From positions 157,359 through 221,358 of IMG/VR virus record IMGVR_UViG_3300036770_008729: a DNA stretch of 64,000 bases; one strand, 5' to 3'. The notes under the pieces were generated by a model that did not search any database, was not told where the DNA came from, and saw only the letters and a program-made list of their open reading frames with translations. This stretch comes from a virus. The translations under genes and the position numbers were made by a program. Below, piece after piece: positions 1-64,000 of this stretch; the stretch's first letter is position 1, and each line of letters begins with the position of its first letter.

Positions 1-2
1 CT

Positions 3-470
3 TATGTTCTTAGCCAGGTTTGGTCTGGAACTAATCCAGAGAAGTCTAAATTTATCGACTTGAAAGGTAAGTATAAATCCAAATTTGATTCATTCAAAAA
101 CAAGTTAGTTGACACTAAATGGCAAAAATTCTTTGATAAGATTACTGTTTGTGAGAATATGGATTTTCAAAAAGTAATCGAGAAATATGACTCTCCTACT
201 ACTTACTTCTATTGTGATCCCCCGTATTATAAAACCGAAGACTATTACGCAAATCATCAATTTGGTATAGAAACACATGAGAGATTAGCTAATTGTCTTA
301 AGTCAATGTCTGGTAAGTTCTCACTAAGTTATTATCACTTTGATCAATTAGAGCAATGGTTTCCAAAAGATGACTACAAATGGGAGTCTAAGGAGTTTCA
401 CAAAGCAGCGATGGCTAAATCTGGCAAAGCTCAAACTAAAGGTGTTGAATTACTGATAATGAACTACTAA
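3..470 (+). CDS. DNA adenine methylase (D12/Dam class), 3' part
   Basis: The frame is open to the left edge, so the gene starts outside the window. The visible part reads YVLSQVWSGTNPEKSKF, then the catalytic DPPY motif (YCDPPYYKTEDYY), then a C-terminal region typical of D12-class N6-adenine methyltransferases. Known role of the family: SAM-dependent methylation of adenine in DNA. In a phage this usually protects the genome from restriction or marks it. A TTG at position 60 is probably just an internal leucine codon. A clear terminator follows at 477-505. A second, complete Dam-type gene lies at 42452. Confidence 0.8.
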   Translation, partial: YVLSQVWSGTNPEKSKFIDLKGKYKSKFDSFKNKLVDTKWQKFFDKITVCENMDFQKVIEKYDSPTTYFYCDPPYYKTEDYYANHQFGIETHERLANCLKSMSGKFSLSYYHFDQLEQWFPKDDYKWESKEFHKAAMAKSGKAQTKGVELLIMNY

Positions 471-476
471 AAAATT

Positions 477-505
477 AATCTCGATGAAAATCGAGATTTT
501 TTTTT
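477..505 (+). terminator. Rho-independent terminator after the methylase
   Basis: A 9-bp perfect stem (AATCTCGAT / ATCGAGATT) with a GAAA loop is followed by a run of T. It sits 7 nt after the methylase stop codon. Confidence 0.85.
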
Positions 506-618
506 ATTCAAAGTAAACTTTTGAAAAATAAAGTAATATAAACTTTACTTTTTGGCCAAAAAAGAATTTATTGATACGTCACGATGAGTATCAAATTAGA
601 AATTAAAAATTAAATAAA

Positions 619-1461
619 ATGAAAAATTTACCAAAAAACGTAGTGGATTCATCCACAATTCTAACACAAATTTATTCCACAACAAACTACTCAATGTTTG
701 GATTTATCGGTGGTAACAGAAATTTAGATAACTCAAATCTAAATAAAATCAAACAATCAATTAGCAAAAAATACATTAAGACAAACGCTGTTATTTGTAT
801 TTTAGATGAATCAGATGATATAAATCCTCTTAAAATAGTGGATGGTCAGCACAGATTTCACGCTTGTCAAAGTTTAAATGTTCCTGTTTCATATGTAATC
901 GATGGAGGACTTACCATGGCTAGTATTTTAAACGATATAACTCTTTTGAATACAGCATCAAAAGAATGGGATGTTTCCGACTTTATGAGAAGCGAAGCTC
1001 AAAAAGGAAATCAAAACTATATTTTATACTCAAGTATTTATGGAATGTATTCTAGTATATTTGACCACGAGGCTTTATTCTACATACTGAATAGTGATGT
1101 TAATAGAACTTGTTCAAAGATATCATATCCTTCATTTAAGAATGGTGAGTTGCAATTTACACAATCTGACTATAATTACTTACTTGATAGATTAAATCAA
1201 ATCTCACTTTTCAGTCAATATAGTGAAATTGGTGGTAAAAGATACTATCAAAAAGCTCTAAATCAATTACTAAACACCAGAGGATTTAGTGTAAATCAAA
1301 TGTTATCAAAATTACACACAAGACAATCTAATATTGTTAAATGTACAACTGTAGAGGGAGCTCTTAGACAATTAGCTGACATCTATAATTGGAAAATTCA
1401 ATCTGGTAGAATTCTATTTTTAGGAACAAAGGATAAAATAGAAGAAATAATCATTAGATAA
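619..1461 (+). CDS. DGQHR / ParB-like domain protein
   Basis: This 280-residue protein has the signature KIVDGQHRFHACQSLNVPVSYVI at about residues 73-95, which matches the DGQHR/ParB-sulfiredoxin-like fold used by ParB nucleases and DndB-type proteins. The rest is helical with no other recognised domain. Several such proteins bind DNA or hydrolyse nucleotides, but the substrate here is unknown. It stands alone after a terminator and converges on the histidine kinase gene, with which it shares a terminator. Start ATG is preceded by an A-rich leader without a Shine-Dalgarno site. Confidence 0.65.
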   Translation: MKNLPKNVVDSSTILTQIYSTTNYSMFGFIGGNRNLDNSNLNKIKQSISKKYIKTNAVICILDESDDINPLKIVDGQHRFHACQSLNVPVSYVIDGGLTMASILNDITLLNTASKEWDVSDFMRSEAQKGNQNYILYSSIYGMYSSIFDHEALFYILNSDVNRTCSKISYPSFKNGELQFTQSDYNYLLDRLNQISLFSQYSEIGGKRYYQKALNQLLNTRGFSVNQMLSKLHTRQSNIVKCTTVEGALRQLADIYNWKIQSGRILFLGTKDKIEEIIIR

Positions 1462-1473
1462 TAATGTAATAAC

Positions 1474-1518
1474 TAAAATAGTAAATAGGGTATACAAAGT
1501 GCCTTATTTACTATTTTA
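1474..1518. terminator. Bidirectional terminator hairpin
   Basis: A perfect 14-bp inverted repeat (TAAAATAGTAAATA at 1474-1487, TATTTACTATTTTA at 1505-1518), extended by wobble and G-C pairs, lies between convergent genes. It overlaps the stop codon of the minus-strand gene. The AT-rich arms give T-runs on both strands. Confidence 0.7.
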
Positions 1519-2998
1519 ATTTAATAGTCATTTTAGTTCCTACATCATTCTTCTCACAACTTAAATTAAATCCATGTTCAGCTAATATAGCCTGACAGAT
1601 GTTTAATCCTAAACCAGAAGTTTCTTTATCTATATCTTTATTCTTCTTAGTTAAGTAAGCAATACTAATTTTTTCGAATTGTTGTTGAGTCATACCTCTA
1701 CCATTATCTTGAACAATTAGATTATCACCTTCTAATGAGATTTTAACCATCTTTAATTCACTATCGTTGTATTTAAGACCATTCTTAACTAAGTTATCAA
1801 TAGCATTACAGAATAGTATTTCATTTACTTCTGCTTCTTTTAACTGTTCAATCTCGATTTGATTAAAATAAGAAGTTCCGGCGAAATATGATTTCAATAA
1901 GTCGGTAAGGTCAACCTTTTGTTTATTTAATACTATATCTTGTTTTACTAAATTGGTGAACTCATAAACTGACTTATAAACTTTTTGAGTATGATTTAAT
2001 CCTTCTTTAATCATTTTTACCGAACCATCAATCTTTAATCTTTGTAGTTCTTCTGGACTTATTCTTTTCTCAAGTGAATTAATACCTCTTGGAATGTAAG
2101 TATTTATACCAGAGTGCATATCATGTCTAATAATACGAGCAGCGTGTTCAAGATAGGTATTCTTTTTAGCTATGTCTTTTAATTGCTCATCGATTTCGTG
2201 GTCTTGAACTTGAATTCGTTTTCTTTGGAAGAGAACAACAACTGCCAAAATAAGTAAGATGATAGAAATAGCAGATGACCATAACCATTTCTTTAATTTA
2301 GCTTTTTGTATTTCTAGATCAGTGTTTTCTACTTTTAATTCATCTTTTTCCACTTTTAACTCACTATTGTTAATTGTTAAATCAATCACTTCTTTTTCTT
2401 TATTAAGTGTTTTGATGGTTCCATCTTTTGCGTCAATAATTTCTTGTTTTGCATTTGCTTTTACGAGTGAATCTTTTTCCGCTATAAGGTTTTTAATCTT
2501 ACTATCAATTTCCTTTGCAATGCTTTGTAAATCAGATTTTGATAATTTATCTAATGTAGTTGGAATCTGTTGTAAGAATTGTAAATCTTTTTTAATTGAT
2601 TCTTGAGCTTCAGCCGGTAGTTCTTTTTCACTTTCTTCTTTCTTTTTTAATTCATCGCAAATATAATGAACATCTTTTTCAACATCTAATTCAACTATAT
2701 CAACATAACCTTTTGTTTTATCTAAATACCACTCAGCAGCGTCATACATACCTCTATTGTAAAAAGCAATACCAATTTCTCGACAAAGCTTAACCTCACC
2801 AATAGATAATTTTTTACCATTAAGAATATCATTAAGATCTAATTTGTTAATCATTTCAGTCACTGTTTGACTTTCTGGAAAAAATGGAACTCCCTGGTCC
2901 CAAGTAGCCTCATTTGTATTTTGTGGTAATGAATTTTGAGAAAATGAGAAAATTGGAATTACTAGAGTTAATACTAGTATAAATTTTCGTAGTGTCAT
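1511..2998 (-). CDS. Membrane sensor histidine kinase
   Basis: The 495-residue protein has an N-terminal signal peptide (LTLVIPIFSFSQ), a helical/TPR-like sensor region, a long coiled coil (about 150-235), one membrane segment (WLWSSAISIILLILAVVVLF, about 238-257) and a cytoplasmic kinase. Kinase motifs are visible: a DHp-like helix (RIIRHDMHSGIN), N box (NAIDNLVKNGLKYN), G1 box (VQDNGRGM) and G2 box (SGLGLNICQAILAEHG). The architecture is that of Bacteroidota TPR-histidine kinases. No response regulator is in the window, so it may act on a host regulator. A TAATATATA element lies 25 nt upstream. Confidence 0.85.
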   Translation of the reverse strand: MTLRKFILVLTLVIPIFSFSQNSLPQNTNEATWDQGVPFFPESQTVTEMINKLDLNDILNGKKLSIGEVKLCREIGIAFYNRGMYDAAEWYLDKTKGYVDIVELDVEKDVHYICDELKKKEESEKELPAEAQESIKKDLQFLQQIPTTLDKLSKSDLQSIAKEIDSKIKNLIAEKDSLVKANAKQEIIDAKDGTIKTLNKEKEVIDLTINNSELKVEKDELKVENTDLEIQKAKLKKWLWSSAISIILLILAVVVLFQRKRIQVQDHEIDEQLKDIAKKNTYLEHAARIIRHDMHSGINTYIPRGINSLEKRISPEELQRLKIDGSVKMIKEGLNHTQKVYKSVYEFTNLVKQDIVLNKQKVDLTDLLKSYFAGTSYFNQIEIEQLKEAEVNEILFCNAIDNLVKNGLKYNDSELKMVKISLEGDNLIVQDNGRGMTQQQFEKISIAYLTKKNKDIDKETSGLGLNICQAILAEHGFNLSCEKNDVGTKMTIKLK

Positions 2999-3023
2999 AT
3001 TTTCGGATTCTTTTTGTTGAGAG

Positions 3024-3032
3024 TATATATTA
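3024..3032 (-). promoter_or_regulatory. Late-promoter-like TAATATATA element
   Basis: An exact match on the minus strand, 25 nt before the ATG of the histidine kinase gene. Confidence 0.45.
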
Positions 3033-3101
3033 AACGATAAAATAAAAAATAGAAGGAACTGTAGTTTTTTAATAAATAAAAGAAACTTAACTGTTAAGTT
3101 T

Positions 3102-3326
3102 ATGAGATATAAAACTGGGGAAATTGTTATTAAAACTACTGGTGGAAATAAAATGACAATCTTTGACAGAATCGGTGATGTTTATAAATGTCTTTGGTTT
3201 GTTGAAAGTCAAATGAATGAGTCGGAATTCAAAGAGGAAGAAATCGTCACGATTCAAGAATATAAAAGATTACTTAAAACAGAAGAAAGGGAAGATAAGA
3301 TTAATCAGATTTTACTTTCCGATTAG
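3102..3326 (+). CDS. DUF2158/YodC-like small protein
   Basis: The 74-residue protein matches the DUF2158 pattern: GEIVIKTTGGNKMTI followed by YKCLWF and a short strand. Proteins of this type are small beta domains of unknown function. Its last residues, EEREDKINQILLSD, match a C-terminal tail shared by about nine small proteins in this window. It is a single gene between two minus-strand genes. Confidence 0.6.
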   Translation: MRYKTGEIVIKTTGGNKMTIFDRIGDVYKCLWFVESQMNESEFKEEEIVTIQEYKRLLKTEEREDKINQILLSD

Positions 3327-3341
3327 ATTCATTTTCATAAT

Positions 3342-4130
3342 CTATATATTCCAACTGATTTCTTTTTTATCAGGTGTTGGATAAAGAGATTTTGAATAAA
3401 ATTCCTCAAACACTTCTCTATATTTTACACACCAATCTTCGATGTTTGGTATATTAAGTTCTACCATTTTCTTTCCCAATCCAGTTGCCATATAAGCTTG
3501 CATCTCATCAGACAGAACATGGTCAGCATATCCATAATCAATAATACACTTGTACATCATTTCTCTTACTTGTGGTTCACATTTTGAAGTTAGAGAATCC
3601 ATTGATTGTTTATAATCAGGTAGTGTGAAATACATAGCGTGCGCAAACTCATGTTCTAACAGAGCATTATCTAACTCATCAACACCAAGTATGTAATAGT
3701 TATGTTCACCTTCAACTTCTTTGATAGTATTGATAATAGAAATCATTTTCTTATCATAAGTGTTCATCTCATCTTCTGGAACATTCATCATACAATCTTC
3801 TAAAATAGTAGATGGTATATTGAAACCAGACCAATCAGCACCATAAGTAAACTCTTGTTTACCGTAATGTTGTTTGTAAAGGTCTTGAAATCTAGAAAAC
3901 TTAAATTGTTTTTTAACAATTTCATCAAATATACTTTCGTAGAACTCTTGAGCTCTTAAAAATAACATTGCTCTTGAATGTGAGTCAGTAACTTTCACTG
4001 CCCAAATATGGTCTCCAACATGATACAATTCTATTGATTGTAAATGTTTTTTCATATCTAATGGAAGTAATCGACTTGGATCAGTGATTAGTTCCTCTAA
4101 AAATAGTTTGTACGATTTAATTATTTTCAC
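3342..4130 (-). CDS. Tagged zincin-like metalloprotease candidate
   Basis: The protein starts with the shared tag MKIIKSYKLFLEE, which resembles the T4 capsid-targeting sequence. A zinc-metalloprotease motif, LLEHEFAHAMYF (HExxH), lies at about residues 157-168, and an acidic DEMQAY about 45 residues later could supply the third ligand of a gluzincin. No secretion signal is present. It is the last gene of a minus-strand run with 4153, 4566 and 5621, all of which also carry the tag. Inference: packaged in the head and injected, or active in head maturation. The family is not otherwise recognised. Confidence 0.6.
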   Translation of the reverse strand: MKIIKSYKLFLEELITDPSRLLPLDMKKHLQSIELYHVGDHIWAVKVTDSHSRAMLFLRAQEFYESIFDEIVKKQFKFSRFQDLYKQHYGKQEFTYGADWSGFNIPSTILEDCMMNVPEDEMNTYDKKMISIINTIKEVEGEHNYYILGVDELDNALLEHEFAHAMYFTLPDYKQSMDSLTSKCEPQVREMMYKCIIDYGYADHVLSDEMQAYMATGLGKKMVELNIPNIEDWCVKYREVFEEFYSKSLYPTPDKKEISWNI

Positions 4131-4152
4131 GTGTGATAAATTAATTTTTTAG

Positions 4153-4554
4153 TTACTTATCATTTTTCATAGATTTCATAACCTCTGAATTAGATTTAGA
4201 AATTAGATTCTGAATCTCCTTAACTTCTTCAATATTTAGTACATCTTTTAGACCATCAAACAGTTCTTTCTTTTTGGAATCTGTAGGATTCTTGTTAAAA
4301 TCTTTAGCTAAATCTTTCAAATGTTTAAATTTTTCAGATTTTTTAAGTTTATTCCTAATTCTAAGCATCTTTGGTATATTTGAGAATAATTCTTTAAGCA
4401 TTGTTCTCATACTTTTTGACTTAATCAAAACTATAGCAGTTGCTGTGAGTGATAATCCAAAAAGTGAACCAAATACTATAGCGGCTACATACAATATATC
4501 GGAAATGGATTCATTTACTGGTTCAAAGTTTTCGAACTGTTTTAAGTGTTTCAT
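4153..4554 (-). CDS. Tagged small membrane protein
   Basis: 133 residues. The N-terminus MKHLKQFENFEPVNES fits the shared tag with a possible V-N-E|S cleavage site. One strong membrane segment follows (ISDILYVAAIVFGSLFGLSL and onward, about 17-46), then a basic, helical C-terminal half. Function unknown. It lies 12 nt downstream of 4566 and 22 nt upstream of 3342 in one transcription unit. The combination of a head-targeting-like tag and a hydrophobic helix is unusual and could suit a protein that inserts into the host envelope during injection (inference). Confidence 0.55.
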   Translation of the reverse strand: MKHLKQFENFEPVNESISDILYVAAIVFGSLFGLSLTATAIVLIKSKSMRTMLKELFSNIPKMLRIRNKLKKSEKFKHLKDLAKDFNKNPTDSKKKELFDGLKDVLNIEEVKEIQNLISKSNSEVMKSMKNDK

Positions 4555-4565
4555 AATTTTCTATT

Positions 4566-5624
4566 TTAATTTTTAAGGGAATATAATTTTAGTATCTTTT
4601 TTTGTATTCTTTGTCCTGATGAATTAACTCTATCTTGAACAAATTGAAGAAACTTATCGATTGACATCTTTCTTATATCAACACCTTTAATTGAAGGTGC
4701 ATCCACAAGCTCAATTACTGAGGTTTCTCTAGATTGGTCTAATTGATTAGCTAATCCGTTTTTCATTCTATTTAGAATAATTTCAGGGTTCACATCTGGG
4801 TAAAAACTGTTTATTAAATCAGACATTTGTTTTTTGAAATCCACAGCATTAAAATCTATCATTCTTTGTGCAAATGTCCAAGTAGGACATTTAGATTTCA
4901 ATTCTTCTACATGATACTTCTTAACATAAGGCCAAGCATCTTGAACCATTGCATTCATTTCATGTTTTTCAGACCAGTATAAGTAGTAACCTATTTTATC
5001 TGACCAGGCTTTGAAAATTTCTTTTTTTATTCTACTTCTATTTGCCTCTAGTGACCAAGTAACATCAGTTGATAATTGACCAGCTCCATTAATCATTCTT
5101 CTATAATTTTCATATCCGTGATTTAATTCGTGTAGAGTAGCTGATTCCATTTCTAGTAGTAGATCTTCTATTTCATTGAAACTTTCATTGATTAGAAACC
5201 CTATTTCCATATTAAGAAATATACTGTGGTCGGTTCTTTCATCAACAGCTGGTTCAATATAGGAAGAATCTTCTGTTTTTTCCTTTTCAATACTTGAGCA
5301 AAATCCATTTGTGGTGAAGTTTTTAATTTTAGAAGTTACTGGAAATTCTTTTGTGAATTGTTCATCAGTTCTTCTACTAAAATTGAAACCTATATTGAGT
5401 GTTGAAACTGGAAGACTAATCCAGTTATTAGTTGAAAAGATTTTTGTAACTTTTGTTATGTCTACTTTTTCAACTTTTTTATATGTTTGTTCAGTTGTAT
5501 TTAGAAATTCGTCTAAATGTTTTTGTGCTAACTCCATAATGAAATCAGAGTAAAGTAAGGTTGGTTCGGCTAAACCAACTGCCTCTTTTATTAAAAATCC
5601 GTTGAATCGTTTGATATATCTCAT
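4566..5624 (-). CDS. Tagged HExxH metalloprotease-like protein
   Basis: 352 residues beginning with the shared tag MRYIKRFNGFLIKEA; the L-I-K-E|A stretch looks like a T4 gp21-type cut site. A zinc-binding HExxH motif is in SATLHELNHGYENYRR (about residues 181-196). The rest is not recognised. The stop of 5621 overlaps its start (ATGA type), so the two are probably co-translated. It is the second HExxH protein in this tagged cluster. Possible roles are cleavage of host proteins after injection or of phage head proteins; nothing in the sequence decides between them. Confidence 0.6.
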   Translation of the reverse strand: MRYIKRFNGFLIKEAVGLAEPTLLYSDFIMELAQKHLDEFLNTTEQTYKKVEKVDITKVTKIFSTNNWISLPVSTLNIGFNFSRRTDEQFTKEFPVTSKIKNFTTNGFCSSIEKEKTEDSSYIEPAVDERTDHSIFLNMEIGFLINESFNEIEDLLLEMESATLHELNHGYENYRRMINGAGQLSTDVTWSLEANRSRIKKEIFKAWSDKIGYYLYWSEKHEMNAMVQDAWPYVKKYHVEELKSKCPTWTFAQRMIDFNAVDFKKQMSDLINSFYPDVNPEIILNRMKNGLANQLDQSRETSVIELVDAPSIKGVDIRKMSIDKFLQFVQDRVNSSGQRIQKKILKLYSLKN

Positions 5625-6115
5625 ATTGTAAAATAAATTAACATTTTTAAGGGTTTGTATTCTGGATGACTTGCTACAAGATCAAAGTTTACCTCATAAC
5701 CGGATGAAGATAATCTCGAATTAGCAGTAACTATATCACTAAACTTTTTTATACCATTTGAATCCATTACTTGATAAGTATCTTGAACAGCTCTATATCC
5801 AATTTTTTTATTGGAAACTGGAAGTTTCATATTTGCAATTATACAGATTGTTGCATTTTCAACTTTAAAAAGTTCAATCCTGTTTTTGATTTGAGAAACA
5901 CAATAAGAAAACCATCTCTCGAAATCTCCCACTTTTGGATTGAAGGTTAGTCCACCTCCTTTAGATTCTTCACCAGCTAACACTATAGAATAGTTGTTTA
6001 GAATACCATCATCTTCAAATTCAATGAGTATATCTCTAATTTCAGAGAACTTACCTTCGATGATACTTTCGAAGTTATCAACATTTTCATTAAATTTTGA
6101 CCAGTTTTTAAGCAT
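5621..6115 (-). CDS. Tagged protein of unknown function
   Basis: I place the start at 6115 rather than at an upstream ATG at 6148, because this gives the tag-like N-terminus MLKNWSKFNENVDNF and puts a TAATATATA element exactly 4 nt before the ATG, as for several other genes here. The remaining 150 residues are a mixed alpha/beta protein without a recognised motif. It is the first gene of a four-gene minus-strand run of tagged proteins. Confidence 0.55.
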   Translation of the reverse strand: MLKNWSKFNENVDNFESIIEGKFSEIRDILIEFEDDGILNNYSIVLAGEESKGGGLTFNPKVGDFERWFSYCVSQIKNRIELFKVENATICIIANMKLPVSNKKIGYRAVQDTYQVMDSNGIKKFSDIVTANSRLSSSGYEVNFDLVASHPEYKPLKMLIYFTI

Positions 6116-6116
6116 A

Positions 6117-6128
6117 TAATATATATTA
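6117..6128. promoter_or_regulatory. Palindromic bidirectional promoter-like element
   Basis: TAATATATATTA is self-complementary and gives TAATATATA on both strands. It lies 4 nt before the minus-strand ATG at 6115 (element 6120-6128) and 6 nt before the plus-strand ATG at 6132 (element 6117-6125). Confidence 0.5.
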
Positions 6129-6131
6129 AAT

Positions 6132-6476
6132 ATGAAACTCGAAATCAACGAAATCTATCATAATTATATCATCAGAGTTGTTATTTTTTCAATTTTCTTA
6201 TATAAGAGAATGATAAAAACACCAAATGCTTATAAGTTGGCAGTTAATTCTTTTATAAAAAAAAGATTACCGTGGAAAATCAATTTGATTATTGATACCG
6301 GCATAAAATTAGATAAAGATGACGAGCGTGAGATTTTACTTAATGAATTACTTGAAGGAATAGAATCTGATTATTTAAGCACAATTACAATTACTTTTAC
6401 TACACCACTTAAAGATACGACTATGCAAATTGATTTAAAAGATGAAAATAAGTATTCGGAGTATCTTTATCTTTAA
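6132..6476 (+). CDS. Hypothetical protein
   Basis: A 114-residue protein, divergent from the tagged gene at 6115 and sharing its palindromic promoter-like element. The first third is hydrophobic and basic, with a short possible membrane segment (YIIRVVIFSIFLY); the rest contains INLIIDTGIKL and an acidic stretch. No family is recognised. An internal ATG at residue 27 (MIKTPNAYK) could be the true start, but the promoter position favours the first. Confidence 0.5.
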   Translation: MKLEINEIYHNYIIRVVIFSIFLYKRMIKTPNAYKLAVNSFIKKRLPWKINLIIDTGIKLDKDDEREILLNELLEGIESDYLSTITITFTTPLKDTTMQIDLKDENKYSEYLYL

Positions 6477-6500
6477 AAATAAATTTATTAGATTAAAAAT

Positions 6501-6509
6501 TAATATATA
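6501..6509 (+). promoter_or_regulatory. Late-promoter-like TAATATATA element
   Basis: An exact match ending 4 nt before the ATG at 6514. Confidence 0.5.
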
Positions 6510-6513
6510 ATTT

Positions 6514-7350
6514 ATGAAATTTTTAAAATCATATTCTAAATTTAGACTAATCAAAGAAGAGTTAGTATCTTCAACACAAAAAATAAACTGGGGTGTGGGT
6601 GAATTTGAAGTTAAAGAATTATTCAGGATATTCAATGACTTAAGAGATGAACTACCGGAAGAATTTATTATCGGAGGTGAGAAATTCCATATAGATAAAT
6701 CAATATTTGGAGAAGTAGGAAAGGCGATGGATTTTGAGCCAGAAGAGTTTGAACCACAATGTGAAGATAAATCCGGAAAACCAACTAATCCGAGTAATGA
6801 ACCAGTAACTTCCAACGACTTATTAAAGATGAAGAAATTTCATTTAAAGAAAGGTAGTGTGGAAGTTGATGCAACTAAATACTATGATTTCATCAAATTT
6901 GCTAGAAAATTATTCTGGACAGGAACTCCGTATCAAATGACCGAGGATGATGTTGAGAAATTAGCAAATGATTCTAACGAAATTGGAAGAGCTGGGTTTG
7001 ATGAGTATAGAAAAGATAGTGATAACTATACTAAAATGAAGTTTTCATATGAAAAGATTATGGACTTCTTAAAAGAAAAAGGATCCGAAGATCGTTTTAA
7101 CACTTCAGGAGTATTTAAAGATTTTCCAGATATAGATAAAGAAGCTTACCAATTAGCAGTGTCGTATAAAGGCTACGCAAGTGGCTCTTTCGATCACTTT
7201 GATAAAGCTATTGAAAAGGGTGAAAAAATGCCACTTAGTTCTATTATTGAAATCAACGGTAAATGGTATTTAGTTGGTGGTAATAGAAGAATGTCTTACT
7301 ATTGTTTAAGTAAGATAAATCCAGTAGTTTGGAAAATTAAATTAAAATAA
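6514..7350 (+). CDS. Tagged ParB-like domain protein
   Basis: 278 residues. N-terminal tag MKFLKSYSKFRLIKEEL with a likely L-I-K-E|E cut site. Near the C-terminus, IIEINGKWYLVGGNRRMSYY resembles the G-x-[HN]-R core of the ParB/sulfiredoxin fold, as in phage ParB-like proteins. The middle is acidic and helical. The gene has its own TAATATATA element 4 nt upstream. Inference: a head-targeted, possibly DNA- or nucleotide-acting protein delivered with the genome. The substrate cannot be told from the sequence. Confidence 0.55.
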   Translation: MKFLKSYSKFRLIKEELVSSTQKINWGVGEFEVKELFRIFNDLRDELPEEFIIGGEKFHIDKSIFGEVGKAMDFEPEEFEPQCEDKSGKPTNPSNEPVTSNDLLKMKKFHLKKGSVEVDATKYYDFIKFARKLFWTGTPYQMTEDDVEKLANDSNEIGRAGFDEYRKDSDNYTKMKFSYEKIMDFLKEKGSEDRFNTSGVFKDFPDIDKEAYQLAVSYKGYASGSFDHFDKAIEKGEKMPLSSIIEINGKWYLVGGNRRMSYYCLSKINPVVWKIKLK

Positions 7351-7419
7351 TCCATCTAAATTCTTTCTTCTTCTATGAATTTTTCATCACTCAAAAATGA
7401 TAAGTTTCATATTTAAAAA

Positions 7420-8109
7420 CTAATAATTATACTCAAAATAAACCATTGCTTTTTGATACTGTAAATCATAACCTTCGAATCCAAAGAAGTCACAAACAAT
7501 CTCAAACTTATCATCATACCAAGCCTCAGAGTTCAATTCACCATCATAAGCATATGATGCAAAATCAACTCGCATCATTCCATCTTCATAATCTATATCT
7601 CTTACTGCAATTCCAAATTCCTCTATTTTTTCTCTTAACTCATCCTCACTTGGAAGTTTGAATTCTTCTTCTAAATCAACATCTGGTTTCTCAAAAATAT
7701 ATTCTATTCTAACTATTCCAACTTCTTTAGCTGTTGCGGATCTGTTGGAGTTTAATTTCACATCAACCAAAGTCCAACCTAAATCACCAAGTCTTCCGAT
7801 ACTAGTATTCATTTCGGTCATCAAATCGAGTGCCTCAGTATATTTCTTATATTTTGGTCCAAAAGAAAGAGTAATCTTAAATTTGCTGATGATTTTATTA
7901 CCACCTTTAATAACTGGCTTAAAATTATTGTATTTTGCATTCTTTTCAGAATAGTCCGAATATGACATATCACCAGATGATGAACTGAATACAATCTTAA
8001 TACCATCATCAATAAAATCAATTACCGTTTCAACTATATCATCAACAACTGATGGATCCGGTTGAAAACTCTCATTAATAAAATTGTTAAATTTTCTGAC
8101 AAATCTCAT
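7420..8109 (-). CDS. Tagged protein of unknown function
   Basis: 229 residues starting MRFVRKFNNFINESF, a clear copy of the shared tag with a possible I-N-E|S cut site. The body looks like two alpha/beta modules, with an acidic C-terminal half (about 150-229). No catalytic motif is seen. It converges on 6514 and is monocistronic, with a TAATATATA element 6 nt upstream. Confidence 0.6.
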   Translation of the reverse strand: MRFVRKFNNFINESFQPDPSVVDDIVETVIDFIDDGIKIVFSSSSGDMSYSDYSEKNAKYNNFKPVIKGGNKIISKFKITLSFGPKYKKYTEALDLMTEMNTSIGRLGDLGWTLVDVKLNSNRSATAKEVGIVRIEYIFEKPDVDLEEEFKLPSEDELREKIEEFGIAVRDIDYEDGMMRVDFASYAYDGELNSEAWYDDKFEIVCDFFGFEGYDLQYQKAMVYFEYNY

Positions 8110-8115
8110 ATTTGT

Positions 8116-8124
8116 TATATATTA
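8116..8124 (-). promoter_or_regulatory. Late-promoter-like TAATATATA element
   Basis: An exact match, 6 nt before the minus-strand ATG at 8109. Confidence 0.45.
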
Positions 8125-8148
8125 TTTTTTTCTCCAATAAATTATTCC

Positions 8149-8156
8149 TATCTTTG
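8149..8156 (+). promoter_or_regulatory. Bacteroidota-type -7 box (TAnnTTTG)
   Basis: TATCTTTG ends 4 nt before the ATG at 8161. This matches the known Bacteroidota housekeeping -7 consensus. The spacing would give an almost leaderless mRNA. I see no convincing -33 TTG. Confidence 0.5.
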
Positions 8157-8160
8157 TAAG

Positions 8161-8553
8161 ATGAAAGTTAGTTTCGATTTTGATAGCACTTTATCCCGAA
8201 AAGATGTTCAAGAATTTGCTAAAAAATTAGTAGATGAAGGGCACGAAGTATGGATTGTTACCTCAAGATTTGATGATGAAAGTGCAATGAAAAAGAACTG
8301 GCATTGGATAAAAGGTCAAAATCAAAGAGTATTTGATGTTGCTGAATTCTGTGATATAAAATCAGAACATATCAAATTTACCTGTATGGAATCTAAGTCT
8401 CACTTTTTAAAAGATAAAGGATTTGTTTTTCATGTTGATGATGATACTATTGAACTAATGGATATATTAGAAAGTGGTGACAAATGCTTTCCAGTAAATG
8501 TCGACCACTTTGAGTGGAAAGAAACTTGTATTAATAAACTTAAAAATAAATAA
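8161..8553 (+). CDS. HAD-superfamily phosphatase
   Basis: 130 residues. HAD motif I is SFDFDSTLS at the N-terminus, motif II is WIVTSRFDD, and the late acidic motif is FHVDDDT. The cap is minimal. Family members act as nucleotidases or polynucleotide phosphatases; substrate unknown here. An upstream ATG at 8062 would overlap the promoter box and the divergent gene, so I chose 8161, which begins directly with the first beta strand (MKVSFDFD). It heads a plus-strand run to about 12.4 kb. Confidence 0.75.
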   Translation: MKVSFDFDSTLSRKDVQEFAKKLVDEGHEVWIVTSRFDDESAMKKNWHWIKGQNQRVFDVAEFCDIKSEHIKFTCMESKSHFLKDKGFVFHVDDDTIELMDILESGDKCFPVNVDHFEWKETCINKLKNK

Positions 8554-8554
8554 A

Positions 8555-9421
8555 ATGAGAGGATTTACATCTTACAACAAAAAAGAAGTTATTGACCGAA
8601 TTAACAGAATTTCTATTGAGAAATCTGGTGAAACAGTAATAACTAAATATGATGGTAGAGTTATTAACACTACTCCGGTTTCTAATCGTTATGAGATCTT
8701 TGATATCGTTAAGTATCTTAAAGATAAGATTGACTTGATCGAACAAAACTTTACTATTTATGAATACAAACTGATTATTCATGCCGGTAGACAATATCTT
8801 CAACTTATTTCTGATAAGGTTAAGATAGGTGGACTTGACTTTTATAAATCTTTTTATATACTTAACTCAACAGATAAGTCCAGAAGATTATCATTTAATG
8901 TTGGTCTTTATTGTGATAACAATAACTTTTATGTTATAGGTGTAAAGAATGTCGGTCTTGTGAAAAAACACTTAACAGGTGTTACTCAAGCAGCAGAAAC
9001 TGCCACTATGGGTCTTAATGATGAAACATTTGATGAGCAAGTTGAAGCGATGAATAACCTAGTAGGTCATAGAATTCAGTTATCTAAACTAAGACAGGTT
9101 ATTTTAGGTGATAAAGAAGATGTTCCTCAAATCAATCACCGTAAGTTTGATGCGTTTAAGAATATGGTAAGATTTGCCTACAATGATGGTCAGATTAAAT
9201 TAACAAAGGCACAATTTGATATATTGATGAAAGAGAGTAGTAAACTTACTACAATAGGTACGGCTGAAGATTTTTATTTAGATGCGTTTTTTGCTTTTCA
9301 ATTATATTTACGTATCTTTAACCGTCAGGATTCTCATATCATAAAAGCAGAAACTGACCGTATATTTAAAATGACTACTTGGGCAGTTCGTAATTCAGTT
9401 TTGGAGGCACTTGGTATTTAA
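8555..9421 (+). CDS. Conserved phage-type hypothetical protein
   Basis: 288 residues, starting 1 nt after the HAD gene stop (TAAAATGAG). I chose this start over one 57 nt upstream because that would overlap the previous gene. The sequence has a beta-rich middle (YKSFYILNSTDKSRRLSFNV) and a helical C-terminal half. It faintly recalls DUF932-like phage/plasmid proteins, but I cannot support that. No catalytic motif is seen. It is co-oriented with the early-looking block 8161-12463, which lacks late-promoter elements. Confidence 0.6.
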   Translation: MRGFTSYNKKEVIDRINRISIEKSGETVITKYDGRVINTTPVSNRYEIFDIVKYLKDKIDLIEQNFTIYEYKLIIHAGRQYLQLISDKVKIGGLDFYKSFYILNSTDKSRRLSFNVGLYCDNNNFYVIGVKNVGLVKKHLTGVTQAAETATMGLNDETFDEQVEAMNNLVGHRIQLSKLRQVILGDKEDVPQINHRKFDAFKNMVRFAYNDGQIKLTKAQFDILMKESSKLTTIGTAEDFYLDAFFAFQLYLRIFNRQDSHIIKAETDRIFKMTTWAVRNSVLEALGI

Positions 9422-9422
9422 T

Positions 9423-9563
9423 ATGAAACATATAATTTGCACAGATTATGATAGTATGGGAAATCACGGTAGATTTCCCTTAAAAAAAGTTACCACAACT
9501 TCATTTCTAAATAAAATAACTAATCTAATTAATAATTTACTAAATGTTAAGAGAAGACAATAA
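9423..9563 (+). CDS. Small protein, 46 residues
   Basis: The frame starts 1 nt after the previous stop and reads MKHIICTDYDSMGNHGRF, then a helical C-terminus (SFLNKITNLINNLLNVKRRQ). It overlaps the start of the 9544 gene by 20 nt. It fills an otherwise empty gap between two co-directional genes. No family is recognised. Confidence 0.4.
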   Translation: MKHIICTDYDSMGNHGRFPLKKVTTTSFLNKITNLINNLLNVKRRQ

Positions 9564-10038
9564 CGGATTTATCAACTTTCCTTTTGATGGAAAGAACTAT
9601 ATAAGAACTGACATCGGAAAAACACTTGTCTACTTAGTTGCCTTTGATACACAAGATATATCCAATAAGCCTTATATTCTATCTAACAACAGAATTATTC
9701 TTCCTGGTAACTTTGTAAGTGATGATATAACACAAAGACCAAAAATCAAAACTAATCAATTAACTATCGATGAGCTAGTTCAACAACAGTTAAAGAATAA
9801 TGATTATGATAAAATCTATTTTCCAAATGTTGTTGAAGATGAAACTCCAATCTCAATCCCAATAACAACTTCAATTTGCTTAGGGTGGAATGAAAACTCT
9901 TTTGAAATGAGAGAGACTAACACACCGTGGATTGCTAACTTCCGCGATTTAACACATGAAGGGAAAAAACTTTACTATTCAATAAAAAAACTTCATAATA
10001 ATAAAGAGGTTAGAATTTTAACATTTAATAATATTTAA
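9544..10038 (+). CDS. Hypothetical protein
   Basis: 164 residues, no recognised domain. The N-terminal half looks beta-rich (GFINFPFDGKNYIRTDIG), with a charged middle and a short hydrophobic strand (TPISIPITTSICLGW). It lies in the plus-strand block of probable early genes and is followed by a Bacteroidota-type promoter box for the next gene. Confidence 0.55.
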   Translation: MLREDNNGFINFPFDGKNYIRTDIGKTLVYLVAFDTQDISNKPYILSNNRIILPGNFVSDDITQRPKIKTNQLTIDELVQQQLKNNDYDKIYFPNVVEDETPISIPITTSICLGWNENSFEMRETNTPWIANFRDLTHEGKKLYYSIKKLHNNKEVRILTFNNI

Positions 10039-10055
10039 AATTAGAATAATTTCCG

Positions 10056-10063
10056 TATATTTG
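10056..10063 (+). promoter_or_regulatory. Bacteroidota-type -7 box (TAnnTTTG)
   Basis: TATATTTG lies 23 nt before the ATG at 10087. No clear -33 TTG is visible at the expected distance. Confidence 0.4.
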
Positions 10064-10086
10064 TATCTCAATAAAATAAAATCAAA

Positions 10087-11370
10087 ATGGCTTACGAAAG
10101 AAAAACCTATGACATCTTTATTTCTGATGATTTAAAAGAAATACTCACACAATTTGAAAGCGAGTCAGTTGTTGCACAACTACTTCTTAAAAAAAGACAC
10201 GATAAAGAAGATTTGGTTGATAATCCCGTAAACTTTATCTCTATCTCAAGAGACGATAGAACTAAGATTTCCTATCTTACCGAAGATAGAATGACTTCTA
10301 TGAGTCCAACAGAATACTGGACTTCATCAAGAAGATTTCAAGTAAAACCAGGTGGTTTTATTACCAAATTATTTAAGAATGTCAATTCAAGAGAAGTTGA
10401 AAAGTTTTCCAATCTTTTCCGATCACAAGTTAATAAACCAATTTTTAATTTTTCTATTGTAAAGGGAGCAACAATCCGTAACTACTATCATTTCGATTCT
10501 TATCAATCAGACAGAGGAACATTAGGTGCATCCTGTATGAAACACGAAAGTTGTCAAAAATATTTAGACCTTTATGTCTATAATCCTGATAAAATTTCAA
10601 TGTTGATTATGACTGATAGTTATGGTCAACTTATGGGAAGAGCTCTTCTTTGGAAGTTTGATTCTCATAAAATAATGGATAGAATCTATACTGTTTGTGA
10701 TGAAGACTTAATGTTTTATTTTAAGCAGTGGGCTACGCAAAATGGCTTCTTATATAAGTCTGAGCAAAACTGGTACAATACAATGCAGTTCGAACAAGTT
10801 GGTCAAAAACGTCAAGAGTTAAAGCTTGAAGTTTCAATCAATGTTGATTTTAGATACTTACCATATATGGATACCTTTAAGTTCTTAGATAAAAAAACTG
10901 GTAAGCTTTACAACTATCAATACAATAGCCCTCATTTAAGAACACTTTGTTCTTCTGAAGGATCTTCTTATGAAGGTGATTATTTGAGATTTGATGGTAT
11001 AGACCATGTTTTAAGATACCAAGGAGATTCTGCTTGGGTTGAATATAAAGGAGTTTACACTCATCACAATAACATTACTTGGTCAGAAGTAAATGGTCAA
11101 TATATTCTAAATGAACATGTTTACTATCACGATGGATTGAGTGAGCCAATTTTCAATAAAGAATTTGACCACTTAAATAATCATGATTCTATTGAATCAA
11201 GACTAAAGCAAATTAAAGACTGGGAGGAAAAAAGAAGTAAAACTAGAAAAATATCAAGCTTTACAACTGAAGAGTTAATGGAAACTATCAATAGTAATGG
11301 ATGGGATGTTTCTGAAGATGATATTCAATCAGTTTTAGATTTAATAGAAAGACGCAGACAAACTAACTAA
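10087..11370 (+). CDS. Conserved large-phage protein of unknown function
   Basis: 427 residues. The pattern GTLGASCMKHESCQKYLDLY ... MLIMTDSYGQLMGRALLW ... MDRIYTVCDEDLMFYFKQWA is one I associate with a conserved protein of T4-like and jumbo phages whose function is not known. Conserved Cys (SCMKHESCQ) and His residues could bind metal. A C-terminal extension (about 380-427) is helical. It has its own promoter box 23 nt upstream and lies before the PD-(D/E)XK nuclease. Confidence 0.65.
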   Translation: MAYERKTYDIFISDDLKEILTQFESESVVAQLLLKKRHDKEDLVDNPVNFISISRDDRTKISYLTEDRMTSMSPTEYWTSSRRFQVKPGGFITKLFKNVNSREVEKFSNLFRSQVNKPIFNFSIVKGATIRNYYHFDSYQSDRGTLGASCMKHESCQKYLDLYVYNPDKISMLIMTDSYGQLMGRALLWKFDSHKIMDRIYTVCDEDLMFYFKQWATQNGFLYKSEQNWYNTMQFEQVGQKRQELKLEVSINVDFRYLPYMDTFKFLDKKTGKLYNYQYNSPHLRTLCSSEGSSYEGDYLRFDGIDHVLRYQGDSAWVEYKGVYTHHNNITWSEVNGQYILNEHVYYHDGLSEPIFNKEFDHLNNHDSIESRLKQIKDWEEKRSKTRKISSFTTEELMETINSNGWDVSEDDIQSVLDLIERRRQTN

Positions 11371-11415
11371 CTTTTTGTCAATAAAGGTATATAATACAAA
11401 AATATACCGTCTTAA

Positions 11416-12168
11416 ATGATAGAGTTATTAAAAAAAGAGTTAGATTGTTTTCAAGATATAAATTTCCAATTCGATCCAAAAGCTCACCGATATACTTATA
11501 ATGGTGAGCATTTTATTTCCGTTACTAAGTTCATACAACAATTTCACAAACCGTTTGAACAAGATTACTGGTCTAAGAAAAAAGCCGAAGAGGCAGGAGT
11601 TCCACAAGATTGGATTCTTAATGAGTGGAAAAAACTAAATGACTATGCAAATGAAGTAGGCACTGATACTCACCAGTGGATTGAAGATTATTTCAATCAG
11701 GTATGGAAACCACTTCCTACTAACTTAGATGTTATACACAGAATAAATAAGTTCAATGTGGTTTATGCTAAACATCTACATAAATTAGAACCTTTGAAGT
11801 TTGAAGTCAGAGTATTTTCTAAGAAGTGGAAGATTGCTGGTATGATTGACTCGCTATTTGTCTATCGTGGAAAGATATATATTTTAGACTGGAAGACAAA
11901 TAAGTCGTATACTACCGATGATATCGATAGAGGTAGATATGAAAAACTTTTAGCACCGTTTCAAGACTACTGGAAGAACCACCACAATGAATACTCAATA
12001 CAACTTTCTATGTATTCCCTTATTTTAGAAGAATGGGGATTTGAAGTTGGTGGTGCTTATATTGTTCATATTGGACCTGGTCAAGAAGAAGCCCACCTTT
12101 ATAAGGTAGTAGATATGAGAGAGAACTTAAAACTATTTTTAAATGGATCTATTTCAGAAACTAAATAG
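11416..12168 (+). CDS. PD-(D/E)XK nuclease, RecB/Cas4-like
   Basis: 250 residues. The nuclease core is visible as VRVFSKKWKIAGMIDSLFVY (acidic D of the core), YILDWKTNKS (the D-x-K signature) and YSIQLSMYSLILEEWG (the Q-x-x-x-Y helix of RecB-type nucleases). Known role of the family: exonuclease or nickase in recombination and DNA processing. It is likely part of phage DNA metabolism. Its end overlaps the 12143 gene by 26 nt, suggesting co-translation. Confidence 0.8.
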   Translation: MIELLKKELDCFQDINFQFDPKAHRYTYNGEHFISVTKFIQQFHKPFEQDYWSKKKAEEAGVPQDWILNEWKKLNDYANEVGTDTHQWIEDYFNQVWKPLPTNLDVIHRINKFNVVYAKHLHKLEPLKFEVRVFSKKWKIAGMIDSLFVYRGKIYILDWKTNKSYTTDDIDRGRYEKLLAPFQDYWKNHHNEYSIQLSMYSLILEEWGFEVGGAYIVHIGPGQEEAHLYKVVDMRENLKLFLNGSISETK

Positions 12169-12463
12169 TGACGATGAATTCTTAAATTTTTTCTGTGAAT
12201 TGTTACAAAGTTCAATTTCAGAAAGAGTGCTTTGGAATGGTAAAAAAAGACTTGTTACAATTGACTTTAAAAAAAGTAATGACTCAATCTTCTTTTTTAT
12301 AGATGGTTCTTCTATATTACAAATTATGCCGGATAAGGATTTACAATATACTTATGCAAATGTACCATCATATCAAGAAGAGATTAGAACATCTATTAAA
12401 CTAGTAGAAACACAATATAATCGAAACAAGAAAATAAATCAGATCATAAAAAAAGAGAGTTAG
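12143..12463 (+). CDS. Hypothetical protein with shared C-terminal tail
   Basis: 106 residues, overlapping the nuclease gene in another frame. There is no recognised domain; the middle has alternating strands (KRLVTIDFKKSNDSIFFFID). It ends QYNRNKKINQIIKKES, matching the R-x-x-K-[IL] tail seen on other small proteins here. Its stop codon lies inside the bidirectional terminator at 12450-12476. Confidence 0.6.
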   Translation: MDLFQKLNSDDEFLNFFCELLQSSISERVLWNGKKRLVTIDFKKSNDSIFFFIDGSSILQIMPDKDLQYTYANVPSYQEEIRTSIKLVETQYNRNKKINQIIKKES

Positions 12464-12476
12464 ACACTCTCTTTTT
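12450..12476. terminator. Bidirectional terminator
   Basis: An 11-bp perfect stem (AAAAAGAGAGT / ACTCTCTTTTT) with a 5-nt loop lies between convergent genes. Both stop codons fall inside it. T-runs occur on both strands. Confidence 0.85.
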
Positions 12477-12939
12477 GTTTTTCAATTTCTTTGAATTCTA
12501 CATACAAATCTTTTTCTTTTAGAACTTCTAAAATCTGGTCAGTTATATTAAACTCTGGTTTAACAAATACTACTTCCATTTTTCCAGTAACTAAATCGAT
12601 ATCATTCTTCTCAGCCCATTCTGAGATGATTTTTTCCAAATCATTATAAACATTCAAAGTAAGTTCATCATTCATTTTTTTGAACTCTTGTTTGAATTCA
12701 TTATCATATCTCATTGCATCTTCCTGTAGTTGTTTGAACCTTTCCATTCTTTGTTGTTGTGAAGATTGGTCTACAATCAGACTGGAGTTTGCGGATTTAA
12801 TAATTGATTCCATATCTTTTCTTAAAGGCTCAATCTTCTTTAAGAAGAAATCTTTTCTTTCATTAATTTTTGTTTTACCATCAACAAATACTTTATAGTT
12901 ACGAGTTAAAATCTCAAAGTCGGCGATTCTTATTTTCAT
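12460..12939 (-). CDS. OmpH/Skp-like coiled-coil protein, cytoplasmic
   Basis: 159 residues. A long coiled-coil (about 25-105) is framed by short strands, and the C-terminal NDIDLVTGKMEVVFVKPEFN ... ITDQILEVLKE closely resembles the end of Skp/OmpH chaperones (IDLVVDA...DITADVLK). Unlike bacterial Skp it has no signal peptide, so it would act in the cytoplasm. Inference: a holding chaperone or assembly factor for virion proteins. It lies next to structural-type genes on the minus strand. Confidence 0.55.
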   Translation of the reverse strand: MKIRIADFEILTRNYKVFVDGKTKINERKDFFLKKIEPLRKDMESIIKSANSSLIVDQSSQQQRMERFKQLQEDAMRYDNEFKQEFKKMNDELTLNVYNDLEKIISEWAEKNDIDLVTGKMEVVFVKPEFNITDQILEVLKEKDLYVEFKEIEKQKESV

Positions 12940-12978
12940 CTTATTTTTTCTTTTTTATAGTTGATTATCAGAAAAAGT

Positions 12979-13878
12979 TTAAGATAGAAGTATGTTTAAA
13001 GCTTGAGTGTAATTATTTAATAAATTATTATCATAAGTTAGATCAGGATTATAATCAGTTAGAATGACTGAACTAGTTGATCCCAACTTATCAACTTGAA
13101 GTGAAGTAATAACATTTTTATTTTTCTTCTGTAGATTAACATCTTTAAGATAATAATTTGTAGTATTTATACTTTCTATCTCTTTTATTTGACCTAGAAA
13201 TGTATTTTTTTGCAGTGTGAGTTTATAGTTGAATTCATAAAAAGATGATGCAGTTGCTCCTCTTTTTTGAGTTATTATTAAATATGTTTCATTATGAGTA
13301 GTTGGTATAGTAGTTGAATATTGTGAAAAACTTGCTGAAACCTCAAATCTTTGAAGTAATTCCAATCCTGTTGGTATTTCAATTCCGTCTACAATTTCCC
13401 AATCTGATTTATAAATTGTAGCTCTGTTTGTATTACTGTCTAGTATATTTAATTTTATTAAATCATTTTGTCTTGTAAAATTAATAGTTGATGCCGTTGC
13501 GATAACTGAATAAGTAGAACTCAATGGTGATGAAAGTGTAAGTTGAACAGTGCTAGCATCTGTTGAGTAGATATCAAAGCTTTGTTGGTAAACATTTTTT
13601 GATTTATATAACCTGCTCAATTTTTTTAAGAAAGGACTTTGTGTTTGTAAAAGGATTTCAGACCAAGTTGTCTTTTTTACTTCATCTGTTGATTTGATAC
13701 CAGAGATGTCAATGAAATAGTAGTAAAAAAGACAAAGTTCAAAATCTTGATAAGTTCCTTTATTTACAAAATCATCTATCAATAGATAGTAATCTTGTGT
13801 TTTTTCTTTACCATAAATAGCAAGTTTATCAATCTTTGCAAATACTCTTTCGAGTTTTTTTCTTATATCTGAGCTCAT
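12979..13878 (-). CDS. Probable virion protein
   Basis: 299 residues. The N-terminal third is helical (SSDIRKKLERVFAKIDKLAI); the rest is rich in Ser/Thr and beta strands, as in tail or baseplate proteins. No family is recognised. A TAATATATA element lies exactly 4 nt before the ATG, which supports late expression. Confidence 0.55.
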   Translation of the reverse strand: MSSDIRKKLERVFAKIDKLAIYGKEKTQDYYLLIDDFVNKGTYQDFELCLFYYYFIDISGIKSTDEVKKTTWSEILLQTQSPFLKKLSRLYKSKNVYQQSFDIYSTDASTVQLTLSSPLSSTYSVIATASTINFTRQNDLIKLNILDSNTNRATIYKSDWEIVDGIEIPTGLELLQRFEVSASFSQYSTTIPTTHNETYLIITQKRGATASSFYEFNYKLTLQKNTFLGQIKEIESINTTNYYLKDVNLQKKNKNVITSLQVDKLGSTSSVILTDYNPDLTYDNNLLNNYTQALNILLS

Positions 13879-13882
13879 AAAT

Positions 13883-13891
13883 TATATATTA
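13883..13891 (-). promoter_or_regulatory. Late-promoter-like TAATATATA element
   Basis: An exact match ending 4 nt before the minus-strand ATG at 13878. Confidence 0.5.
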
Positions 13892-13915
13892 AAAGTTTAG
13901 GTCTTTTTAAGGCAT

Positions 13916-13943
13916 AAAAAAAGAGAGATTAAATCTCTCTTTT
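13916..13943 (-). terminator. Terminator after the 13947 gene
   Basis: A 9-bp stem (AGAGAGATT / AATCTCTCT) around a single A is flanked by A-run and T-run. On the minus strand it follows the stop codon of the gene at 13947 by 3 nt. Confidence 0.75.
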
Positions 13944-13946
13944 GAA

Positions 13947-15056
13947 TTATTTTCCTTCTTCTGCACCCATTATCTTTTCAAGTTCAGCTATTTTATCTTT
14001 ATTCTTTTCATCACTTATAAAATCAACAAAACTTGCAACCTTTTTGATATCATCAGGTTTTTTGGTTTTCAACTCACCAAGTTTTTTTACTAAGTCTTCT
14101 TGACCTTCTGCTTTAGCTTCTCCAAACTTGTACTCAGGAACTTCCTTATCATCCACTGTGATCTTTTCTAAGTTTCCAGTTTCGTATTCTTTTAATGGAT
14201 CTGGTTGTTCATTTCTTAATATATCAGTCATTTTTGCCTTTTCGCCCTTTTTAACTGTTCCAGCAATTTTAACTAAAACTTTTTCACCTTCTTTCACGAC
14301 AAGTTTCTTACTACCAGATTTAGTGACTTGTAAAAATCCAGGATGTTTTTTCTCATCTTCTCCTGAAACTGGGCTTAACTCAACTTCAACATCACCCCAA
14401 TCTAATACGATTTTAGGACCTCCTCCACCACCTTCTATTTTGTTATCAGTCATGTACTTTTCTTCTGCAGCTTTAAAAGCTTTTTCGTCATTAATTGTTT
14501 TCTTAAAATTATCTGCAATTTGTTTTACTTCAGCAACCGCAACTGCTTTCTTAGCCGCTAAATCTTTTGCTGCTGCGAACTTTACATCGAATTCTGCTTT
14601 AGCCTTTCCAGCAATATCCTTTAACATACCAATAGCAACTCTGGCTCCAATCATAGTTTCTTTAACGCCTTCATTTATTAATTGACCATTCACCGAAACT
14701 GATTCTTTAACTGCTTTAATTTCCTTATCAAATTCAACCACCTTCTCATCAATTTCTTTTCTAAAAGCATCTTTGATTTGATTAATTGCATTTTCATCTT
14801 CAGCCTTATTGATATTATCAGTAGCAGATTTAAGAATTGTTTCAACTGTAGTTGTCATTTTCTTTTTTAGTTCTTCTACCTTCATACCTTTCTTAAAGTC
14901 ATCCTTAAGGGATTTGAATGGTGCGGTTATATTTCCTAGAAAGTTTTTTAATGCTCCTTTAGCTGCTGCTAAAAGTCCACCAATGAACTCTTCATTAACT
15001 GGTTCATCTATTTTTCTCTTTTCTAGAAACGTTTCATATTTTTGAATTCTTTTCAT
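13947..15056 (-). CDS. Tagged Lys/Glu-rich coiled-coil head-type protein
   Basis: 369 residues. N-terminal tag MKRIQKYETFLEKRKIDEP, with possible cut sites such as P-V-N-E|E. The body is a long Ala/Lys/Glu-rich helical region (about 30-215) followed by a Gly-rich joint (EGGGGG), a small beta domain (about 215-290) and a charged C-terminus. Composition and tag resemble T4 internal or prohead-core proteins. It has its own TAATATATA elements upstream and a terminator downstream, so it is expressed alone, probably strongly and late. Confidence 0.6.
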   Translation of the reverse strand: MKRIQKYETFLEKRKIDEPVNEEFIGGLLAAAKGALKNFLGNITAPFKSLKDDFKKGMKVEELKKKMTTTVETILKSATDNINKAEDENAINQIKDAFRKEIDEKVVEFDKEIKAVKESVSVNGQLINEGVKETMIGARVAIGMLKDIAGKAKAEFDVKFAAAKDLAAKKAVAVAEVKQIADNFKKTINDEKAFKAAEEKYMTDNKIEGGGGGPKIVLDWGDVEVELSPVSGEDEKKHPGFLQVTKSGSKKLVVKEGEKVLVKIAGTVKKGEKAKMTDILRNEQPDPLKEYETGNLEKITVDDKEVPEYKFGEAKAEGQEDLVKKLGELKTKKPDDIKKVASFVDFISDEKNKDKIAELEKIMGAEEGK

Positions 15057-15081
15057 ATAAAAGTTTATAATTTTAGTTATT

Positions 15082-15097
15082 TATATATTATATATTA
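15082..15097 (-). promoter_or_regulatory. Two overlapping late-promoter-like elements
   Basis: TAATATATA occurs twice on the minus strand (15082-15090 and 15089-15097), 25 and 32 nt before the ATG at 15056. Confidence 0.45.
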
Positions 15098-15187
15098 TTT
15101 CCAGAAATTAAAATTTATATAATTTTACATTACATTAAAACTTGAGAGAAAAAAATAATAAAAAATAGATAAAATAAATTTATTATA

Positions 15188-15661
15188 ATGAATCAATTTT
15201 TAGAAAATGTAAAAGAATTTCACACTACATTTAATGCACCTGTTCTAGATACTCCTCAAATACCATCTGAAGAAAGATGCAAATTAAGAGTATCTCTCTT
15301 ACAAGAAGAATTAAATGAATTGCAAGATGCAATTAAAAATAATGACCTGATTGAAATTGCAGATGCACTCTGTGATTTACAATATGTCTTATCAGGTGCT
15401 GTTTTAGAGTTTGGACTTGGTGAAAAGTTCACTGAACTATTCAATGAGGTTCAAAGAAGTAATATGAGTAAAGCATGTAAAAATATGCAAGAAGCTTTAT
15501 CAACACTCTCACATTATAAACAAAAAGACGGAACCGAAGGATACTACAAAGAGGTAAATGGTATGTATATCGTTTATAGAAACGGAGACAACAAAGTATT
15601 AAAATCAGTGAATTATTCACCAGCTAACCTTAAAAATAAACTAATAAATGAAAATATTTAA
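15188..15661 (+). CDS. MazG-like NTP pyrophosphohydrolase
   Basis: 157 residues. The metal-binding helices of the MazG/HisE all-alpha fold are visible: LLQEELNELQDAI and EIADALCDLQYVLSG. These enzymes hydrolyse (d)NTPs to NMP and pyrophosphate, cleaning the pool or lowering alarmone-type signals. The C-terminal 50 residues are an added beta extension. It overlaps the start of prs by 14 nt and opens a metabolic operon that has no TAATATATA element. Confidence 0.8.
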   Translation: MNQFLENVKEFHTTFNAPVLDTPQIPSEERCKLRVSLLQEELNELQDAIKNNDLIEIADALCDLQYVLSGAVLEFGLGEKFTELFNEVQRSNMSKACKNMQEALSTLSHYKQKDGTEGYYKEVNGMYIVYRNGDNKVLKSVNYSPANLKNKLINENI

Positions 15662-16592
15662 CGGAACAAATAGCGAAGAACTAACAAAAAGAATTTGTGA
15701 GATATTAACAACAAAATTTGGCCTAATAACACAAGCGGGAAAACTTAAGATTGAGAAATTCTCTGATGGTGAAATACTTCCAAGATTTGATGAATCAATT
15801 AGAGACCAGGATGTTTATTTTATTCAATCCACTAATTCATCTGATGATATTATGGAAACTCTTCTTGTAGTTGATGCTGCCAAAAGAGCCGGTTGTAAAT
15901 CTTTTACACTTGTTGCTCCTTTTCATGGTTACTCAAGACAAGATAAAACTGACCATCTTAGATCATCAATAGGTTCTAAAGTATTAGCTGATGTGTTAGA
16001 AAAAGTAGGAATTTCAAGAATTATAACAATTGATTTACACGCCAGTGCAATTCAAGGATTCTATAATGTTCCAGTTATTCACTTAAATGGTAATAAAATC
16101 TTTATTGAACACATCAAAAAGAATAAAATTGATAACTTAACTATCTTAGCACCAGACCAGGGAGCGGTTAAAAGAGCTTCTGATTTTTGTAAGGCATTTC
16201 CAGATGCAACATTTGCTATGATTAACAAGAAAAGAGTTAAACCAAATGAAATCCACTCAATGGAATTAGTTGGTGATGTTAGTGGTAGAAATGTAATTAT
16301 GGTTGATGATATGGCAGATACACTAGGAACTATGAAAAAAGCTGCTGATTTAGTTTTAGAAAAAGGCGCATCATCTGTAATTGCGGTTGCGACTCACGGA
16401 GTATTAAGCGGAAAAGCAATTGAGAATTTAGAAACATCGAAGATGATAAAACTAATGACATCAGATACAATACCATCAGTAAATGATAAATCAACTAATA
16501 AAATGGAAGTTATATCCTGTGCTGAACTGATTGCCAAATCAATTTGGTCTCTTTCACAAAGTAAAAGTATTCATGAAATAAATGTAGTATAA
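15648..16592 (+). CDS. prs: Ribose-phosphate pyrophosphokinase (PRPP synthase)
   Basis: 314 residues, full length for the family. The catalytic and substrate sites are present: SDGEILPRFDESIRDQDVYF near the N-terminus, HGYSRQDKT, IDLHASAIQGFYNVPV, and the PRPP loop VIMVDDMADTLGTM. The enzyme makes PRPP from ribose-5-phosphate and ATP for nucleotide and NAD synthesis. It overlaps the MazG-like gene and is followed after 3 nt by a HAD gene. A phage copy suggests boosting of the host purine and pyrimidine supply. Confidence 0.95.
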   Translation: MKIFNGTNSEELTKRICEILTTKFGLITQAGKLKIEKFSDGEILPRFDESIRDQDVYFIQSTNSSDDIMETLLVVDAAKRAGCKSFTLVAPFHGYSRQDKTDHLRSSIGSKVLADVLEKVGISRIITIDLHASAIQGFYNVPVIHLNGNKIFIEHIKKNKIDNLTILAPDQGAVKRASDFCKAFPDATFAMINKKRVKPNEIHSMELVGDVSGRNVIMVDDMADTLGTMKKAADLVLEKGASSVIAVATHGVLSGKAIENLETSKMIKLMTSDTIPSVNDKSTNKMEVISCAELIAKSIWSLSQSKSIHEINVV

Positions 16593-16595
16593 ATT

Positions 16596-16961
16596 ATGAA
16601 AATATTCTTAATAGACATAGATGGAACTTGTTGTGATGATATAAACAATGAGGATTCTCATCTTTTTCCAACAGCAAAACCTATAGAAGGTTCACTAAAT
16701 CAAATCAACAAATGGTATGATGAAGGACATCATATAACTTTTTTCACAGCTAGAACTGAATCTCATCGAGAAGTAACTGATAAATGGTTAAAAGACAATG
16801 GATTCAAATTTCATGGACTTGTTATGAATAAACCAAGATGTCTTAATCCAGATGATGAATATGTTTGGATTGACAATAGAAAAGTAAGAGGTATAACTTA
16901 TAATTCAGTTTGGGGAGACCTAAAAGAGGTAAATAAAAAGATTTTAACTTTTGGTGACTAA
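16596..16961 (+). CDS. HAD-superfamily phosphatase
   Basis: 121 residues. Motif I FLIDIDGTCCDD, motif II ITFFTARTESHREV, and a late acidic motif EYVWIDNRKVRG. No large cap domain. Probably a small-molecule phosphatase; substrate unknown. It lies between prs and a nucleotidyltransferase-like gene, whose ATG overlaps its stop (TAATG). Confidence 0.75.
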   Translation: MKIFLIDIDGTCCDDINNEDSHLFPTAKPIEGSLNQINKWYDEGHHITFFTARTESHREVTDKWLKDNGFKFHGLVMNKPRCLNPDDEYVWIDNRKVRGITYNSVWGDLKEVNKKILTFGD

Positions 16962-17575
16962 TGAGTATAGAGTTAGATAGTATAAAATCACATCTTAGAG
17001 ATATCAATCTTGATTTATTGATGAACTCACAAAATGTAAGGATTGATATTTCTAGAAGATTTAATACAAAGTTTCGTTTATTTTATCCTAGTAAGAAATT
17101 AATAAATTGCATCATAAAACATGGTGGTGTTTTAACAGGGTCGAGAGCTATCCGTTGTTTTTTATTAGATAATAAACCATTATTAGATAGAAGAGTAGAA
17201 GACTGGGACTTTCTAATAACTCTACCTATGGCATATTCCATATTTAATCAGATGGGATATAATGATATACCTCATTTAGGAGAAACAATAAGTATTAAAA
17301 ACCAAAGAATGTGGAGACATCCAGATTATGATGAATCTTACAGAGTCGGTATAGTTGATGTTCAAATGATAATAGTTGAAGATCTACCGGACTTCATGGA
17401 AAAAGATGGAATCAAAATAACACCAATTGCATATTCACTATCAAAGAAAATTGAACTTACTAACAAATTAAAGCACGAAACCGGTAGCAGTGAAACAAGT
17501 CGTCAATTTCAAAAACATCTAAAGGACTTAAAGGATATAATAATCAAATTCAACTGTATAACATGCATGAGATAG
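16961..17575 (+). CDS. Nucleotidyltransferase-fold protein
   Basis: 204 residues. The pattern GGVLTGSRAIRCFL ... RRVEDWDFLIT at about residues 52-88 fits the G-S ... D-x-D core of polymerase-beta-type nucleotidyltransferases. A later IVDVQMIIVE could supply the third acidic residue. Such folds transfer nucleotides to proteins, RNA or small molecules; the target is unknown. It overlaps both neighbours and is therefore in the prs-folD transcription unit. Confidence 0.55.
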   Translation: MSIELDSIKSHLRDINLDLLMNSQNVRIDISRRFNTKFRLFYPSKKLINCIIKHGGVLTGSRAIRCFLLDNKPLLDRRVEDWDFLITLPMAYSIFNQMGYNDIPHLGETISIKNQRMWRHPDYDESYRVGIVDVQMIIVEDLPDFMEKDGIKITPIAYSLSKKIELTNKLKHETGSSETSRQFQKHLKDLKDIIIKFNCITCMR

Positions 17576-18468
17576 CAAAAATACTTGATGGTAAATTGGT
17601 CTCTGAAAAACTTTTACAAGAAGTTAATCAGAAAATTGATTACCATATTAATTTAAGTAGAGAGAAAATCGGATTTGAATTATCAAGACCGAGTATGGCA
17701 ATTGTATTGGTTGGAAATAATCCAGCATCCGAGTCTTATGTAAAAGGTAAACTAAAAGCTTGTGAGAAAGCTGGAATCAATCACAATCTTATAAGATTTG
17801 ATGAAAGTATTACTGCTTTTGAATTAGTAGAAGAAGTAAAAAAACTTAACAAGTCCTCTTACGATGGATTTATTGTTCAATTACCATTACCTAAACATAT
17901 TAAAGCAGATTCTATAATCAATGAGATAAGTGCTTACAAAGATATAGATGGATTTCACCCTTTGAACTTTGGTAAAATGGCACTTGGTCAAAAATCAATG
18001 AGACCGGCTACCGCGTATGGTATTCTTAAACTAATAGAACACTACAATTTAGAAATAAGAGGTAAAAAAGTAGTTGTTATTGGCAGGTCAAATATAGTTG
18101 GAAAACCTATTTCAATTATGTTAGGAAATGATTTCAACATTGGAAGAGCTACTGTTACCTCTTGTGATATAAATACACCTAAATCTCTTCTAAATGAAGA
18201 ATGTATGAAGGCTGATATAGTTATTATTGCGGTTGGAAAACCTGGTTTATTAACATCAGATATGATTAAAGAAGGTGCTGTTGTGATTGATGTTGGTATT
18301 AATAAATTAGATAATGGTAAATTAGTTGGTGATTGTGATTTTGAGAATATAAGTAAAAAAGCTTCCTGGATAACTCCAGTTCCTGGTGGAGTTGGACCAA
18401 TGACGATATCTGGTTTGATACTAAATACCTATGAAGCTTGGAAAATGAAAAACTTTATTAATGATTAA
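17563..18468 (+). CDS. folD: Bifunctional methylene-THF dehydrogenase/cyclohydrolase
   Basis: 301 residues, full length. Catalytic motif SYVKGKLKACEKAGI (Y-x-x-x-K), substrate motif GFIVQLPLPKHI, the DIDGFHPLN loop, the NADP-binding VVVIGRSNIVGKPIS and the C-terminal PVPGGVGPMT are all intact. It interconverts methylene-, methenyl- and formyl-tetrahydrofolate, feeding purine and thymidylate synthesis. It fits with the DHFR gene 3 kb downstream. It overlaps the nucleotidyltransferase gene by 13 nt. Confidence 0.95.
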   Translation: MHEIAKILDGKLVSEKLLQEVNQKIDYHINLSREKIGFELSRPSMAIVLVGNNPASESYVKGKLKACEKAGINHNLIRFDESITAFELVEEVKKLNKSSYDGFIVQLPLPKHIKADSIINEISAYKDIDGFHPLNFGKMALGQKSMRPATAYGILKLIEHYNLEIRGKKVVVIGRSNIVGKPISIMLGNDFNIGRATVTSCDINTPKSLLNEECMKADIVIIAVGKPGLLTSDMIKEGAVVIDVGINKLDNGKLVGDCDFENISKKASWITPVPGGVGPMTISGLILNTYEAWKMKNFIND

Positions 18469-18536
18469 AGAGATAAACGATAGAAGTGATATTCACATCA
18501 CCAACATTATACTTTACATTTCTTTGTAAACAATAT

Positions 18537-19253
18537 TTAAAGTCCAAATTGATTTTTTTCTAAATTATAATTTGATAAAACCTCAGAGGCCAAAAGAGCT
18601 CTGGAGTAAACTCTCACTACAGGAACTTCACCTCCTAAAAAGTTAGACGAGTTAACACTACTCTCATCCCACCTTCTTGCAACTCTTATTTGACCACCTG
18701 ATTGAGGAGTACCAACATAATTAAAATTAGAAATCTCCAAACCATTTACATACATTCTGATAGTAGATCCATCATAGGTTCCTGCTATATGATACCACTG
18801 ACCTAATACTGGATTCAAACCAGAAGATACATTTCTCCAACTTCCATCATAAAAACCCACATACATATCATAGCTTGAAGGTGCTTTATTCGAACCAATG
18901 CTGAAGTTTAATCTATCAGACAAATTGAATTCACCACAGACAACAGCAGTGACTTTACCTGACAAAGAAGTATTAAATTTAACCCAAGCTTCGGCAGTCC
19001 AATTATTATAGTCTGGGTGATTAAGATTAGTTTCAGCATATTCAAAGGAAGTATCACTAAAACTTAGTATACCATTTGTGTAAGTAGGTGAATTAACAAG
19101 AGTAGTTGTTTGAGCAGATGTTGATAGATCATTCCAAGTTGTACCAGAACCAGAATAAGATTGTAAATTTCTGGAATCCAAATAGTAGACCAAACTACTA
19201 TTACTTATTGTAATTTCTCTAGCTGATATAACTCCAATAGTTGATCTTATCAT
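18537..19253 (-). CDS. LamG/concanavalin-like fibre or adhesin
   Basis: 238 residues from the ATG at 19253, chosen over 19286 because the N-terminus MIRSTIGVISAREI then matches that of the protein at 43938 (MIRSSLSIVASRQK). The body is a LamG-type jelly roll: WTAEAWVKFNT, GQWYHIAGTYDGSTIRMYVN and VVRVYSRALLASEV are typical of the LamG family. These domains bind glycans. Inference: a virion surface protein. A TAATATATA element lies 7 nt upstream. Confidence 0.7.
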   Translation of the reverse strand: MIRSTIGVISAREITISNSSLVYYLDSRNLQSYSGSGTTWNDLSTSAQTTTLVNSPTYTNGILSFSDTSFEYAETNLNHPDYNNWTAEAWVKFNTSLSGKVTAVVCGEFNLSDRLNFSIGSNKAPSSYDMYVGFYDGSWRNVSSGLNPVLGQWYHIAGTYDGSTIRMYVNGLEISNFNYVGTPQSGGQIRVARRWDESSVNSSNFLGGEVPVVRVYSRALLASEVLSNYNLEKNQFGL

Positions 19254-19260
19254 AACAAAG

Positions 19261-19269
19261 TATATATTA
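19261..19269 (-). promoter_or_regulatory. Late-promoter-like TAATATATA element
   Basis: An exact match, 7 nt before the chosen ATG at 19253. It overlaps the upstream alternative start region, which supports the shorter protein. Confidence 0.45.
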
Positions 19270-19399
19270 AATATTGTTAAAAACATTTCAAAATAAATAA
19301 ATATAAAAAACTATCATCACCATTTCTTAGAAATGAAGAACTTTCGGAAGTTTATACAATAAATGATTAGAGAGAACTTAGACTTAAATAATTAGAAAT

Positions 19400-19681
19400 A
19401 TGAATGTTTGGAAATTAGTTGATAAAATCAAATCAGGAGCAGTGACTTACTCACCAGGAGATGAACTCCTATTGATTAGAAGAAAAGGAAATGGTTATCC
19501 TAACTCAATAAAAGATGATGAGAGGTGGTTCTTAAAAAAAGTAGATAATGAGTTTTTGATAATTGCAATGCTTTCTGAAAATGGTACCGGTTGGTTACAG
19601 GAAAAAAGAATACACAAAACTTACTTTTTGCCCAAATATTATTTAAGAAATCTAAAATTAGAAGAATTATTGAGTTCTTAA
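19400..19681 (+). CDS. Hypothetical protein with shared C-terminal tail
   Basis: 93 residues. Beta-rich N-terminal part (SPGDELLLIRRKGNGY) that could be a small SH3-like barrel, then a basic segment. It ends YYLRNLKLEELLSS, matching the R-x-x-K-[IL] tail of other small proteins in the window. No family is recognised. Confidence 0.55.
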   Translation: MNVWKLVDKIKSGAVTYSPGDELLLIRRKGNGYPNSIKDDERWFLKKVDNEFLIIAMLSENGTGWLQEKRIHKTYFLPKYYLRNLKLEELLSS

Positions 19682-19740
19682 TAGTATTAAAACTAAAACA
19701 AATACTCAGTAAATAATATAACATAAAAATAGTAAATTAT

Positions 19741-19968
19741 ATGCAAATAAGAACTCGGTTAAATAGAGATTTTTATATCAAAATGAGATTGAATGGTTAT
19801 ACACATCAAACTATAACTGAAAATGTTTTTCCACCAGAAAGAAAAGATTCATTCTGTAGTGATGTTTCTGGTTTAGAAGATATAGACTATTCTAAAAAAT
19901 TGAATATTGAAAAGTTAGTTGAAGGTGTTGAAATCGAAACTAAAACAAAATCAAAAATTAAAAAATAA
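19741..19968 (+). CDS. Hypothetical small protein
   Basis: 75 residues with a Lys-rich C-terminus (ETKTKSKIKK). No recognised domain. It is 8 nt upstream of the glycosyltransferase gene and probably co-transcribed with it. Confidence 0.5.
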   Translation: MQIRTRLNRDFYIKMRLNGYTHQTITENVFPPERKDSFCSDVSGLEDIDYSKKLNIEKLVEGVEIETKTKSKIKK

Positions 19969-19976
19969 AACTTAAC

Positions 19977-21152
19977 ATGCCAAAATTAATTCTTAACACG
20001 ATTGTTAAAAATGAATCACACTGTATTCTAAAAATGCTAGAATCAGCCGCAAAAATTTCCGATGCAATTGTTATTGCAGACACTGGTTCTACGGATGGAA
20101 CACAAGACCTTATCAGAAAATTTGGCGAAGAAAAAGGAATACCAACTTATGTCTTCGAAAGACCATTCGATGATTTCGAAAAAAGCAGAAACTTCGGAAT
20201 GCAAAAAGCCAGAGATGTTGTCTCTGAATTAGGCTGGAATCCAGATGATTGCTGGACTTGGTGGTGTGATGCCGATGAAACTATCATCGTTGATCCTAAA
20301 TTTAATAAATCTCAATTCAATAAAGACCTATTTATGATTAACACATACATTGGTCAAATGAAATATACCAGAAACACCTTTGCTAGAGTTTCTAAACCAT
20401 TTAGATTCTATGGTCCAGTTCACGAGTTTATCATCTGTGATGAGAAAAATATCACTTCTGGATTAGCTGAGAATGTTCATGTAGATGTAAAGATGATTGG
20501 TGCATCTTGGCAAGGAAATATTCCTGCAAAATATAAATCACATGCTTTTGTCTTAGAAAAGTATATTGATGAGAATAGACAGGATCCTCGTTGGATTTTC
20601 TACACAGCACAATCTTATCACGATTCAGCTTCAATTCCTGATAATAAAGAAGAAAACGAAGAAAGATTAAGAAGATCTATTAAATACTATAGAGAAAGAG
20701 TTAACAGACCTGATGGTTACCCAGAAGAAATCTACTATTCTCAATTCCGTATTGGAACTATTATGAGAGTATTAGAAGAGCCTTGGCATTTAACACATCA
20801 AGAATGTCTTAAAGCTTACGCATTAGACCCATTAAGAGGAGAATCAATTAAAACAATTATTGATTATTACTTACAGGTTGGTGAGTGGCATATGGCTTAT
20901 CTTTATACTAAGTTTGCTAAAGTGAATTTCCACGGTAAAAATCCTTATCCTCAGAGATTACTTTTCGTAGATGAGGCTTTATACACTTGGAAGTTTGCAG
21001 AAGCACACGCAGCAGCTTGTTTCTATACAGGTAGAATGGATGAAGCGAGAGCTAACTATCAAGAAATACTAAATATTAGTAAGACTAATCCAGGAGCATT
21101 TACTCCGGATGATATGAAAAAACTTGAAATGAATGGACAATTCTTCAAATAA
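19977..21152 (+). CDS. Family 2-type glycosyltransferase with TPR-like tail
   Basis: 391 residues. A GT-A fold is shown by the start LILNTIVKNESHCILKMLES, the nucleotide-sugar motif VIADTGSTDGTQDLI and the metal site CWTWWCDADETI (D-x-D). The C-terminal half is helical with TPR-like repeats. It transfers a sugar from an activated donor; target unknown (virion protein, DNA base or host envelope). It is one of three glycosyltransferase-like genes in the window. Confidence 0.8.
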   Translation: MPKLILNTIVKNESHCILKMLESAAKISDAIVIADTGSTDGTQDLIRKFGEEKGIPTYVFERPFDDFEKSRNFGMQKARDVVSELGWNPDDCWTWWCDADETIIVDPKFNKSQFNKDLFMINTYIGQMKYTRNTFARVSKPFRFYGPVHEFIICDEKNITSGLAENVHVDVKMIGASWQGNIPAKYKSHAFVLEKYIDENRQDPRWIFYTAQSYHDSASIPDNKEENEERLRRSIKYYRERVNRPDGYPEEIYYSQFRIGTIMRVLEEPWHLTHQECLKAYALDPLRGESIKTIIDYYLQVGEWHMAYLYTKFAKVNFHGKNPYPQRLLFVDEALYTWKFAEAHAAACFYTGRMDEARANYQEILNISKTNPGAFTPDDMKKLEMNGQFFK

Positions 21153-21162
21153 AATTATCGAT

Positions 21163-21363
21163 ATGGAAAAGGAAAAAGAAATTATTAAAAGGATTCTTCT
21201 TATTCACGACACCAATAAATTAGTTAAAAAAGAAGATAATATAGATGAATTTGCTAAAATGTTGTATAACTATAAACACAACATAGTAGAAGACAAATTG
21301 AAATTCAAAAATCCAGAAGATAGATCAGATAGTCCACATCATCATAATAACAGATTAGATTAA
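21163..21363 (+). CDS. Hypothetical small protein
   Basis: 66 residues from the ATG at 21163, which avoids overlap with the glycosyltransferase. The protein is charged and helical (EKEKEIIKRILLIHDTNKLV) and ends in a His/Asp-rich tail (SPHHHNNRLD). Its stop directly abuts the GTG start of the DHFR gene. Confidence 0.5.
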   Translation: MEKEKEIIKRILLIHDTNKLVKKEDNIDEFAKMLYNYKHNIVEDKLKFKNPEDRSDSPHHHNNRLD

Positions 21364-21843
21364 GTGATTAGAGTAATAGTAGCAATGTCAAAAAATAGAG
21401 TTATTGGAAACAATAACTCTCTTATTTGGAACCTTCCTAATGATTTGAAAAGATTCAAACAATTAACAACTGGTAACACAATTGTTATGGGCAGAAAAAC
21501 TTATGAATCAATAGGAAGACCTCTTCCAAATAGAAGAAACATAGTCATTTCCAGAGATGAAAATCTAACTATTGAAGGATGTGATGTTGTTAATTCACTA
21601 TCTGAAGCTTTGTTACTTTGTAACAACAATTGTTTTATTATAGGTGGTGGTGAGATATACAAACAAATACTACCTATTGCTGACAGACTTTATGTAACTC
21701 ATATCGAAGATGAATTCGAAGGTGATACTTATTTTCCAGAAATTGATTCTAGTTGGCATGTCTCGATTAAAGAAAGCTTTACAGCTGATGAAAAAAATAA
21801 ACATAATTATTCATTCATAGAATATGAAAGATATCATTTCTAA
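21364..21843 (+). CDS. folA: Dihydrofolate reductase
   Basis: 159 residues, normal length. It starts with GTG directly after the previous stop: MIRVIVAMSKNRVIGNNNSL, then the active-site helix IWNLPNDLKRFKQ (catalytic Asp), the NADPH loop IVMGRKTYESIGRPLPNRRN and FIIGGGEIYKQILPIADRLY. It reduces dihydrofolate, supporting thymidylate synthesis. It overlaps the next gene by 20 nt. No thymidylate synthase is in the window. Confidence 0.95.
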   Translation: MIRVIVAMSKNRVIGNNNSLIWNLPNDLKRFKQLTTGNTIVMGRKTYESIGRPLPNRRNIVISRDENLTIEGCDVVNSLSEALLLCNNNCFIIGGGEIYKQILPIADRLYVTHIEDEFEGDTYFPEIDSSWHVSIKESFTADEKNKHNYSFIEYERYHF

Positions 21844-22399
21844 AAAAGGCAAACTAATTTCTATTATGGGACCGCCTTGCTCAGGTAAATCAACTTTAGC
21901 ATCAGAGGTTCATACTAAGTTAAAGAAAATGGGTCTTAACTCCGTATTTGTTGGCGAGTCAGCTACTGATTTTATTGCAGAATATGGTGTTCCTAATTCA
22001 CCACAAGACCAGATGATTATTTACTATAAACAACTCAATAGAGAGAAAATGTTTTTAGATAGTAAAGACTTCATTATTTGTGATTCAAGCTCTTTACTTA
22101 ACTATTTCTATTTCAGAGGATTATTTTCAGGAACACTTTCAAATAAAGACATTGCAACTATCAATCATATTCAAAAAGAAATACTTAAAAATTTAAGTTT
22201 GTGGTCAAATATATTTTTTGTTCCACCATTTGAGACAGATACTAATGATGGTATTCGATTCCACAATAAAAATGAAATAGAAAAATTATCAAGGTGGATA
22301 AAGTCTTACTTAGAAATTGAGAATGTTAATCACCAAGATTTAAGCTCAATAAAGTTAGAAGATAGAGTAGATTATATAATAAAATCGATATTAGATTAA
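21824..22399 (+). CDS. P-loop kinase/NTPase
   Basis: 191 residues. Walker A is ISIMGPPCSGKSTLASE, and a DFIICDSSSLLNYFYF strand follows, as in AAA_28/NadR-like kinases. The C-terminus has RFHNKNEIEKLSRWIKSYLE. Probably phosphorylates a nucleoside, nucleotide or cofactor; exact substrate unknown. It is the last gene of the plus-strand metabolic unit and runs into the convergent 22391 gene. Confidence 0.7.
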   Translation: MKDIISKKGKLISIMGPPCSGKSTLASEVHTKLKKMGLNSVFVGESATDFIAEYGVPNSPQDQMIIYYKQLNREKMFLDSKDFIICDSSSLLNYFYFRGLFSGTLSNKDIATINHIQKEILKNLSLWSNIFFVPPFETDTNDGIRFHNKNEIEKLSRWIKSYLEIENVNHQDLSSIKLEDRVDYIIKSILD

Positions 22400-22621
22400 G
22401 TCCCAAAGCTCAGTCTCAACATCTTTTTCTAAAAGAGAGTGGTCTTTGTTAATCAACACAAGTAAATTTTGCATTTTAGATTTAAGAGTAGGATAGTCAG
22501 CAGACTCTCTGATTGATGAGAAATCATCATCGTGGTCGATATCTTCGAATGGAAATTTGAAACCATTAGAAGAAATGTATATCATTGAACAAAGTTGAGT
22601 GAAGTCTTGTTTGATTTTCAT
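22391..22621 (-). CDS. Hypothetical small protein
   Basis: 76 residues, acidic in the middle (FEDIDHDDDFSS). No recognised domain. It has a TATATTTG -7 box 4 nt before its ATG, so it is probably read from a host-type promoter, unlike its late-type neighbours. Confidence 0.55.
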   Translation of the reverse strand: MKIKQDFTQLCSMIYISSNGFKFPFEDIDHDDDFSSIRESADYPTLKSKMQNLLVLINKDHSLLEKDVETELWDLI

Positions 22622-22625
22622 AATA

Positions 22626-22633
22626 CAAATATA
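22626..22633 (-). promoter_or_regulatory. Bacteroidota-type -7 box (TAnnTTTG)
   Basis: TATATTTG on the minus strand ends 4 nt before the ATG at 22621, implying a nearly leaderless mRNA. Confidence 0.5.
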
Positions 22634-22643
22634 AGGAATTTTT

Positions 22644-23195
22644 TTAATATTCCAAATCCTGGTCTCCTAATTGTTCTAATTTTTGTTTTAACTCTCTATA
22701 ATTATTCAAATCCTCATCAATATCTATTATTGAAACAACATTATCTCCTTTTCTACCTGGTAAAACCGTGATGATATTTATGAAATAATTTATTCCTTTA
22801 TTTTTATTTAAGTCAAATTCCATAATAATTGAGATATTTCTTTCTCTTGAATAAATACTATATCTTCCTGTTTTGAATAGTTCTTTACCACATTTGTCTG
22901 GAAATATTACATTAAAAACTTCGGTAATAAATTCTACAAAATGTTCAACACTGGTAAAGGAAGTTCTCTCTTTGAGTCTTTTAACAATTCCATGTTTAGC
23001 AGTATCATACCAATCAATCCTTAGTTTTTTATTATACCTTAGCATAATTTCAGTTGGAAGTTTATCATTGATATTGAAATCTTCAATAGATGCTTGTTTT
23101 ATTTGATTAGCCAGATCCGAGTCTGATTTACCACTAAGTTTAAGTAAGTCTTTAAGACTTGCCTCTAAGAATAGTTTATACTTTTTAATAATCAT
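22644..23195 (-). CDS. Tagged protein of unknown function
   Basis: 183 residues starting MIIKKYKLFLEASLK, a good copy of the shared tag with an F-L-E|A site. The middle (LRIDWYDTAKHGIVKRLKER) resembles no enzyme I can name. An element TTATATATA, one base off the consensus, lies 4 nt before the ATG. Confidence 0.55.
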   Translation of the reverse strand: MIIKKYKLFLEASLKDLLKLSGKSDSDLANQIKQASIEDFNINDKLPTEIMLRYNKKLRIDWYDTAKHGIVKRLKERTSFTSVEHFVEFITEVFNVIFPDKCGKELFKTGRYSIYSRERNISIIMEFDLNKNKGINYFINIITVLPGRKGDNVVSIIDIDEDLNNYRELKQKLEQLGDQDLEY

Positions 23196-23199
23196 ATAC

Positions 23200-23208
23200 T
23201 ATATATAA
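23200..23208 (-). promoter_or_regulatory. Variant late-promoter-like element
   Basis: TTATATATA on the minus strand, 4 nt before the ATG at 23195. It overlaps the T-run of the neighbouring terminator. Confidence 0.4.
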
Positions 23209-23236
23209 AAAAAGAAACCCATCATTTCTGATGGGT
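23203..23236 (-). terminator. Terminator after the 23265 gene
   Basis: An 8-bp perfect stem (ACCCATCA / TGATGGGT) with a 4-nt loop is followed on the minus strand by TTTCTTTTTTT. Confidence 0.85.
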
Positions 23237-23239
23237 CGG

Positions 23240-23260
23240 TTATAGAATACTATTCTATAA
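23240..23260. repeat. Perfect 10-bp inverted repeat
   Basis: TTATAGAATA and TATTCTATAA are separated by one C. It lies between the terminator hairpin and the stop codon of the 23265 gene. It may be a second hairpin or a protein site; nothing decides this. Confidence 0.6.
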
Positions 23261-23264
23261 GTGG

Positions 23265-23912
23265 TTATTTACTTAATAATCTGATTAGATCTTCTGTGAT
23301 TTTAGAAATCATTTTTCTACCATCAACTTCTACTAATGGAATATTACGAATCATAGAGTATTTATCATTTCCATCAACAGCAATTTTATTAATAGCCTCA
23401 CAAATCATTTTATTATTTTTATGTTTTGCTAAATAATAAGTCTTTAAGTCATTAACAAACTTATTTAAATCAACACCTTCTTTGAAGTTATATTTAACCA
23501 TCTGAAGCTCGTTATCCTTTTCAATCATTAGATACCAAATAGATTTTTTTGATACCTTAACATTCTCTAAAAAGTTATAAGCTTTGGATGCTTTAACATT
23601 TTTTGGAAACTTAGCAACTTTACCGAAAGTTTCTACCTTAGTTTCATTTTTTACATCTTTTAAATCGATGTCATTTAGAAAATGGTCTTTATCAGTATCA
23701 ACTTCAAGTGGATTCTCATCAACAGGTAGGATATTTTTTCTTGAAGTAGGTCTCTCTACCTTTTTAGATTTATTAGGTAAATTTGGATTCATAGGTAAAT
23801 CTAAATCTGAACTCATTGGTGTAGATGGATCTACATCTTCAATATTAGATTTTTTTAAATCAGAGAACCTTTTGAAACCAGCTACTCTTCTATTTTGTTG
23901 ATTATCAGCCAT
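23265..23912 (-). CDS. Hypothetical protein, probable virion-associated
   Basis: 215 residues from the ATG at 23912 (MADNQQNRRVAGF); an ATG 12 nt upstream is also possible. The first half is disordered and Pro/Asp/Lys-rich; the second half is alpha/beta (KKSIWYLMIEKDNELQMVKY). It lies upstream of a terminator and next to baseplate-type genes. A late-promoter-like element lies 26 nt upstream. Confidence 0.55.
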   Translation of the reverse strand: MADNQQNRRVAGFKRFSDLKKSNIEDVDPSTPMSSDLDLPMNPNLPNKSKKVERPTSRKNILPVDENPLEVDTDKDHFLNDIDLKDVKNETKVETFGKVAKFPKNVKASKAYNFLENVKVSKKSIWYLMIEKDNELQMVKYNFKEGVDLNKFVNDLKTYYLAKHKNNKMICEAINKIAVDGNDKYSMIRNIPLVEVDGRKMISKITEDLIRLLSK

Positions 23913-23938
23913 TATTATTGACAATTTATTTTATTTAT

Positions 23939-23947
23939 TATATATTA
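23939..23947 (-). promoter_or_regulatory. Late-promoter-like TAATATATA element
   Basis: An exact minus-strand match, 26 nt before the ATG at 23912. Confidence 0.4.
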
Positions 23948-23983
23948 ATATAATAAAATGGTTTTTTAAATTTCTTTATTTTA

Positions 23984-24241
23984 TTACCCTTTTTGTTTGT
24001 AATGATACTTATCAACCATATAATTTCTGAAATTCTTAACTATGTTGAACTTGTCAAACATAAGAGCAACTAAAGGTTGCATTCTGGTAAGAAAACCAGC
24101 CATATTATCATTTGCATAAATATGCGGACTCAATGATCTATCAAGTATAAAATTTTGATAATCTACATAAGAATCATTATTATTATGTCTACTTTTCATG
24201 TACCTTAATTCAGGTAACTGTTTATAATCATATAACATCAT
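23984..24241 (-). CDS. Hypothetical small protein in baseplate region
   Basis: 85 residues, rich in Tyr, Asn and Met. No recognised domain. It lies 2 nt downstream of the baseplate gene, so the two are probably co-translated, which suggests a tail or baseplate role by context only. Confidence 0.55.
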   Translation of the reverse strand: MMLYDYKQLPELRYMKSRHNNNDSYVDYQNFILDRSLSPHIYANDNMAGFLTRMQPLVALMFDKFNIVKNFRNYMVDKYHYKQKG

Positions 24242-24243
24242 AG

Positions 24244-25965
24244 TTAAATTGGTCTATTTTTTGAATCTATCGTTCCTTTCTTTATAATATTAACAGATTT
24301 AAGTTGGTTAGATTCAATTGAATCAGAATAATAAGTACCAAGTCTGTCTCTCCAACCACCTCTGACTATAGGAACTTCATCCGACTCAAATAAAATATCT
24401 CCCATTACTGGATCAATTCCAAGTACAGTATTAGGATTATAAGATTTTGGAACCGCAGACTTTGATAATAAAGAATTCATTCTACCAAACTTATTATTAA
24501 CAGTGTTGTTAATGTTATCTTGAGCATTTTTGTGATAATCTTCATTTTTTCTACTTATAAACTGAATATCAACAGAGTGTATATCAGGTATGTTTGATAA
24601 TTCTCTTATTATATCAAGTTTTGGTATTCTATCTGTTCTTGACAGATTAAGAAAATAATCAGATATCTTACTTATTATCTGTGCGTTTACAGTATCATCA
24701 GTAGCATCGGAGTATGCCATAACAAAAACATTTATTATATAAAATGAAAGTTTTGGTGAATCGATTTTATATTTTCTAGTCAACATTAAGTTCCCAGAAG
24801 TTTGAATATACTTTCTAATTTTTGATTTTTCGTAGTCATCAAGATAAAAGGCATCTAAACCTATAGTAAAATAATTGGAATTAGAATTTCTGAAAAGATT
24901 TATGTTGGGAGTTGCTACAATAAATATCGTACCGGTTTGTTCATAAGCATTAACATGTGAGAAAACACCAAGTTTTTTTATCTCATAAGCAAATTGTTGA
25001 GGTAAACCTAAAACAAAATTATTACTAGCTATAGGAAGAATCGATCTTGTAAAAGAAAGTGGCTCTGCGTCTGCACCAAAATTAATATCATTGAATATTT
25101 CTATAGTAAAAACCTTAGCCATATCAACGGTCTCTCCATCTGCATCGACAACATCATCCAAAAACTTCCAATCATTAACAGTTCTTCGAAATATATTACC
25201 AGCCGATCCATTGGTTTGTATGTATCTTATTTCAATATAAGATCCGATACCTGGAATAGCACCGAATCCACCATTTCCAAAAATAACATCAATTCCACCA
25301 CCAAATCCGGTCCTAACCACACAAGCTGTTTCATCCGGTAATAATTCATATAAGTGTTTTTTTATGTCCCATTGCACTCCATTTACATAGACTTCAACAT
25401 TGAAATTATCAACATCAGTTCCATTTACAATTTCTGTAATATTTATTGTCTGATTTAACACACCAGTTCCGGTTTCAACTCTTGAAACAAGCTGACCTTG
25501 AATTATTGGAATAAAAATAACAGTATCTTGTCTGATATATTCAGTTCTTCTTTCAACTCCCATATTAAAACAATAAGTCAAAGAGTTAGTTAGATTTTGT
25601 ATTCTCAATCTATTAGTATAAGTTATTCTACCACCACCAACTTCTTTTTCCAAGTCAACTTGTCTATTAACTGTTAATCTAATAGTGCCTGTTGCGCTTA
25701 TCGCTCTTCCTGGTATGTGTCCTGCTAAAATAGCAGCATTTCTTATAGCTCTTGGATTTGCAGAATTTGCATCACTAAGATCCATAACTTGTAAAGCATT
25801 CTTTAAGTAAAGAAAAGACAAAGAATGGAAATTCTCAAGAACTGCTAATATTTGACCATAAGGTGAAGCTGGACTATATAAAAGGTTTGCCTTATTATGT
25901 GTTTCTTTTAAATAGTTTTCAACCTCTCTTTTTATGTTAGAAAATAATATACCAGATAGAGCCAT
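24244..25965 (-). CDS. Baseplate wedge protein, J/gp6-like
   Basis: 573 residues. The N-terminus (SGILFSNIKREVENYLKETH ... SPASPYGQILAVLENFHSLS) and the order helical head, beta-rich middle and C-terminal region with RKYIQTSGNLMLTRKYKI and PKLDIIRELSNIPDIHSVDI resemble baseplate J / T4 gp6-type wedge proteins. In contractile tails these form the ring around the central hub. The assignment rests on pattern recognition and context. Downstream is a small gene 2 nt away; upstream is 25973. Confidence 0.6.
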   Translation of the reverse strand: MALSGILFSNIKREVENYLKETHNKANLLYSPASPYGQILAVLENFHSLSFLYLKNALQVMDLSDANSANPRAIRNAAILAGHIPGRAISATGTIRLTVNRQVDLEKEVGGGRITYTNRLRIQNLTNSLTYCFNMGVERRTEYIRQDTVIFIPIIQGQLVSRVETGTGVLNQTINITEIVNGTDVDNFNVEVYVNGVQWDIKKHLYELLPDETACVVRTGFGGGIDVIFGNGGFGAIPGIGSYIEIRYIQTNGSAGNIFRRTVNDWKFLDDVVDADGETVDMAKVFTIEIFNDINFGADAEPLSFTRSILPIASNNFVLGLPQQFAYEIKKLGVFSHVNAYEQTGTIFIVATPNINLFRNSNSNYFTIGLDAFYLDDYEKSKIRKYIQTSGNLMLTRKYKIDSPKLSFYIINVFVMAYSDATDDTVNAQIISKISDYFLNLSRTDRIPKLDIIRELSNIPDIHSVDIQFISRKNEDYHKNAQDNINNTVNNKFGRMNSLLSKSAVPKSYNPNTVLGIDPVMGDILFESDEVPIVRGGWRDRLGTYYSDSIESNQLKSVNIIKKGTIDSKNRPI

Positions 25966-25972
25966 TTATGTT

Positions 25973-26299
25973 TTATTTTTTTATTTGATTAATATATTCC
26001 TGGGAAAATCTGTTTTTTTCAAAAATATCATAAATATGAGTAGTAAAGTTATCAGAAGTAGAACTTCTTTCAATCCAGTCAGAACTCTCATTCATTGGGT
26101 TTTCCGAATATGACCAATTGAAAATTGAGTTATCTAACTCAGTAAATTTAATTCTCATTTTAAGTTGTTTTTCATCCTTATGTGTAGAAATTTCAAAAAA
26201 CTTTCCTGTTTTGTAATCCTCTTTTTCTGAGATTTGAGTATCGGTGAAATTTTCAACTAAAGAATAGTGAATTTTATTTATATTTTCTTTGAGTTTCAT
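25973..26299 (-). CDS. Hypothetical protein
   Basis: 108 residues, charged and mixed alpha/beta. No recognised domain and no good match to the shared tag (MKLKENINKIHYS). It is just upstream of the baseplate gene, probably in the same late unit, with a TAATATATA element 18 nt before its ATG. Confidence 0.5.
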   Translation of the reverse strand: MKLKENINKIHYSLVENFTDTQISEKEDYKTGKFFEISTHKDEKQLKMRIKFTELDNSIFNWSYSENPMNESSDWIERSSTSDNFTTHIYDIFEKNRFSQEYINQIKK

Positions 26300-26317
26300 A
26301 AACGAAATATTTTCTTT

Positions 26318-26326
26318 TATATATTA
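26318..26326 (-). promoter_or_regulatory. Late-promoter-like TAATATATA element
   Basis: An exact minus-strand match, 18 nt before the ATG at 26299. Confidence 0.4.
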
Positions 26327-26413
26327 AAATGACTTCCGCTTATTATTAATTTCAATAAGTTTATTTTAACACTATGAATTATAAATATATAGTTTAATAA
26401 ATAAGAATTTAGA

Positions 26414-27130
26414 ATGAATTTTAATTTCAACATGAAGGATATATTTGATGTTTGGGGTTGGCCAGGCTTGATAATATCTATAATAATTTTGATATTAGTT
26501 ACATTATTAAAAAGTGATTTTTTTTCAAAAATTATCTCAAAATTCTCTGATTGGGTGGTAGAGAAATTTATGAAAAATAAAATCAAAGATATAAACGAAA
26601 AAAAAATAACTCAATCTGATATAACCAATCATGATATCTTCAATTATATAGATTTCTGGGTATATTCAAAAGTACCAACAATACAGTTTTCAACAGAATA
26701 TAGAACAGTAATATTTAGAAAATATCTTACACTTTATTTGAAAAGCTATAAATCAGTTCTTTCAACCTATGTTAATTCTAAAGAATTCGAATCCATGGAT
26801 GATGCTCAGATATGTAAATCACTACTTAATTTAATAAATTCGATAGTCTATGATTATGAGAAAGAAATGAGTAATGTAGGAATACCGAAAGTAATTATTG
26901 ATAAAATGAAAGAGAAGAATAACACCACAATAAGCTTAATGTTAGATTTAATAGATGGTGTTTGTGGTTCGCAATTTTATAAATCAGAAAATAATTTATT
27001 AAAAGTTTATTCAATTTTAAATATATTATTGTCTGTGTTAGAGAACACAATAAGTAATTCAGAATCGGTCTGTAATTCAATAAATGGTCAACTTAAAGGA
27101 TTGAGTTACGAAGGTAAAACAGAACCTTGA
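26414..27130 (+). CDS. Single-pass membrane protein
   Basis: 238 residues. One strong N-terminal membrane helix (WPGLIISIIILILVTLL, about 16-32) is followed by a basic stretch and a long helical soluble domain. The order suggests an inner-membrane protein with a large domain on one side; the orientation is not certain. No family is recognised. It is alone on the plus strand between minus-strand virion genes. Possible superinfection exclusion or lysis control, by analogy only. Confidence 0.55.
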   Translation: MNFNFNMKDIFDVWGWPGLIISIIILILVTLLKSDFFSKIISKFSDWVVEKFMKNKIKDINEKKITQSDITNHDIFNYIDFWVYSKVPTIQFSTEYRTVIFRKYLTLYLKSYKSVLSTYVNSKEFESMDDAQICKSLLNLINSIVYDYEKEMSNVGIPKVIIDKMKEKNNTTISLMLDLIDGVCGSQFYKSENNLLKVYSILNILLSVLENTISNSESVCNSINGQLKGLSYEGKTEP

Positions 27131-27140
27131 TTAATATTGT

Positions 27141-27722
27141 TCAATCCATTAAATCATAGACATCATCTGCTGAAAACTCAGGATCAGTGACTCTTAGATC
27201 ATAATCCTTAAAGTTTTTGAAATCAATTTCATCAGCATCCAGTCTTCTTTTAATAGAATCATTTTTATCTTCACGTCTGATTAATCTTTTTTCTCTTACA
27301 TCTCTAGGTATATCTAAATAGACAACAAAGCAACCTTTCCTTAACTCAGGTGTAATACTCTCAAACTCACCAGGTGTCATTATAAAAACTTGTGAGTTTT
27401 CAAATTCCTCTTTTGTTATACCATAATACCAAGTTTCTGGACTTTTACCTTCTGGAGTAACTTCAAACTTCTGATAACAAAGAAACTCATCATTTTCTAT
27501 CTTTTCTAAGAAAGTCCAATCAGCAACAAAATCATAAGTAATCCACTGTATCTCATGTCTTCTTGGTGGTCTTGATGTCATCTTTAGACATCCTCTGAGA
27601 CCTTTTTCAACAAGCTTTCTCATTAAGAAATCTTTTCCCGAACCGCTTTTTCCAAGTAAAATTGTTTTCTCTTTCTTCTTTATGTCGTTTGGTCGAGAAT
27701 TCAAAAATTGTTCTTTATCCAT
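27141..27722 (-). CDS. Guanylate-kinase-like nucleotide kinase
   Basis: 193 residues. Walker A TILLGKSGSGKDFLMRKLV and the GMP-binding motif KMTSRPPRRHEIQ fit the guanylate kinase fold, as does the lid-like KRLIRREDKNDSIKRRLDAD. Likely (d)GMP or other (d)NMP phosphorylation for the phage dNTP pool. T4 uses its own dNMP kinase (gp1) for this step, though that is a different sequence type. The terminator at 27731 separates it from the gene upstream. Confidence 0.75.
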   Translation of the reverse strand: MDKEQFLNSRPNDIKKKEKTILLGKSGSGKDFLMRKLVEKGLRGCLKMTSRPPRRHEIQWITYDFVADWTFLEKIENDEFLCYQKFEVTPEGKSPETWYYGITKEEFENSQVFIMTPGEFESITPELRKGCFVVYLDIPRDVREKRLIRREDKNDSIKRRLDADEIDFKNFKDYDLRVTDPEFSADDVYDLMD

Positions 27723-27730
27723 ATAAAACT

Positions 27731-27758
27731 AAAAATCCTTTCTTTTTATAGAAAGGAT
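27731..27758 (-). terminator. Terminator after the 27771 gene
   Basis: An 8-bp perfect stem (ATCCTTTC / GAAAGGAT) with an 8-nt loop, followed on the minus strand by a short T-run. Confidence 0.7.
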
Positions 27759-27770
27759 GTTGAAAAAAGT

Positions 27771-28022
27771 TTATCTTTTAGGTATAGGAGTATAGTTTGG
27801 CATTGACCCTTCAAAATTATAATTACCTTTTCTAATTTCTTCATTATCCAATTGACAAGATGCATCATACTCTGGATCTTTCTTCTCATCATCTTTACAA
27901 CTCATACAAATAGTGTCTAGGTTAAATTTAGAAGTTGTAGTAACACCATCGGTTCTTCCGTGACATCTATCACAAAATGCCTTGTTCATTGTAAATGATT
28001 CAAACTTTTTTATATGATTCAT
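27771..28022 (-). CDS. Tagged zinc-ribbon protein
   Basis: 83 residues. The shared tag MNHIKKFESFTMNK is joined to a small zinc-ribbon protein, AFCDRCHGRTDGVTTTSKFN ... ICMSCKDDEKKDPEYD ... EEIRKGNYNFEGS. The second part is a family known from bacteria and phages without such an extension (C-x2-C, C-x2-C, KGNYNFEG). The protein therefore shows the tag as an added module. Function unknown. A TAATATATA element lies exactly 4 nt upstream. Confidence 0.7.
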   Translation of the reverse strand: MNHIKKFESFTMNKAFCDRCHGRTDGVTTTSKFNLDTICMSCKDDEKKDPEYDASCQLDNEEIRKGNYNFEGSMPNYTPIPKR

Positions 28023-28026
28023 AATT

Positions 28027-28035
28027 TATATATTA
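28027..28035 (-). promoter_or_regulatory. Late-promoter-like TAATATATA element
   Basis: An exact minus-strand match ending 4 nt before the ATG at 28022. It directly abuts the stop codon of the upstream gene. Confidence 0.5.
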
Positions 28036-29931
28036 TTATGCTAATCCCATTTTCTTCTTTCCATCTTCGGTGGTTGTTGGTGATTTGAAAATAATAAATC
28101 TCCATTCGTCTGTTGAATATTTACCGTAAACAAAATTACATTTGAAGTTACCAACGTCATCAGATGTCCATAAATGAGGAGTTCCGTGTGAACCATCGGT
28201 GAATATTTGAGTATGTCCATATTTAACACCTCCTTTTTCAGATTCTTCTGAACTTATACCCCAATATGCTATAACATCTCCAATGTTCCAGGTTGATTTG
28301 TTGTTTAATCTAGATATCATTTCTTTTTTACTTAGAGTACCTTGGTCTTCTCTCTTATATCCAATTTTTTCAAGTGCTTTATGGTATCCTTCTTGATTCG
28401 CATTACCACCTGCAGCATTACTACTACCTTGTGGGTCTTTTCCTAAAAGTATTCTTATAAAATTATTCGCATGATTAAATGTGAATCTAGCACATTTTCC
28501 ACCTGGACCAGGCCCTGTAGATGTAGTAGCTTCCTTAAGTGCTTCTTTTACAGTTGGTGGATCCGTAGACTTAACAGTAGGTCTAACAGTTGTAGTTGTG
28601 GAATTATCAGTGGTTGTTGAAGAAGAATTTGAAGTAGCTCTAATTTCAGCATCTGGAGAACCTCTATCAGCATCATTAGGATCAGCAATTTCATCTTTAG
28701 CATTTCTATCAGGTTCTTGATAATTAAATTCAATGTACTCCTCACTTAAAGCCTCTTCTTCCGAAATTTCATCATCATCTCGATAAAGATTCGGATTAAC
28801 ATCCACAGGAATATCACCAACGAATACTTGTATCGCGGGCAAATCTTTATTAGCCATTGCTCTAATATCATCTGGAATTTTGATGTTTAATTTAATTTTT
28901 GTTCCACTTGCATTTGTCTTAGATCCATCAGTTGTTTGAATAGGATTCTCTTCTGTTTTTCCAGCCTTTGGTTCTTCAATAGGAGTGCCAGAAATTGGAT
29001 CTTTGAATTCTATTAATTTACAATTATCATAGTCTGGTTTACAAAGTTCTAAATCATAATCATACTGACTTGCAATAAACTTATTTCTTTGAAGTTGAAA
29101 ACAATATAATTCTTTTACAAAGTTCAAAAGATTCCAATCAGAATAATTACCTTCAAAGTATTCTCTACCATTAGTATCAGAATCTGTTTTAAAGTCTTGA
29201 AGTCTTTTCAGTTCATTATATTTTACTATTCCTTTATCATCATACTGCCGACCCGATCTTAGTTTTCTCTCACTTTCTGGAATATAACCAACACCATACT
29301 CACTTCCATTAGGCATAGTTAATTTTATGGTTTTCTCTATGTCTATTTTCCTTATTTCTTTAGTTTCTCTAATTATCTGATCTTTTTCCAAATCACTTAT
29401 TGAGAAACCTCTTGGATTACACCATTCAACACCACCTTCTGGGTAGTAATTATTTTCATACCTTTCAATTGATTGTGTGCCAAATTCTTTTGTTTCCTTT
29501 AGAAACCAGAAAATCTCAACTTTGACTCCGTTATTAAAATAGTAAGGATCATAACCGAAATCTCTTATCAGTGGGGTTCCTTGTTCCCAAGGATCTTGGA
29601 GTATTTGATAAATTGGAAATTCTTTTCCATTGATTGTTGTCGTGGCACTTCCATCTTGAAGTTTAGCCTGAGTGTCTAGATAATCTCTTATATAATCTAT
29701 ATCAGTGTAATCTGAATATCTCCCATTTGTGGAATATTCTAAAGGTTCTTTACCTGGAACTTTATTACCCGAACCATCTGTAACAACAACTTTTCTTTTA
29801 TTATTAAAAAGACCGTCTTTATATAAAGAAACTTTAAGGTCGAATTCACCCTTCAATTCAGTAGAAGAAGTTCCTGCTTTACCTCTGATTATTTTTCTTG
29901 CTCTAACAACTTTTAATGGTGTATCTGCCAT
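28036..29931 (-). CDS. Tail-associated protein with CHAP-like hydrolase domain
   Basis: 631 residues. The first 320 are a beta/alpha structural part with no known family. A Pro/Asp region and a Ser/Thr linker (about 425-470) follow. The C-terminal 140 residues look like a CHAP/NlpC-type amidase: GKCARFTFNHANNFIRILLG (catalytic Cys), STWNIGDVIAYWG and VKYGHTQIFT (catalytic His). Likely a virion-bound peptidoglycan hydrolase that helps the tail cross the cell wall. It sits among baseplate and tail genes. A Cys-His pair check would confirm the fold. Confidence 0.7.
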   Translation of the reverse strand: MADTPLKVVRARKIIRGKAGTSSTELKGEFDLKVSLYKDGLFNNKRKVVVTDGSGNKVPGKEPLEYSTNGRYSDYTDIDYIRDYLDTQAKLQDGSATTTINGKEFPIYQILQDPWEQGTPLIRDFGYDPYYFNNGVKVEIFWFLKETKEFGTQSIERYENNYYPEGGVEWCNPRGFSISDLEKDQIIRETKEIRKIDIEKTIKLTMPNGSEYGVGYIPESERKLRSGRQYDDKGIVKYNELKRLQDFKTDSDTNGREYFEGNYSDWNLLNFVKELYCFQLQRNKFIASQYDYDLELCKPDYDNCKLIEFKDPISGTPIEEPKAGKTEENPIQTTDGSKTNASGTKIKLNIKIPDDIRAMANKDLPAIQVFVGDIPVDVNPNLYRDDDEISEEEALSEEYIEFNYQEPDRNAKDEIADPNDADRGSPDAEIRATSNSSSTTTDNSTTTTVRPTVKSTDPPTVKEALKEATTSTGPGPGGKCARFTFNHANNFIRILLGKDPQGSSNAAGGNANQEGYHKALEKIGYKREDQGTLSKKEMISRLNNKSTWNIGDVIAYWGISSEESEKGGVKYGHTQIFTDGSHGTPHLWTSDDVGNFKCNFVYGKYSTDEWRFIIFKSPTTTEDGKKKMGLA

Positions 29932-29962
29932 GATTATATTCTATTTCTAGTATTAAATTAGT

Positions 29963-30469
29963 TTACTTCTTAATAACACTAAAATCATTTCTTAAATAAT
30001 CATCAAAGTTCATCACTCTCTTTTTTGTATTATCTGTCTGTCCTTGACCTGCTGTAAAGTCTTGTCTTTTAGAAAAAATATCTTTCAGTGATTTTAAACT
30101 AATTCTTTTTTTTCTTGATTTCTTACCAGTTCTTGGTCCGTGATTAGAACCCATTTCTGTTGGGATTTTCTGAAACACTCTATTTGCACCACTTGGATTA
30201 TAGGGTATCGAAACATCACCTGATCCAACAGTTCCACCTTGTGATGCCCAATTAGGACCAATAGTTGCGCCTGCAAGTCCAGATGGTTGTGAATTAACAA
30301 CAGCACCCATACCACCAGGACTAATACCACCAGTAGCTGAGGTATCTTCTAGTATTTCATATTCTTTGAAATTTATTAATTCCATGACTTTTTCAAGTAA
30401 TATAAAATTCTTCTCTTTTTTGAGTTTCCATTTTAAATCATATAATTCAAAAAGTGATAAATTTTTCAT
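29963..30469 (-). CDS. Probable virion protein
   Basis: 168 residues. The start MKNLSLFELYDLKWKLKKEK is only weakly like the shared tag. The middle is Gly/Ser/Pro-rich and likely disordered (GGISPGGMGAVVNSQPSGLA), followed by a basic stretch (RTGKKSRKKRISLK). I believe similar sequences occur in other large phages without known function. It has a TAATATATA element exactly 4 nt upstream and is directly before the CHAP gene. Confidence 0.5.
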   Translation of the reverse strand: MKNLSLFELYDLKWKLKKEKNFILLEKVMELINFKEYEILEDTSATGGISPGGMGAVVNSQPSGLAGATIGPNWASQGGTVGSGDVSIPYNPSGANRVFQKIPTEMGSNHGPRTGKKSRKKRISLKSLKDIFSKRQDFTAGQGQTDNTKKRVMNFDDYLRNDFSVIKK

Positions 30470-30473
30470 AAGT

Positions 30474-30482
30474 TATATATTA
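30474..30482 (-). promoter_or_regulatory. Late-promoter-like TAATATATA element
   Basis: An exact minus-strand match ending 4 nt before the ATG at 30469. Confidence 0.5.
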
Positions 30483-30538
30483 AATATCAACAACTACTAA
30501 TTTTGAGATATATATATTTCAAATATTAACTCTTTTAG

Positions 30539-31213
30539 ATGGATAGAATAAAAAAACTCGAAAATATAAAATTGATGAAAGAGTTAGATTTTATAGAATC
30601 CGAGTTCAATTACAAAAATGAAGTAATATGTGAAGCTGATACAAGCTTTCTTAAAACCGTCAATGCTTATCTAGATATTCATCCAGAATTAAAAAAACTT
30701 TTTGACGAAAAGATTAACAGAAAGATAGAGGAAATGTTACAGAAAAAAACACAAGAGGAAAATGATCAATCAGAAAGTGAATTGGCCAACGATGAATTTG
30801 ACTTGGCTACAGAATTACATTCTGAACAGCAAGAAGAAAAAGAAGAAATTGTTCAGAATGAAGAAAATTCAACAGATTTTCGAAATGAAAAGTTAAAAAA
30901 ACTTTACAGAGAGATTGCTAAACTAACACATCCAGATAAAGTTAAAAATAATAAATTAAATTCTCTCTATCTTAAAGCCACATCATTTTATGATGAAAAT
31001 AACATTTTTGGTATTTATGCAATTTGCAATGAACTCGAAATATATTACGAAATAGACGAAAATGATAATGTTTTTTTGGTTGAAAAAATAAGCAACCTAA
31101 AACAAAGAATTAGTTTTTTAGAATCAACTTTTACTTGGAAGTGGAAACACACGGATGATTCAAAAGAAAGAGAGACTATAATAATAAGATATATTTCATC
31201 ACAATTATCTTAA
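30539..31213 (+). CDS. J-domain-like (DnaJ-type) protein
   Basis: 224 residues. The C-terminal half has LKKLYREIAKLTHPDKVKNN, with the HPD motif that stimulates Hsp70/DnaK, and a following helix (LYLKATSFYDENN). The N-terminal half is a charged, Glu-rich coiled coil. Inference: recruits host DnaK for phage folding or assembly. It is isolated on the plus strand; its stop overlaps the end of the convergent tagged gene. Confidence 0.7.
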   Translation: MDRIKKLENIKLMKELDFIESEFNYKNEVICEADTSFLKTVNAYLDIHPELKKLFDEKINRKIEEMLQKKTQEENDQSESELANDEFDLATELHSEQQEEKEEIVQNEENSTDFRNEKLKKLYREIAKLTHPDKVKNNKLNSLYLKATSFYDENNIFGIYAICNELEIYYEIDENDNVFLVEKISNLKQRISFLESTFTWKWKHTDDSKERETIIIRYISSQLS

Positions 31214-31878
31214 CTTACGTTTATCTTAACATTTCTTGTATTAATCAATTCTTCTAGTTCATCTTTTCTAAATATCTTTTTGAAATATTCATTTTCTTTT
31301 TTTGGATCTACTAATTCCCATTCATTACCGTTTGAAGTTTGATATTCATATTTTTCATTTCCATCTTCTATTTGTATATTTTTAGAAGATAGCTTTGAAT
31401 AAAAGTTATTTATGTTTTCTAAAGCTTCATAAAGTTCAATATCAGACCAACCCTGTGATATGACTTCACCATTTTTATCTTTAATCTCATCCCAGTATTG
31501 AAATAGTAGATAGATTGGGTTGATTGGTGGATTTGGAATAGTCTCTATATCAAAGGCCTCAGATCCATGAATAAACATAAATTTACAAGGCTTATTAATA
31601 AATGTTTGAAAGTCATCAGTATATTGTATGGGAGAAAGTCTCAATTTTATCGAGGTTAATGCATTAATAAAATCAGTTTTCTTTGCTAAGTCCTCTAAAT
31701 CAATTTTAACAGAAAAGTCGGATTTTGGTAAATTAAACTTATCGTGAAAATCCAATCTATTCATAGAAGATAATAGATCGTTCTTAAATACAGTCAATGA
31801 TTCAGAAAGGTCAAATTGATTAAAAAAATCAATATTCAATGATTCCGAAAACTTTTTATATGATTTGATGTATCTCAT
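31210..31878 (-). CDS. Tagged protein of unknown function
   Basis: 222 residues starting MRYIKSYKKFSESLN, a clear shared tag with an F-S-E|S site. The body is mixed alpha/beta without recognised motifs. It is divergent from another tagged gene (31930) and shares a symmetrical promoter-like palindrome with it. Confidence 0.6.
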   Translation of the reverse strand: MRYIKSYKKFSESLNIDFFNQFDLSESLTVFKNDLLSSMNRLDFHDKFNLPKSDFSVKIDLEDLAKKTDFINALTSIKLRLSPIQYTDDFQTFINKPCKFMFIHGSEAFDIETIPNPPINPIYLLFQYWDEIKDKNGEVISQGWSDIELYEALENINNFYSKLSSKNIQIEDGNEKYEYQTSNGNEWELVDPKKENEYFKKIFRKDELEELINTRNVKINVS

Positions 31879-31895
31879 TAAAATGAAATATTGGT

Positions 31896-31915
31896 TTTAA
31901 TATATATATTAAAAT
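31896..31915. promoter_or_regulatory. Palindromic bidirectional promoter-like element
   Basis: The core TTTTAATATATATATTAAAA is self-complementary. It supplies TAATATATA on the plus strand (31898-31906, 23 nt before ATG 31930) and on the minus strand (31903-31911, 24 nt before ATG 31878). Confidence 0.5.
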
Positions 31916-31929
31916 ATTTATGCAATTAA

Positions 31930-33315
31930 ATGAAGTGGCTCAGAAACTATCAATTATATAAAGAATCTAAAAGTGATACATACTCTAGTAAAAGCCTAAT
32001 TCATGAAGTATGTGTTAGTATGGTTCTGTTAAATAATCAATTTTTAGATAACATTCTAGATAGAGGATTAAAAGCTAGATACTCAGAAAACTCTCAAATA
32101 TTTTTAACCGATCTTAAGAATCTTGTATTGGCTAAAAATAGATTGAATTTAGGTAAGTTCATAGAAGGTGATAAGTGTGTAGTAGATGATGAGGTATCAA
32201 AAATAAACATTCTTTTCGATGGATTAAAATTTTCAATAGAGGAAGATTGGGATAAATTAGTTAACGCAAGAATAACTGCAAGAAACATTATAGATAAACT
32301 ACTACCTGATGAAAAATTAGAATCAGATAAAATAAAAACAATATATTGGGTAGGACCAAATAAAGATAAGGAACACCAAGAAGATATTGTTTTAGAAACA
32401 TTAGATGGTAAACAATATTCTTTTTATTTAGATAAAAACCTTTCAAATCAAAAAACAGCTTCTTTTAATCTATTTGCTGATGATTTAATTGGTAAAGACA
32501 TAGAAAAACTTTATAGTGAAGAATATTTAAATAAATGGGACAAACTTACTCAACAATGGATAACAACACTCTATGAGAATTCTAACAAAAATATTCAAAT
32601 GCATATTGAGAAGTTCATCGACCCAAAAAGAATTGATACTTTAGGTTATTTTGAATACTTCGATATAAGACATCAGGATCCACGATTTAAGCATTTGGGA
32701 GAATTTATAAAAGAATTCAATAAAAATATTCTTAAATTTTCAGATTTAATGAATGAAATTTGGAAAAATAGAGATGTTTGTTTTTTAGATTCTGATAGAG
32801 TTTACAAAGAATGGATGGAAACAAAAGTAGTCATACTAAACTCTAAAATTCTTGAAAACTTAATAACATCATCACTAAAAACTAATTTTGCAGATGACAT
32901 TCAGAAAGTTGAAAATAACTTTAAGTTAGCAGGAGGAACTGTAAAAATGAAACTTTTCAAGACTCTAGTTGAAAAGATGGGATGTTTAGAAAGACCAATT
33001 TACTTTTTAGGAAATAACGGCAATTCTTTTCATTTAATACCACAGAGAAACTTTTTTAGAGATAATTATGACGATTTAAATATAAAATTTGATTATCATG
33101 TGAATTTCTCTGTAAGTGAAGAAGAAGAGAATAACGATTTTATAATTAGAATTATTCTAGAATTAGAAGATGAAGTTCTTATAAAAATGAATATAAATGT
33201 CAAATTTACTGGTGGTGAAATGTCTGGTAAATTATCAGCAAAATACAGATACGAATTATCCGATAGTTTCAACTACATAGTATCTAAAAAACTTACAGAA
33301 AATAAATCTGAGTAA
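31930..33315 (+). CDS. Tagged large protein of unknown function
   Basis: 461 residues starting MKWLRNYQLYKESKSDT, the shared tag with a Y-K-E|S site. A stretch EDIVLETLDGKQYSFYLDKN could be the beta-hairpin core of a restriction-endonuclease-like fold, but I see no full catalytic set. The C-terminus is beta-rich (LEDEVLIKMNINVKFTGGEM). Divergent partner of 31878. Candidate injected effector. Confidence 0.5.
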   Translation: MKWLRNYQLYKESKSDTYSSKSLIHEVCVSMVLLNNQFLDNILDRGLKARYSENSQIFLTDLKNLVLAKNRLNLGKFIEGDKCVVDDEVSKINILFDGLKFSIEEDWDKLVNARITARNIIDKLLPDEKLESDKIKTIYWVGPNKDKEHQEDIVLETLDGKQYSFYLDKNLSNQKTASFNLFADDLIGKDIEKLYSEEYLNKWDKLTQQWITTLYENSNKNIQMHIEKFIDPKRIDTLGYFEYFDIRHQDPRFKHLGEFIKEFNKNILKFSDLMNEIWKNRDVCFLDSDRVYKEWMETKVVILNSKILENLITSSLKTNFADDIQKVENNFKLAGGTVKMKLFKTLVEKMGCLERPIYFLGNNGNSFHLIPQRNFFRDNYDDLNIKFDYHVNFSVSEEEENNDFIIRIILELEDEVLIKMNINVKFTGGEMSGKLSAKYRYELSDSFNYIVSKKLTENKSE

Positions 33316-33358
33316 AAAACTTGGAAATTTTCAAAATTTCGAGGGATTGTTAGTCTTA

Positions 33359-33367
33359 TAATATATA
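33359..33367 (+). promoter_or_regulatory. Late-promoter-like TAATATATA element
   Basis: An exact match, 17 nt before the ATG of the giant structural gene. Confidence 0.45.
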
Positions 33368-33384
33368 AGAAAAAGTTCAATTAA

Positions 33385-36300
33385 ATGGCAATTCCAGCAG
33401 GTTTTCCACTTTACCCTAACGGTGTGTGGAATGTTTCTTTTAGTTTTCCTGGTGTTCCACCACTCGATAAATTAAGTGATATATCTAAATCCATAGATGG
33501 TAAATCACCATCTTTACTTTTAATTCCAAATGTAGAATTTATTCAGAAGGTAATTGAAGGTGATATTGGAATTGGTGACTCCATTTTGAAATCAGCATTT
33601 ACAAAAAATTTCACATCACCATTGACTACTGGAAACGAATTTGTTTTCAAAAAGTTAGCTGAATTGACAAAGATTGATGTATCGAATATAGAAAAATATA
33701 CAAAACCACCACAAGCACCTGTCAATACAAGTGCGGCAACCGGAGCAGCAGGTGCAGCAACTGGAGCAGCAGGTGCGGCAACTGGAGCAGTCAATAATCT
33801 TAAATCAAAGTCAAAATTTATTTTACCAGCCAGTGAAGTTAAGGTGAGTAGTGAATTTGACTTGAATGGTATTAAAGGTTTCGAAAAAGCATTGCTAAAA
33901 TCTATTTTTGAGACTCAAAAACCTTATATGGAAATAGCAAAACTTGTAGTTGCTAATATCTCCAAGGCTGAAGATATAGTTGCGAGAATATTGCCTTTGG
34001 CTTTGCCTATCGGAACACCTCTGAACACAAAATCAGCAAAACCAATAGGTAATGCGGGTGATGCAACAAGACCAAAGGCGTTAGGATTTGGAGGCGGAGT
34101 GGAAATAAAGAAAGCGATTGCAAAATTAGACGCATTAAATAAAAAAGGTGGTGAAACAATAGTTACTCCAGATGGAAAAGCTATCAGGCAAACCAATTCA
34201 GCTTTAGGAAATGCTCCACTTACGGCATCACAATCAGCTGAGCAAACTAACTTTTCAAATAACAACTCACCACAAAGTGACATTCCACCAGATGGATATT
34301 CCTATAGTGTTATTTCAGCAATTTACTCGACAGGAACATTTGATCCTAATATAAATTACGAATATACTTATATAGATGTTCCAGCTGACGAGGATATTGG
34401 TGAAAATGACCAAGGTCTTAACCTTAATGATGATGGTGATCCTTATAAAGGTTTTAAGCCAGATTGTATTATATTGGGTATTTTCGATAGTAAAGGAAAT
34501 CCTCTCAATCCACTTGCTCAACTTGATGGATATGATAATAATGGTCAAAAAGTTCAAGCTAGAAATAGTCAAGGTGCTTTACTTACAAAAGCTGGTTGGA
34601 TTTTGGATTCACCAAAGTGGAAGTTTCCTAGCGGTGTTTATCAATGGCCTAGATATGGCACACCAACCTACAGATATAAAGGAACTGGAACAAATTTAGG
34701 ACAGGTTATAAGTTCTAAAGAAAAACCAGCACCAAATATTGTTCTAGACTCTATAGTTGGTGATTGGGAAATAATGAAATATGATACTATTTATCCAGAC
34801 GCTATACCCATAAAGAAAAATTTACTGAATAATGAAGATGCTATAAAAGGAGATCCCGTAATAGAAAATTTTGATCCACCGGAAGTAACAGAGTATCAAA
34901 ATTTTTTTAACGATTTAATTGAGTTTAGATTGGCAACCACTGATGGTATTACACCCGAAGATAAAGCCGAAGCAAGAGCATCAGTATACCCACAGATAAA
35001 TGTTCCGGCTCATTTAGAAAATGTTTTTTTATATGGTCAATCAAAATCATCTATTTACACCCCAATAAATGTTCCTGATTTACCTGAAAAAGATAATCCA
35101 TATCCAGATACTCTTAGATATTCAATGAAACCTTATAAAATATATTCAGCGCCAGCAGCCGCAGATTCGAGATTGAGAGGTGTCTTTGGTTCAAGAATGG
35201 ATGATAGAAACGGTAACGTCTGGGTGGATCCAGAGGCTGATTATCAGGCAAAAATTATCAGAGTTGATCCTACTACAAAAATAAAATATACGAAACCAGG
35301 TCAGAGTGAACCAATAGTTGCGGAGATTCAAGCATTTGTTAAAAATAATTTAATACTTAAAATTTCAGATGATAGACAATTTAATATAGAAGTATATAAA
35401 TCAACAGATTCATCGGTTACGAATCCTCAGTATAACTTATACAAGCAATTAACCGGACTTACTGCCTATAATTTAGAGAATTGGAACTACAATGATAATG
35501 ATGGGATTCTAAATGATAGAATAGGATTCTCTCAAAGTTCTGATGGTGGTGTAGGGTTTGGAAATAATGCACCAGTAAAGAACGACAAGAATGGGTATAG
35601 AATAACAATGTGGGGTGAAAGAAATACACCATATTACGATACGGTAAATGGATATTTAGCATATAAAGAAGATGCTAATAAGTATGTAGAAATAGAAAAA
35701 CAACCTGATGGATCTTGGACTTTTCAGAAATTCAGTTTTGATGTTGTTGCTGAAGGTGTAGCAATAGAGATATTAAGACCAACACTAGAATCTACTGGAC
35801 CACAAATAGATTTTTTATATCAGAGTTATAAATCAAATCCTAATTACGGATATCCGGTTAATGGATTGACTAAGACATCACAATATAATACCTTTACCTC
35901 AGATCCTGGTCCTTTTCCACTGAGTGGTTCAAATTCAGTAACCCAGACCTATATTATTAAAGATTCTGTTACAGCAAGTAATACAATAACATTTGAGAAC
36001 GACTTAAGAAATGAATTAAAATATGCAAATAGTATTATATTTAGAAGAATCATAGTAGATCAAGCTTACACTTATGCTTCGAAAGACATAGAGCTTACAG
36101 TTGATAATACAAAAGTAGATGCTATAGTATATAATCCAGCTAAAAATGAGACAGTAGTTAAGTTTACAACTATTTTCAAAAGTATTTCAGGTGTGAACCT
36201 AAGACCTATAGAAAAAAGACACTGGATTCACCAAATTAAATATAATGTGTTAGTTGCAGATTTATTTAGTAGAAAAATAAGAATACCAGTATCTGGTTTA

Positions 36301-39129
36301 TATAAACTAACCGAAGATAAATCAATAGTTGAAATTCAAAATAACAGAATTGTGAAATGGTTTTACATGACTCCAATAATATTAGATGGAACAGTAAGTG
36401 GGTGGATACATTCAAATTGGTCTCCTGAAAATCCAACCACACAAGACGGCACTATTGGATATGCAAATGGTGAAATAGAAAATGTAACACAGAATGGACA
36501 AGTTTATAATACACTCACACAACTAACAGTTACTAATACAGGTAATAACACTGGATATAATGGAAATACAACCCCTTTACCAAGAAACGGGAATAAAAGG
36601 ACACTTACAGTAGAAATTGGAACTGGTAATGGTAATCCAGCAGGTCTGTGGAAGAATTCAACAACCTCTATACCTATTCAGAGGGCTCAGGATTCAGCAT
36701 TCAATAGTTTTCAGATAAGAATAACAACACCAAATAATCCAAATGGTGAGATTATTGATCCTGCTCAAGTCTTCAACGACCAATTGAAGACCTCTAAACC
36801 TTTTGTAAATGTTCCCGGTACAAAATATGGACATGGAAGTAGTGAATCACCACAATCAATAGGAATTATTGAAAGATTTATGTTAACCGAATTTGACACT
36901 GAATCATACTATATAATTGAGGGTATTTTACCAAGTATTGCGGATGAATTGTTGGGAGGATCAACACAAAGTTCTGGTGGTGCAGGCGGTGCTGGTGGTG
37001 CAGGCGGTGGCGGATTTTATAAACTCCCAGATGCAATTGGTGCAATTAAGGTTTTTATTAGTTTTTTAGTAGATATATTTTCTAAACTTATACCGAACAT
37101 TAAAAAACTATTGAAGCTATTAAAAGACCCTTTAGGTTTTATAACAGATATAGTAGCTGAAAAGCTAGGAGAAGCTTTTCCATTTCTATCACCAGAAGCA
37201 TTTGATACATTCAAATCAGCTGCTAAACTATCAAAAAATGCAGCTGCCTCTGGTGGAACAGGTGCATCAGTTATTTCTGGATCTGCGAATTTAGGCCAAC
37301 CACCAACAACACCAACTCCCGGTTCAGTAGCTGGACAAACAGGAAATCAAATAAATAATGCTACTAACAACGCTTCTGGTCAAGTCAATAGTCTAAATTC
37401 CTCATCAAGTAATTCCGTAAGTGGTGCTACCAACAGAGCTAATGAAAAAAAATCTCAACTTATAAAAAAAGTTGAAAATCGTATAAAATCTTCTAAGTTA
37501 AACGGTGTTGTCTTTGTGGACAAACAACCAAAACTTCGTTCTGTTTTAGATGGTGTTGGAACAATTCCTTTTGAATTATTTGGTATAGATTTATCTTTTG
37601 GAATGGAGTTGAACATGAGTAAATTACCTGAAGGAACTCCATTAAAATTAGTTTTTCCGAGTAATTTAACTTTATCTAAGTTATCATCAAACTCTGACAC
37701 AGAAGCAAACAAAAATGCAGACAAAGATAATAATAACTCACTTTTAAGTGATAATCTAACGAAACCAAGAACAACAGTTGGTGAAGCTGGAACTCAAAAT
37801 ACTCTTCCCAACGGAACACCATTAAATTCTAATGATTACAAAATACTTGATATAAAATACTCAACAGGTGAATTTGTTGCTGGTGTGGATTACAACTACA
37901 TCTACATAACTAAGGATGTTGAAAATCTATTAGCTGAAGCAGATGAGTTAGCAAAGAAAGAAACCGCTGAAGACTTAGGAAAGGCTCAAGAAAAACTTGA
38001 GGCTGCTAAAAAATTAGACCCACAAAATAAACTTATAGATGAGAAACTAAAAGATATAAAGAAAAAAAATGGATTCTTTAATTCTAAAACACAACCACTC
38101 CTTAAATTTTTACTGGGTTTCGTAACACTACCTTTAAAAATTGTCTCGAAGATAATTCAATTTATTATGGATTTCTTTAAGTCATTAACAAACCCAGTGA
38201 AACTACCAGCAGCTTTAGCTAAATTTTTATCATTTCAATGGATATTAGAATATTTTATTCCACCTGGACCACCAATTCCAGGACTATTGAAATTGGTTGG
38301 AATAAATTTCGATCCTACAAAGTTAGTTCAATGGACTGCTTTGTCAAATATTCCAAATCCTAAGAAGCTTATTCAGAATTTAAATGATAAGGTTGGACAA
38401 GCGAATAATGCATTAACTAGCTTAACTGGAGCAGCAACTGGTGCAGTGACTGGTGCAGCTGGGTCGGCAACCGGAGCAGTGACTGGTGCCGCTGGGGCAG
38501 CAACCGGAGCGGCAACTGGTGCAGCTGGAGCGGCAACCGGGGCAGCAAATGAATTATCAAATCAACTTAAAGTAGAACCACCACCTATACCACCAATTGA
38601 TTTTCCTTGGCCGATGCCAGTTCCTAAAGGAGACCACTTGATACCAGACGATTTTGAATTAGCTGACCTTAATCAATTCATAAGTGTTCCATTTATGGCT
38701 AAATTACCTACATACACTGCTAGACAAATAAGAACATCGCCTAAAAATCCATTAAAAATATTATGGCCACCCCTGTGTCTAATAGAGAAAATTATTAACT
38801 CAATAATAGATTTTTTCTGGTCACTATTAGGTATAGAAGCGATAATACCACCACCACATATAAAGATATGTAAGGCGATGAAAGATGAAACTCTTACACC
38901 GGAAGATCTACAAAAAATTTTGAATGGAGAAGAACCAAAGGGAGTTAAAAATCCACCTGATAGTAATGACCTAAGTGGACAGCCATCTGATTCAAATGAT
39001 AATGCAGGAAGTGCCTTTATTTATGAAGTTACATTACCAGATGGTCGAAAAATACAAGCATTGAATGAGGAAGACCTACAAAAATTTTTAGATGAAAATA
39101 AAGATTTTCAATACGATTATCAATTCTAA
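33385..39129 (+). CDS. Giant virion structural protein (1914 residues)
   Basis: No family is recognised. Visible parts: an N-terminal domain with a short Ala/Gly/Thr repeat (about 114-136); a large beta-rich region (about 300-1190); a Gly-rich joint; hydrophobic amphipathic helices (about 1213-1270 and 1570-1625); Asn/Ser linkers; a long Ala/Gly/Thr repeat (about 1680-1720); and a C-terminal domain with several Trp/Pro motifs. A module of about 30 residues (SAIYSTGTFDPNINYEYTYI and IKYSTGEFVAGVDYNYIYIT) occurs twice. Size and context suggest a tail, baseplate or neck component. A tape-measure role is possible but the beta content argues against it. Confidence 0.6.
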   Translation: MAIPAGFPLYPNGVWNVSFSFPGVPPLDKLSDISKSIDGKSPSLLLIPNVEFIQKVIEGDIGIGDSILKSAFTKNFTSPLTTGNEFVFKKLAELTKIDVSNIEKYTKPPQAPVNTSAATGAAGAATGAAGAATGAVNNLKSKSKFILPASEVKVSSEFDLNGIKGFEKALLKSIFETQKPYMEIAKLVVANISKAEDIVARILPLALPIGTPLNTKSAKPIGNAGDATRPKALGFGGGVEIKKAIAKLDALNKKGGETIVTPDGKAIRQTNSALGNAPLTASQSAEQTNFSNNNSPQSDIPPDGYSYSVISAIYSTGTFDPNINYEYTYIDVPADEDIGENDQGLNLNDDGDPYKGFKPDCIILGIFDSKGNPLNPLAQLDGYDNNGQKVQARNSQGALLTKAGWILDSPKWKFPSGVYQWPRYGTPTYRYKGTGTNLGQVISSKEKPAPNIVLDSIVGDWEIMKYDTIYPDAIPIKKNLLNNEDAIKGDPVIENFDPPEVTEYQNFFNDLIEFRLATTDGITPEDKAEARASVYPQINVPAHLENVFLYGQSKSSIYTPINVPDLPEKDNPYPDTLRYSMKPYKIYSAPAAADSRLRGVFGSRMDDRNGNVWVDPEADYQAKIIRVDPTTKIKYTKPGQSEPIVAEIQAFVKNNLILKISDDRQFNIEVYKSTDSSVTNPQYNLYKQLTGLTAYNLENWNYNDNDGILNDRIGFSQSSDGGVGFGNNAPVKNDKNGYRITMWGERNTPYYDTVNGYLAYKEDANKYVEIEKQPDGSWTFQKFSFDVVAEGVAIEILRPTLESTGPQIDFLYQSYKSNPNYGYPVNGLTKTSQYNTFTSDPGPFPLSGSNSVTQTYIIKDSVTASNTITFENDLRNELKYANSIIFRRIIVDQAYTYASKDIELTVDNTKVDAIVYNPAKNETVVKFTTIFKSISGVNLRPIEKRHWIHQIKYNVLVADLFSRKIRIPVSGLYKLTEDKSIVEIQNNRIVKWFYMTPIILDGTVSGWIHSNWSPENPTTQDGTIGYANGEIENVTQNGQVYNTLTQLTVTNTGNNTGYNGNTTPLPRNGNKRTLTVEIGTGNGNPAGLWKNSTTSIPIQRAQDSAFNSFQIRITTPNNPNGEIIDPAQVFNDQLKTSKPFVNVPGTKYGHGSSESPQSIGIIERFMLTEFDTESYYIIEGILPSIADELLGGSTQSSGGAGGAGGAGGGGFYKLPDAIGAIKVFISFLVDIFSKLIPNIKKLLKLLKDPLGFITDIVAEKLGEAFPFLSPEAFDTFKSAAKLSKNAAASGGTGASVISGSANLGQPPTTPTPGSVAGQTGNQINNATNNASGQVNSLNSSSSNSVSGATNRANEKKSQLIKKVENRIKSSKLNGVVFVDKQPKLRSVLDGVGTIPFELFGIDLSFGMELNMSKLPEGTPLKLVFPSNLTLSKLSSNSDTEANKNADKDNNNSLLSDNLTKPRTTVGEAGTQNTLPNGTPLNSNDYKILDIKYSTGEFVAGVDYNYIYITKDVENLLAEADELAKKETAEDLGKAQEKLEAAKKLDPQNKLIDEKLKDIKKKNGFFNSKTQPLLKFLLGFVTLPLKIVSKIIQFIMDFFKSLTNPVKLPAALAKFLSFQWILEYFIPPGPPIPGLLKLVGINFDPTKLVQWTALSNIPNPKKLIQNLNDKVGQANNALTSLTGAATGAVTGAAGSATGAVTGAAGAATGAATGAAGAATGAANELSNQLKVEPPPIPPIDFPWPMPVPKGDHLIPDDFELADLNQFISVPFMAKLPTYTARQIRTSPKNPLKILWPPLCLIEKIINSIIDFFWSLLGIEAIIPPPHIKICKAMKDETLTPEDLQKILNGEEPKGVKNPPDSNDLSGQPSDSNDNAGSAFIYEVTLPDGRKIQALNEEDLQKFLDENKDFQYDYQF
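33736..33792 (+). repeat. 21-nt tandem repeat inside the giant gene
   Basis: About 2.7 copies of a 21-nt unit encode A-T-G-A-A-G-A. The unit starts GCAACYGGAGCAGCAGG. Confidence 0.8.
38422..38549 (+). repeat. Degenerate Ala/Gly/Thr-coding tandem repeat
   Basis: A longer array of the same peptide type (units like TGAVTGAAGSA and TGAATGAAGAA) with more drift between copies than the first array. Confidence 0.8.
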
Positions 39130-39179
39130 TAAACTTTTGATTCTGATGCTATATAAAAATAAATAAAATATAATTTATT

Positions 39180-39419
39180 ATGGCAACAAGTAAGCACAGA
39201 AAGAATCACAAAAAAAAGTTAAAAGCTAGACAAGATAAACTTAAACAAGAGAAGTCAAAAATGCAAAAAATGCAACGTGAATTTATCATGAATCTTATCA
39301 AACAAGAGCAAGAAAAGGGATTGTTTAATAACACAACAAATATTGAACAAGCTATCGGAAATGGACCGATAATTGAGGGACCATCGGTTGGTCCTATAAT
39401 TGAAGGACCATCAATTTAA
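39180..39419 (+). CDS. Small basic phage protein with duplicated C-terminal peptide
   Basis: 79 residues. The first part is very basic and helical (MATSKHRKNHKKKLKARQDK), a start I have seen in small proteins of other large phages. The C-terminus carries the tandem peptide GPIIEGPSV-GPIIEGPSI. It could bind nucleic acid or a virion protein; nothing more can be said. It follows the giant gene by 50 nt and is probably co-transcribed. Confidence 0.55.
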   Translation: MATSKHRKNHKKKLKARQDKLKQEKSKMQKMQREFIMNLIKQEQEKGLFNNTTNIEQAIGNGPIIEGPSVGPIIEGPSI

Positions 39420-39622
39420 TTAAAGATATAACCAAAAAAATTCATAAAAGAAGAAGGCTTTTTAGAAGTAGATTTTCTCTTCTCTAATAAAGCCTTTTCT
39501 ATTTTTGATACTAAATATTTTCTAGCCAATTCTGATTTGGAACAGTCTCTCATTTTACAACTAATGAGATAAGAATTAGCTAATAATATTGAATCTATAA
39601 CCTGTTTTTCCACCAAAATCAA
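39416..39622 (-). CDS. Hypothetical small protein, start uncertain
   Basis: The frame can extend to an ATG at 39688, but that would read through a promoter-like AT stretch and overlap the next gene. I prefer a TTG (39622) or GTG (39613) start, giving LILVEKQVIDSILLANSYLI and onward. The protein is helical with a basic C-terminus and no recognised domain. It converges on the 39180 gene. Confidence 0.4.
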   Translation of the reverse strand: MILVEKQVIDSILLANSYLISCKMRDCSKSELARKYLVSKIEKALLEKRKSTSKKPSSFMNFFGYIFN

Positions 39623-39670
39623 CTTTTTTAATGTTGTATATATAAAAAAGAAAAACCAATTTTTTAATTT

Positions 39671-40753
39671 GTGAAAAAAATAGAACAAAATACAACTAAA
39701 AATTTAAATATTAACATCAATAAAGATGATAATACAATCAATGACTTTCTTTATTGTTGGAATCATTTTTCTACAAGACCAAACAGACTAACAATCTATA
39801 ACTCTTATTCATCAAGCGATTTCAACGAATACATTTTAAGTAATCATATTGAAAAAACAATTCATACTGAAGTTATTCCTGCGGAAGAGATGAGTATAAT
39901 CAACGATCAGATGTTTGTAAAAATTGAAGAAAATATTTTTATTTCTTACATAATTGTTGATAGGAATAATGATAATTCAATTGTAAATGAGGTAACATTT
40001 TTTTATAAAACAGACGATGATTACAAAAAAATAATTTCAATTATTGAGAAACTTGACAATTTCATAGTTTCTTATCAAGAAGAAAGCTCTTGTTCAATTA
40101 ATACCTTATCAATATCTCAAAATAGTATAGAAATAGAGCCTCTGTTGCCTAAAGAATTAGATTATGAAAATATTGATCTTTATTATAACAAAAAAACTTT
40201 CTCTAAAATAGATAAACTTATTAAGTCAATTAAAAAATCAAAAAAAGGACTATCAGTTCTTTATGGAGAAAGAGGAGTTGGTAAAACATCTATAATAAAT
40301 TATTTATCATCAAAACTTGACAGAATAGTTATTTTCATTCCAAATAACCTTATTGAACAAACTATAAATAACCCAGAGTTTAGAAAATTTTTGAAAAAAC
40401 ATCACAATCCTATACTAATAATAGATGATTGTGAGATGTTGTTCAATGAAGTTTTTGCTAAATCAAACATCTTTGTGAACAATCTACTTCAACTAGTTGA
40501 GGGTTTTTTATCCGATAGTATAGAAGTTAGCGTGGTTTCAATTTTTAATGTAGATGATGAAGATGAGATAGACCATTCATTATTAGATTGCAACACTTTA
40601 ATAGATGTAATAAGATTCGATCTTCTTTCCGAAGAAGAGTCAGTTGAATTGTCGAAGCATTTAGAATTTGATAAGAAATATAAGTCAAAAAATAGACTTG
40701 TAGATGTCTTAAAAAAGAAAGAAACAAAGAATCAATCTGATATAGGATTTTAA
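39671..40753 (+). CDS. AAA+-type ATPase
   Basis: 360 residues, GTG start. Walker A is LSVLYGERGVGKTSIINYLS (about 198-217) and Walker B is NPILIIDDCEMLFNEVF. A unique N-terminal domain (about 1-180) precedes the ATPase. It resembles loader or MoxR-like ATPases but no subfamily is clear. It is followed by a coiled-coil protein and a multi-pass membrane protein with short spacings, so it may power a membrane-linked process. Confidence 0.65.
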   Translation: MKKIEQNTTKNLNININKDDNTINDFLYCWNHFSTRPNRLTIYNSYSSSDFNEYILSNHIEKTIHTEVIPAEEMSIINDQMFVKIEENIFISYIIVDRNNDNSIVNEVTFFYKTDDDYKKIISIIEKLDNFIVSYQEESSCSINTLSISQNSIEIEPLLPKELDYENIDLYYNKKTFSKIDKLIKSIKKSKKGLSVLYGERGVGKTSIINYLSSKLDRIVIFIPNNLIEQTINNPEFRKFLKKHHNPILIIDDCEMLFNEVFAKSNIFVNNLLQLVEGFLSDSIEVSVVSIFNVDDEDEIDHSLLDCNTLIDVIRFDLLSEEESVELSKHLEFDKKYKSKNRLVDVLKKKETKNQSDIGF

Positions 40754-40758
40754 AAATT

Positions 40759-40767
40759 AAATATATA
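40759..40767 (+). promoter_or_regulatory. Variant late-promoter-like element
   Basis: AAATATATA, one base off the consensus, ends 4 nt before the ATG at 40772. Confidence 0.35.
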
Positions 40768-40771
40768 AACT

Positions 40772-41107
40772 ATGATATCCGAACTGAATGACCAAGAAAT
40801 ATTAGACTTTTTAATGACTTCTGATTTTGAAGGAGACTATTCACCAGAAGAACTAAAATATCTTTTAGTTAAATGGAGATATTTCTATAGATTATTAAAT
40901 GGTAAGTTAGAAAGAGCGGTTGATGAAATAGAATTCAATCTTAAAAAATCGAAAGAGGTTGAAGAATCAAATGACTATAAAACTAAAAATCTTCAACAGG
41001 AAGTTATTAAAAAAGATGAAACAATCTACTATTTGAAAAATAAGAAATTAAATTGGAAGGAAAGGATATCAGGAAAAATTATTCACATTGAAAATGAAAA
41101 TAAATGA
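40772..41107 (+). CDS. Coiled-coil protein
   Basis: 111 residues. The N-terminal half (ILDFLMTSDFEGDYSPEELK) is helical and acidic; the C-terminal half (about 45-100) is a Lys/Glu coiled coil. No family. It overlaps the following membrane protein gene and is probably co-translated with it. Confidence 0.55.
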   Translation: MISELNDQEILDFLMTSDFEGDYSPEELKYLLVKWRYFYRLLNGKLERAVDEIEFNLKKSKEVEESNDYKTKNLQQEVIKKDETIYYLKNKKLNWKERISGKIIHIENENK

Positions 41108-42218
41108 ATTCAAGAAACTTGAAGAAAAAATCAATGGTCAAAACTTTAACCAGGGATATAAGAATATTAATACTCTTATGTTCGTGCTTTCTATTTTTGG
41201 ACATTTTGCTTCAATATTCTTAGCATATTTTGCACTATCTAAAGTCCTTTCAGGTGTAATTGAAAACAACCAAATAGTAGTTTTCATCACATCTGTAATT
41301 CTTCTTTCAGGTTTGGAGCTAATAAAAAGAGATATTTTTGACAAATTCTCTATACAATATCTTAAAATCAAAGCTTTCACAAAAGATGTTCTACCACTTT
41401 TTATATTGAGTTGTGCTATTATAGCAACATCTTTTTATGCATCTATTCACGGTGCACAAGAGTTCTCATCTAAAACCGATGTTATTGAAAAAGATAAAAA
41501 AGAAGTAATAACAAAGGTAAGCGATTCTTTGACTTCTGTTTACAATGTAAAGATTGTAGATATAGAAAATGAAATCAAAGCTATAAAATCTAAAATAGAA
41601 ACAAAAGATAAAGAACAAACAGAATTAGAAGCAATTCAACCACCAACTCGTTCTGCTAAACAACGAATTAAAGATTTAAAAGATGAGAAAACCATATTAA
41701 GAACAGATATTACAAAGTTAGAATCTGATGAGGATAAGGTAAAAGATGAGTTAAGTGTGAAGATTAAGGAACAAGAGACAGAAATTACAACTGAAACTGA
41801 AAAGAAAAAAGAAGGCAATGATAGTAATTCTTTGGCATTTGTTTTAATTTCCACACTAATCGAACTTATCATTTTAGCTGGTGTTTATTTTAATGAATAC
41901 TATAAATTTAGGTCTTATAGAGAGTTTAGACAGCAAATAGAAAAAGATCCTAACTATCAGAAGTGGATGCTTTACGATCAAATTTTAGACATCATCTACC
42001 CAGAAGATGCTAAGATGAACCAGAAATTACCATCAAATAAGGTGATTGCTGACATGTGTAAAGTAAATGAGATAATAGTTATGCCAAAAGATATAACAAA
42101 CTTCTTGAAAGTCACTTCTAATTTAGGTATTATAAAAACATCTGGATCAACCAGATACATAAACAAGCAAAGAGATTTAGCTTTTGAGATTTTGAAAAAG
42201 CACTTTGGTATTCAATGA
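41094..42218 (+). CDS. Multi-pass membrane protein with coiled coil
   Basis: 374 residues from the ATG at 41094 (a TTG 6 nt upstream is less likely). Three N-terminal membrane segments (TLMFVLSIFGHFASIFLAYF, VVFITSVILLSGLEL and LPLFILSCAIIATSFYAS), a central coiled coil (about 135-245), a fourth membrane segment (FVLISTLIELIILAGVYF) and a C-terminal winged-helix-like domain (about 300-374). No family is recognised. Its neighbours suggest a complex with the AAA+ ATPase. Confidence 0.6.
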   Translation: MKINEFKKLEEKINGQNFNQGYKNINTLMFVLSIFGHFASIFLAYFALSKVLSGVIENNQIVVFITSVILLSGLELIKRDIFDKFSIQYLKIKAFTKDVLPLFILSCAIIATSFYASIHGAQEFSSKTDVIEKDKKEVITKVSDSLTSVYNVKIVDIENEIKAIKSKIETKDKEQTELEAIQPPTRSAKQRIKDLKDEKTILRTDITKLESDEDKVKDELSVKIKEQETEITTETEKKKEGNDSNSLAFVLISTLIELIILAGVYFNEYYKFRSYREFRQQIEKDPNYQKWMLYDQILDIIYPEDAKMNQKLPSNKVIADMCKVNEIIVMPKDITNFLKVTSNLGIIKTSGSTRYINKQRDLAFEILKKHFGIQ

Positions 42219-42436
42219 TAGGAGAAGTTCATAGATATTTAGGAGGTGATTCATTCTTAGATGGTCACTTGGAAGTTGGTAGCTTTTATACTATTGAATC
42301 TGTTGGTGAAGTTGATGGTAATGAATTTGTTACATTCAATGAGACAAAAAGAGCTAGCTACATACACACATTAGAAGCACATTTCAAAAACATTTCTAAA
42401 GAAAGAGATTTGAAGTTGACAACTTTATTAGATTAA
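42215..42436 (+). CDS. Small protein with shared C-terminal tail
   Basis: 73 residues, overlapping the membrane gene stop (ATGA). Beta-rich (GSFYTIESVGEVDGNEFVTF), perhaps an SH3-like barrel. It ends ISKERDLKLTTLLD, one of the clearest copies of the R-x-x-K-[IL] tail. Confidence 0.6.
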   Translation: MIGEVHRYLGGDSFLDGHLEVGSFYTIESVGEVDGNEFVTFNETKRASYIHTLEAHFKNISKERDLKLTTLLD

Positions 42437-42442
42437 TATATA
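42434..42442 (+). promoter_or_regulatory. Late-promoter-like TAATATATA element
   Basis: An exact match, 9 nt before the ATG of the Dam gene, overlapping the end of the previous gene. Confidence 0.45.
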
Positions 42443-42451
42443 TTAATATTT

Positions 42452-43291
42452 ATGGTTGAAACTCCGTTTAACTACACTGGTTCGAAATATAAACTACTTA
42501 ATCAGATACTTCCGGAATTTGATTATACTAAATCAAATTTTGTTGATTTATTTGCGGGAGGTGGTAGTGTTTATACAAATGTTGTCGATAAATATCAAAA
42601 AGTTTTAGTAAATGATATTATAGCAGATTTAATCGGAATACACGAAAATATTGTTTCTGGTGATGAAATAATTCAAGATACTAAAAGTATATGTCCGGGT
42701 AAAAATAATGCACCAGGATTTGCAGAATTGAGAAATTCATACAACACTAATCCAACATCGGCTAAACTTTGGGCATTAATGCTATCTTCAACAAATAATA
42801 TGATGAGGTTCAATCAGAAATTCAAATATAATCAGACTTATGGCGAAAGAGGTTGGAATTCAAACACAGATACTAAAGTCGATACTTTCAAAAATCATAT
42901 CAGACAATATAAAGACAGATTGAGGTTCATTTCAAAACCTTTTTATGAAGTTCCTATTAAATCAAATGTTATGTATTACATCGACCCACCCTATGGGAGA
43001 ATAAAATCTGTAGATGGTAGCATTGGAAAAAAACAAATCTCAGAGGCTGGTTATAATGCTTTTTGGAAAGAAGATGATGATAAAAATCTATTCGATTATA
43101 TCAAACAAATAGATCAAAATGGATCATCATTTATGGTTTCTGGAGTATTAGAACACGATGATAAGGTCTGTTGGATGTTAGATAAATTAATACAAGATGG
43201 TTTTAATGTTCAAGAGTTGAAATTCGATTACAATAAGGTTTCGAGAAAAGGTGATAAAATCACAAAAGAAGTTATAATAAAAAACTATTAA
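42452..43291 (+). CDS. dam: DNA adenine methylase (Dam-type)
   Basis: 279 residues, complete. Motifs in order: FNYTGSKYKLLNQILP (N-terminal Dam signature), NFVDLFAGGGSVYTNV (SAM-binding), and MYYIDPPYGRIKS (catalytic DPPY). It methylates adenine at N6 in DNA; the recognition site cannot be read from the sequence. It differs in sequence from the partial methylase at the left edge. It converges on a fibre-like gene with a 4-nt overlap. Confidence 0.9.
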   Translation: MVETPFNYTGSKYKLLNQILPEFDYTKSNFVDLFAGGGSVYTNVVDKYQKVLVNDIIADLIGIHENIVSGDEIIQDTKSICPGKNNAPGFAELRNSYNTNPTSAKLWALMLSSTNNMMRFNQKFKYNQTYGERGWNSNTDTKVDTFKNHIRQYKDRLRFISKPFYEVPIKSNVMYYIDPPYGRIKSVDGSIGKKQISEAGYNAFWKEDDDKNLFDYIKQIDQNGSSFMVSGVLEHDDKVCWMLDKLIQDGFNVQELKFDYNKVSRKGDKITKEVIIKNY

Positions 43292-43938
43292 ACTATCACA
43301 CTTCCTGTTCCTAAATAAACCCAATTCGTACCACTAAGACTACCTCTCCAAACTCTACTTTGTTGTGATGCTGGTTGTGAGACATCTATTGCATTATAAG
43401 GTCCCGCATTTCCAACTGCATTAGATTTTACTCTAGTAACCAACCATTGATACTCTTCATCTTTATAAAGTTCAATCAGATATGACTTCGGTGTTGTAGT
43501 TGCTTGATAGGTTCCCATAAAAACTACTAACTTTATACTCCACCTACTAGGTGATAGAGATGTATCAATTTTATACCAAGCATCTTGTGCATCCCCATCA
43601 CTCATAACAAGTCCAGGATTTAACCATTGGTCTGATGCATTACCAACAAGCGGCTTGACATTAACATCTTGTGGATTACTAAGTATATTACCGAATCCCG
43701 ATCCAACAGTTACATAACCATTTGTAGAAACAAATAGAGATGTAGAGGAAACCCCACCAGAAGAGAAGGCAAATGGCATAGTTATTGGAGTTACACTATA
43801 TCCATCATCAATGGATGTGTAACTTGTTGATAATTTTGTATAGCTGGCACTACCTGTCCAGTTAAGTAAATTGATTGGGTCGTATCTATATGTTAATTTC
43901 TGTCGCGATGCAACTATTGAAAGTGATGATCTTATCAT
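43288..43938 (-). CDS. Beta-rich virion surface or fibre protein
   Basis: 216 residues, Ser/Thr/Tyr-rich, all beta by appearance (MPFAFSSGGVSSTSLFVSTN ... WSIKLVVFMGTYQA). The start MIRSSLSIVASRQK matches that of the LamG protein at 19253, suggesting a common attachment peptide. No catalytic motif. A TAATATATA element lies exactly 4 nt upstream. Likely a late virion decoration or receptor-binding protein. Confidence 0.6.
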   Translation of the reverse strand: MIRSSLSIVASRQKLTYRYDPINLLNWTGSASYTKLSTSYTSIDDGYSVTPITMPFAFSSGGVSSTSLFVSTNGYVTVGSGFGNILSNPQDVNVKPLVGNASDQWLNPGLVMSDGDAQDAWYKIDTSLSPSRWSIKLVVFMGTYQATTTPKSYLIELYKDEEYQWLVTRVKSNAVGNAGPYNAIDVSQPASQQSRVWRGSLSGTNWVYLGTGSVIV

Positions 43939-43942
43939 AAAC

Positions 43943-43951
43943 TATATATTA
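43943..43951 (-). promoter_or_regulatory. Late-promoter-like TAATATATA element
   Basis: An exact minus-strand match ending 4 nt before the ATG at 43938. Confidence 0.5.
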
Positions 43952-43969
43952 AAGAAAAGAATATTATTT

Positions 43970-43978
43970 TAATATATA
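43970..43978 (+). promoter_or_regulatory. Late-promoter-like TAATATATA element
   Basis: An exact match, 20 nt before the ATG at 43999. Confidence 0.4.
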
Positions 43979-43998
43979 TTTAAAAAAATAAGTATATT

Positions 43999-44214
43999 AT
44001 GGATCATTTAGATAAGTATGACCAATTAGTCAAACTTCTTACAGAAGAAGTTGAAATTGAAGGAAAAAAGTTTAATCTAAAAGATGACTTTGAAAAGTTC
44101 TTCATTAAATCAAATAAAACAGCTGGAACACGTATCAGAAGAGTTATGCAAGAGTTGAAAAAGATGTCACAGGACATTAGAAAAGATGTTCAGGATTACA
44201 AAGGTAAAATCTAA
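43999..44214 (+). CDS. Histone H1-like (Hc1-type) protein
   Basis: 71 residues. The pattern FEKFFIKSNKTAGTRIRRVMQELKKMSQDIRKDVQDYK is that of small Bacteroidota/Chlamydia Hc1-like proteins (K-A-G-T-R-x-R-K-x-x-Q-E-L-K). Those bind and compact DNA. A phage copy could shape host or phage DNA, or be packaged with it. It has its own promoter-like element and a clean terminator, so it forms a single-gene unit. Confidence 0.7.
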   Translation: MDHLDKYDQLVKLLTEEVEIEGKKFNLKDDFEKFFIKSNKTAGTRIRRVMQELKKMSQDIRKDVQDYKGKI

Positions 44215-44227
44215 TATAGATTTATAC

Positions 44228-44256
44228 AAAAAAAGTCGGTTTATCCGACTTTTTTC
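44228..44256 (+). terminator. Terminator after the Hc1-like gene
   Basis: GTCGG / CCGAC stem extended by A-T pairs, with a 5-nt loop and a T-run. Confidence 0.85.
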
Positions 44257-44274
44257 ATTTTAAACATATTTTTT

Positions 44275-44283
44275 TAATATATA
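44275..44283 (+). promoter_or_regulatory. Late-promoter-like TAATATATA element
   Basis: An exact match, 23 nt before the ATG at 44307. Confidence 0.4.
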
Positions 44284-44306
44284 CATCAATAAACAAAGTA
44301 AAATAT

Positions 44307-44888
44307 ATGAAGAAGTTCAGTAACATATCAGGCCAAAAGATAACAGAAGAACCAAAGCCAGAAGTTAAAAAAATCAACGAACAAGATTTAATTAAACATA
44401 AAATTTTAGAGCTTATGGAGCAATTTTTAGTTATCAGAAGCTATGGACCTGTTGATAGACATCAAAGAGCTGGTCTAATTCAGATTGCAGGTAAAGAAGT
44501 ATTCTTAGAAGCTATTATGAATTTATTCAATACGAAATCTCTTAAAGAACAAACTAAACTTTTAGAAAGTCTTAAATCAGAGATTACTAACTGGGAATTA
44601 TTAGATAATAAAGTTAATGAGTTTAGTAATAAGATGACTTATTATGAGAACAATAATCAAATTTTAATTCAAAAACAAAATGTATTAAAACTTTACAATA
44701 AGTATAAAGACGATTCTGATTTTCTATTGAAGATGGTAGACGAATCTTGTAAAAAAATAAAATCTTCAGATATTGCTGAAGTAAGAGCAATTTCAAGTGA
44801 ACAACTTTACTTAGAAAGTAAAAATGAGATCTTCAAACTAATGGCTAATAAATTTAATACAAGACTAAACCAAATTAAAAATAATTGA
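44307..44888 (+). CDS. Hypothetical helical protein
   Basis: 193 residues. After a disordered N-terminus (KITEEPKPEVKK) the protein is almost all helical. No family is recognised and the start does not fit the shared tag well (MKKFSNISGQKITEE), although the E at position 14 is notable. It overlaps or abuts the next gene. Late-type element upstream. Confidence 0.55.
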   Translation: MKKFSNISGQKITEEPKPEVKKINEQDLIKHKILELMEQFLVIRSYGPVDRHQRAGLIQIAGKEVFLEAIMNLFNTKSLKEQTKLLESLKSEITNWELLDNKVNEFSNKMTYYENNNQILIQKQNVLKLYNKYKDDSDFLLKMVDESCKKIKSSDIAEVRAISSEQLYLESKNEIFKLMANKFNTRLNQIKNN

Positions 44889-44899
44889 TAAAATCCTAT

Positions 44900-45451
44900 A
44901 TGGATTCTATCAACAAATTTTTAAAAGAAACTTTTATTTTCAACCACAACATTTTTTCTGAAATTATATACACGGATAAAAATCCAGCTGTAATTGAATC
45001 TTTAGATATTAAAAAGATAGATTCGAATGTTATTCGAATAAAAAATCAACAACATTATAATCTCAATAGATTTACTTGCAATCATAACGAAATTGATAGT
45101 AAGATTAAGCATGAAATGATTTCAGTCATAAAATCTTCAACTCAGACTTGTATTATTGATTTTTACGCAAAAGGATTTTTCAAGTTATTCAAAAAGAATA
45201 AAATAGAAAATATACTTCTTAAGATTAAAGAAACTAATTGGATTTGTTGCAATTCTAATCTTAAAAATATATTTTCAAAAATTGAAAATTTAGTAATTTT
45301 TGAAGATAATTCATTAGAACATGAAATATTCATAGGTGGATTTGATTCACTGGGTGTTATAGTCAATAATAATTATAAGATTGAATCAGATAACATAGAA
45401 TTTGAATTATTGATATATAATAAAAATGTTAGAAGATTACTACTTCAATGA
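44900..45451 (+). CDS. Hypothetical protein
   Basis: 183 residues from the ATG at 44900; a TTG at 44885 overlapping the previous stop is possible. MDSINKFLKETFIFNHN begins a mixed alpha/beta protein without recognised domains. Its stop overlaps the next gene's ATG, so 44307-45687 looks like one translationally coupled unit. Confidence 0.5.
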   Translation: MDSINKFLKETFIFNHNIFSEIIYTDKNPAVIESLDIKKIDSNVIRIKNQQHYNLNRFTCNHNEIDSKIKHEMISVIKSSTQTCIIDFYAKGFFKLFKKNKIENILLKIKETNWICCNSNLKNIFSKIENLVIFEDNSLEHEIFIGGFDSLGVIVNNNYKIESDNIEFELLIYNKNVRRLLLQ

Positions 45452-45687
45452 TTCAATTCACAGAAAAACAAATTGAACTTCTTTATGTAATGTCAGACCT
45501 ACAACACCAATGGCTTAGTAAATATAATCCAGAGTCAAATATCAGTTATGCTCAAGTTTTGAAGATGAATCATCAAAAAATGACCGACATTTGTGAATCC
45601 TGCTTTGATAACTCCGAAGAGATGATAGATTTAATTTTTGAATCAATAATAAAAGATTATGAGCAAATGCTAAAAGATTCAGACTAA
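45448..45687 (+). CDS. Hypothetical small acidic protein
   Basis: 79 residues, helical and acidic (MTDICESCFDNSEEMIDLIF). No recognised domain. It overlaps the end of the previous gene by 4 nt and ends 31 nt before the glycosyltransferase-like gene. Confidence 0.55.
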   Translation: MIQFTEKQIELLYVMSDLQHQWLSKYNPESNISYAQVLKMNHQKMTDICESCFDNSEEMIDLIFESIIKDYEQMLKDSD

Positions 45688-45718
45688 ACTACTAAAATTT
45701 TAAATAATATAATATCTA

Positions 45719-46444
45719 ATGAATGCTGTTTGTCTTTTATGTAGAAAACCAGATAGAATGTGGTGTGAATTTTTAGATAAATTTAACAATTACAAAGTTT
45801 TTATTATAGTTGATGACCAAGAAATTGACTTATCTGATATAAAAAGAGACTATTCAAATCTGACATTTATTCAAATATCTGATAACGATTGTATCGACAA
45901 ATGCTACACAAAAATAAATTACTTTGTTAAAAAAGACATAACATCTTGGGAAAGATCTCTGTTATTCTTCACATTCATTGAAAAATCTTTTGACCAAGTT
46001 TGGTTTATAGAAGATGATGTATTTTTATATGATGAAAGTGTATTAGAAAAAATCGATAAAAAATATCAAAAAGAAGATTTATTAACTAGATTCACACACT
46101 TTCCAGAAGAAAAACAAACTAAATGGGGTCCTATAGAAAATCTAAAAGAGCCAATAAGAAGCGCAATGTGTTGTGTGGTTAGAATGTCAAAAAGAATGCT
46201 TTTAGAGATCAATGAGTTTGTTAAAATTGAAAAAAGATTTTGTTTCTTAGAAATTCTTTTTCCAACACTAGCAACTAATTTAAATTTAGATTATAAAAAT
46301 CCTGATGAATTTGATAGTGTAAGATTCGACCCAGATAAGTTAATAAAGAAAAAAATGACAACCGAATTACTACAAAAAAATCTATTTCATCCGGTAAAAG
46401 ATATCTATAAGCACAAAATTTATAGAGAAGGCATTCTACACTAA
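45719..46444 (+). CDS. Glycosyltransferase-like (GT-A) protein
   Basis: 241 residues. A Rossmann-like start (YKVFIIVDDQEIDL) and a metal-binding-type strand VWFIEDDVFLYDE resemble GT-A glycosyltransferases. The acceptor is unknown. It converges on the 46436 gene with a 9-nt overlap. One of three such genes in the window; together they suggest glycosylation of DNA, virion proteins or envelope sugars. Confidence 0.6.
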   Translation: MNAVCLLCRKPDRMWCEFLDKFNNYKVFIIVDDQEIDLSDIKRDYSNLTFIQISDNDCIDKCYTKINYFVKKDITSWERSLLFFTFIEKSFDQVWFIEDDVFLYDESVLEKIDKKYQKEDLLTRFTHFPEEKQTKWGPIENLKEPIRSAMCCVVRMSKRMLLEINEFVKIEKRFCFLEILFPTLATNLNLDYKNPDEFDSVRFDPDKLIKKKMTTELLQKNLFHPVKDIYKHKIYREGILH

Positions 46445-47014
46445 AACTTGATCTAATTTCACATCTCGAATTATGAACTTAAGCGACTCACTTGAATCAA
46501 GTAGCGATTGAAATATTTTATTTCTATTAAAAAATCCACTGAAAAGCTCGAGGTCAGAAGATTGTTTCTCAAAATTACTACAATATCGGATTGAGAGAAA
46601 TAAATTAGGATGTAATCTTACTATCCATAACTCACCATAACCATCGTTACAAGGTATAGTCAAAGAAAATGTTTGTTCAAACTCAGGTCCAAAATTATTT
46701 ATTGAAGGCTCGAATCCTAATTTTAGGAATAGGTCTTTAACATAATTATATCTATCGTATCTACCAATTAACTTAGTCTCTGTGTCATAGTGTGATAATC
46801 TACTAGGTAAGTCCGCAAAACCATCTATAGTTCCTATATGATAGTATTCTTCTATGATTTCATCTATTTTAGACTCTCTTTCATTTTCTTTATTGGGTCT
46901 CAATTTTAAGTTGATGACATTTGACTCCGATTTATCAAAAATGAAATAAGTAACATCTTCTTCAGATGCTAACTTTTCACACTCATCTATTAAATATTGA
47001 GGTATTTCTTTCAT
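46436..47014 (-). CDS. Hypothetical protein
   Basis: 192 residues, mixed alpha/beta (YGELWIVRLHPNLFLSIRYC), no recognised domain. It is the last gene of a tightly packed minus-strand string (49660 to 46436) in which genes overlap by 1-11 nt or lie close together. Its start overlaps the previous stop by 4 nt. Confidence 0.55.
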   Translation of the reverse strand: MKEIPQYLIDECEKLASEEDVTYFIFDKSESNVINLKLRPNKENERESKIDEIIEEYYHIGTIDGFADLPSRLSHYDTETKLIGRYDRYNYVKDLFLKLGFEPSINNFGPEFEQTFSLTIPCNDGYGELWIVRLHPNLFLSIRYCSNFEKQSSDLELFSGFFNRNKIFQSLLDSSESLKFIIRDVKLDQVLV

Positions 47015-47385
47015 GTTAAATTATCTAGATTTTTTCTTCTACGGTATATTTGCTTTGACTTTTCAATATCCTCTGCTATAAACGATTCCATATAATTGTT
47101 TTGTCGATACATATAATTACCATAATAAAGTAATGTGGCATCTTCTAAATTCTTCTTAATACAATCATCACATATAGCGAGTATAATTTGGTCTCCGTCA
47201 TGTTTAGATCCATATCCAGCATCTATTATATGTATAATACCATCAGAAACCATAGAACTATTGACATTAAAGGTTTGATCATTAACCACTTCTTTTCTCC
47301 AAAGCATATCTTCTTCAGTGAGATTTGATATATCAATTGGGTCATAAGGTTTGACTTTATCTTGTTTACAACAGATACAATACAT
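47011..47385 (-). CDS. Cys-rich, probably zinc-binding protein
   Basis: 124 residues. MYCICCKQDKVKPYDPID at the N-terminus and ILAICDDCIKKN in the middle give two C-x2-C pairs that could bind zinc. It ends IYRRRKNLDNLT, a looser version of the R-x-x-K-type tail. Its ATG overlaps the stop of the preceding small frame (TAATG). Function unknown. Confidence 0.6.
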   Translation of the reverse strand: MYCICCKQDKVKPYDPIDISNLTEEDMLWRKEVVNDQTFNVNSSMVSDGIIHIIDAGYGSKHDGDQIILAICDDCIKKNLEDATLLYYGNYMYRQNNYMESFIAEDIEKSKQIYRRRKNLDNLT

Positions 47386-47498
47386 TATAGATTAAGTATG
47401 TTTTTAATTTTATTCATTCTCTTCACTTTTCTAAAAGACAGAGTTATCGTAAATGTTGATGGGTAAAGGGAGGAAAAGTCCAAATCTACTATTTTCAT
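47385..47498 (-). CDS. Very small protein (37 residues) with polymerase motif-A-like peptide
   Basis: The frame reads MKIVDLDFSSLYPSTFTITL and ends KVKRMNKIKNILNL. Its ATG overlaps the previous gene's stop (ATGA) and its stop overlaps the next ATG (TAATG), so it is placed exactly as a coupled gene. DLDFSSLYPS is strikingly like motif A of family B DNA polymerases (D-x-x-S-L-Y-P-S). The tail matches the recurring C-terminal pattern. Too short to be an enzyme. Confidence 0.6.
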   Translation of the reverse strand: MKIVDLDFSSLYPSTFTITLSFRKVKRMNKIKNILNL

Positions 47499-47926
47499 TT
47501 TTTAATTATTTTATTAATTTTTATATCTCTGTTGTATGATGTGATAAAAGATTCAAAATCCTCTCTATCTGTGAATACCTTCTCTGTTAGTGAATTAATC
47601 TTACCTTTGAATATTCTTTTACAAGGATAGTATCCATTACCATCTGAATTTTGACCAAATGGATTAGTCGAATCTGGCTCCTTCTGAAATCCTTTCCATA
47701 TTTCAAATACCTTATTATCCATATCATAAAAATAAGCCCATTCACAAAATAGAGAATCATTGATAAAATCAATGCTATCTTTTATAACTGAAAATCCAGC
47801 CCAATCTCCATTTTTACAAGCTGTCCAAAATTCAACTCCTAATCCACTTGGATAAGAATCAGATTGATTGTAATTCGCTTTGTATTCACCATCTTCTATA
47901 AATCCGTATAATCCTCTTGTACTCAT
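47495..47926 (-). CDS. Hypothetical protein with shared C-terminal tail
   Basis: 143 residues. STRGLYGFIEDGEYKANYNQ followed by SDSYPSGLG looks like a small enzyme or binding fold seen in phages, but I cannot name it. It ends SYNRDIKINKIIKK, a good copy of the recurring tail. ATGA overlaps with both neighbours. Confidence 0.6.
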   Translation of the reverse strand: MSTRGLYGFIEDGEYKANYNQSDSYPSGLGVEFWTACKNGDWAGFSVIKDSIDFINDSLFCEWAYFYDMDNKVFEIWKGFQKEPDSTNPFGQNSDGNGYYPCKRIFKGKINSLTEKVFTDREDFESFITSYNRDIKINKIIKK

Positions 47927-48141
47927 ATTCCTAATTTATCTAATTTTCTATCTCTAACTTTATCTATATTACTTATCCAAAATTCATCACCACAGAATTG
48001 TTGTGATGGGTATGTGATTTTTACTGGTTGGTCAAGATTTACGCCGGATTTGTGTAATCCACACTCCCACCCACCATATTGGTGTTTTCTATCACTATCG
48101 AAGTAGTGACAATTAATACATTTTTTACTTGAATAACTCAT
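47923..48141 (-). CDS. Small Cys-rich protein with shared C-terminal tail
   Basis: 72 residues. Cysteines in CINCHYFD, WECGLHKSG and QQFCGDEFW suggest one zinc site. It ends KVRDRKLDKLGI, matching the tail. Function unknown. Member of the coupled minus-strand string. Confidence 0.6.
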   Translation of the reverse strand: MSYSSKKCINCHYFDSDRKHQYGGWECGLHKSGVNLDQPVKITYPSQQFCGDEFWISNIDKVRDRKLDKLGI

Positions 48142-48157
48142 CTAACAAAATATCGAC

Positions 48158-48496
48158 TCATAATCCTAAATCACTCAATTTATTTTCTCTTTCAATTGCC
48201 ACTTTATTTACCATTTTACAAACTTCTTCATGTCCATTTACCGCATCATCCCAAGAAGTATATCTTAACATATAACCATCATATTCGCCACCAAAAACCA
48301 ATGTTTCAAAAAGTATAGGCACACCTTCATCCTTACCATGTTCCCATCCTAAAAAGACGGTTGAGACTTCTACTTCACCAAAAGATGTTCTATCAACAAC
48401 TCTTGAAGTTTCACTTTGATACTTTAACCACAATGTGGTATCGTTACAAGCAACAGGTTTTTTATCTATTAGTATGTAATAACAATCAGTTATCAT
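48158..48496 (-). CDS. Hypothetical protein with shared C-terminal tail
   Basis: 112 residues, beta-rich N-terminal part and a helical end (EEVCKMVNKVAIERENKLSD-LGL) that matches the recurring tail. No recognised domain. Its start overlaps the end of the small membrane protein gene by 11 nt. Confidence 0.6.
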   Translation of the reverse strand: MITDCYYILIDKKPVACNDTTLWLKYQSETSRVVDRTSFGEVEVSTVFLGWEHGKDEGVPILFETLVFGGEYDGYMLRYTSWDDAVNGHEEVCKMVNKVAIERENKLSDLGL

Positions 48497-48689
48497 ATTC
48501 TACATAAGGATTATCTACACCAAAAAATAAACACCACAACATCATAGTTGGTATTATTGACATCAAAATAAAAACTAACCAGTTTTTAGTTCTGTAAGAT
48601 TCTATCCACTTTTCAATATAAATTTGTATCAGTAAAATTACTAAAATAAATTGAATTAGTGACAGAAAAGATTTAATTAATTTATTCAT
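48486..48689 (-). CDS. Small membrane protein
   Basis: 67 residues with two hydrophobic segments (FLSLIQFILVILLIQIYI and WLVFILMSIIPTMMLWCLFF). No family. Could act in lysis, exclusion or envelope modification; the two-helix layout is also seen in holins. It overlaps the glycosyltransferase gene by 4 nt. Confidence 0.55.
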   Translation of the reverse strand: MNKLIKSFLSLIQFILVILLIQIYIEKWIESYRTKNWLVFILMSIIPTMMLWCLFFGVDNPYVEYDN

Positions 48690-49660
48690 GCTTCAATATT
48701 TTTTATATAATCTTTCATCAATTTTATGTAAGCTGAGGTAGAATTACTACTATCTACATAGTCAAAATAATTTTCATTTTCCGAAAGTTTGTCAATCGGA
48801 TTTATATTTATGTAATCTCCTTTATAAAACATTCTCTTCTTCAGATCATGTGTCACACCAGCCATATGTAATATATTTTTTTTCTCATAAACTCTAATGT
48901 TATCTGTTGCCCAAGAAAAATCAAACTCATTGGTTATCTCGGTCTTATACTCAAATAACCATAGGTTCCAAAGAGTAGACCACATTTCAGCTGTCCAGAA
49001 TTGAATACCACCACTAATTGGATTTTTATGATGAAATTCCTTCATAGTTTTATAAAGAGGAGTTGAATCCTCATATATTTTCTTCCATAATGAAGAGGTA
49101 GAGTTTTTTATTAAGTATTGACCACCACCAGAACTTTTTTGATTGTGTATTAACTTCTCAATAGGTATATTAACTATATTAGTCATTTTAAATAAAAGTT
49201 CTCCTTTTTGGAGATGTTGATGGTCTTTTTCATATTGTTCACAACAACTTTTTATATAGTCATATCCAATGTAACTAACTGTATCGGATAGGTAAACTTT
49301 ATTATCATTTAATAATTCAGAAAAATTAGGTAAATTTCTAAAAACTATATCAGAATCATGAAGAAAAATCAATTTAGAAAATTGAGGATATTCTTCAGTA
49401 AATTTCCAAATAAGATAAGGCTTTATACTAGGTATATACGACTTATCTTCACGATCATCTACATAAAAATGAATATTTACACCAATATCTCTCAATGATT
49501 TTGCATCCTCTGAAGGATCATTTTCAGCAAAAACAGAGAATAATATGTGAACTTGTTCAGGACTTATACCTATTTTTAAAAAATTAAAGATATATAACCT
49601 ACACTGCCAGTGAAAATAAGGAACATCTGGCTGTGCTGTAACAAATAAAATATCTTTCAT
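48686..49660 (-). CDS. Glycosyltransferase-like (GT-A) protein
   Basis: 324 residues. The start MKDILFVTAQPDVPYFHWQC and the D-x-D strand LIFLHDSDIVFRN fit a GT-A glycosyltransferase, with SGGGQYLIKN later as a likely acceptor-loop region. Donor and acceptor are unknown. It opens the coupled minus-strand gene string that ends at 46436. Confidence 0.7.
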   Translation of the reverse strand: MKDILFVTAQPDVPYFHWQCRLYIFNFLKIGISPEQVHILFSVFAENDPSEDAKSLRDIGVNIHFYVDDREDKSYIPSIKPYLIWKFTEEYPQFSKLIFLHDSDIVFRNLPNFSELLNDNKVYLSDTVSYIGYDYIKSCCEQYEKDHQHLQKGELLFKMTNIVNIPIEKLIHNQKSSGGGQYLIKNSTSSLWKKIYEDSTPLYKTMKEFHHKNPISGGIQFWTAEMWSTLWNLWLFEYKTEITNEFDFSWATDNIRVYEKKNILHMAGVTHDLKKRMFYKGDYININPIDKLSENENYFDYVDSSNSTSAYIKLMKDYIKNIEA

Positions 49661-49721
49661 ATCTAATTATATGAAAAATTACTATTTAGGATTTAAAAGT
49701 ATATAATACTTTTTTTAATGG

Positions 49722-49805
49722 CTATTTATTGCGTATATCAGAATCTGGCTCACCAATAGATGCAACAACAATCACCAAATCATCAGATCCATCTAAGTCG
49801 CAAAA
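49722..49805 (-). other. In-frame coding-like extension after the fibre gene stop
   Basis: Directly after the TAA of the 49806 gene the same frame stays open for 27 codons (CDLDGSDDLVIVVASIGEPD and onward) before a TAG. The peptide looks protein-like, with alternating strands. It may be read by stop-codon readthrough or be the remnant of a longer C-terminus. Confidence 0.35.
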
Positions 49806-51893
49806 TTATGGTTTTATTGTTATGTTTACGGTTACTGTCATTGATATACTCTGTTCGGATGAATCTACATAAACTTCTCCGTAGTAGGTATATGTTCCAT
49901 CTCCGTTATCAGAAACTTCTGTTTCTGTCAGTGTCCAATCTGGCTTCATTCTTACCTGGAAGTCTAATCCACCATTTAAGTTTGTATATTGCATTAGCCA
50001 ATCTGAACTTACTGATGTCTCATCTGACCAGTCGGTAGGATTATTGGCGGTTCCCATATTTCTTATTTCTATCTTAGTGGCATCACTTACGGAAACTACT
50101 ACTAGATCGTTTGTTGTAAGATTGCTACCGGAAATCATAAAATCGTTATAATTATCTCCTGTTATTGGTGATTCAGTTACTGTTACGATTTCAGGTGTTT
50201 GGCTTAATTGTGGTAGACTGGAATTAAAGTCAAAATCTCCATTTACGTCAATTACTGGTGGTTCAACATAATAGTCCCAAGTATAATTTGATCCATCATA
50301 ATACAATGAATATTTATTACCGGTGATATATACATCTCTTTGATCTGATATGAATGTGGTATTTTGGTTATCAGGTCCTAGTTCAAATGTGTTATCTGTA
50401 TATAAAATTATATGTAAATTTTCATCAGAGTCTTTTTGTTTTTCATCTATAAAAACACCGATGCCTGATTTAGAATTGTAATTATAAGATACATCATTAT
50501 ATTCTGCCTCGACTTCTACTGATTCTGTGTTCTGAATATTTAATACTCCGAAGTCAAAATATGTATAATCTTTTATAACAATCTTAGGATCTTGTAGTTG
50601 ACCACTATATATTGCTTTTCCATCTACAGATATTTGCCAAGTGAAAGTATCACTTTTTGTAAATCCTACTTTACCATTTGATACACTTATAGTTGTTGTT
50701 TTGTCTACACTTCCTATAGATGTTCCCCACATATCTGTCAATAAAACAGCTGCTTTTGGATCTGATTTAATATCACCTCTGTATATTTGTAGTAATTCAT
50801 TTCCTAAAAATGGATAATCTGAATAGACATTCAATAGAAATGAATTATACGATTCAGTAGTCATTTTTTCCCAACTACCTGACTCATAAATTTTAATCTC
50901 CGTAGATTTTATAGTTGCGTTGACATAAATACCATTTTCATCTTTTTTTACTCCGTCAGTTGCAAAAATTTTTCTTAGTGGTAAGATATTACCATTTCCA
51001 AAAATCCATTTTCCATCAGAGTAGAATATGAAACTAACATAAACAGAACTAAAGTAATCAAAGTCATTGAAAATACCTTCTTTGGTGTTATATTTCTTTC
51101 CTAGTCCCGCATAAGTAAAAGAAATTTCATTAGAACCTCCACCGATAAGTTGAAATTTAAACTCAGCAGTTTTTCCTTCTTCATTTGTTATCTTTCCTAA
51201 TAAGTATCCACCATTTTCTAAAGTATTGTCTTCAATTAAATCAGTTAAAGAAAAAGAAGCCGTAGCTGATACCGGTTCTTTAGATTTATCAATTTTGAAA
51301 TCATATTCTGGAATCTCCAATTGAGTTATTTTGTCTTTAGATGACCAAAATATTTCAAGGTCTCCACCTACCGTTGCATTAGCAACTAATCTATCAAATG
51401 TTGGAGTAACACCATATCTGTTTAATATGGTTTGCATAAAACTAATATCAATCATTATATTATTTGATGATAAAGATTTGCCAAAAATATAAGGTGTTAC
51501 TGATGTTGTTAAGTATCCATCTGAGGTAATATAATATATTGTTCTTGGTGTAAAATCAAAGGATGGTAGACTAATTATACCTTTTGTTATTACTGATACT
51601 GACTCACCATCATTTGCGTCTGATAGGAAAACACCTATTATATTATCTGCTTTATTATCATCATCTTTGATATTACCAGGAACGCTTACTGTCCCATCTT
51701 CATTTAGATATACAAGTTCTCCCTCATAAACCTCACCATTTGCTGTAAATTTCTCACCGGTAGCAGAAACCGGTTTTGAGGCACCTTTATCATCATCTGT
51801 TTTTAATTGACCATCTTTGGTTGAGATTGATATAAACCCAGATGGTGCTCTTTTTGAGCTTCCTCCTTCTCTCAGTAGTAATCTTCTTGGCAT
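49806..51893 (-). CDS. Long beta-rich tail-fibre-like protein
   Basis: 695 residues. N-terminus MPRRLLLREGGSSKRAPSGF is basic; the next part (GEVYEGELVYLNEDGTVSVP) and KGIISLPSFDFTPRTIYYIT recall domains of phage fibre or particle-surface proteins. The rest is Ser/Thr/Asp-rich beta structure with Ig-like segments, ending in VTVTESPITGDNYNDF and a final beta domain. Likely a receptor-binding or whisker-type protein. Late-type element 22 nt upstream. See the extension after the stop. Confidence 0.6.
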   Translation of the reverse strand: MPRRLLLREGGSSKRAPSGFISISTKDGQLKTDDDKGASKPVSATGEKFTANGEVYEGELVYLNEDGTVSVPGNIKDDDNKADNIIGVFLSDANDGESVSVITKGIISLPSFDFTPRTIYYITSDGYLTTSVTPYIFGKSLSSNNIMIDISFMQTILNRYGVTPTFDRLVANATVGGDLEIFWSSKDKITQLEIPEYDFKIDKSKEPVSATASFSLTDLIEDNTLENGGYLLGKITNEEGKTAEFKFQLIGGGSNEISFTYAGLGKKYNTKEGIFNDFDYFSSVYVSFIFYSDGKWIFGNGNILPLRKIFATDGVKKDENGIYVNATIKSTEIKIYESGSWEKMTTESYNSFLLNVYSDYPFLGNELLQIYRGDIKSDPKAAVLLTDMWGTSIGSVDKTTTISVSNGKVGFTKSDTFTWQISVDGKAIYSGQLQDPKIVIKDYTYFDFGVLNIQNTESVEVEAEYNDVSYNYNSKSGIGVFIDEKQKDSDENLHIILYTDNTFELGPDNQNTTFISDQRDVYITGNKYSLYYDGSNYTWDYYVEPPVIDVNGDFDFNSSLPQLSQTPEIVTVTESPITGDNYNDFMISGSNLTTNDLVVVSVSDATKIEIRNMGTANNPTDWSDETSVSSDWLMQYTNLNGGLDFQVRMKPDWTLTETEVSDNGDGTYTYYGEVYVDSSEQSISMTVTVNITIKP

Positions 51894-51915
51894 GTTTTAT
51901 TTATTGATTTTGTTT

Positions 51916-51924
51916 TATATATTA
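51916..51924 (-). promoter_or_regulatory. Late-promoter-like TAATATATA element
   Basis: An exact minus-strand match, 22 nt before the ATG at 51893. Confidence 0.4.
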
Positions 51925-51940
51925 AAATCAATAAATAAAA

Positions 51941-52900
51941 TTAATCACCAAATAAGTTACTTAATAAAGTATCTCTGTGTAAACTCATATCTTCAAAGTT
52001 TATGTATTTAACATAGTTACTATGTCCTAAATCATTTTTGATATAAATCAAAACACTTCCACTACTAACATACGAACCTTGAACATTATAAACTAAATCT
52101 TTAGTATAGATTTTTTTATTTGATGAATCATAAACATCTGAAAGACATCTTACATTTGTTCCATTTGGAACAATCATTCCTCTTTTAAGTCTCTCTGTAA
52201 TTGTATTTGTTACGTAATCGAGATTTAATTTTCTTGGATCTATTTTTAGATTTTCAAGAATATCAACAAAGCTTGAAATTAACTTATTAGTAACTTCAAT
52301 TTCTCTATGTGGAATATTATCTAAACTTAGTCTTACACCAGTAAACCACTTAGCATCATTACTATATTTATCTTGAAACTCAAATGCAGAAATATCAATA
52401 TATCCAATTTTAGTTAGACCAAATACTTCAACTTCATTTTGAATAACAAAATTCATAATTGATAAAAATGATGATGTCAAAGATTCAACACATTCTTCAC
52501 TTCTCCTACCTGAACCAATTCTACCTCTTCTAGTAAGTTTAGGCTTTCTTACCCATCTACCATTCAATAAACGATCATAGGTTTCAGCATCAGCTAGAAT
52601 TTCAATAAATTGCTTTTGAGTTCTATTTTGAATATACTTTTTTAATCTTTCATTTTTAGTTTTTTCAATTAGTATTGGTTTCAATTTACGCCAACTCATA
52701 TCATCGTAAATTAATTTCTCTCCATACTTTTCAACTCTTTTCAATAAGTCAAAGAAATCAGCAAATGGACCAAGACTAAGACTTCGCATTGCGGATTGTG
52801 ATATCTCACCATTCTCATATTGAGTGATTGATGGAATACTTTTCTTAGCCTCATTGTAAATCTCAATATTCTTTTTAATACAGTCGTAGGTAAATTTCAT
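51941..52900 (-). CDS. Hypothetical protein
   Basis: 319 residues from the ATG at 52900 (MKFTYDCIKKNIEIYNEAKK); an upstream ATG at 52936 would overlap the divergent gene's promoter. Mixed alpha/beta, with a basic stretch (RKPKLTRRGRIGSGRRSEEC) and a C-terminal beta region (NVRCLSDVYDSSNKKIYTKD). No recognised family. It has a TAATTTTG -7 box 5 nt upstream and so may be early. Confidence 0.55.
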   Translation of the reverse strand: MKFTYDCIKKNIEIYNEAKKSIPSITQYENGEISQSAMRSLSLGPFADFFDLLKRVEKYGEKLIYDDMSWRKLKPILIEKTKNERLKKYIQNRTQKQFIEILADAETYDRLLNGRWVRKPKLTRRGRIGSGRRSEECVESLTSSFLSIMNFVIQNEVEVFGLTKIGYIDISAFEFQDKYSNDAKWFTGVRLSLDNIPHREIEVTNKLISSFVDILENLKIDPRKLNLDYVTNTITERLKRGMIVPNGTNVRCLSDVYDSSNKKIYTKDLVYNVQGSYVSSGSVLIYIKNDLGHSNYVKYINFEDMSLHRDTLLSNLFGD

Positions 52901-52905
52901 AGTAA

Positions 52906-52913
52906 CAAAATTA
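52906..52913 (-). promoter_or_regulatory. Bacteroidota-type -7 box (TAnnTTTG)
   Basis: TAATTTTG on the minus strand ends 5 nt before the chosen ATG at 52900. Confidence 0.45.
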
Positions 52914-52924
52914 AAAAAAAATTC

Positions 52925-52933
52925 TAATATATA
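52925..52933 (+). promoter_or_regulatory. Late-promoter-like TAATATATA element
   Basis: An exact match, 5 nt before the ATG at 52939. Confidence 0.45.
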
Positions 52934-52938
52934 CAAGT

Positions 52939-53361
52939 ATGAAAAAGTTTATTTTTTTACTGTTTTTTACATTTTTGACCTTATTTAGTAAGGCTCAAAC
53001 AGATTTTAGCTTCTCACCGATGAACTATGGTCAGTTTCTTTTTAGTAATCAAGCTTATTGTGGCAAAGGAAGTCTTTATTGTATTGTAACAAAAAGTCCA
53101 TCTGTTAACGGATATGGATATTACTGTTATCAAATTTATTTTGCAACTAATTCATATTTTGCGAATTGTAATTCAGCAAGAACTTATGTTCCCAATATAG
53201 AAGTGATGTATTTAGAAGGAAAATACTGGTATTATCCTCTGAACTTTCAGAAGTTTTGGGTAACATGTGGACCAACAACACTGGTTTATACTCTTTTTCA
53301 TTCAAATCCAAATCTTTTTATAAGAATTAAAACAGGTCCAGTCGAACCAACAATTTATTAA
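52939..53361 (+). CDS. Secreted protein of unknown function
   Basis: 140 residues. A Sec signal peptide (KKFIFLLFFTFLTLFSKAQ) of the type common in Bacteroidota is followed by an aromatic- and Cys-rich mature part (about five Cys: YCGKGSLYC, YYC, NC, VTCG), likely disulfide-bonded in the periplasm. No family is recognised. Candidate for superinfection exclusion or receptor masking. It is 2 nt upstream of the membrane protein at 53364. Confidence 0.6.
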   Translation: MKKFIFLLFFTFLTLFSKAQTDFSFSPMNYGQFLFSNQAYCGKGSLYCIVTKSPSVNGYGYYCYQIYFATNSYFANCNSARTYVPNIEVMYLEGKYWYYPLNFQKFWVTCGPTTLVYTLFHSNPNLFIRIKTGPVEPTIY

Positions 53362-53363
53362 TT

Positions 53364-53759
53364 ATGCCACAGCAAGATCCAAAAGACAATGAAATAGTAA
53401 TAGGTAACGGTCAAAATCAAAAAGTTTTTGGCCCGAACACTGTTATACAAGTTAATCTTAAAACTTTATTAATAGTTTTAGGTTTGTTACTAAGTGGACT
53501 TACTACAGCATGGGTAAACATAACTAACAAAATCGAAAAATCTAATGAAAAAACTCAACAACAGATTGAAAAAATATCTGATAAACTAGAGACAATAAGA
53601 GACCAAGATTTGAAACAACTTAGAAGTGATGTTGATAGAATGATTGGAACATCAAACAATGTTATACAAAGAAGTCAACAGGAATTCAGAGAATCAGGAA
53701 ATGTTTCAGACCATCCAACCACACAAGTCAAAAATAATAAACCTGAACTTCCTAGATAA
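53364..53759 (+). CDS. Single-pass membrane coiled-coil protein
   Basis: 131 residues. Hydrophilic N-terminus, one membrane helix (LLIVLGLLLSGLTTAWV, about 35-51), then a coiled coil (about 55-95) and a polar tail. The layout, and the secreted protein just upstream, would suit an envelope complex; a holin- or spanin-like role is possible but not shown. It converges on 53752. Confidence 0.55.
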   Translation: MPQQDPKDNEIVIGNGQNQKVFGPNTVIQVNLKTLLIVLGLLLSGLTTAWVNITNKIEKSNEKTQQQIEKISDKLETIRDQDLKQLRSDVDRMIGTSNNVIQRSQQEFRESGNVSDHPTTQVKNNKPELPR

Positions 53760-54024
53760 TTTCTTCTGCCAGTGAAGAATAGAGTGGTGTTCTTTTAAGA
53801 ATCTCTCGAATAATTTCCTTATCCATTTTAGTTATAGCAATTTGAAAAATTTGCTCATCGATATTCTTCGTAAGAATCTTACCATTACAAATTTCTCTAA
53901 CATCTAAGGATGATAATGGAAATTCTACTTTAGATGTATCGGTCATATAAACTATACGACCCATTTTAACTACTTGAGAGAACTGAGCTTCAGTAAGCAA
54001 AATTCTTATTTCTTTATTTTCCAT
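53752..54024 (-). CDS. Hypothetical small protein
   Basis: 90 residues, alpha/beta (EIRILLTEAQFSQVVKMGRI). No recognised family. It overlaps the upstream Cys-rich gene by 11 nt and is the last of three close minus-strand genes. Confidence 0.55.
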   Translation of the reverse strand: MENKEIRILLTEAQFSQVVKMGRIVYMTDTSKVEFPLSSLDVREICNGKILTKNIDEQIFQIAITKMDKEIIREILKRTPLYSSLAEEII

Positions 54025-54223
54025 CCGTTTTAATTAAATTTTGTCCTTTACAGGTATTTCTACTATCTATTTTATTTTTATATCCCCATACATCAGAAGT
54101 TACCATATGACAAGCGTGTTTTTCAACACCGATGGTTTTCATTTTATCAACATAACTTCTAAAGTTTACAGAATGTCTATTGTTATTAATCCAAGGACAT
54201 TCTCTACAGGGTATTTTACACAT
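54014..54223 (-). CDS. Small Cys-rich protein (DUF6283-like)
   Basis: 69 residues. MCKIPCRECPWINNNRHSVN, then HACHMVTSD and NTCKGQNL, a pattern like the small DUF6283 group (C-x2-C-P-W ... C-H ... C-x-G). Likely binds one metal ion. Function unknown. Confidence 0.55.
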   Translation of the reverse strand: MCKIPCRECPWINNNRHSVNFRSYVDKMKTIGVEKHACHMVTSDVWGYKNKIDSRNTCKGQNLIKTDGK

Positions 54224-54228
54224 AAGAA

Positions 54229-54759
54229 TTATAATAAGTAGTAAGTAAATCCTTTACTTGAAGTATCACCATAATCTTTATAATCGATACTTTCGCCATT
54301 ATATTTAATGTCAGTTATTAATTCAGACATACCATCTAACAATTCAACAATTTTAATTGATAATAAATCGGAATTGAATTCTTCTTCTAAATCTAATTGA
54401 TAATTCCAGAAAAGACCTTTTTGGTAATCTTCTATTAATAAATAATTACCATCATTATATTCATAAGACACTTCAACTTCTGGAAAATCGTAATCTTCTG
54501 GTGATTTCCAAATAACTTCACCTGACTCATCAAATACTTCAATGTAAAGATGTTCTCCGTGATTTTTACCATTATAAAGACCCATAATCTGATCATTGCT
54601 AGAAAAATAATCCTCAACTCCTAAGATACCACAGATTTCATCGTATTCCATACTGCCGGATTCAACATCAGCATCTGAAAACTTCTCTCTTTGTTCTTCT
54701 GTTAATCGGAAAATGAAACTATCTCCTCCTCTTCCTGAAACTTCAATTTTATACTTCAT
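54229..54759 (-). CDS. Hypothetical acidic protein
   Basis: 176 residues, very acidic and beta-rich in the first half (KIEVSGRGGDSFIFRLTEEQ). No recognised family. First gene of the minus-strand trio 54759 to 53752, 5 nt before the next gene. Confidence 0.55.
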   Translation of the reverse strand: MKYKIEVSGRGGDSFIFRLTEEQREKFSDADVESGSMEYDEICGILGVEDYFSSNDQIMGLYNGKNHGEHLYIEVFDESGEVIWKSPEDYDFPEVEVSYEYNDGNYLLIEDYQKGLFWNYQLDLEEEFNSDLLSIKIVELLDGMSELITDIKYNGESIDYKDYGDTSSKGFTYYLL

Positions 54760-54881
54760 ATAACATTATATGGATAAAGATTTCGGTGGTTTAAGTATAA
54801 AAATGAAAAAAAATCTACTTTTTTTTCTGTTTTTACAAAACTTTTTAAAACTTAAGCCCTGCTTGTCTGTATAACATTCAT

Positions 54882-54895
54882 ACGGGTTTCCCGTA
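54882..54895 (+). promoter_or_regulatory. Short GC hairpin in the HU leader
   Basis: ACGGG and CCCGT around TTT, 23 nt before the HU ATG, in an otherwise AT-rich 158-nt gap. No T-run follows, so it is not a normal terminator; it may be a regulatory or mRNA-stabilising hairpin. Confidence 0.4.
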
Positions 54896-54917
54896 ACAAA
54901 AAAATAAAAATTCGGAA

Positions 54918-55190
54918 ATGAATAAAGCAGATTTAGTAAATGAAATCGCTAAAGAAACCGGACTTACTAAAACTAAGTCAAGCGAAGTTGTTGATACAAT
55001 TGTTGAAACAATCTCTAACTCCCTTAAAAAAGGTGAGAAAGTAACGCTTGTAGGTTTTGGAACTTTTACAACTTCTAAGAGAAGTGCTCGTAAAGGTCGT
55101 AATCCTAAAACCGGTGCAGAAATTAACATTCCTGGTAAAACAGTTGCTCGCTTCAAAGCTGGCTCTGAACTTACTAAGACAGTTAACTAA
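54918..55190 (+). CDS. hup: HU-family DNA-binding protein
   Basis: 90 residues, complete: MNKADLVNEIAKETGLTKTK, the VTLVGFGTFTTSKRSARKGR strand/arm start, the RNPKTGAEI DNA-binding arm and the PGKTVARFKAG end. HU bends and wraps DNA and aids replication and packaging. The sequence is very close to the general bacterial type, so it may be a recent gain from a host. It is monocistronic with its own terminator. Confidence 0.95.
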   Translation: MNKADLVNEIAKETGLTKTKSSEVVDTIVETISNSLKKGEKVTLVGFGTFTTSKRSARKGRNPKTGAEINIPGKTVARFKAGSELTKTVN

Positions 55191-55205
55191 TTATCTTAGC
55201 AGATT

Positions 55206-55235
55206 AAAAAATCCTCACTTTTGTGGGGATTTTTT
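55206..55235 (+). terminator. Terminator after HU
   Basis: A 12-bp stem with one wobble (AAAAATCCTCAC / GTGGGGATTTTT), a TTTT loop and a T-run. Confidence 0.85.
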
Positions 55236-55254
55236 ATTTCAAATATATTTTAAA

Positions 55255-55263
55255 TAATATATA
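55255..55263 (+). promoter_or_regulatory. Late-promoter-like TAATATATA element
   Basis: An exact match ending 4 nt before the ATG at 55268. Confidence 0.5.
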
Positions 55264-55267
55264 TTTT

Positions 55268-55558
55268 ATGACAATTAAAGATAGAATAATAAGGATATTA
55301 GAAGAACAGAGTATGACTTATCAACAATTGATTGATGAACTAAATTCAAATGATTTTAATCAAAAATTAACAGAAAAGGATTTAGACACCGCTATCGAAA
55401 AATTGAATAATACCATACTTGAAAAAGTATCTAAATGTCTTAGAATTCCACTTTATAGTTTTCATAAAAACCCAGATGAAACAGAATCTCTTATTGAGAA
55501 AAAATTCTACGATCAAAATATCTGGAAATACGATGAAAACAAAAACAAAAAAGAATAA
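55268..55558 (+). CDS. Small helical protein
   Basis: 96 residues from the ATG at 55268, chosen because of the promoter-like element 4 nt upstream; an upstream ATG at 55223 lies in the HU terminator. The first half (KDRIIRILEEQSMTYQQLID) looks like a small winged-helix or HTH. No family is recognised. It converges on 55559 with no gap. Confidence 0.55.
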   Translation: MTIKDRIIRILEEQSMTYQQLIDELNSNDFNQKLTEKDLDTAIEKLNNTILEKVSKCLRIPLYSFHKNPDETESLIEKKFYDQNIWKYDENKNKKE

Positions 55559-55762
55559 CTATTTGTTATAATTGTCTAAAAAGTTCTTTTCGTGTTGTGA
55601 TAAAGATTCAATACCACTTTGATTAATCTTTTCTAAAATCTTATTTAACTTGTTTTCTCTGAATGATCTTCTGTCATTAAACTCATCATCAGTCAAAGGC
55701 CTCTGGTGTTTGACTTCAATTTCTTTCTTACCAAACCTTCTAAGCCAATCTAAAAATTTCAT
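55559..55762 (-). CDS. DUF6576-like small protein
   Basis: 67 residues. The C-terminal [31 protein letters not shown] matches the DUF6576-type tail found at the end of Bacteroidota rhomboid proteins (ILDKIS-x-x-G-x-x-SL-x-x-EK-x-FL). Here it stands alone without the protease. Function unknown. It overlaps the PaaA gene by 4 nt. Confidence 0.6.
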
Positions 55763-56679
55763 AACTCTTTGTTTTTCTTAGCAAACTCAGCAGCTGCCTC
55801 TCTTACCCAAGCACCATCCTCGTGAGCTTTTACTCTCATTTTAAGTCTATCTCTATTCATTGGACCATTTCCACTTACTACCTTATCAAATTCATCCCAA
55901 TCTGGTTCAGTGAAATTCCAATTTCCAGTTGATTCATCAAACTTTAAGTTTTCATCTGGTATAGTTAATCCTAAATAATCAGCCTGTGGTTTAGTTTGAT
56001 TTACAAACTTTTGTCTTAACTGATCATTCGTTTCTCTTTTGATTCTCCACTTAATCGCGTTCTCTGAATTATGAGACCTACTATCCGGTGGTCCAAACAT
56101 CATTAAAGTTGGATACCACCATCTGTTTAAGGCATCTTGTGCCATTTCTTTTTGTTCAGATGACCCGAATGATAACTTGGTCATAATTTCATAACCCTGC
56201 CTTTGATGAAAACTTTCTTCTTTACATATCCTAACCATTGCTCTAGCATAAGGACCATAAGAAGCTCTCTGTAACATTACTTGATTCATTATAGCAGCAC
56301 CATCAACTAACCAACCGATAGCTCCCATATCAGCCCAAGTCAAAGTAGGATAGTTAAATATAGAAGAATATTTTGCTTTTCCACAATGTAAAGCATCTAA
56401 TAATTCCTCTCTTGAAACTCCTAATGTTTCTGCAGCTGTATAGAGGTAAAGACCGTGACCACCTTCGTCTTGAACTTTTGCTAAGAGTATTAGTTTGGCT
56501 CTAAGTGAAGGAGCTCTTGTAATCCAATTTGCTTCAGGTAATTGACCAATAATTTCAGAGTGAGCGTGTTGAGAAATCTGACGAATAAGATGCTTTCTGT
56601 AATCCTCCGGCATCCAGTCTTTAGGTTCGATGTATTGATTTTGTTCTAATTTAGAATCAAATTTTGGTTGATGTTCCAT
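55759..56679 (-). CDS. paaA: Phenylacetyl-CoA epoxidase subunit A (PaaA)
   Basis: 306 residues, essentially full length. Diiron ligands are in [16 protein letters not shown] and [14 protein letters not shown]; the family start ([20 protein letters not shown]) and [17 protein letters not shown] are conserved. In bacteria PaaA, with PaaB, C and E, epoxidises the ring of phenylacetyl-CoA with O2. Here it is alone: no paaB/C/D/E is in the window, so it may join host subunits. Overlaps with both neighbours show it sits in a phage operon. Confidence 0.9.
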
Positions 56680-56866
56680 TATCAGTATCTATTTTTTTAT
56701 TATACTCCCATGGACAATGTCTGCAATAATTCTTACAACATCTAACTCTAATCATTTGTAAATACTCTTTTGTCCAAACTCTAAGTTTAACACCATCAAC
56801 TTCTTCCCAATAGAAATCAACACCTTCAATAAGGTCTTCTATGTGAAATCGTTTGTTTTCGCACAT
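56657..56866 (-). CDS. DUF5522-like small Cys-rich protein
   Basis: 69 residues. [20 protein letters not shown] ... [14 protein letters not shown] matches the DUF5522 pattern (a short strand pair followed by CC-x3-C-x-x-CP-[YW]). Likely metal-binding; function unknown. It overlaps paaA by 23 nt and lies 3 nt after the HAD gene, so all belong to one unit. Confidence 0.7.
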
Positions 56867-56869
56867 AAA

Positions 56870-57550
56870 TTATTTACTTTTTCTAAAAGATTCGAAGTTT
56901 TTAACCCATTTTTTAGATTCTGTTGTAGACATTGATTTAACTATACCTTCAAGCTCTAACAAAGTCTTTTTATAATCAGTGTGTAAGATTGCAGTTCCAC
57001 CAGCCGATGTAAACTTCTCAACATATTTAGGTCTATCATCAATTAATATGTCTGTTTTACCTTCAGCAGCTTTACCTTTATCAACTGTTATAATTACTTG
57101 GTCAACCATTCCTTCAAAATGTTCTTTTACCCAATCTTTCTTTTCAATAACAGATGGATTATTCAAATCATTTTCATCACCAACAGGCGCTGATAATATA
57201 TTAGGTAATTTGCCAGTCAATTCCGCAGCCTTAGCAACCATTTCTTTTGCACCAGGCATTAGTGGTAAGTTTCTATAGAAACCAGGTTTTGCAGCTATAC
57301 TAAAGACTTTAGAAGTATATTTATTGAAAGACTTTTTAAGCTCTTTAACTGGACTATTTGGATCTTTTTCTAATTCTGCCTTGAATTTAGTTTTGATATC
57401 ATCATCAACTAATCCTTTGTAGTCTTGAAACTTGGTTTCAATTAGATTGTCTAAATCGGCTCTTAGTTGTATTATCTCTGGATTTTTTTTAAGACCACCA
57501 TCCATATCGGCTAAAACGCCATCTAAGTCAAAAAATATTCTTGTTTCCAT
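56870..57550 (-). CDS. HAD 5'(3')-nucleotidase-like protein
   Basis: 226 residues. Motif I RIFFDLDGVLADMDGG, substrate loop PLMPGAKEMVAKAAE, motif II NILSAPVGDE, late motif DILIDDRPKYVEKFTSAGG. It resembles NT5C-type deoxynucleotidases. The last residues (KKWVKNFESFRKSK) look like the shared N-terminal tag, but placed at the C-terminus. Start overlaps the stop of the 2H gene by 1 nt. Confidence 0.75.
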   Translation of the reverse strand: METRIFFDLDGVLADMDGGLKKNPEIIQLRADLDNLIETKFQDYKGLVDDDIKTKFKAELEKDPNSPVKELKKSFNKYTSKVFSIAAKPGFYRNLPLMPGAKEMVAKAAELTGKLPNILSAPVGDENDLNNPSVIEKKDWVKEHFEGMVDQVIITVDKGKAAEGKTDILIDDRPKYVEKFTSAGGTAILHTDYKKTLLELEGIVKSMSTTESKKWVKNFESFRKSK

Positions 57551-58050
57551 TATTTAAAATCTTCTTTTTTAATATCACCAATTGAGCCAAATGAATCAGC
57601 AAATCCAGGTGTTTTTTTATTCTCCACATTATTTGCAATAGTTATATGAAAATATCTTTCTGACTCAGGATTAGTTAAACCAAGTTGTTCATAGATTGAA
57701 TCTACAAAAGATTTTATCTCTTCTTGATTTTGAACCGCAACTACAAAACTTTTCTTTCCTTTTTCTGGTCTTTCCGCAAAGGTTGTTTGGCCTAATACAA
57801 TTTTAGGCATTTCCATTTTTGGAAGTCCTTCTTTAAGTTTATCTTTATTTTGTTTACAGTTAGCTATAGAAGTTAAGGTTATATGCAACTTATCTTCAGC
57901 TAAAGGAAAATAAGACTTAGCTTCTTCATTTCCCTCATAAATATTTTTAATTTCGGATTTAGTTGTGTTATCTAACTTTAGAAGAAGAGCCGCCTCAAAA
58001 ACTATACAATTATCACCTGTAAAATCTTCATATAATTTTAAATATTTCAT
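57550..58050 (-). CDS. Tagged 2H phosphoesterase
   Basis: 166 residues. The shared tag MKYLKLYEDFTGDN is followed by a 2H phosphoesterase core with both catalytic motifs, KLHITLTSI (about residue 57) and YFHITIANNVE (about 140). 2H enzymes hydrolyse cyclic or 2',3'-cyclic nucleotides; the T4 anti-CBASS protein Acb1 has this fold. I infer a head-packaged enzyme that could destroy defence signals at once on infection, though RNA end processing is also possible. Promoter-like element 18 nt upstream. Confidence 0.75.
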   Translation of the reverse strand: MKYLKLYEDFTGDNCIVFEAALLLKLDNTTKSEIKNIYEGNEEAKSYFPLAEDKLHITLTSIANCKQNKDKLKEGLPKMEMPKIVLGQTTFAERPEKGKKSFVVAVQNQEEIKSFVDSIYEQLGLTNPESERYFHITIANNVENKKTPGFADSFGSIGDIKKEDFK

Positions 58051-58068
58051 AATATAAATTGTTTTTTG

Positions 58069-58077
58069 TATATATTA
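58069..58077 (-). promoter_or_regulatory. Late-promoter-like TAATATATA element
   Basis: An exact minus-strand match, 18 nt before the ATG at 58050. Confidence 0.4.
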
Positions 58078-58085
58078 AAAAAACA

Positions 58086-58688
58086 CTACAATTTTATAAA
58101 ATCTAATTCTTTAAGTGAAAACGTAATAAACATTATAGAAAACAATATTCCAATCAAATTAAAAGAAACTAAATAAAAGACTAAAAGCAAAACACTAAAT
58201 AAAAGAGAAATCCATGCACTTATTGTAATTGATTTTTGTCTATCTCCTGTTTTTAATACTAAAATACTTCTCAATATACGACCACCATCTAAAGGAAAGA
58301 TTGGAATTAAATTGAATATAAAAAGAAATAGATTGACTAAATACATGCTGTAAAAAAACTGACAAGGAAAAAATGCGTAGGCAAATAGTGATAGTGATAT
58401 TAAGACTAAATTGACCCAAGGTCCAGCACCAACTATTAGTATCATATCTCTTTCTCTGATAGAATCTATATTCATATTGGCTTGACCAGCGAATAATCCA
58501 ACTTCTATACCAGTGACACTATATCCTTTTTTTTGAGCCACCCAAGCGTGACCAATTTCATGGAGTAGAATTGAAATAAAGATTGAGACTACAAAGACTG
58601 GTGATAGCCAAAAGAAAAGCAGTAAAAACCATAAGCTAAGATTAACAGGAACACCCCTGAAGTTGAAAATTTTGATTTGTGTTTTCAT
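58086..58688 (-). CDS. M50 (site-2-protease-like) membrane metalloprotease
   Basis: 200 residues with about five membrane segments. Zinc motif ILLHEIGHAWVAQKKG (HExxH) in the second helix and the M50 signature FNLIPIFPLDGGRILRS (N-x-x-P-x-x-P-L-D-G-G). Such proteases cut membrane-bound regulators. The compact form without PDZ or CBS domains resembles the SpoIVFB/YdiL-like group. A phage copy is unusual; target unknown. Next to the tyrosinase gene. Confidence 0.85.
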   Translation of the reverse strand: MKTQIKIFNFRGVPVNLSLWFLLLFFWLSPVFVVSIFISILLHEIGHAWVAQKKGYSVTGIEVGLFAGQANMNIDSIRERDMILIVGAGPWVNLVLISLSLFAYAFFPCQFFYSMYLVNLFLFIFNLIPIFPLDGGRILRSILVLKTGDRQKSITISAWISLLFSVLLLVFYLVSFNLIGILFSIMFITFSLKELDFIKL

Positions 58689-58709
58689 TTAATATATTTT
58701 TTATAAAGA

Positions 58710-58747
58710 TAAAAAAACCCTATGAATTATCAAAGGGTCTTTTTTTT
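58710..58747 (-). terminator. Terminator after the tyrosinase gene
   Basis: ACCCT / AGGGT stem with an AT-rich extension, A-run and T-run on either side. On the minus strand it lies directly after the tyrosinase stop. Confidence 0.75.
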
Positions 58748-58748
58748 A

Positions 58749-60218
58749 TTATTTTATTATTGATACTTTATCTATTGTTAAATCCCCAGTATGTTTACCG
58801 TTATCTTTGTAAATGGTAATGTTATATTCAGCAGACGCTGGAACCTCATACTCAAAAGTAAACTCTGGTCTTCCATTTTTATTTAACTTCCTACAACATC
58901 CCTTCTCACAAGACTTACCAGACATTTTATGGTCTGCTCCAAAGAAGTTCATAAATCCAGCGAATGTGGAATTTGTAGGGTTACAAACACCATTCTCGTT
59001 TACATAAACCTCATAAACACCTTTTGGAACTTTTGTAAAACTAACAACAACTTCTAACTTTACCTTTTTGGTTGAAGTTAGGTTGATTTGAGTTAAGCCA
59101 AGAACTTTGATACCGGTGGTTATCTTACCACTTACTTTAGTTCCAGGTGTTGATTGTGCAAATAACTTCGGTTCTACCTCATCCATCAATCTAACTTCTT
59201 TTATTTTAACAGGAGTGTCATCAAAATCATAATCCATAGTGTAGATAATATCCAATGCCTCTTCTAAAGAATAAACTACTTTCTCACCATTCTCATTGAA
59301 GAAAACATAAGGCCACTCTACTTCTTCTAACTGTTCTATTGTAACAGGTTGACCATTATTAGAATTGTGCCATTGTTGCCAAATACGGTCTATATTAGAA
59401 TGATGTGTCCAAAAGATAGGATCGAAAGCAGCAGTTGGAACCCAACCCATAAGTCCAGTATTTGTGGTAGTTCCAGTAATTGAATTATTAAACTGTAAAG
59501 TTCCTGTTGTATCATTACCAGCACCAATGTAATCATGCATTGCACCGTGAGGAGCATTATTTATGTTAAGACAAAACATTTTATAATCAGTATAACTCAT
59601 TATTTTTGTTAAGTCTAAAGATCTACTAATTTCACCAGATACCGGCCATCCATCATTCAAACTATCATATCTAGCTTCTTCAAAAAGTGAAGAGTGTTTA
59701 TCTCTAAATAAATCTGGAATACATCTATCTCTATCATTATTATTTGTATAAGCCCAATAAGGAAGTGCAAAATCATTATATCCTGATAATTTTCTAACTA
59801 TTTTTTCAAAGTGCCAGATATAAAGACGGTGCCAAACTAAAAAGTGTAATTTTTCTTTACCTGATGGAGTGTGAGTACAATTATCCCAACCATCCATTTT
59901 ATCACCTACATTGTGATAAGCACCACACCATCGATTGTTTTTAATTGTATCAGGAACCCAGTGAATGGCACCTTGATAATACCAACTCAGGGGATCTTTA
60001 CAATCTTTTTTTCTCATAATATCTAAAGCTTTGTTTAAGGCTAAAAGGTCGTTAATGGCTTCAGGTGAATTTGCATTTTTTCTTGTAAATCTTTGTTGTT
60101 CTGTTTGTTTCTCGTTATTACTACAAGAAAAAAGAAACATACTAAAAACGATTAAGAAAAAGATAATAAGACCAATAAATAACTTTTTAAGGTCTTTGTA
60201 AGTAGTGAATCGATTCAT
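58749..60218 (-). CDS. Tyrosinase / polyphenol oxidase lipoprotein
   Basis: 489 residues. Lipoprotein signal FFLIVFSMFLFSCSNNEK. Type-3 copper sites: KLHFLVWHRLYIWHFEKIV (CuA; a further His in CTHTP or AYHNV) and NNAPHGAMHDYI with DPIFWTHHSNIDRIWQQWHN (CuB). The C-terminal part (about 350-489) resembles the DWL/KFDV domains of plant-type polyphenol oxidases. It oxidises phenols to quinones with O2. The lipobox places it in the host envelope. It has its own terminator. Very rare in phages as far as I know. Confidence 0.9.
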   Translation of the reverse strand: MNRFTTYKDLKKLFIGLIIFFLIVFSMFLFSCSNNEKQTEQQRFTRKNANSPEAINDLLALNKALDIMRKKDCKDPLSWYYQGAIHWVPDTIKNNRWCGAYHNVGDKMDGWDNCTHTPSGKEKLHFLVWHRLYIWHFEKIVRKLSGYNDFALPYWAYTNNNDRDRCIPDLFRDKHSSLFEEARYDSLNDGWPVSGEISRSLDLTKIMSYTDYKMFCLNINNAPHGAMHDYIGAGNDTTGTLQFNNSITGTTTNTGLMGWVPTAAFDPIFWTHHSNIDRIWQQWHNSNNGQPVTIEQLEEVEWPYVFFNENGEKVVYSLEEALDIIYTMDYDFDDTPVKIKEVRLMDEVEPKLFAQSTPGTKVSGKITTGIKVLGLTQINLTSTKKVKLEVVVSFTKVPKGVYEVYVNENGVCNPTNSTFAGFMNFFGADHKMSGKSCEKGCCRKLNKNGRPEFTFEYEVPASAEYNITIYKDNGKHTGDLTIDKVSIIK

Positions 60219-60290
60219 TAATTTATTTTTTATTTTTTATATAAAAATAAAAACTTTTGTTTTCAAGATAGAAAATTGGCAAAATAGATT

Positions 60291-60299
60291 TAATATATA
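60291..60299 (+). promoter_or_regulatory. Late-promoter-like TAATATATA element
   Basis: An exact match, 7 nt before the ATG at 60307. Confidence 0.45.
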
Positions 60300-60306
60300 A
60301 TGAACT

Positions 60307-62001
60307 ATGAAATGGATTAAAACTAGAAAACAATTTTTGATAGAAGCTATCGAGGATGAAATATTCCCTAGACAAGCTGAAGCGATTAAAAGGACTTGGG
60401 GTGAAAAATATTTAAAAATGACCAAGCCTCCTGTATCAAATGAACTTAAAAAATATGAAGGTAAATGGAAATTATCCGAAGAAGATAAATTAAAAATGCT
60501 AGGATCCTTCTTTCAATGTGATATGAAGGTCATTTTTGATAATATTGCTAGTTTACCAGATAAGTTTTGTTATACGATTGCTCAATCAATTAGTATTCCA
60601 CAAACTCCAGAGCCTGAAAAGTATGAAGTAGTTCTAAAAGACTTCAATATGAAAGAACCTTCTATTGACCAAATTGTAGCAATTTTTGATAACATTTTCC
60701 GAAAATTAAATGTTAATGAAACAATTAGTGATTCTATGATTCAAAAAGATGAATCCGGAAGACCAATTAGAGATTCAGAAGGACAGATGGTAAAGGTTGC
60801 AAAAGAAAAAGGATCTCCTATTTTTACTAATAGTTGCACTAACATTACTTCTTTCTGTGATGATTACAACAGATGTTATCCAGATGAAAAAGTAGATACA
60901 AATATTTTCACTGAAAATAATATAAAAAGTTTAAGAAACTTAGCAAAAGAAGATTGTAACGGTAAATTAAAAGTAGATTTTGAAATTTTTAACAAAGATC
61001 TTTACTTATCATTTTCTCACAATGAGAAGGACATATTAAATATGTCTATATCAAAGTTCTACAATTCTTGTCAAAATCTTTATGATGGAGGATACAGAGA
61101 ACAATTATTAGGTAATATATTTGATCCTAACTCAGCTCCAGCATTTATGACATTTGATACTCCTATTTTCTGGGGAGATGAAAAGGTATCAGATCAATTA
61201 CCTCTTTCAAGAACAGTAATAAGAAATATTGAGAATTTTGATGGGTCTAGTCGAGGTATTTTCTTTGATAGAACTTATCCTGATAGATGTGAAAAAGTAT
61301 TCAAAGAGTTATTAGTTAAGTATAGCAAAATGCAACAAACAATAACAGATAGAGATTCTGTTACTTACTTATTTACACCAGACATCGATCCATCAGACAC
61401 AGGAGTTAAAACTCCTTATATGGATAGATTAGGTGTTGATAGAAAACCAATGATTGGAGTAAATTGTAAAGCACTTTACTTATCAAGAGTAGGTGATTGG
61501 TCTGGTATAAAGATTTCACCAAATGCAAAGATTAAAGAATTAGTGGTTGAAACAACCGAAATTCCTCAGAACTTATTTGACCTTAAATTAAACTTAGATT
61601 GGATTAAATTTAAGTATTTACATTTGAAAGATTTAAAACCATTTGGTGGTTTATTCACTGATTCAGTTGCTTTTGATAAATGTAAATTAAAGAATGAAGT
61701 TCTTCAAGAAAGAAAAGAAACTAAGAAGTTACAATTAATCAGTTGTGACATCGATGCGATTGATTTGTCTGGTTTCTCTAAATTAGAAGAGTTACACTTA
61801 TTGTTAACTTTAAAAGATATAGATGAACTTAAAAGAACACTTACAGGAACTAAACTAAAAAAGTTAGTTATCTCTGATGAAATATTAGGATTCTCTAAAA
61901 AAGATAGAAAAATGAGAATGTCTGAAGAAGCTTCTCAATTCATCGAAGGATTAAAAAGAACTGGTGTGTCAGTAGAAATAAAAGGAATTTATAATAAATA
62001 A
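60307..62001 (+). CDS. Tagged large protein with LRR-like end
   Basis: 564 residues starting MKWIKTRKQFLIEAIED, one of the best copies of the tag (L-I-E|A). The middle has an NSCTNITSFCDDYNRCYPDE Cys stretch; the C-terminal part has leucine-rich, repeat-like strands (KKLQLISCDIDAIDLSGFSK-LEELHLLLT). No catalytic motif is recognised. It is 1 nt upstream of another tagged gene. Candidate injected effector. Confidence 0.6.
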   Translation: MKWIKTRKQFLIEAIEDEIFPRQAEAIKRTWGEKYLKMTKPPVSNELKKYEGKWKLSEEDKLKMLGSFFQCDMKVIFDNIASLPDKFCYTIAQSISIPQTPEPEKYEVVLKDFNMKEPSIDQIVAIFDNIFRKLNVNETISDSMIQKDESGRPIRDSEGQMVKVAKEKGSPIFTNSCTNITSFCDDYNRCYPDEKVDTNIFTENNIKSLRNLAKEDCNGKLKVDFEIFNKDLYLSFSHNEKDILNMSISKFYNSCQNLYDGGYREQLLGNIFDPNSAPAFMTFDTPIFWGDEKVSDQLPLSRTVIRNIENFDGSSRGIFFDRTYPDRCEKVFKELLVKYSKMQQTITDRDSVTYLFTPDIDPSDTGVKTPYMDRLGVDRKPMIGVNCKALYLSRVGDWSGIKISPNAKIKELVVETTEIPQNLFDLKLNLDWIKFKYLHLKDLKPFGGLFTDSVAFDKCKLKNEVLQERKETKKLQLISCDIDAIDLSGFSKLEELHLLLTLKDIDELKRTLTGTKLKKLVISDEILGFSKKDRKMRMSEEASQFIEGLKRTGVSVEIKGIYNK

Positions 62002-62002
62002 T

Positions 62003-63637
62003 ATGAAATATCTAAAACTATTTGAAGCTTTCGAATCGACTATATTAAGTAAAACTTTATCTTTCATCAAAGATGAAGAGTCTAAGAAACAATTCATGTT
62101 TGCACTAGACAAGATTTGTTCTACAATTGATTATCCTAAATCTGAGTTAAAAGATGAATACTTTCAATACTTATCATTTTACCCAGCACTTAAACTAAGT
62201 GCTAAAACAGGTGATGAACCTTGTGAAGCTTTATCACGTGATTCTTATCCAGACTATGCAGTTGATGGGGCAAAGTGTAAAGGAGGTAAAGTATTAAGAA
62301 AGTGGGGAGCAAGAACAAGAGAAGTTGAATGTAGTATATGTAAAGGAACTGGTGTTAAACCAAAGAAACCTGAAATTAAGTTAGTTAAGTTTTGGTTTTC
62401 AACAGAAGGTAAATATATTGCTGTTACAGCAGTTGATGGCTTAATAAGAAACACAACGACTTCATCAACCGCGAGAGGGTATTCTAAAGACTATCAAGAT
62501 TATATAGTAGTTAACACCACTGAAGATTCTAGAGAACTACAAACTGGAATGATAGTTAGAGTTACTATTAATGGAAGACCTACTATTTGTTATATTGTTA
62601 AAGATAGAAATACTTATCCATATGCAATACAAGATGAACACAGTGGATCCACACCAGATAACATACCTTCTAGAAACTGGAGGAATTTTGGACATAGTTC
62701 TTGGCACTTATCAAGAGGTGAATACAGAGGAACAATTGAAATACTTGAACCAAAAAGTAAAGAAGAGGTTATTGTAGAACCAAATCCTTATACTTGGAAT
62801 GCAACGCTTAGCTTATCTGGTTATTCAGGTATGAAAGTAGATATTTATTCTGATGTTCAAGAAAAAATTAAGGATGCAAACTTTGCTATTGTTTTAGATT
62901 TCGGTAAGATGAAACAATCAGAATTCAAAACTACTTATTCAACGAGAAGTGAAAGAGAAGAATCTAGAACTGGTGCATTAGCATTAGAGAAACCTGAAGA
63001 TATAAAAGCAACTAACATTGAAAGATATATTAAAAGTTTATCTGATAAAGTTGCAAGTGGAGATGAATTAACAAAAGTAACAAGAGTTATTCCAAGATTA
63101 ATGGGTGGAAGAAATATTTTGCTTTATATTGGTATGAATAGAAATCTTTCAACTATTGATAGTTTAGCTACACGACTTTATAGATTTATTACAGAAGATG
63201 AGGACAATAAAGAATACAATGCAAGAGAAATAGTAGCAACAATAAAAAACTCATACAAACAAAATCTACAATTTACTACTGATTTAAATGAAGTTTTAGA
63301 TGAAGTAAGAAAACAATTACAAAAACCAGGAAAAGAAGCTTATTTATCAACATTTGACAAAATGTTAGAGATATCACAAAAGATAAATGATAAAGTATTT
63401 TCAACAGAAGTTAAATCTATTGAAGATATTGAATACATCTATCAAAAATTGAGGACAATTCAAAATATGTTACAATCCAGTCGTAATCCAGCAAATAGAT
63501 TGAGATACTTTATGGAAAGATTAAGTTATCTAACTACTGATAGATGTGTATCTAGAATTTTAGAAATTGACCAAGATGAAATACCAAGTATAATTGAAGG
63601 TCTAGAATCAATTGGAAGATTTGTTGAGAGAGTTTAA
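62003..63637 (+). CDS. Tagged large protein with zinc-finger-like motif
   Basis: 544 residues starting MKYLKLFEAFESTILS. A DnaJ-type zinc motif half is visible (AKCKGGKVLRKWG ... VECSICKGTGVKPKK, about 90-125). The rest is beta-rich (about 130-290) and then helical with basic residues (about 330-540). No enzyme signature. Immediately follows the tagged 60307 gene, so both are made together. Confidence 0.6.
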   Translation: MKYLKLFEAFESTILSKTLSFIKDEESKKQFMFALDKICSTIDYPKSELKDEYFQYLSFYPALKLSAKTGDEPCEALSRDSYPDYAVDGAKCKGGKVLRKWGARTREVECSICKGTGVKPKKPEIKLVKFWFSTEGKYIAVTAVDGLIRNTTTSSTARGYSKDYQDYIVVNTTEDSRELQTGMIVRVTINGRPTICYIVKDRNTYPYAIQDEHSGSTPDNIPSRNWRNFGHSSWHLSRGEYRGTIEILEPKSKEEVIVEPNPYTWNATLSLSGYSGMKVDIYSDVQEKIKDANFAIVLDFGKMKQSEFKTTYSTRSEREESRTGALALEKPEDIKATNIERYIKSLSDKVASGDELTKVTRVIPRLMGGRNILLYIGMNRNLSTIDSLATRLYRFITEDEDNKEYNAREIVATIKNSYKQNLQFTTDLNEVLDEVRKQLQKPGKEAYLSTFDKMLEISQKINDKVFSTEVKSIEDIEYIYQKLRTIQNMLQSSRNPANRLRYFMERLSYLTTDRCVSRILEIDQDEIPSIIEGLESIGRFVERV

Positions 63638-63638
63638 A

Positions 63639-64000
63639 TTATTTTTTAATACCCCAAAAATATAAATCACAATGGTTATACTCAATTTCAAACTCGTATG
63701 AGGAAAAAATATCATCTACTTTTATACATTCTCGTATATCATTTTCAGTAACATTTTTGTAATATTCAGAATCCCAATTTTCACGAAATACATTAGGCAT
63801 AGTTACCCAACTAGTCGTTGTATTACCTTGAGATGTAATTTGTTTTTCCCTATCTATAGCGTCTTGTGTTTTTGTACCATGTACTGGTCTACCTGTTGTA
63901 GCACAAGTAAAAATAAAATAACCACCAGATTTTAACATTCTTACGGCATTTTGAATACTTTCCTTATAAAACGGATTATGTTCCCAACATTCACAAGATA
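63639..64000 (-). CDS. SAM-dependent methyltransferase, 3' part
   Basis: The frame is open to the right edge, so the gene starts outside the window. The visible part reads CWEHNPFYKESIQNAVRMLK-SGGYFIFTCATTGRPVHG, a class I methyltransferase strand 5 region with the G-G-Y-F-I-F-T pattern. The substrate is unknown. It converges on the tagged gene at 62003 with 1 nt between them. Confidence 0.65.
   Translation of the reverse strand, partial: SCECWEHNPFYKESIQNAVRMLKSGGYFIFTCATTGRPVHGTKTQDAIDREKQITSQGNTTTSWVTMPNVFRENWDSEYYKNVTENDIRECIKVDDIFSSYEFEIEYNHCDLYFWGIKK

Follow-up and report, generated by a model that had tools for sequence, protein, structure and literature searches.

In bacteriophage T4, internal proteins enter the head core via a targeting sequence, which is removed by gp21, and are injected (PMC9958956, PMC5694885, PMC9391042). 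IPII and IPIII start with MKTYQEFIAEA, and IPI starts with MKTFKEFTS. A second precedent concerns 2H domains, which occur in injected polyvalent proteins and have been suggested to degrade nucleotide signals (Iyer et al. 2017, PMC5512222), while jumbo-phage 2H enzymes are listed as counter-nucleotide or RNA-repair enzymes (Iyer et al. 2021, PMC7824862); through these two studies, the idea of delivering this class already exists. The third is Acb1 (T4 gp57B), a small phage protein of 2H fold whose neighbourhood with ipI has also been noted (PMC9117128). Here we computed, for a protein of a huge phage, its 2H assignment, its tag family, the retention of both tag and gene pair by one relative, and the head protease and MCP of the relatives.

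The 2H gene and its superfamily

The window analysed is a 64,000-nucleotide stretch of a 281-kb virus record (G000), itself a fragment. On its minus strand, one gene, starting with the ATG at 58050 and ending with the TAA at 57550, codes for a 166-aa protein. Its features are:

57550..58050, minus strand: 2H phosphoesterase CDS (ORF; TIGR02258 E = 1.1e-5; Pfam 2H families 0.01; Foldseek PDB)
57877..57885, minus strand: first catalytic motif, H56-I-T58 (sequence; in register with the ThpR profile)
57640..57648, minus strand: second catalytic motif, H135-I-T137 (sequence; in register with the ThpR profile)

Both HxT motifs claimed in the preliminary description (KLHITLTSI and YFHITIAN) are present. 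H56 and H135 lie 79 residues apart, within the 2H criterion of two HxT/S about 70–90 residues apart in one ORF, and a two-motif DNA pattern at this spacing matched once in the window and in 0 of 100 shuffles. The claimed 2H phosphoesterase identity is borne out by profile searches (TIGR02258 and the 2H Pfam families) and by fold searches (Foldseek against PDB and BFVD). TIGR02258 (NCBIfam, RNA 2',3'-cyclic phosphodiesterase) matched at E = 1.1e-5 with 25.4 bits, far under its curated cut-off of 65.7 bits; judged by sequence, this ThpR/LigT equivalog is the nearest group of the protein and, by the cut-off, not its family. In Pfam, several 2H families scored near 0.01, including 2H-SAK (E = 0.01) and 2_5_RNA_ligase2 (E = 0.011), and Acb1 reached E = 0.12, under the cut-off. 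PDB sequence searches returned no convincing relative, PADLOC no match and a genome_contigs search no close cellular relative.

The AlphaFold2 model, built from two sequences, is modest (pLDDT 57.6), and that of the trimmed homologue is worse (pLDDT 47.8). Foldseek placed human USB1, Acb1, Deinococcus CPDase, a Burkholderia phage phosphodiesterase and LigT on top in PDB, and phage CPDases, Acb1 and viral polyprotein phosphodiesterase domains in BFVD. Nearly all matches are 2H enzymes and none has an E-value below 1e-3, so the fold search backs the 2H superfamily, not a sub-family. The structural kinship with Acb1 that had been put forward holds for the 2H fold, but CPDase, USB1 and LigT match as well as Acb1 does.

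Relation to ThpR/LigT and Acb1

An hhalign profile of the 2H protein, consisting of two sequences, was compared with five ThpR/LigT and seven Acb1 proteins. Against ThpR/LigT it aligned over 125 columns (columns 25–154) at E = 2.2e-5 with both HxT motifs in register, whereas against the Acb1 set just 38 columns aligned, in the wrong register and with no in-register HxT match. The residues invariant in the Acb1 set (S50 and R51, following the first motif, and the C-terminal E138 and E141), among them the base-specific contact E141 (PMC9117128), have no counterpart in the 2H protein, which reads HITLTSIANCK at the first motif and has no EYxExL-like end. Since the Acb1 and ThpR profiles match one another as well as the 2H profile matches ThpR, the ThpR placement is a lean and not a proof: in sequence, the protein appears closest to the ThpR/LigT group, with the sub-family not settled, and it looks more like an RNA/nucleotide 2',3'-cyclic-phosphate enzyme than like Acb1. 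From ThpR/LigT (TIGR02258), its best profile match, it differs in its score (25.4 versus 65.7 bits), a shorter C-terminus and a tag. With Acb1 it shares the 2H fold, the small size of a phage protein and the targeting-like N-termini seen in T4-like Acb1, and it differs in register and conserved residues; the gene context differs as well, being 57A/ipI for Acb1 in T4 and a nucleotidase gene here.

These comparisons bear on a reading in which the protein, once injected, breaks down cyclic (oligo)nucleotide signals such as those of CBASS or type III CRISPR. In its favour, Acb1 belongs to the 2H enzymes and ranks among the top Foldseek matches, the tag would predict early delivery, injected 2H domains were already proposed for such a role (PMC5512222), and T4 Acb1 adjoins the injected anti-defence protein IPI (PMC9117128). 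The out-of-register profile, the missing equivalents of S50, R51, E138 and E141, the lack of a PADLOC match and the equal fit of CPDase, USB1 and LigT structures argue against this reading, which we regard as possible but doubtful. An Acb1-type, anti-CBASS role, as first put forward for this protein, finds no backing in the sequence and is the weaker part of that proposal.

An N-terminal tag shared by unrelated proteins

The catalytic domain is preceded by a short peptide:

58021..58050, minus strand: N-terminal tag, residues 1–10, MKYLKLYEDF (common to dozens of unrelated ORFs; homologue tagged)

Its layout resembles that of T4 IPI, IPII and IPIII, short cargo proteins with an N-terminal MK and aromatic-x-x-aromatic followed by hydrophobic-x-E (PMC5694885), whereas the letters differ (MKYLKLYEDF here, MKTYQEFIAE in T4). 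Candidate head-protease sites are LYE↓D (residue 8) or VFE↓A (residue 19); a clean terminal x-E-[AS] site is absent from this tag. The pattern MK[HY][LI]K.[FY]..F occurs on about 60–70 unrelated proteins in sampled stretches of the phage and two relatives. In stretches sampled from three phages, 30 of 450 ORFs begin with the core tag versus about 1.2 expected from internal stretches (25-fold; p~1e-31), confirming that the head-targeting-like tag previously described on the 2H enzyme is real. A looser pattern gave 72 N-termini, 58 of which carry [ILVFYM]xE at residues 7–22, against 37.3 ± 3.7 in shuffles and 161 of 446 untagged ORFs of the same phages; the looser pattern partly selects such composition, so the comparison with untagged ORFs is supportive only. 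Across 47 tagged, otherwise little-similar proteins, the consensus is MKxLKxFxxF. Tag codons vary synonymously from gene to gene, indicating that the peptide and not a DNA cassette is conserved; spread as a cassette was ruled out on this ground, except for one tandem duplicate (L019:14387 and L019:14962, whose DNA does not differ across the tag and the bases upstream of it).

In AT-rich genomes lysine- and isoleucine-rich starts are frequent, and the tag might on that account be a chance or compositional N-terminal pattern with no bearing on delivery. Against this stand the 25-fold excess over internal stretches and the retention of the tag in several orthologues with diverged letters: among 12 cross-genome pairs with a tagged member, five are tagged on both sides by regex, and two more have tag-like starts by eye that the regex missed. 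The tag is also rare in Tenacibaculum phage pT24, where 68 sampled ORFs gave 0 tags with the strict pattern and 2 with a relaxed one. We consider a chance origin very improbable.

Further tagged proteins of the window are:

62003..63637, plus strand: tagged protein MKYLKLFEAFES (ORF and tag pattern)
60307..62001, plus strand: tagged protein MKWIKTRKQFLIEAIE (by eye, outside the regex set)
31930..33315, plus strand: tagged protein MKWLRNYQLYKES (tag pattern)
31210..31878, minus strand: tagged protein MRYIKSYKKFSES (tag pattern)
27771..28022, minus strand: tagged protein MNHIKKFESF, without an x-E site
22644..23195, minus strand: tagged protein MIIKKYKLFLEAS (by eye, outside the regex set)
13947..15056, minus strand: tagged protein MKRIQKYETFLEKR (tag pattern)
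7420..8109, minus strand: tagged protein MRFVRKFNNFINES (tag pattern)
6514..7350, plus strand: tagged protein MKFLKSYSKFRLIKEE (tag pattern)
4566..5624, minus strand: tagged protein MRYIKRFNGFLIKEA (tag pattern)
4153..4554, minus strand: tagged protein MKHLKQFENFEPVNES (tag pattern)
3342..4130, minus strand: tagged protein MKIIKSYKLFLEE (tag pattern; LR756502 orthologue also tagged)

The tagged set includes a PNK-like AAA_33 kinase, an NFACT-R domain and a weak ART-PolyVal match, while the MCP, protease, portal-like ORFs, baseplate wedge, DHFR, HU and six RNA ligase loci are untagged. The kinase (L019:941-2248) is a P-loop protein of the same phage with a weak PADLOC match to NsnB. The ART-PolyVal match (E = 0.0016, under the cut-off) belongs to a tagged 189-aa protein at L021:10744-11310; T4 packages an ADP-ribosyltransferase, Alt. 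Adjacent tagged genes form runs at L017:4210-8671 and L019:10244-16451, suggestive of cargo islands.

Tag cores also occur at C-termini, five versus 1.2 expected (p = 0.007), with a motif partly defined from two nucleotidase ends and the count thus partly circular. They lie at 56873-56914 of the window, L021:2269-2991, L021:1086-2237, L023:11329-13215 and L028:1012-1860, with examples reading VKNFESF, VMTFEGF and IKAFESF. Such copies would be as compatible with a general localisation signal as with a head tag, and they suit another reading, in which the protein is an ordinary RNA-repair CPDase made in the infected cell and the peptide a different localisation or stability signal (for example, for a replication compartment or membrane). 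The several ATP-grasp RNA ligase-type ORFs of the relatives, the tagged AAA_33 (PNK-like P-loop) kinase of G000 and the link of jumbo-phage 2H enzymes to RNA repair (PMC7824862) point the same way. This reading is, in our estimate, unlikely: the tag resembles T4 targeting sequences including hydrophobic-x-E, no tag is seen on the capsid-shell, tail and core enzymes or at the six RNA ligase loci, and an RNA ligase was not found in the G000 fragment. RtcB was found in neither G000 nor G001.

A homologue and a neighbouring nucleotidase

A single homologue of the 2H protein, 61% identical, was found in the same gene order on the 464.6-kb contig G001; its N-terminus is tagged (MRHLKSFKLFESS) with a candidate protease site LFE↓S, so conservation of the tag on the 2H enzyme rests on two sequences. 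Searches of viral_contigs (protein, two-row alignment and two motif patterns) recovered a 2H relative in G001 only, and there was none in annotated phages at E<=1 or in five Mahaphage-clade genomes. One viral_contigs match, L004, looks 2H-like by eye; matches in L006/L007 and L051/L052 looked like chance.

The adjacent gene encodes a nucleotidase:

56870..57550, minus strand: NT5C-type 5'(3')-deoxyribonucleotidase (Pfam NT5C 6.8e-12; phrog_2643 1.5e-23; synteny)
56873..56914, minus strand: C-terminal tag-like end of the nucleotidase, KKWVKNFESFRKSK (5 C-terminal matches versus 1.2 expected)

Its start codon and the 2H stop codon share 1 nt (TAATG), and the same nucleotidase also follows the 2H homologue in the G001 locus (L002), where it ends in the tag-like RKVMTFEGFINFSK. 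The neighbour gene is a member of the NT5C 5'(3')-deoxyribonucleotidase family and differs from it by the C-terminal tag-like extension. Because the homologue is tagged and the nucleotidase ends in a tag core, we infer head targeting with good support. In general, cleavage by 2H CPDases yields a 2'-phosphate, and 2'(3')-phosphates are possible substrates of 5'(3')-nucleotidases, which makes a predicted two-step pathway chemically reasonable.

Two other genes nearby were annotated. Positions 58749-60218 encode a lipoprotein-like tyrosinase (Pfam 2.6e-26), and positions 55759-56679 a full-length PaaA/PaaC phenylacetate catabolism protein (Pfam 4.3e-93) with DUF5522 and DUF6576 as neighbours; the PaaA/PaaC gene looks host-derived.

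Phage relatives and head machinery

The baseplate wedge of the window phage shares 62% identity with its counterparts in LR756502 (642 kb) and LR745206 (635 kb), and on this basis the phage groups with the largest Mahaphage-clade phages, for which Bacteroidetes are the predicted hosts (PMC7162821). A viral_contigs search with the baseplate query gave no match. A T4-type head protease (phrog_207) and MCP (phrog_138) are present in 6 of 7 records; the relatives carrying them are 630–735 kb Mahaphage genomes and the homologue's own contig, G001. Neither the phrog_207 protease nor the phrog_138 MCP was found in the 281-kb fragment G000, for which PF03420 and PF07068 were uninformative, the controls being silent too, and the phrog profiles were used instead. 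The head protease ORFs (L031-L035, L037, L045-L049) are about 630–810 aa long compared with 212 aa for T4 gp21; a scaffold might be fused to them as their long C-terminal region. A candidate MCP cleavage site in the relatives, INE↓NAY, was dropped as evidence, being out of alignment with T4 gp23 E65.

Proposed function of the tagged enzyme

Layout and context indicate that the tag probably marks cargo for loading into the head, and the idea of a packaged enzyme is plausible and has more behind it than the preliminary description could show. For the 2H enzyme, we infer packaging, cleavage, injection, substrate and nucleotidase coupling as follows. The N-terminal peptide would dock the enzyme in the prohead core, like a T4 capsid-targeting sequence, and the head protease would probably trim it at the hydrophobic-x-E site. 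The enzyme would be injected together with the phage DNA, and its two HxT motifs would serve to open the 2',3'-cyclic phosphates of nucleotides or RNA ends, after which the adjacent 5'(3')-nucleotidase could take off the resulting phosphomonoester. The benefit may be early RNA-end repair or the clearing of nuclease- or defence-derived cyclic nucleotides. Taken as a whole, this explanation, a ThpR/LigT-like 2H enzyme that is head-packaged, injected and opens 2',3'-cyclic phosphates, is the best one available and has in our judgement an even chance of being right.

The claim of a new delivery mode was overstated, given that injected 2H domains were proposed in 2017 (PMC5512222). In those polyvalent proteins, too, the 2H domain is predicted to reach the host along with the DNA and may degrade nucleotide signals there, but it forms part of a long multidomain protein, for example in fusion with MuF or portal domains. 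The new element is a short address peptide on a solo 2H enzyme in huge phages. Compared with the T4 internal proteins, the predicted cargo here is an enzyme and the cargo set is far larger; roughly 10% of proteins carry the tag, a load well beyond that of T4, which counts against the packaging explanation. Should the tag prove to direct head loading, the cargo of uncultivated huge phages would be readable straight from sequence and dozens of unknown proteins would become candidates for injected effectors. If packaged, the 2H enzyme would act ahead of any phage gene expression.

Targeting-like N-termini on T4-like Acb1

T4 Acb1 (57B), next to ipI, itself starts with MMEFKDFSTG. Among 79 Acb1 loci, the T4 targeting-core pattern was found at 27 of 54 distinct Acb1 N-termini versus 52 of 404 other ORFs there; these counts are inflated by shared descent, and many of the 52 matching ORFs look like targeting-sequence proteins themselves. 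Several distant Acb1 proteins show the full targeting form, e.g. MIRSFSEFITEAAEQ, MLKSFSEFTEATKQ and MKTVKEFLTEEQKG. Acb1 itself may be packaged in some phages, and a small literature search found no paper linking Acb1 to a T4 targeting-like N-terminus. A wider and rather improbable generalisation would be that huge Bacteroidota phages load a large, changeable enzyme set via a peptide at either end, with the 2H enzyme and nucleotidase clearing cyclic-phosphate nucleotides at injection, and that T4-like phages do likewise with Acb1, making pre-packaged signal destruction general. With such an N-terminus present on T4-like Acb1, the question can already be addressed in cultivated laboratory phages. 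Targeting-like Acb1 starts were seen at L050:9953-10411 and in L066, L136, L139, L140, L142, L147 and L150.
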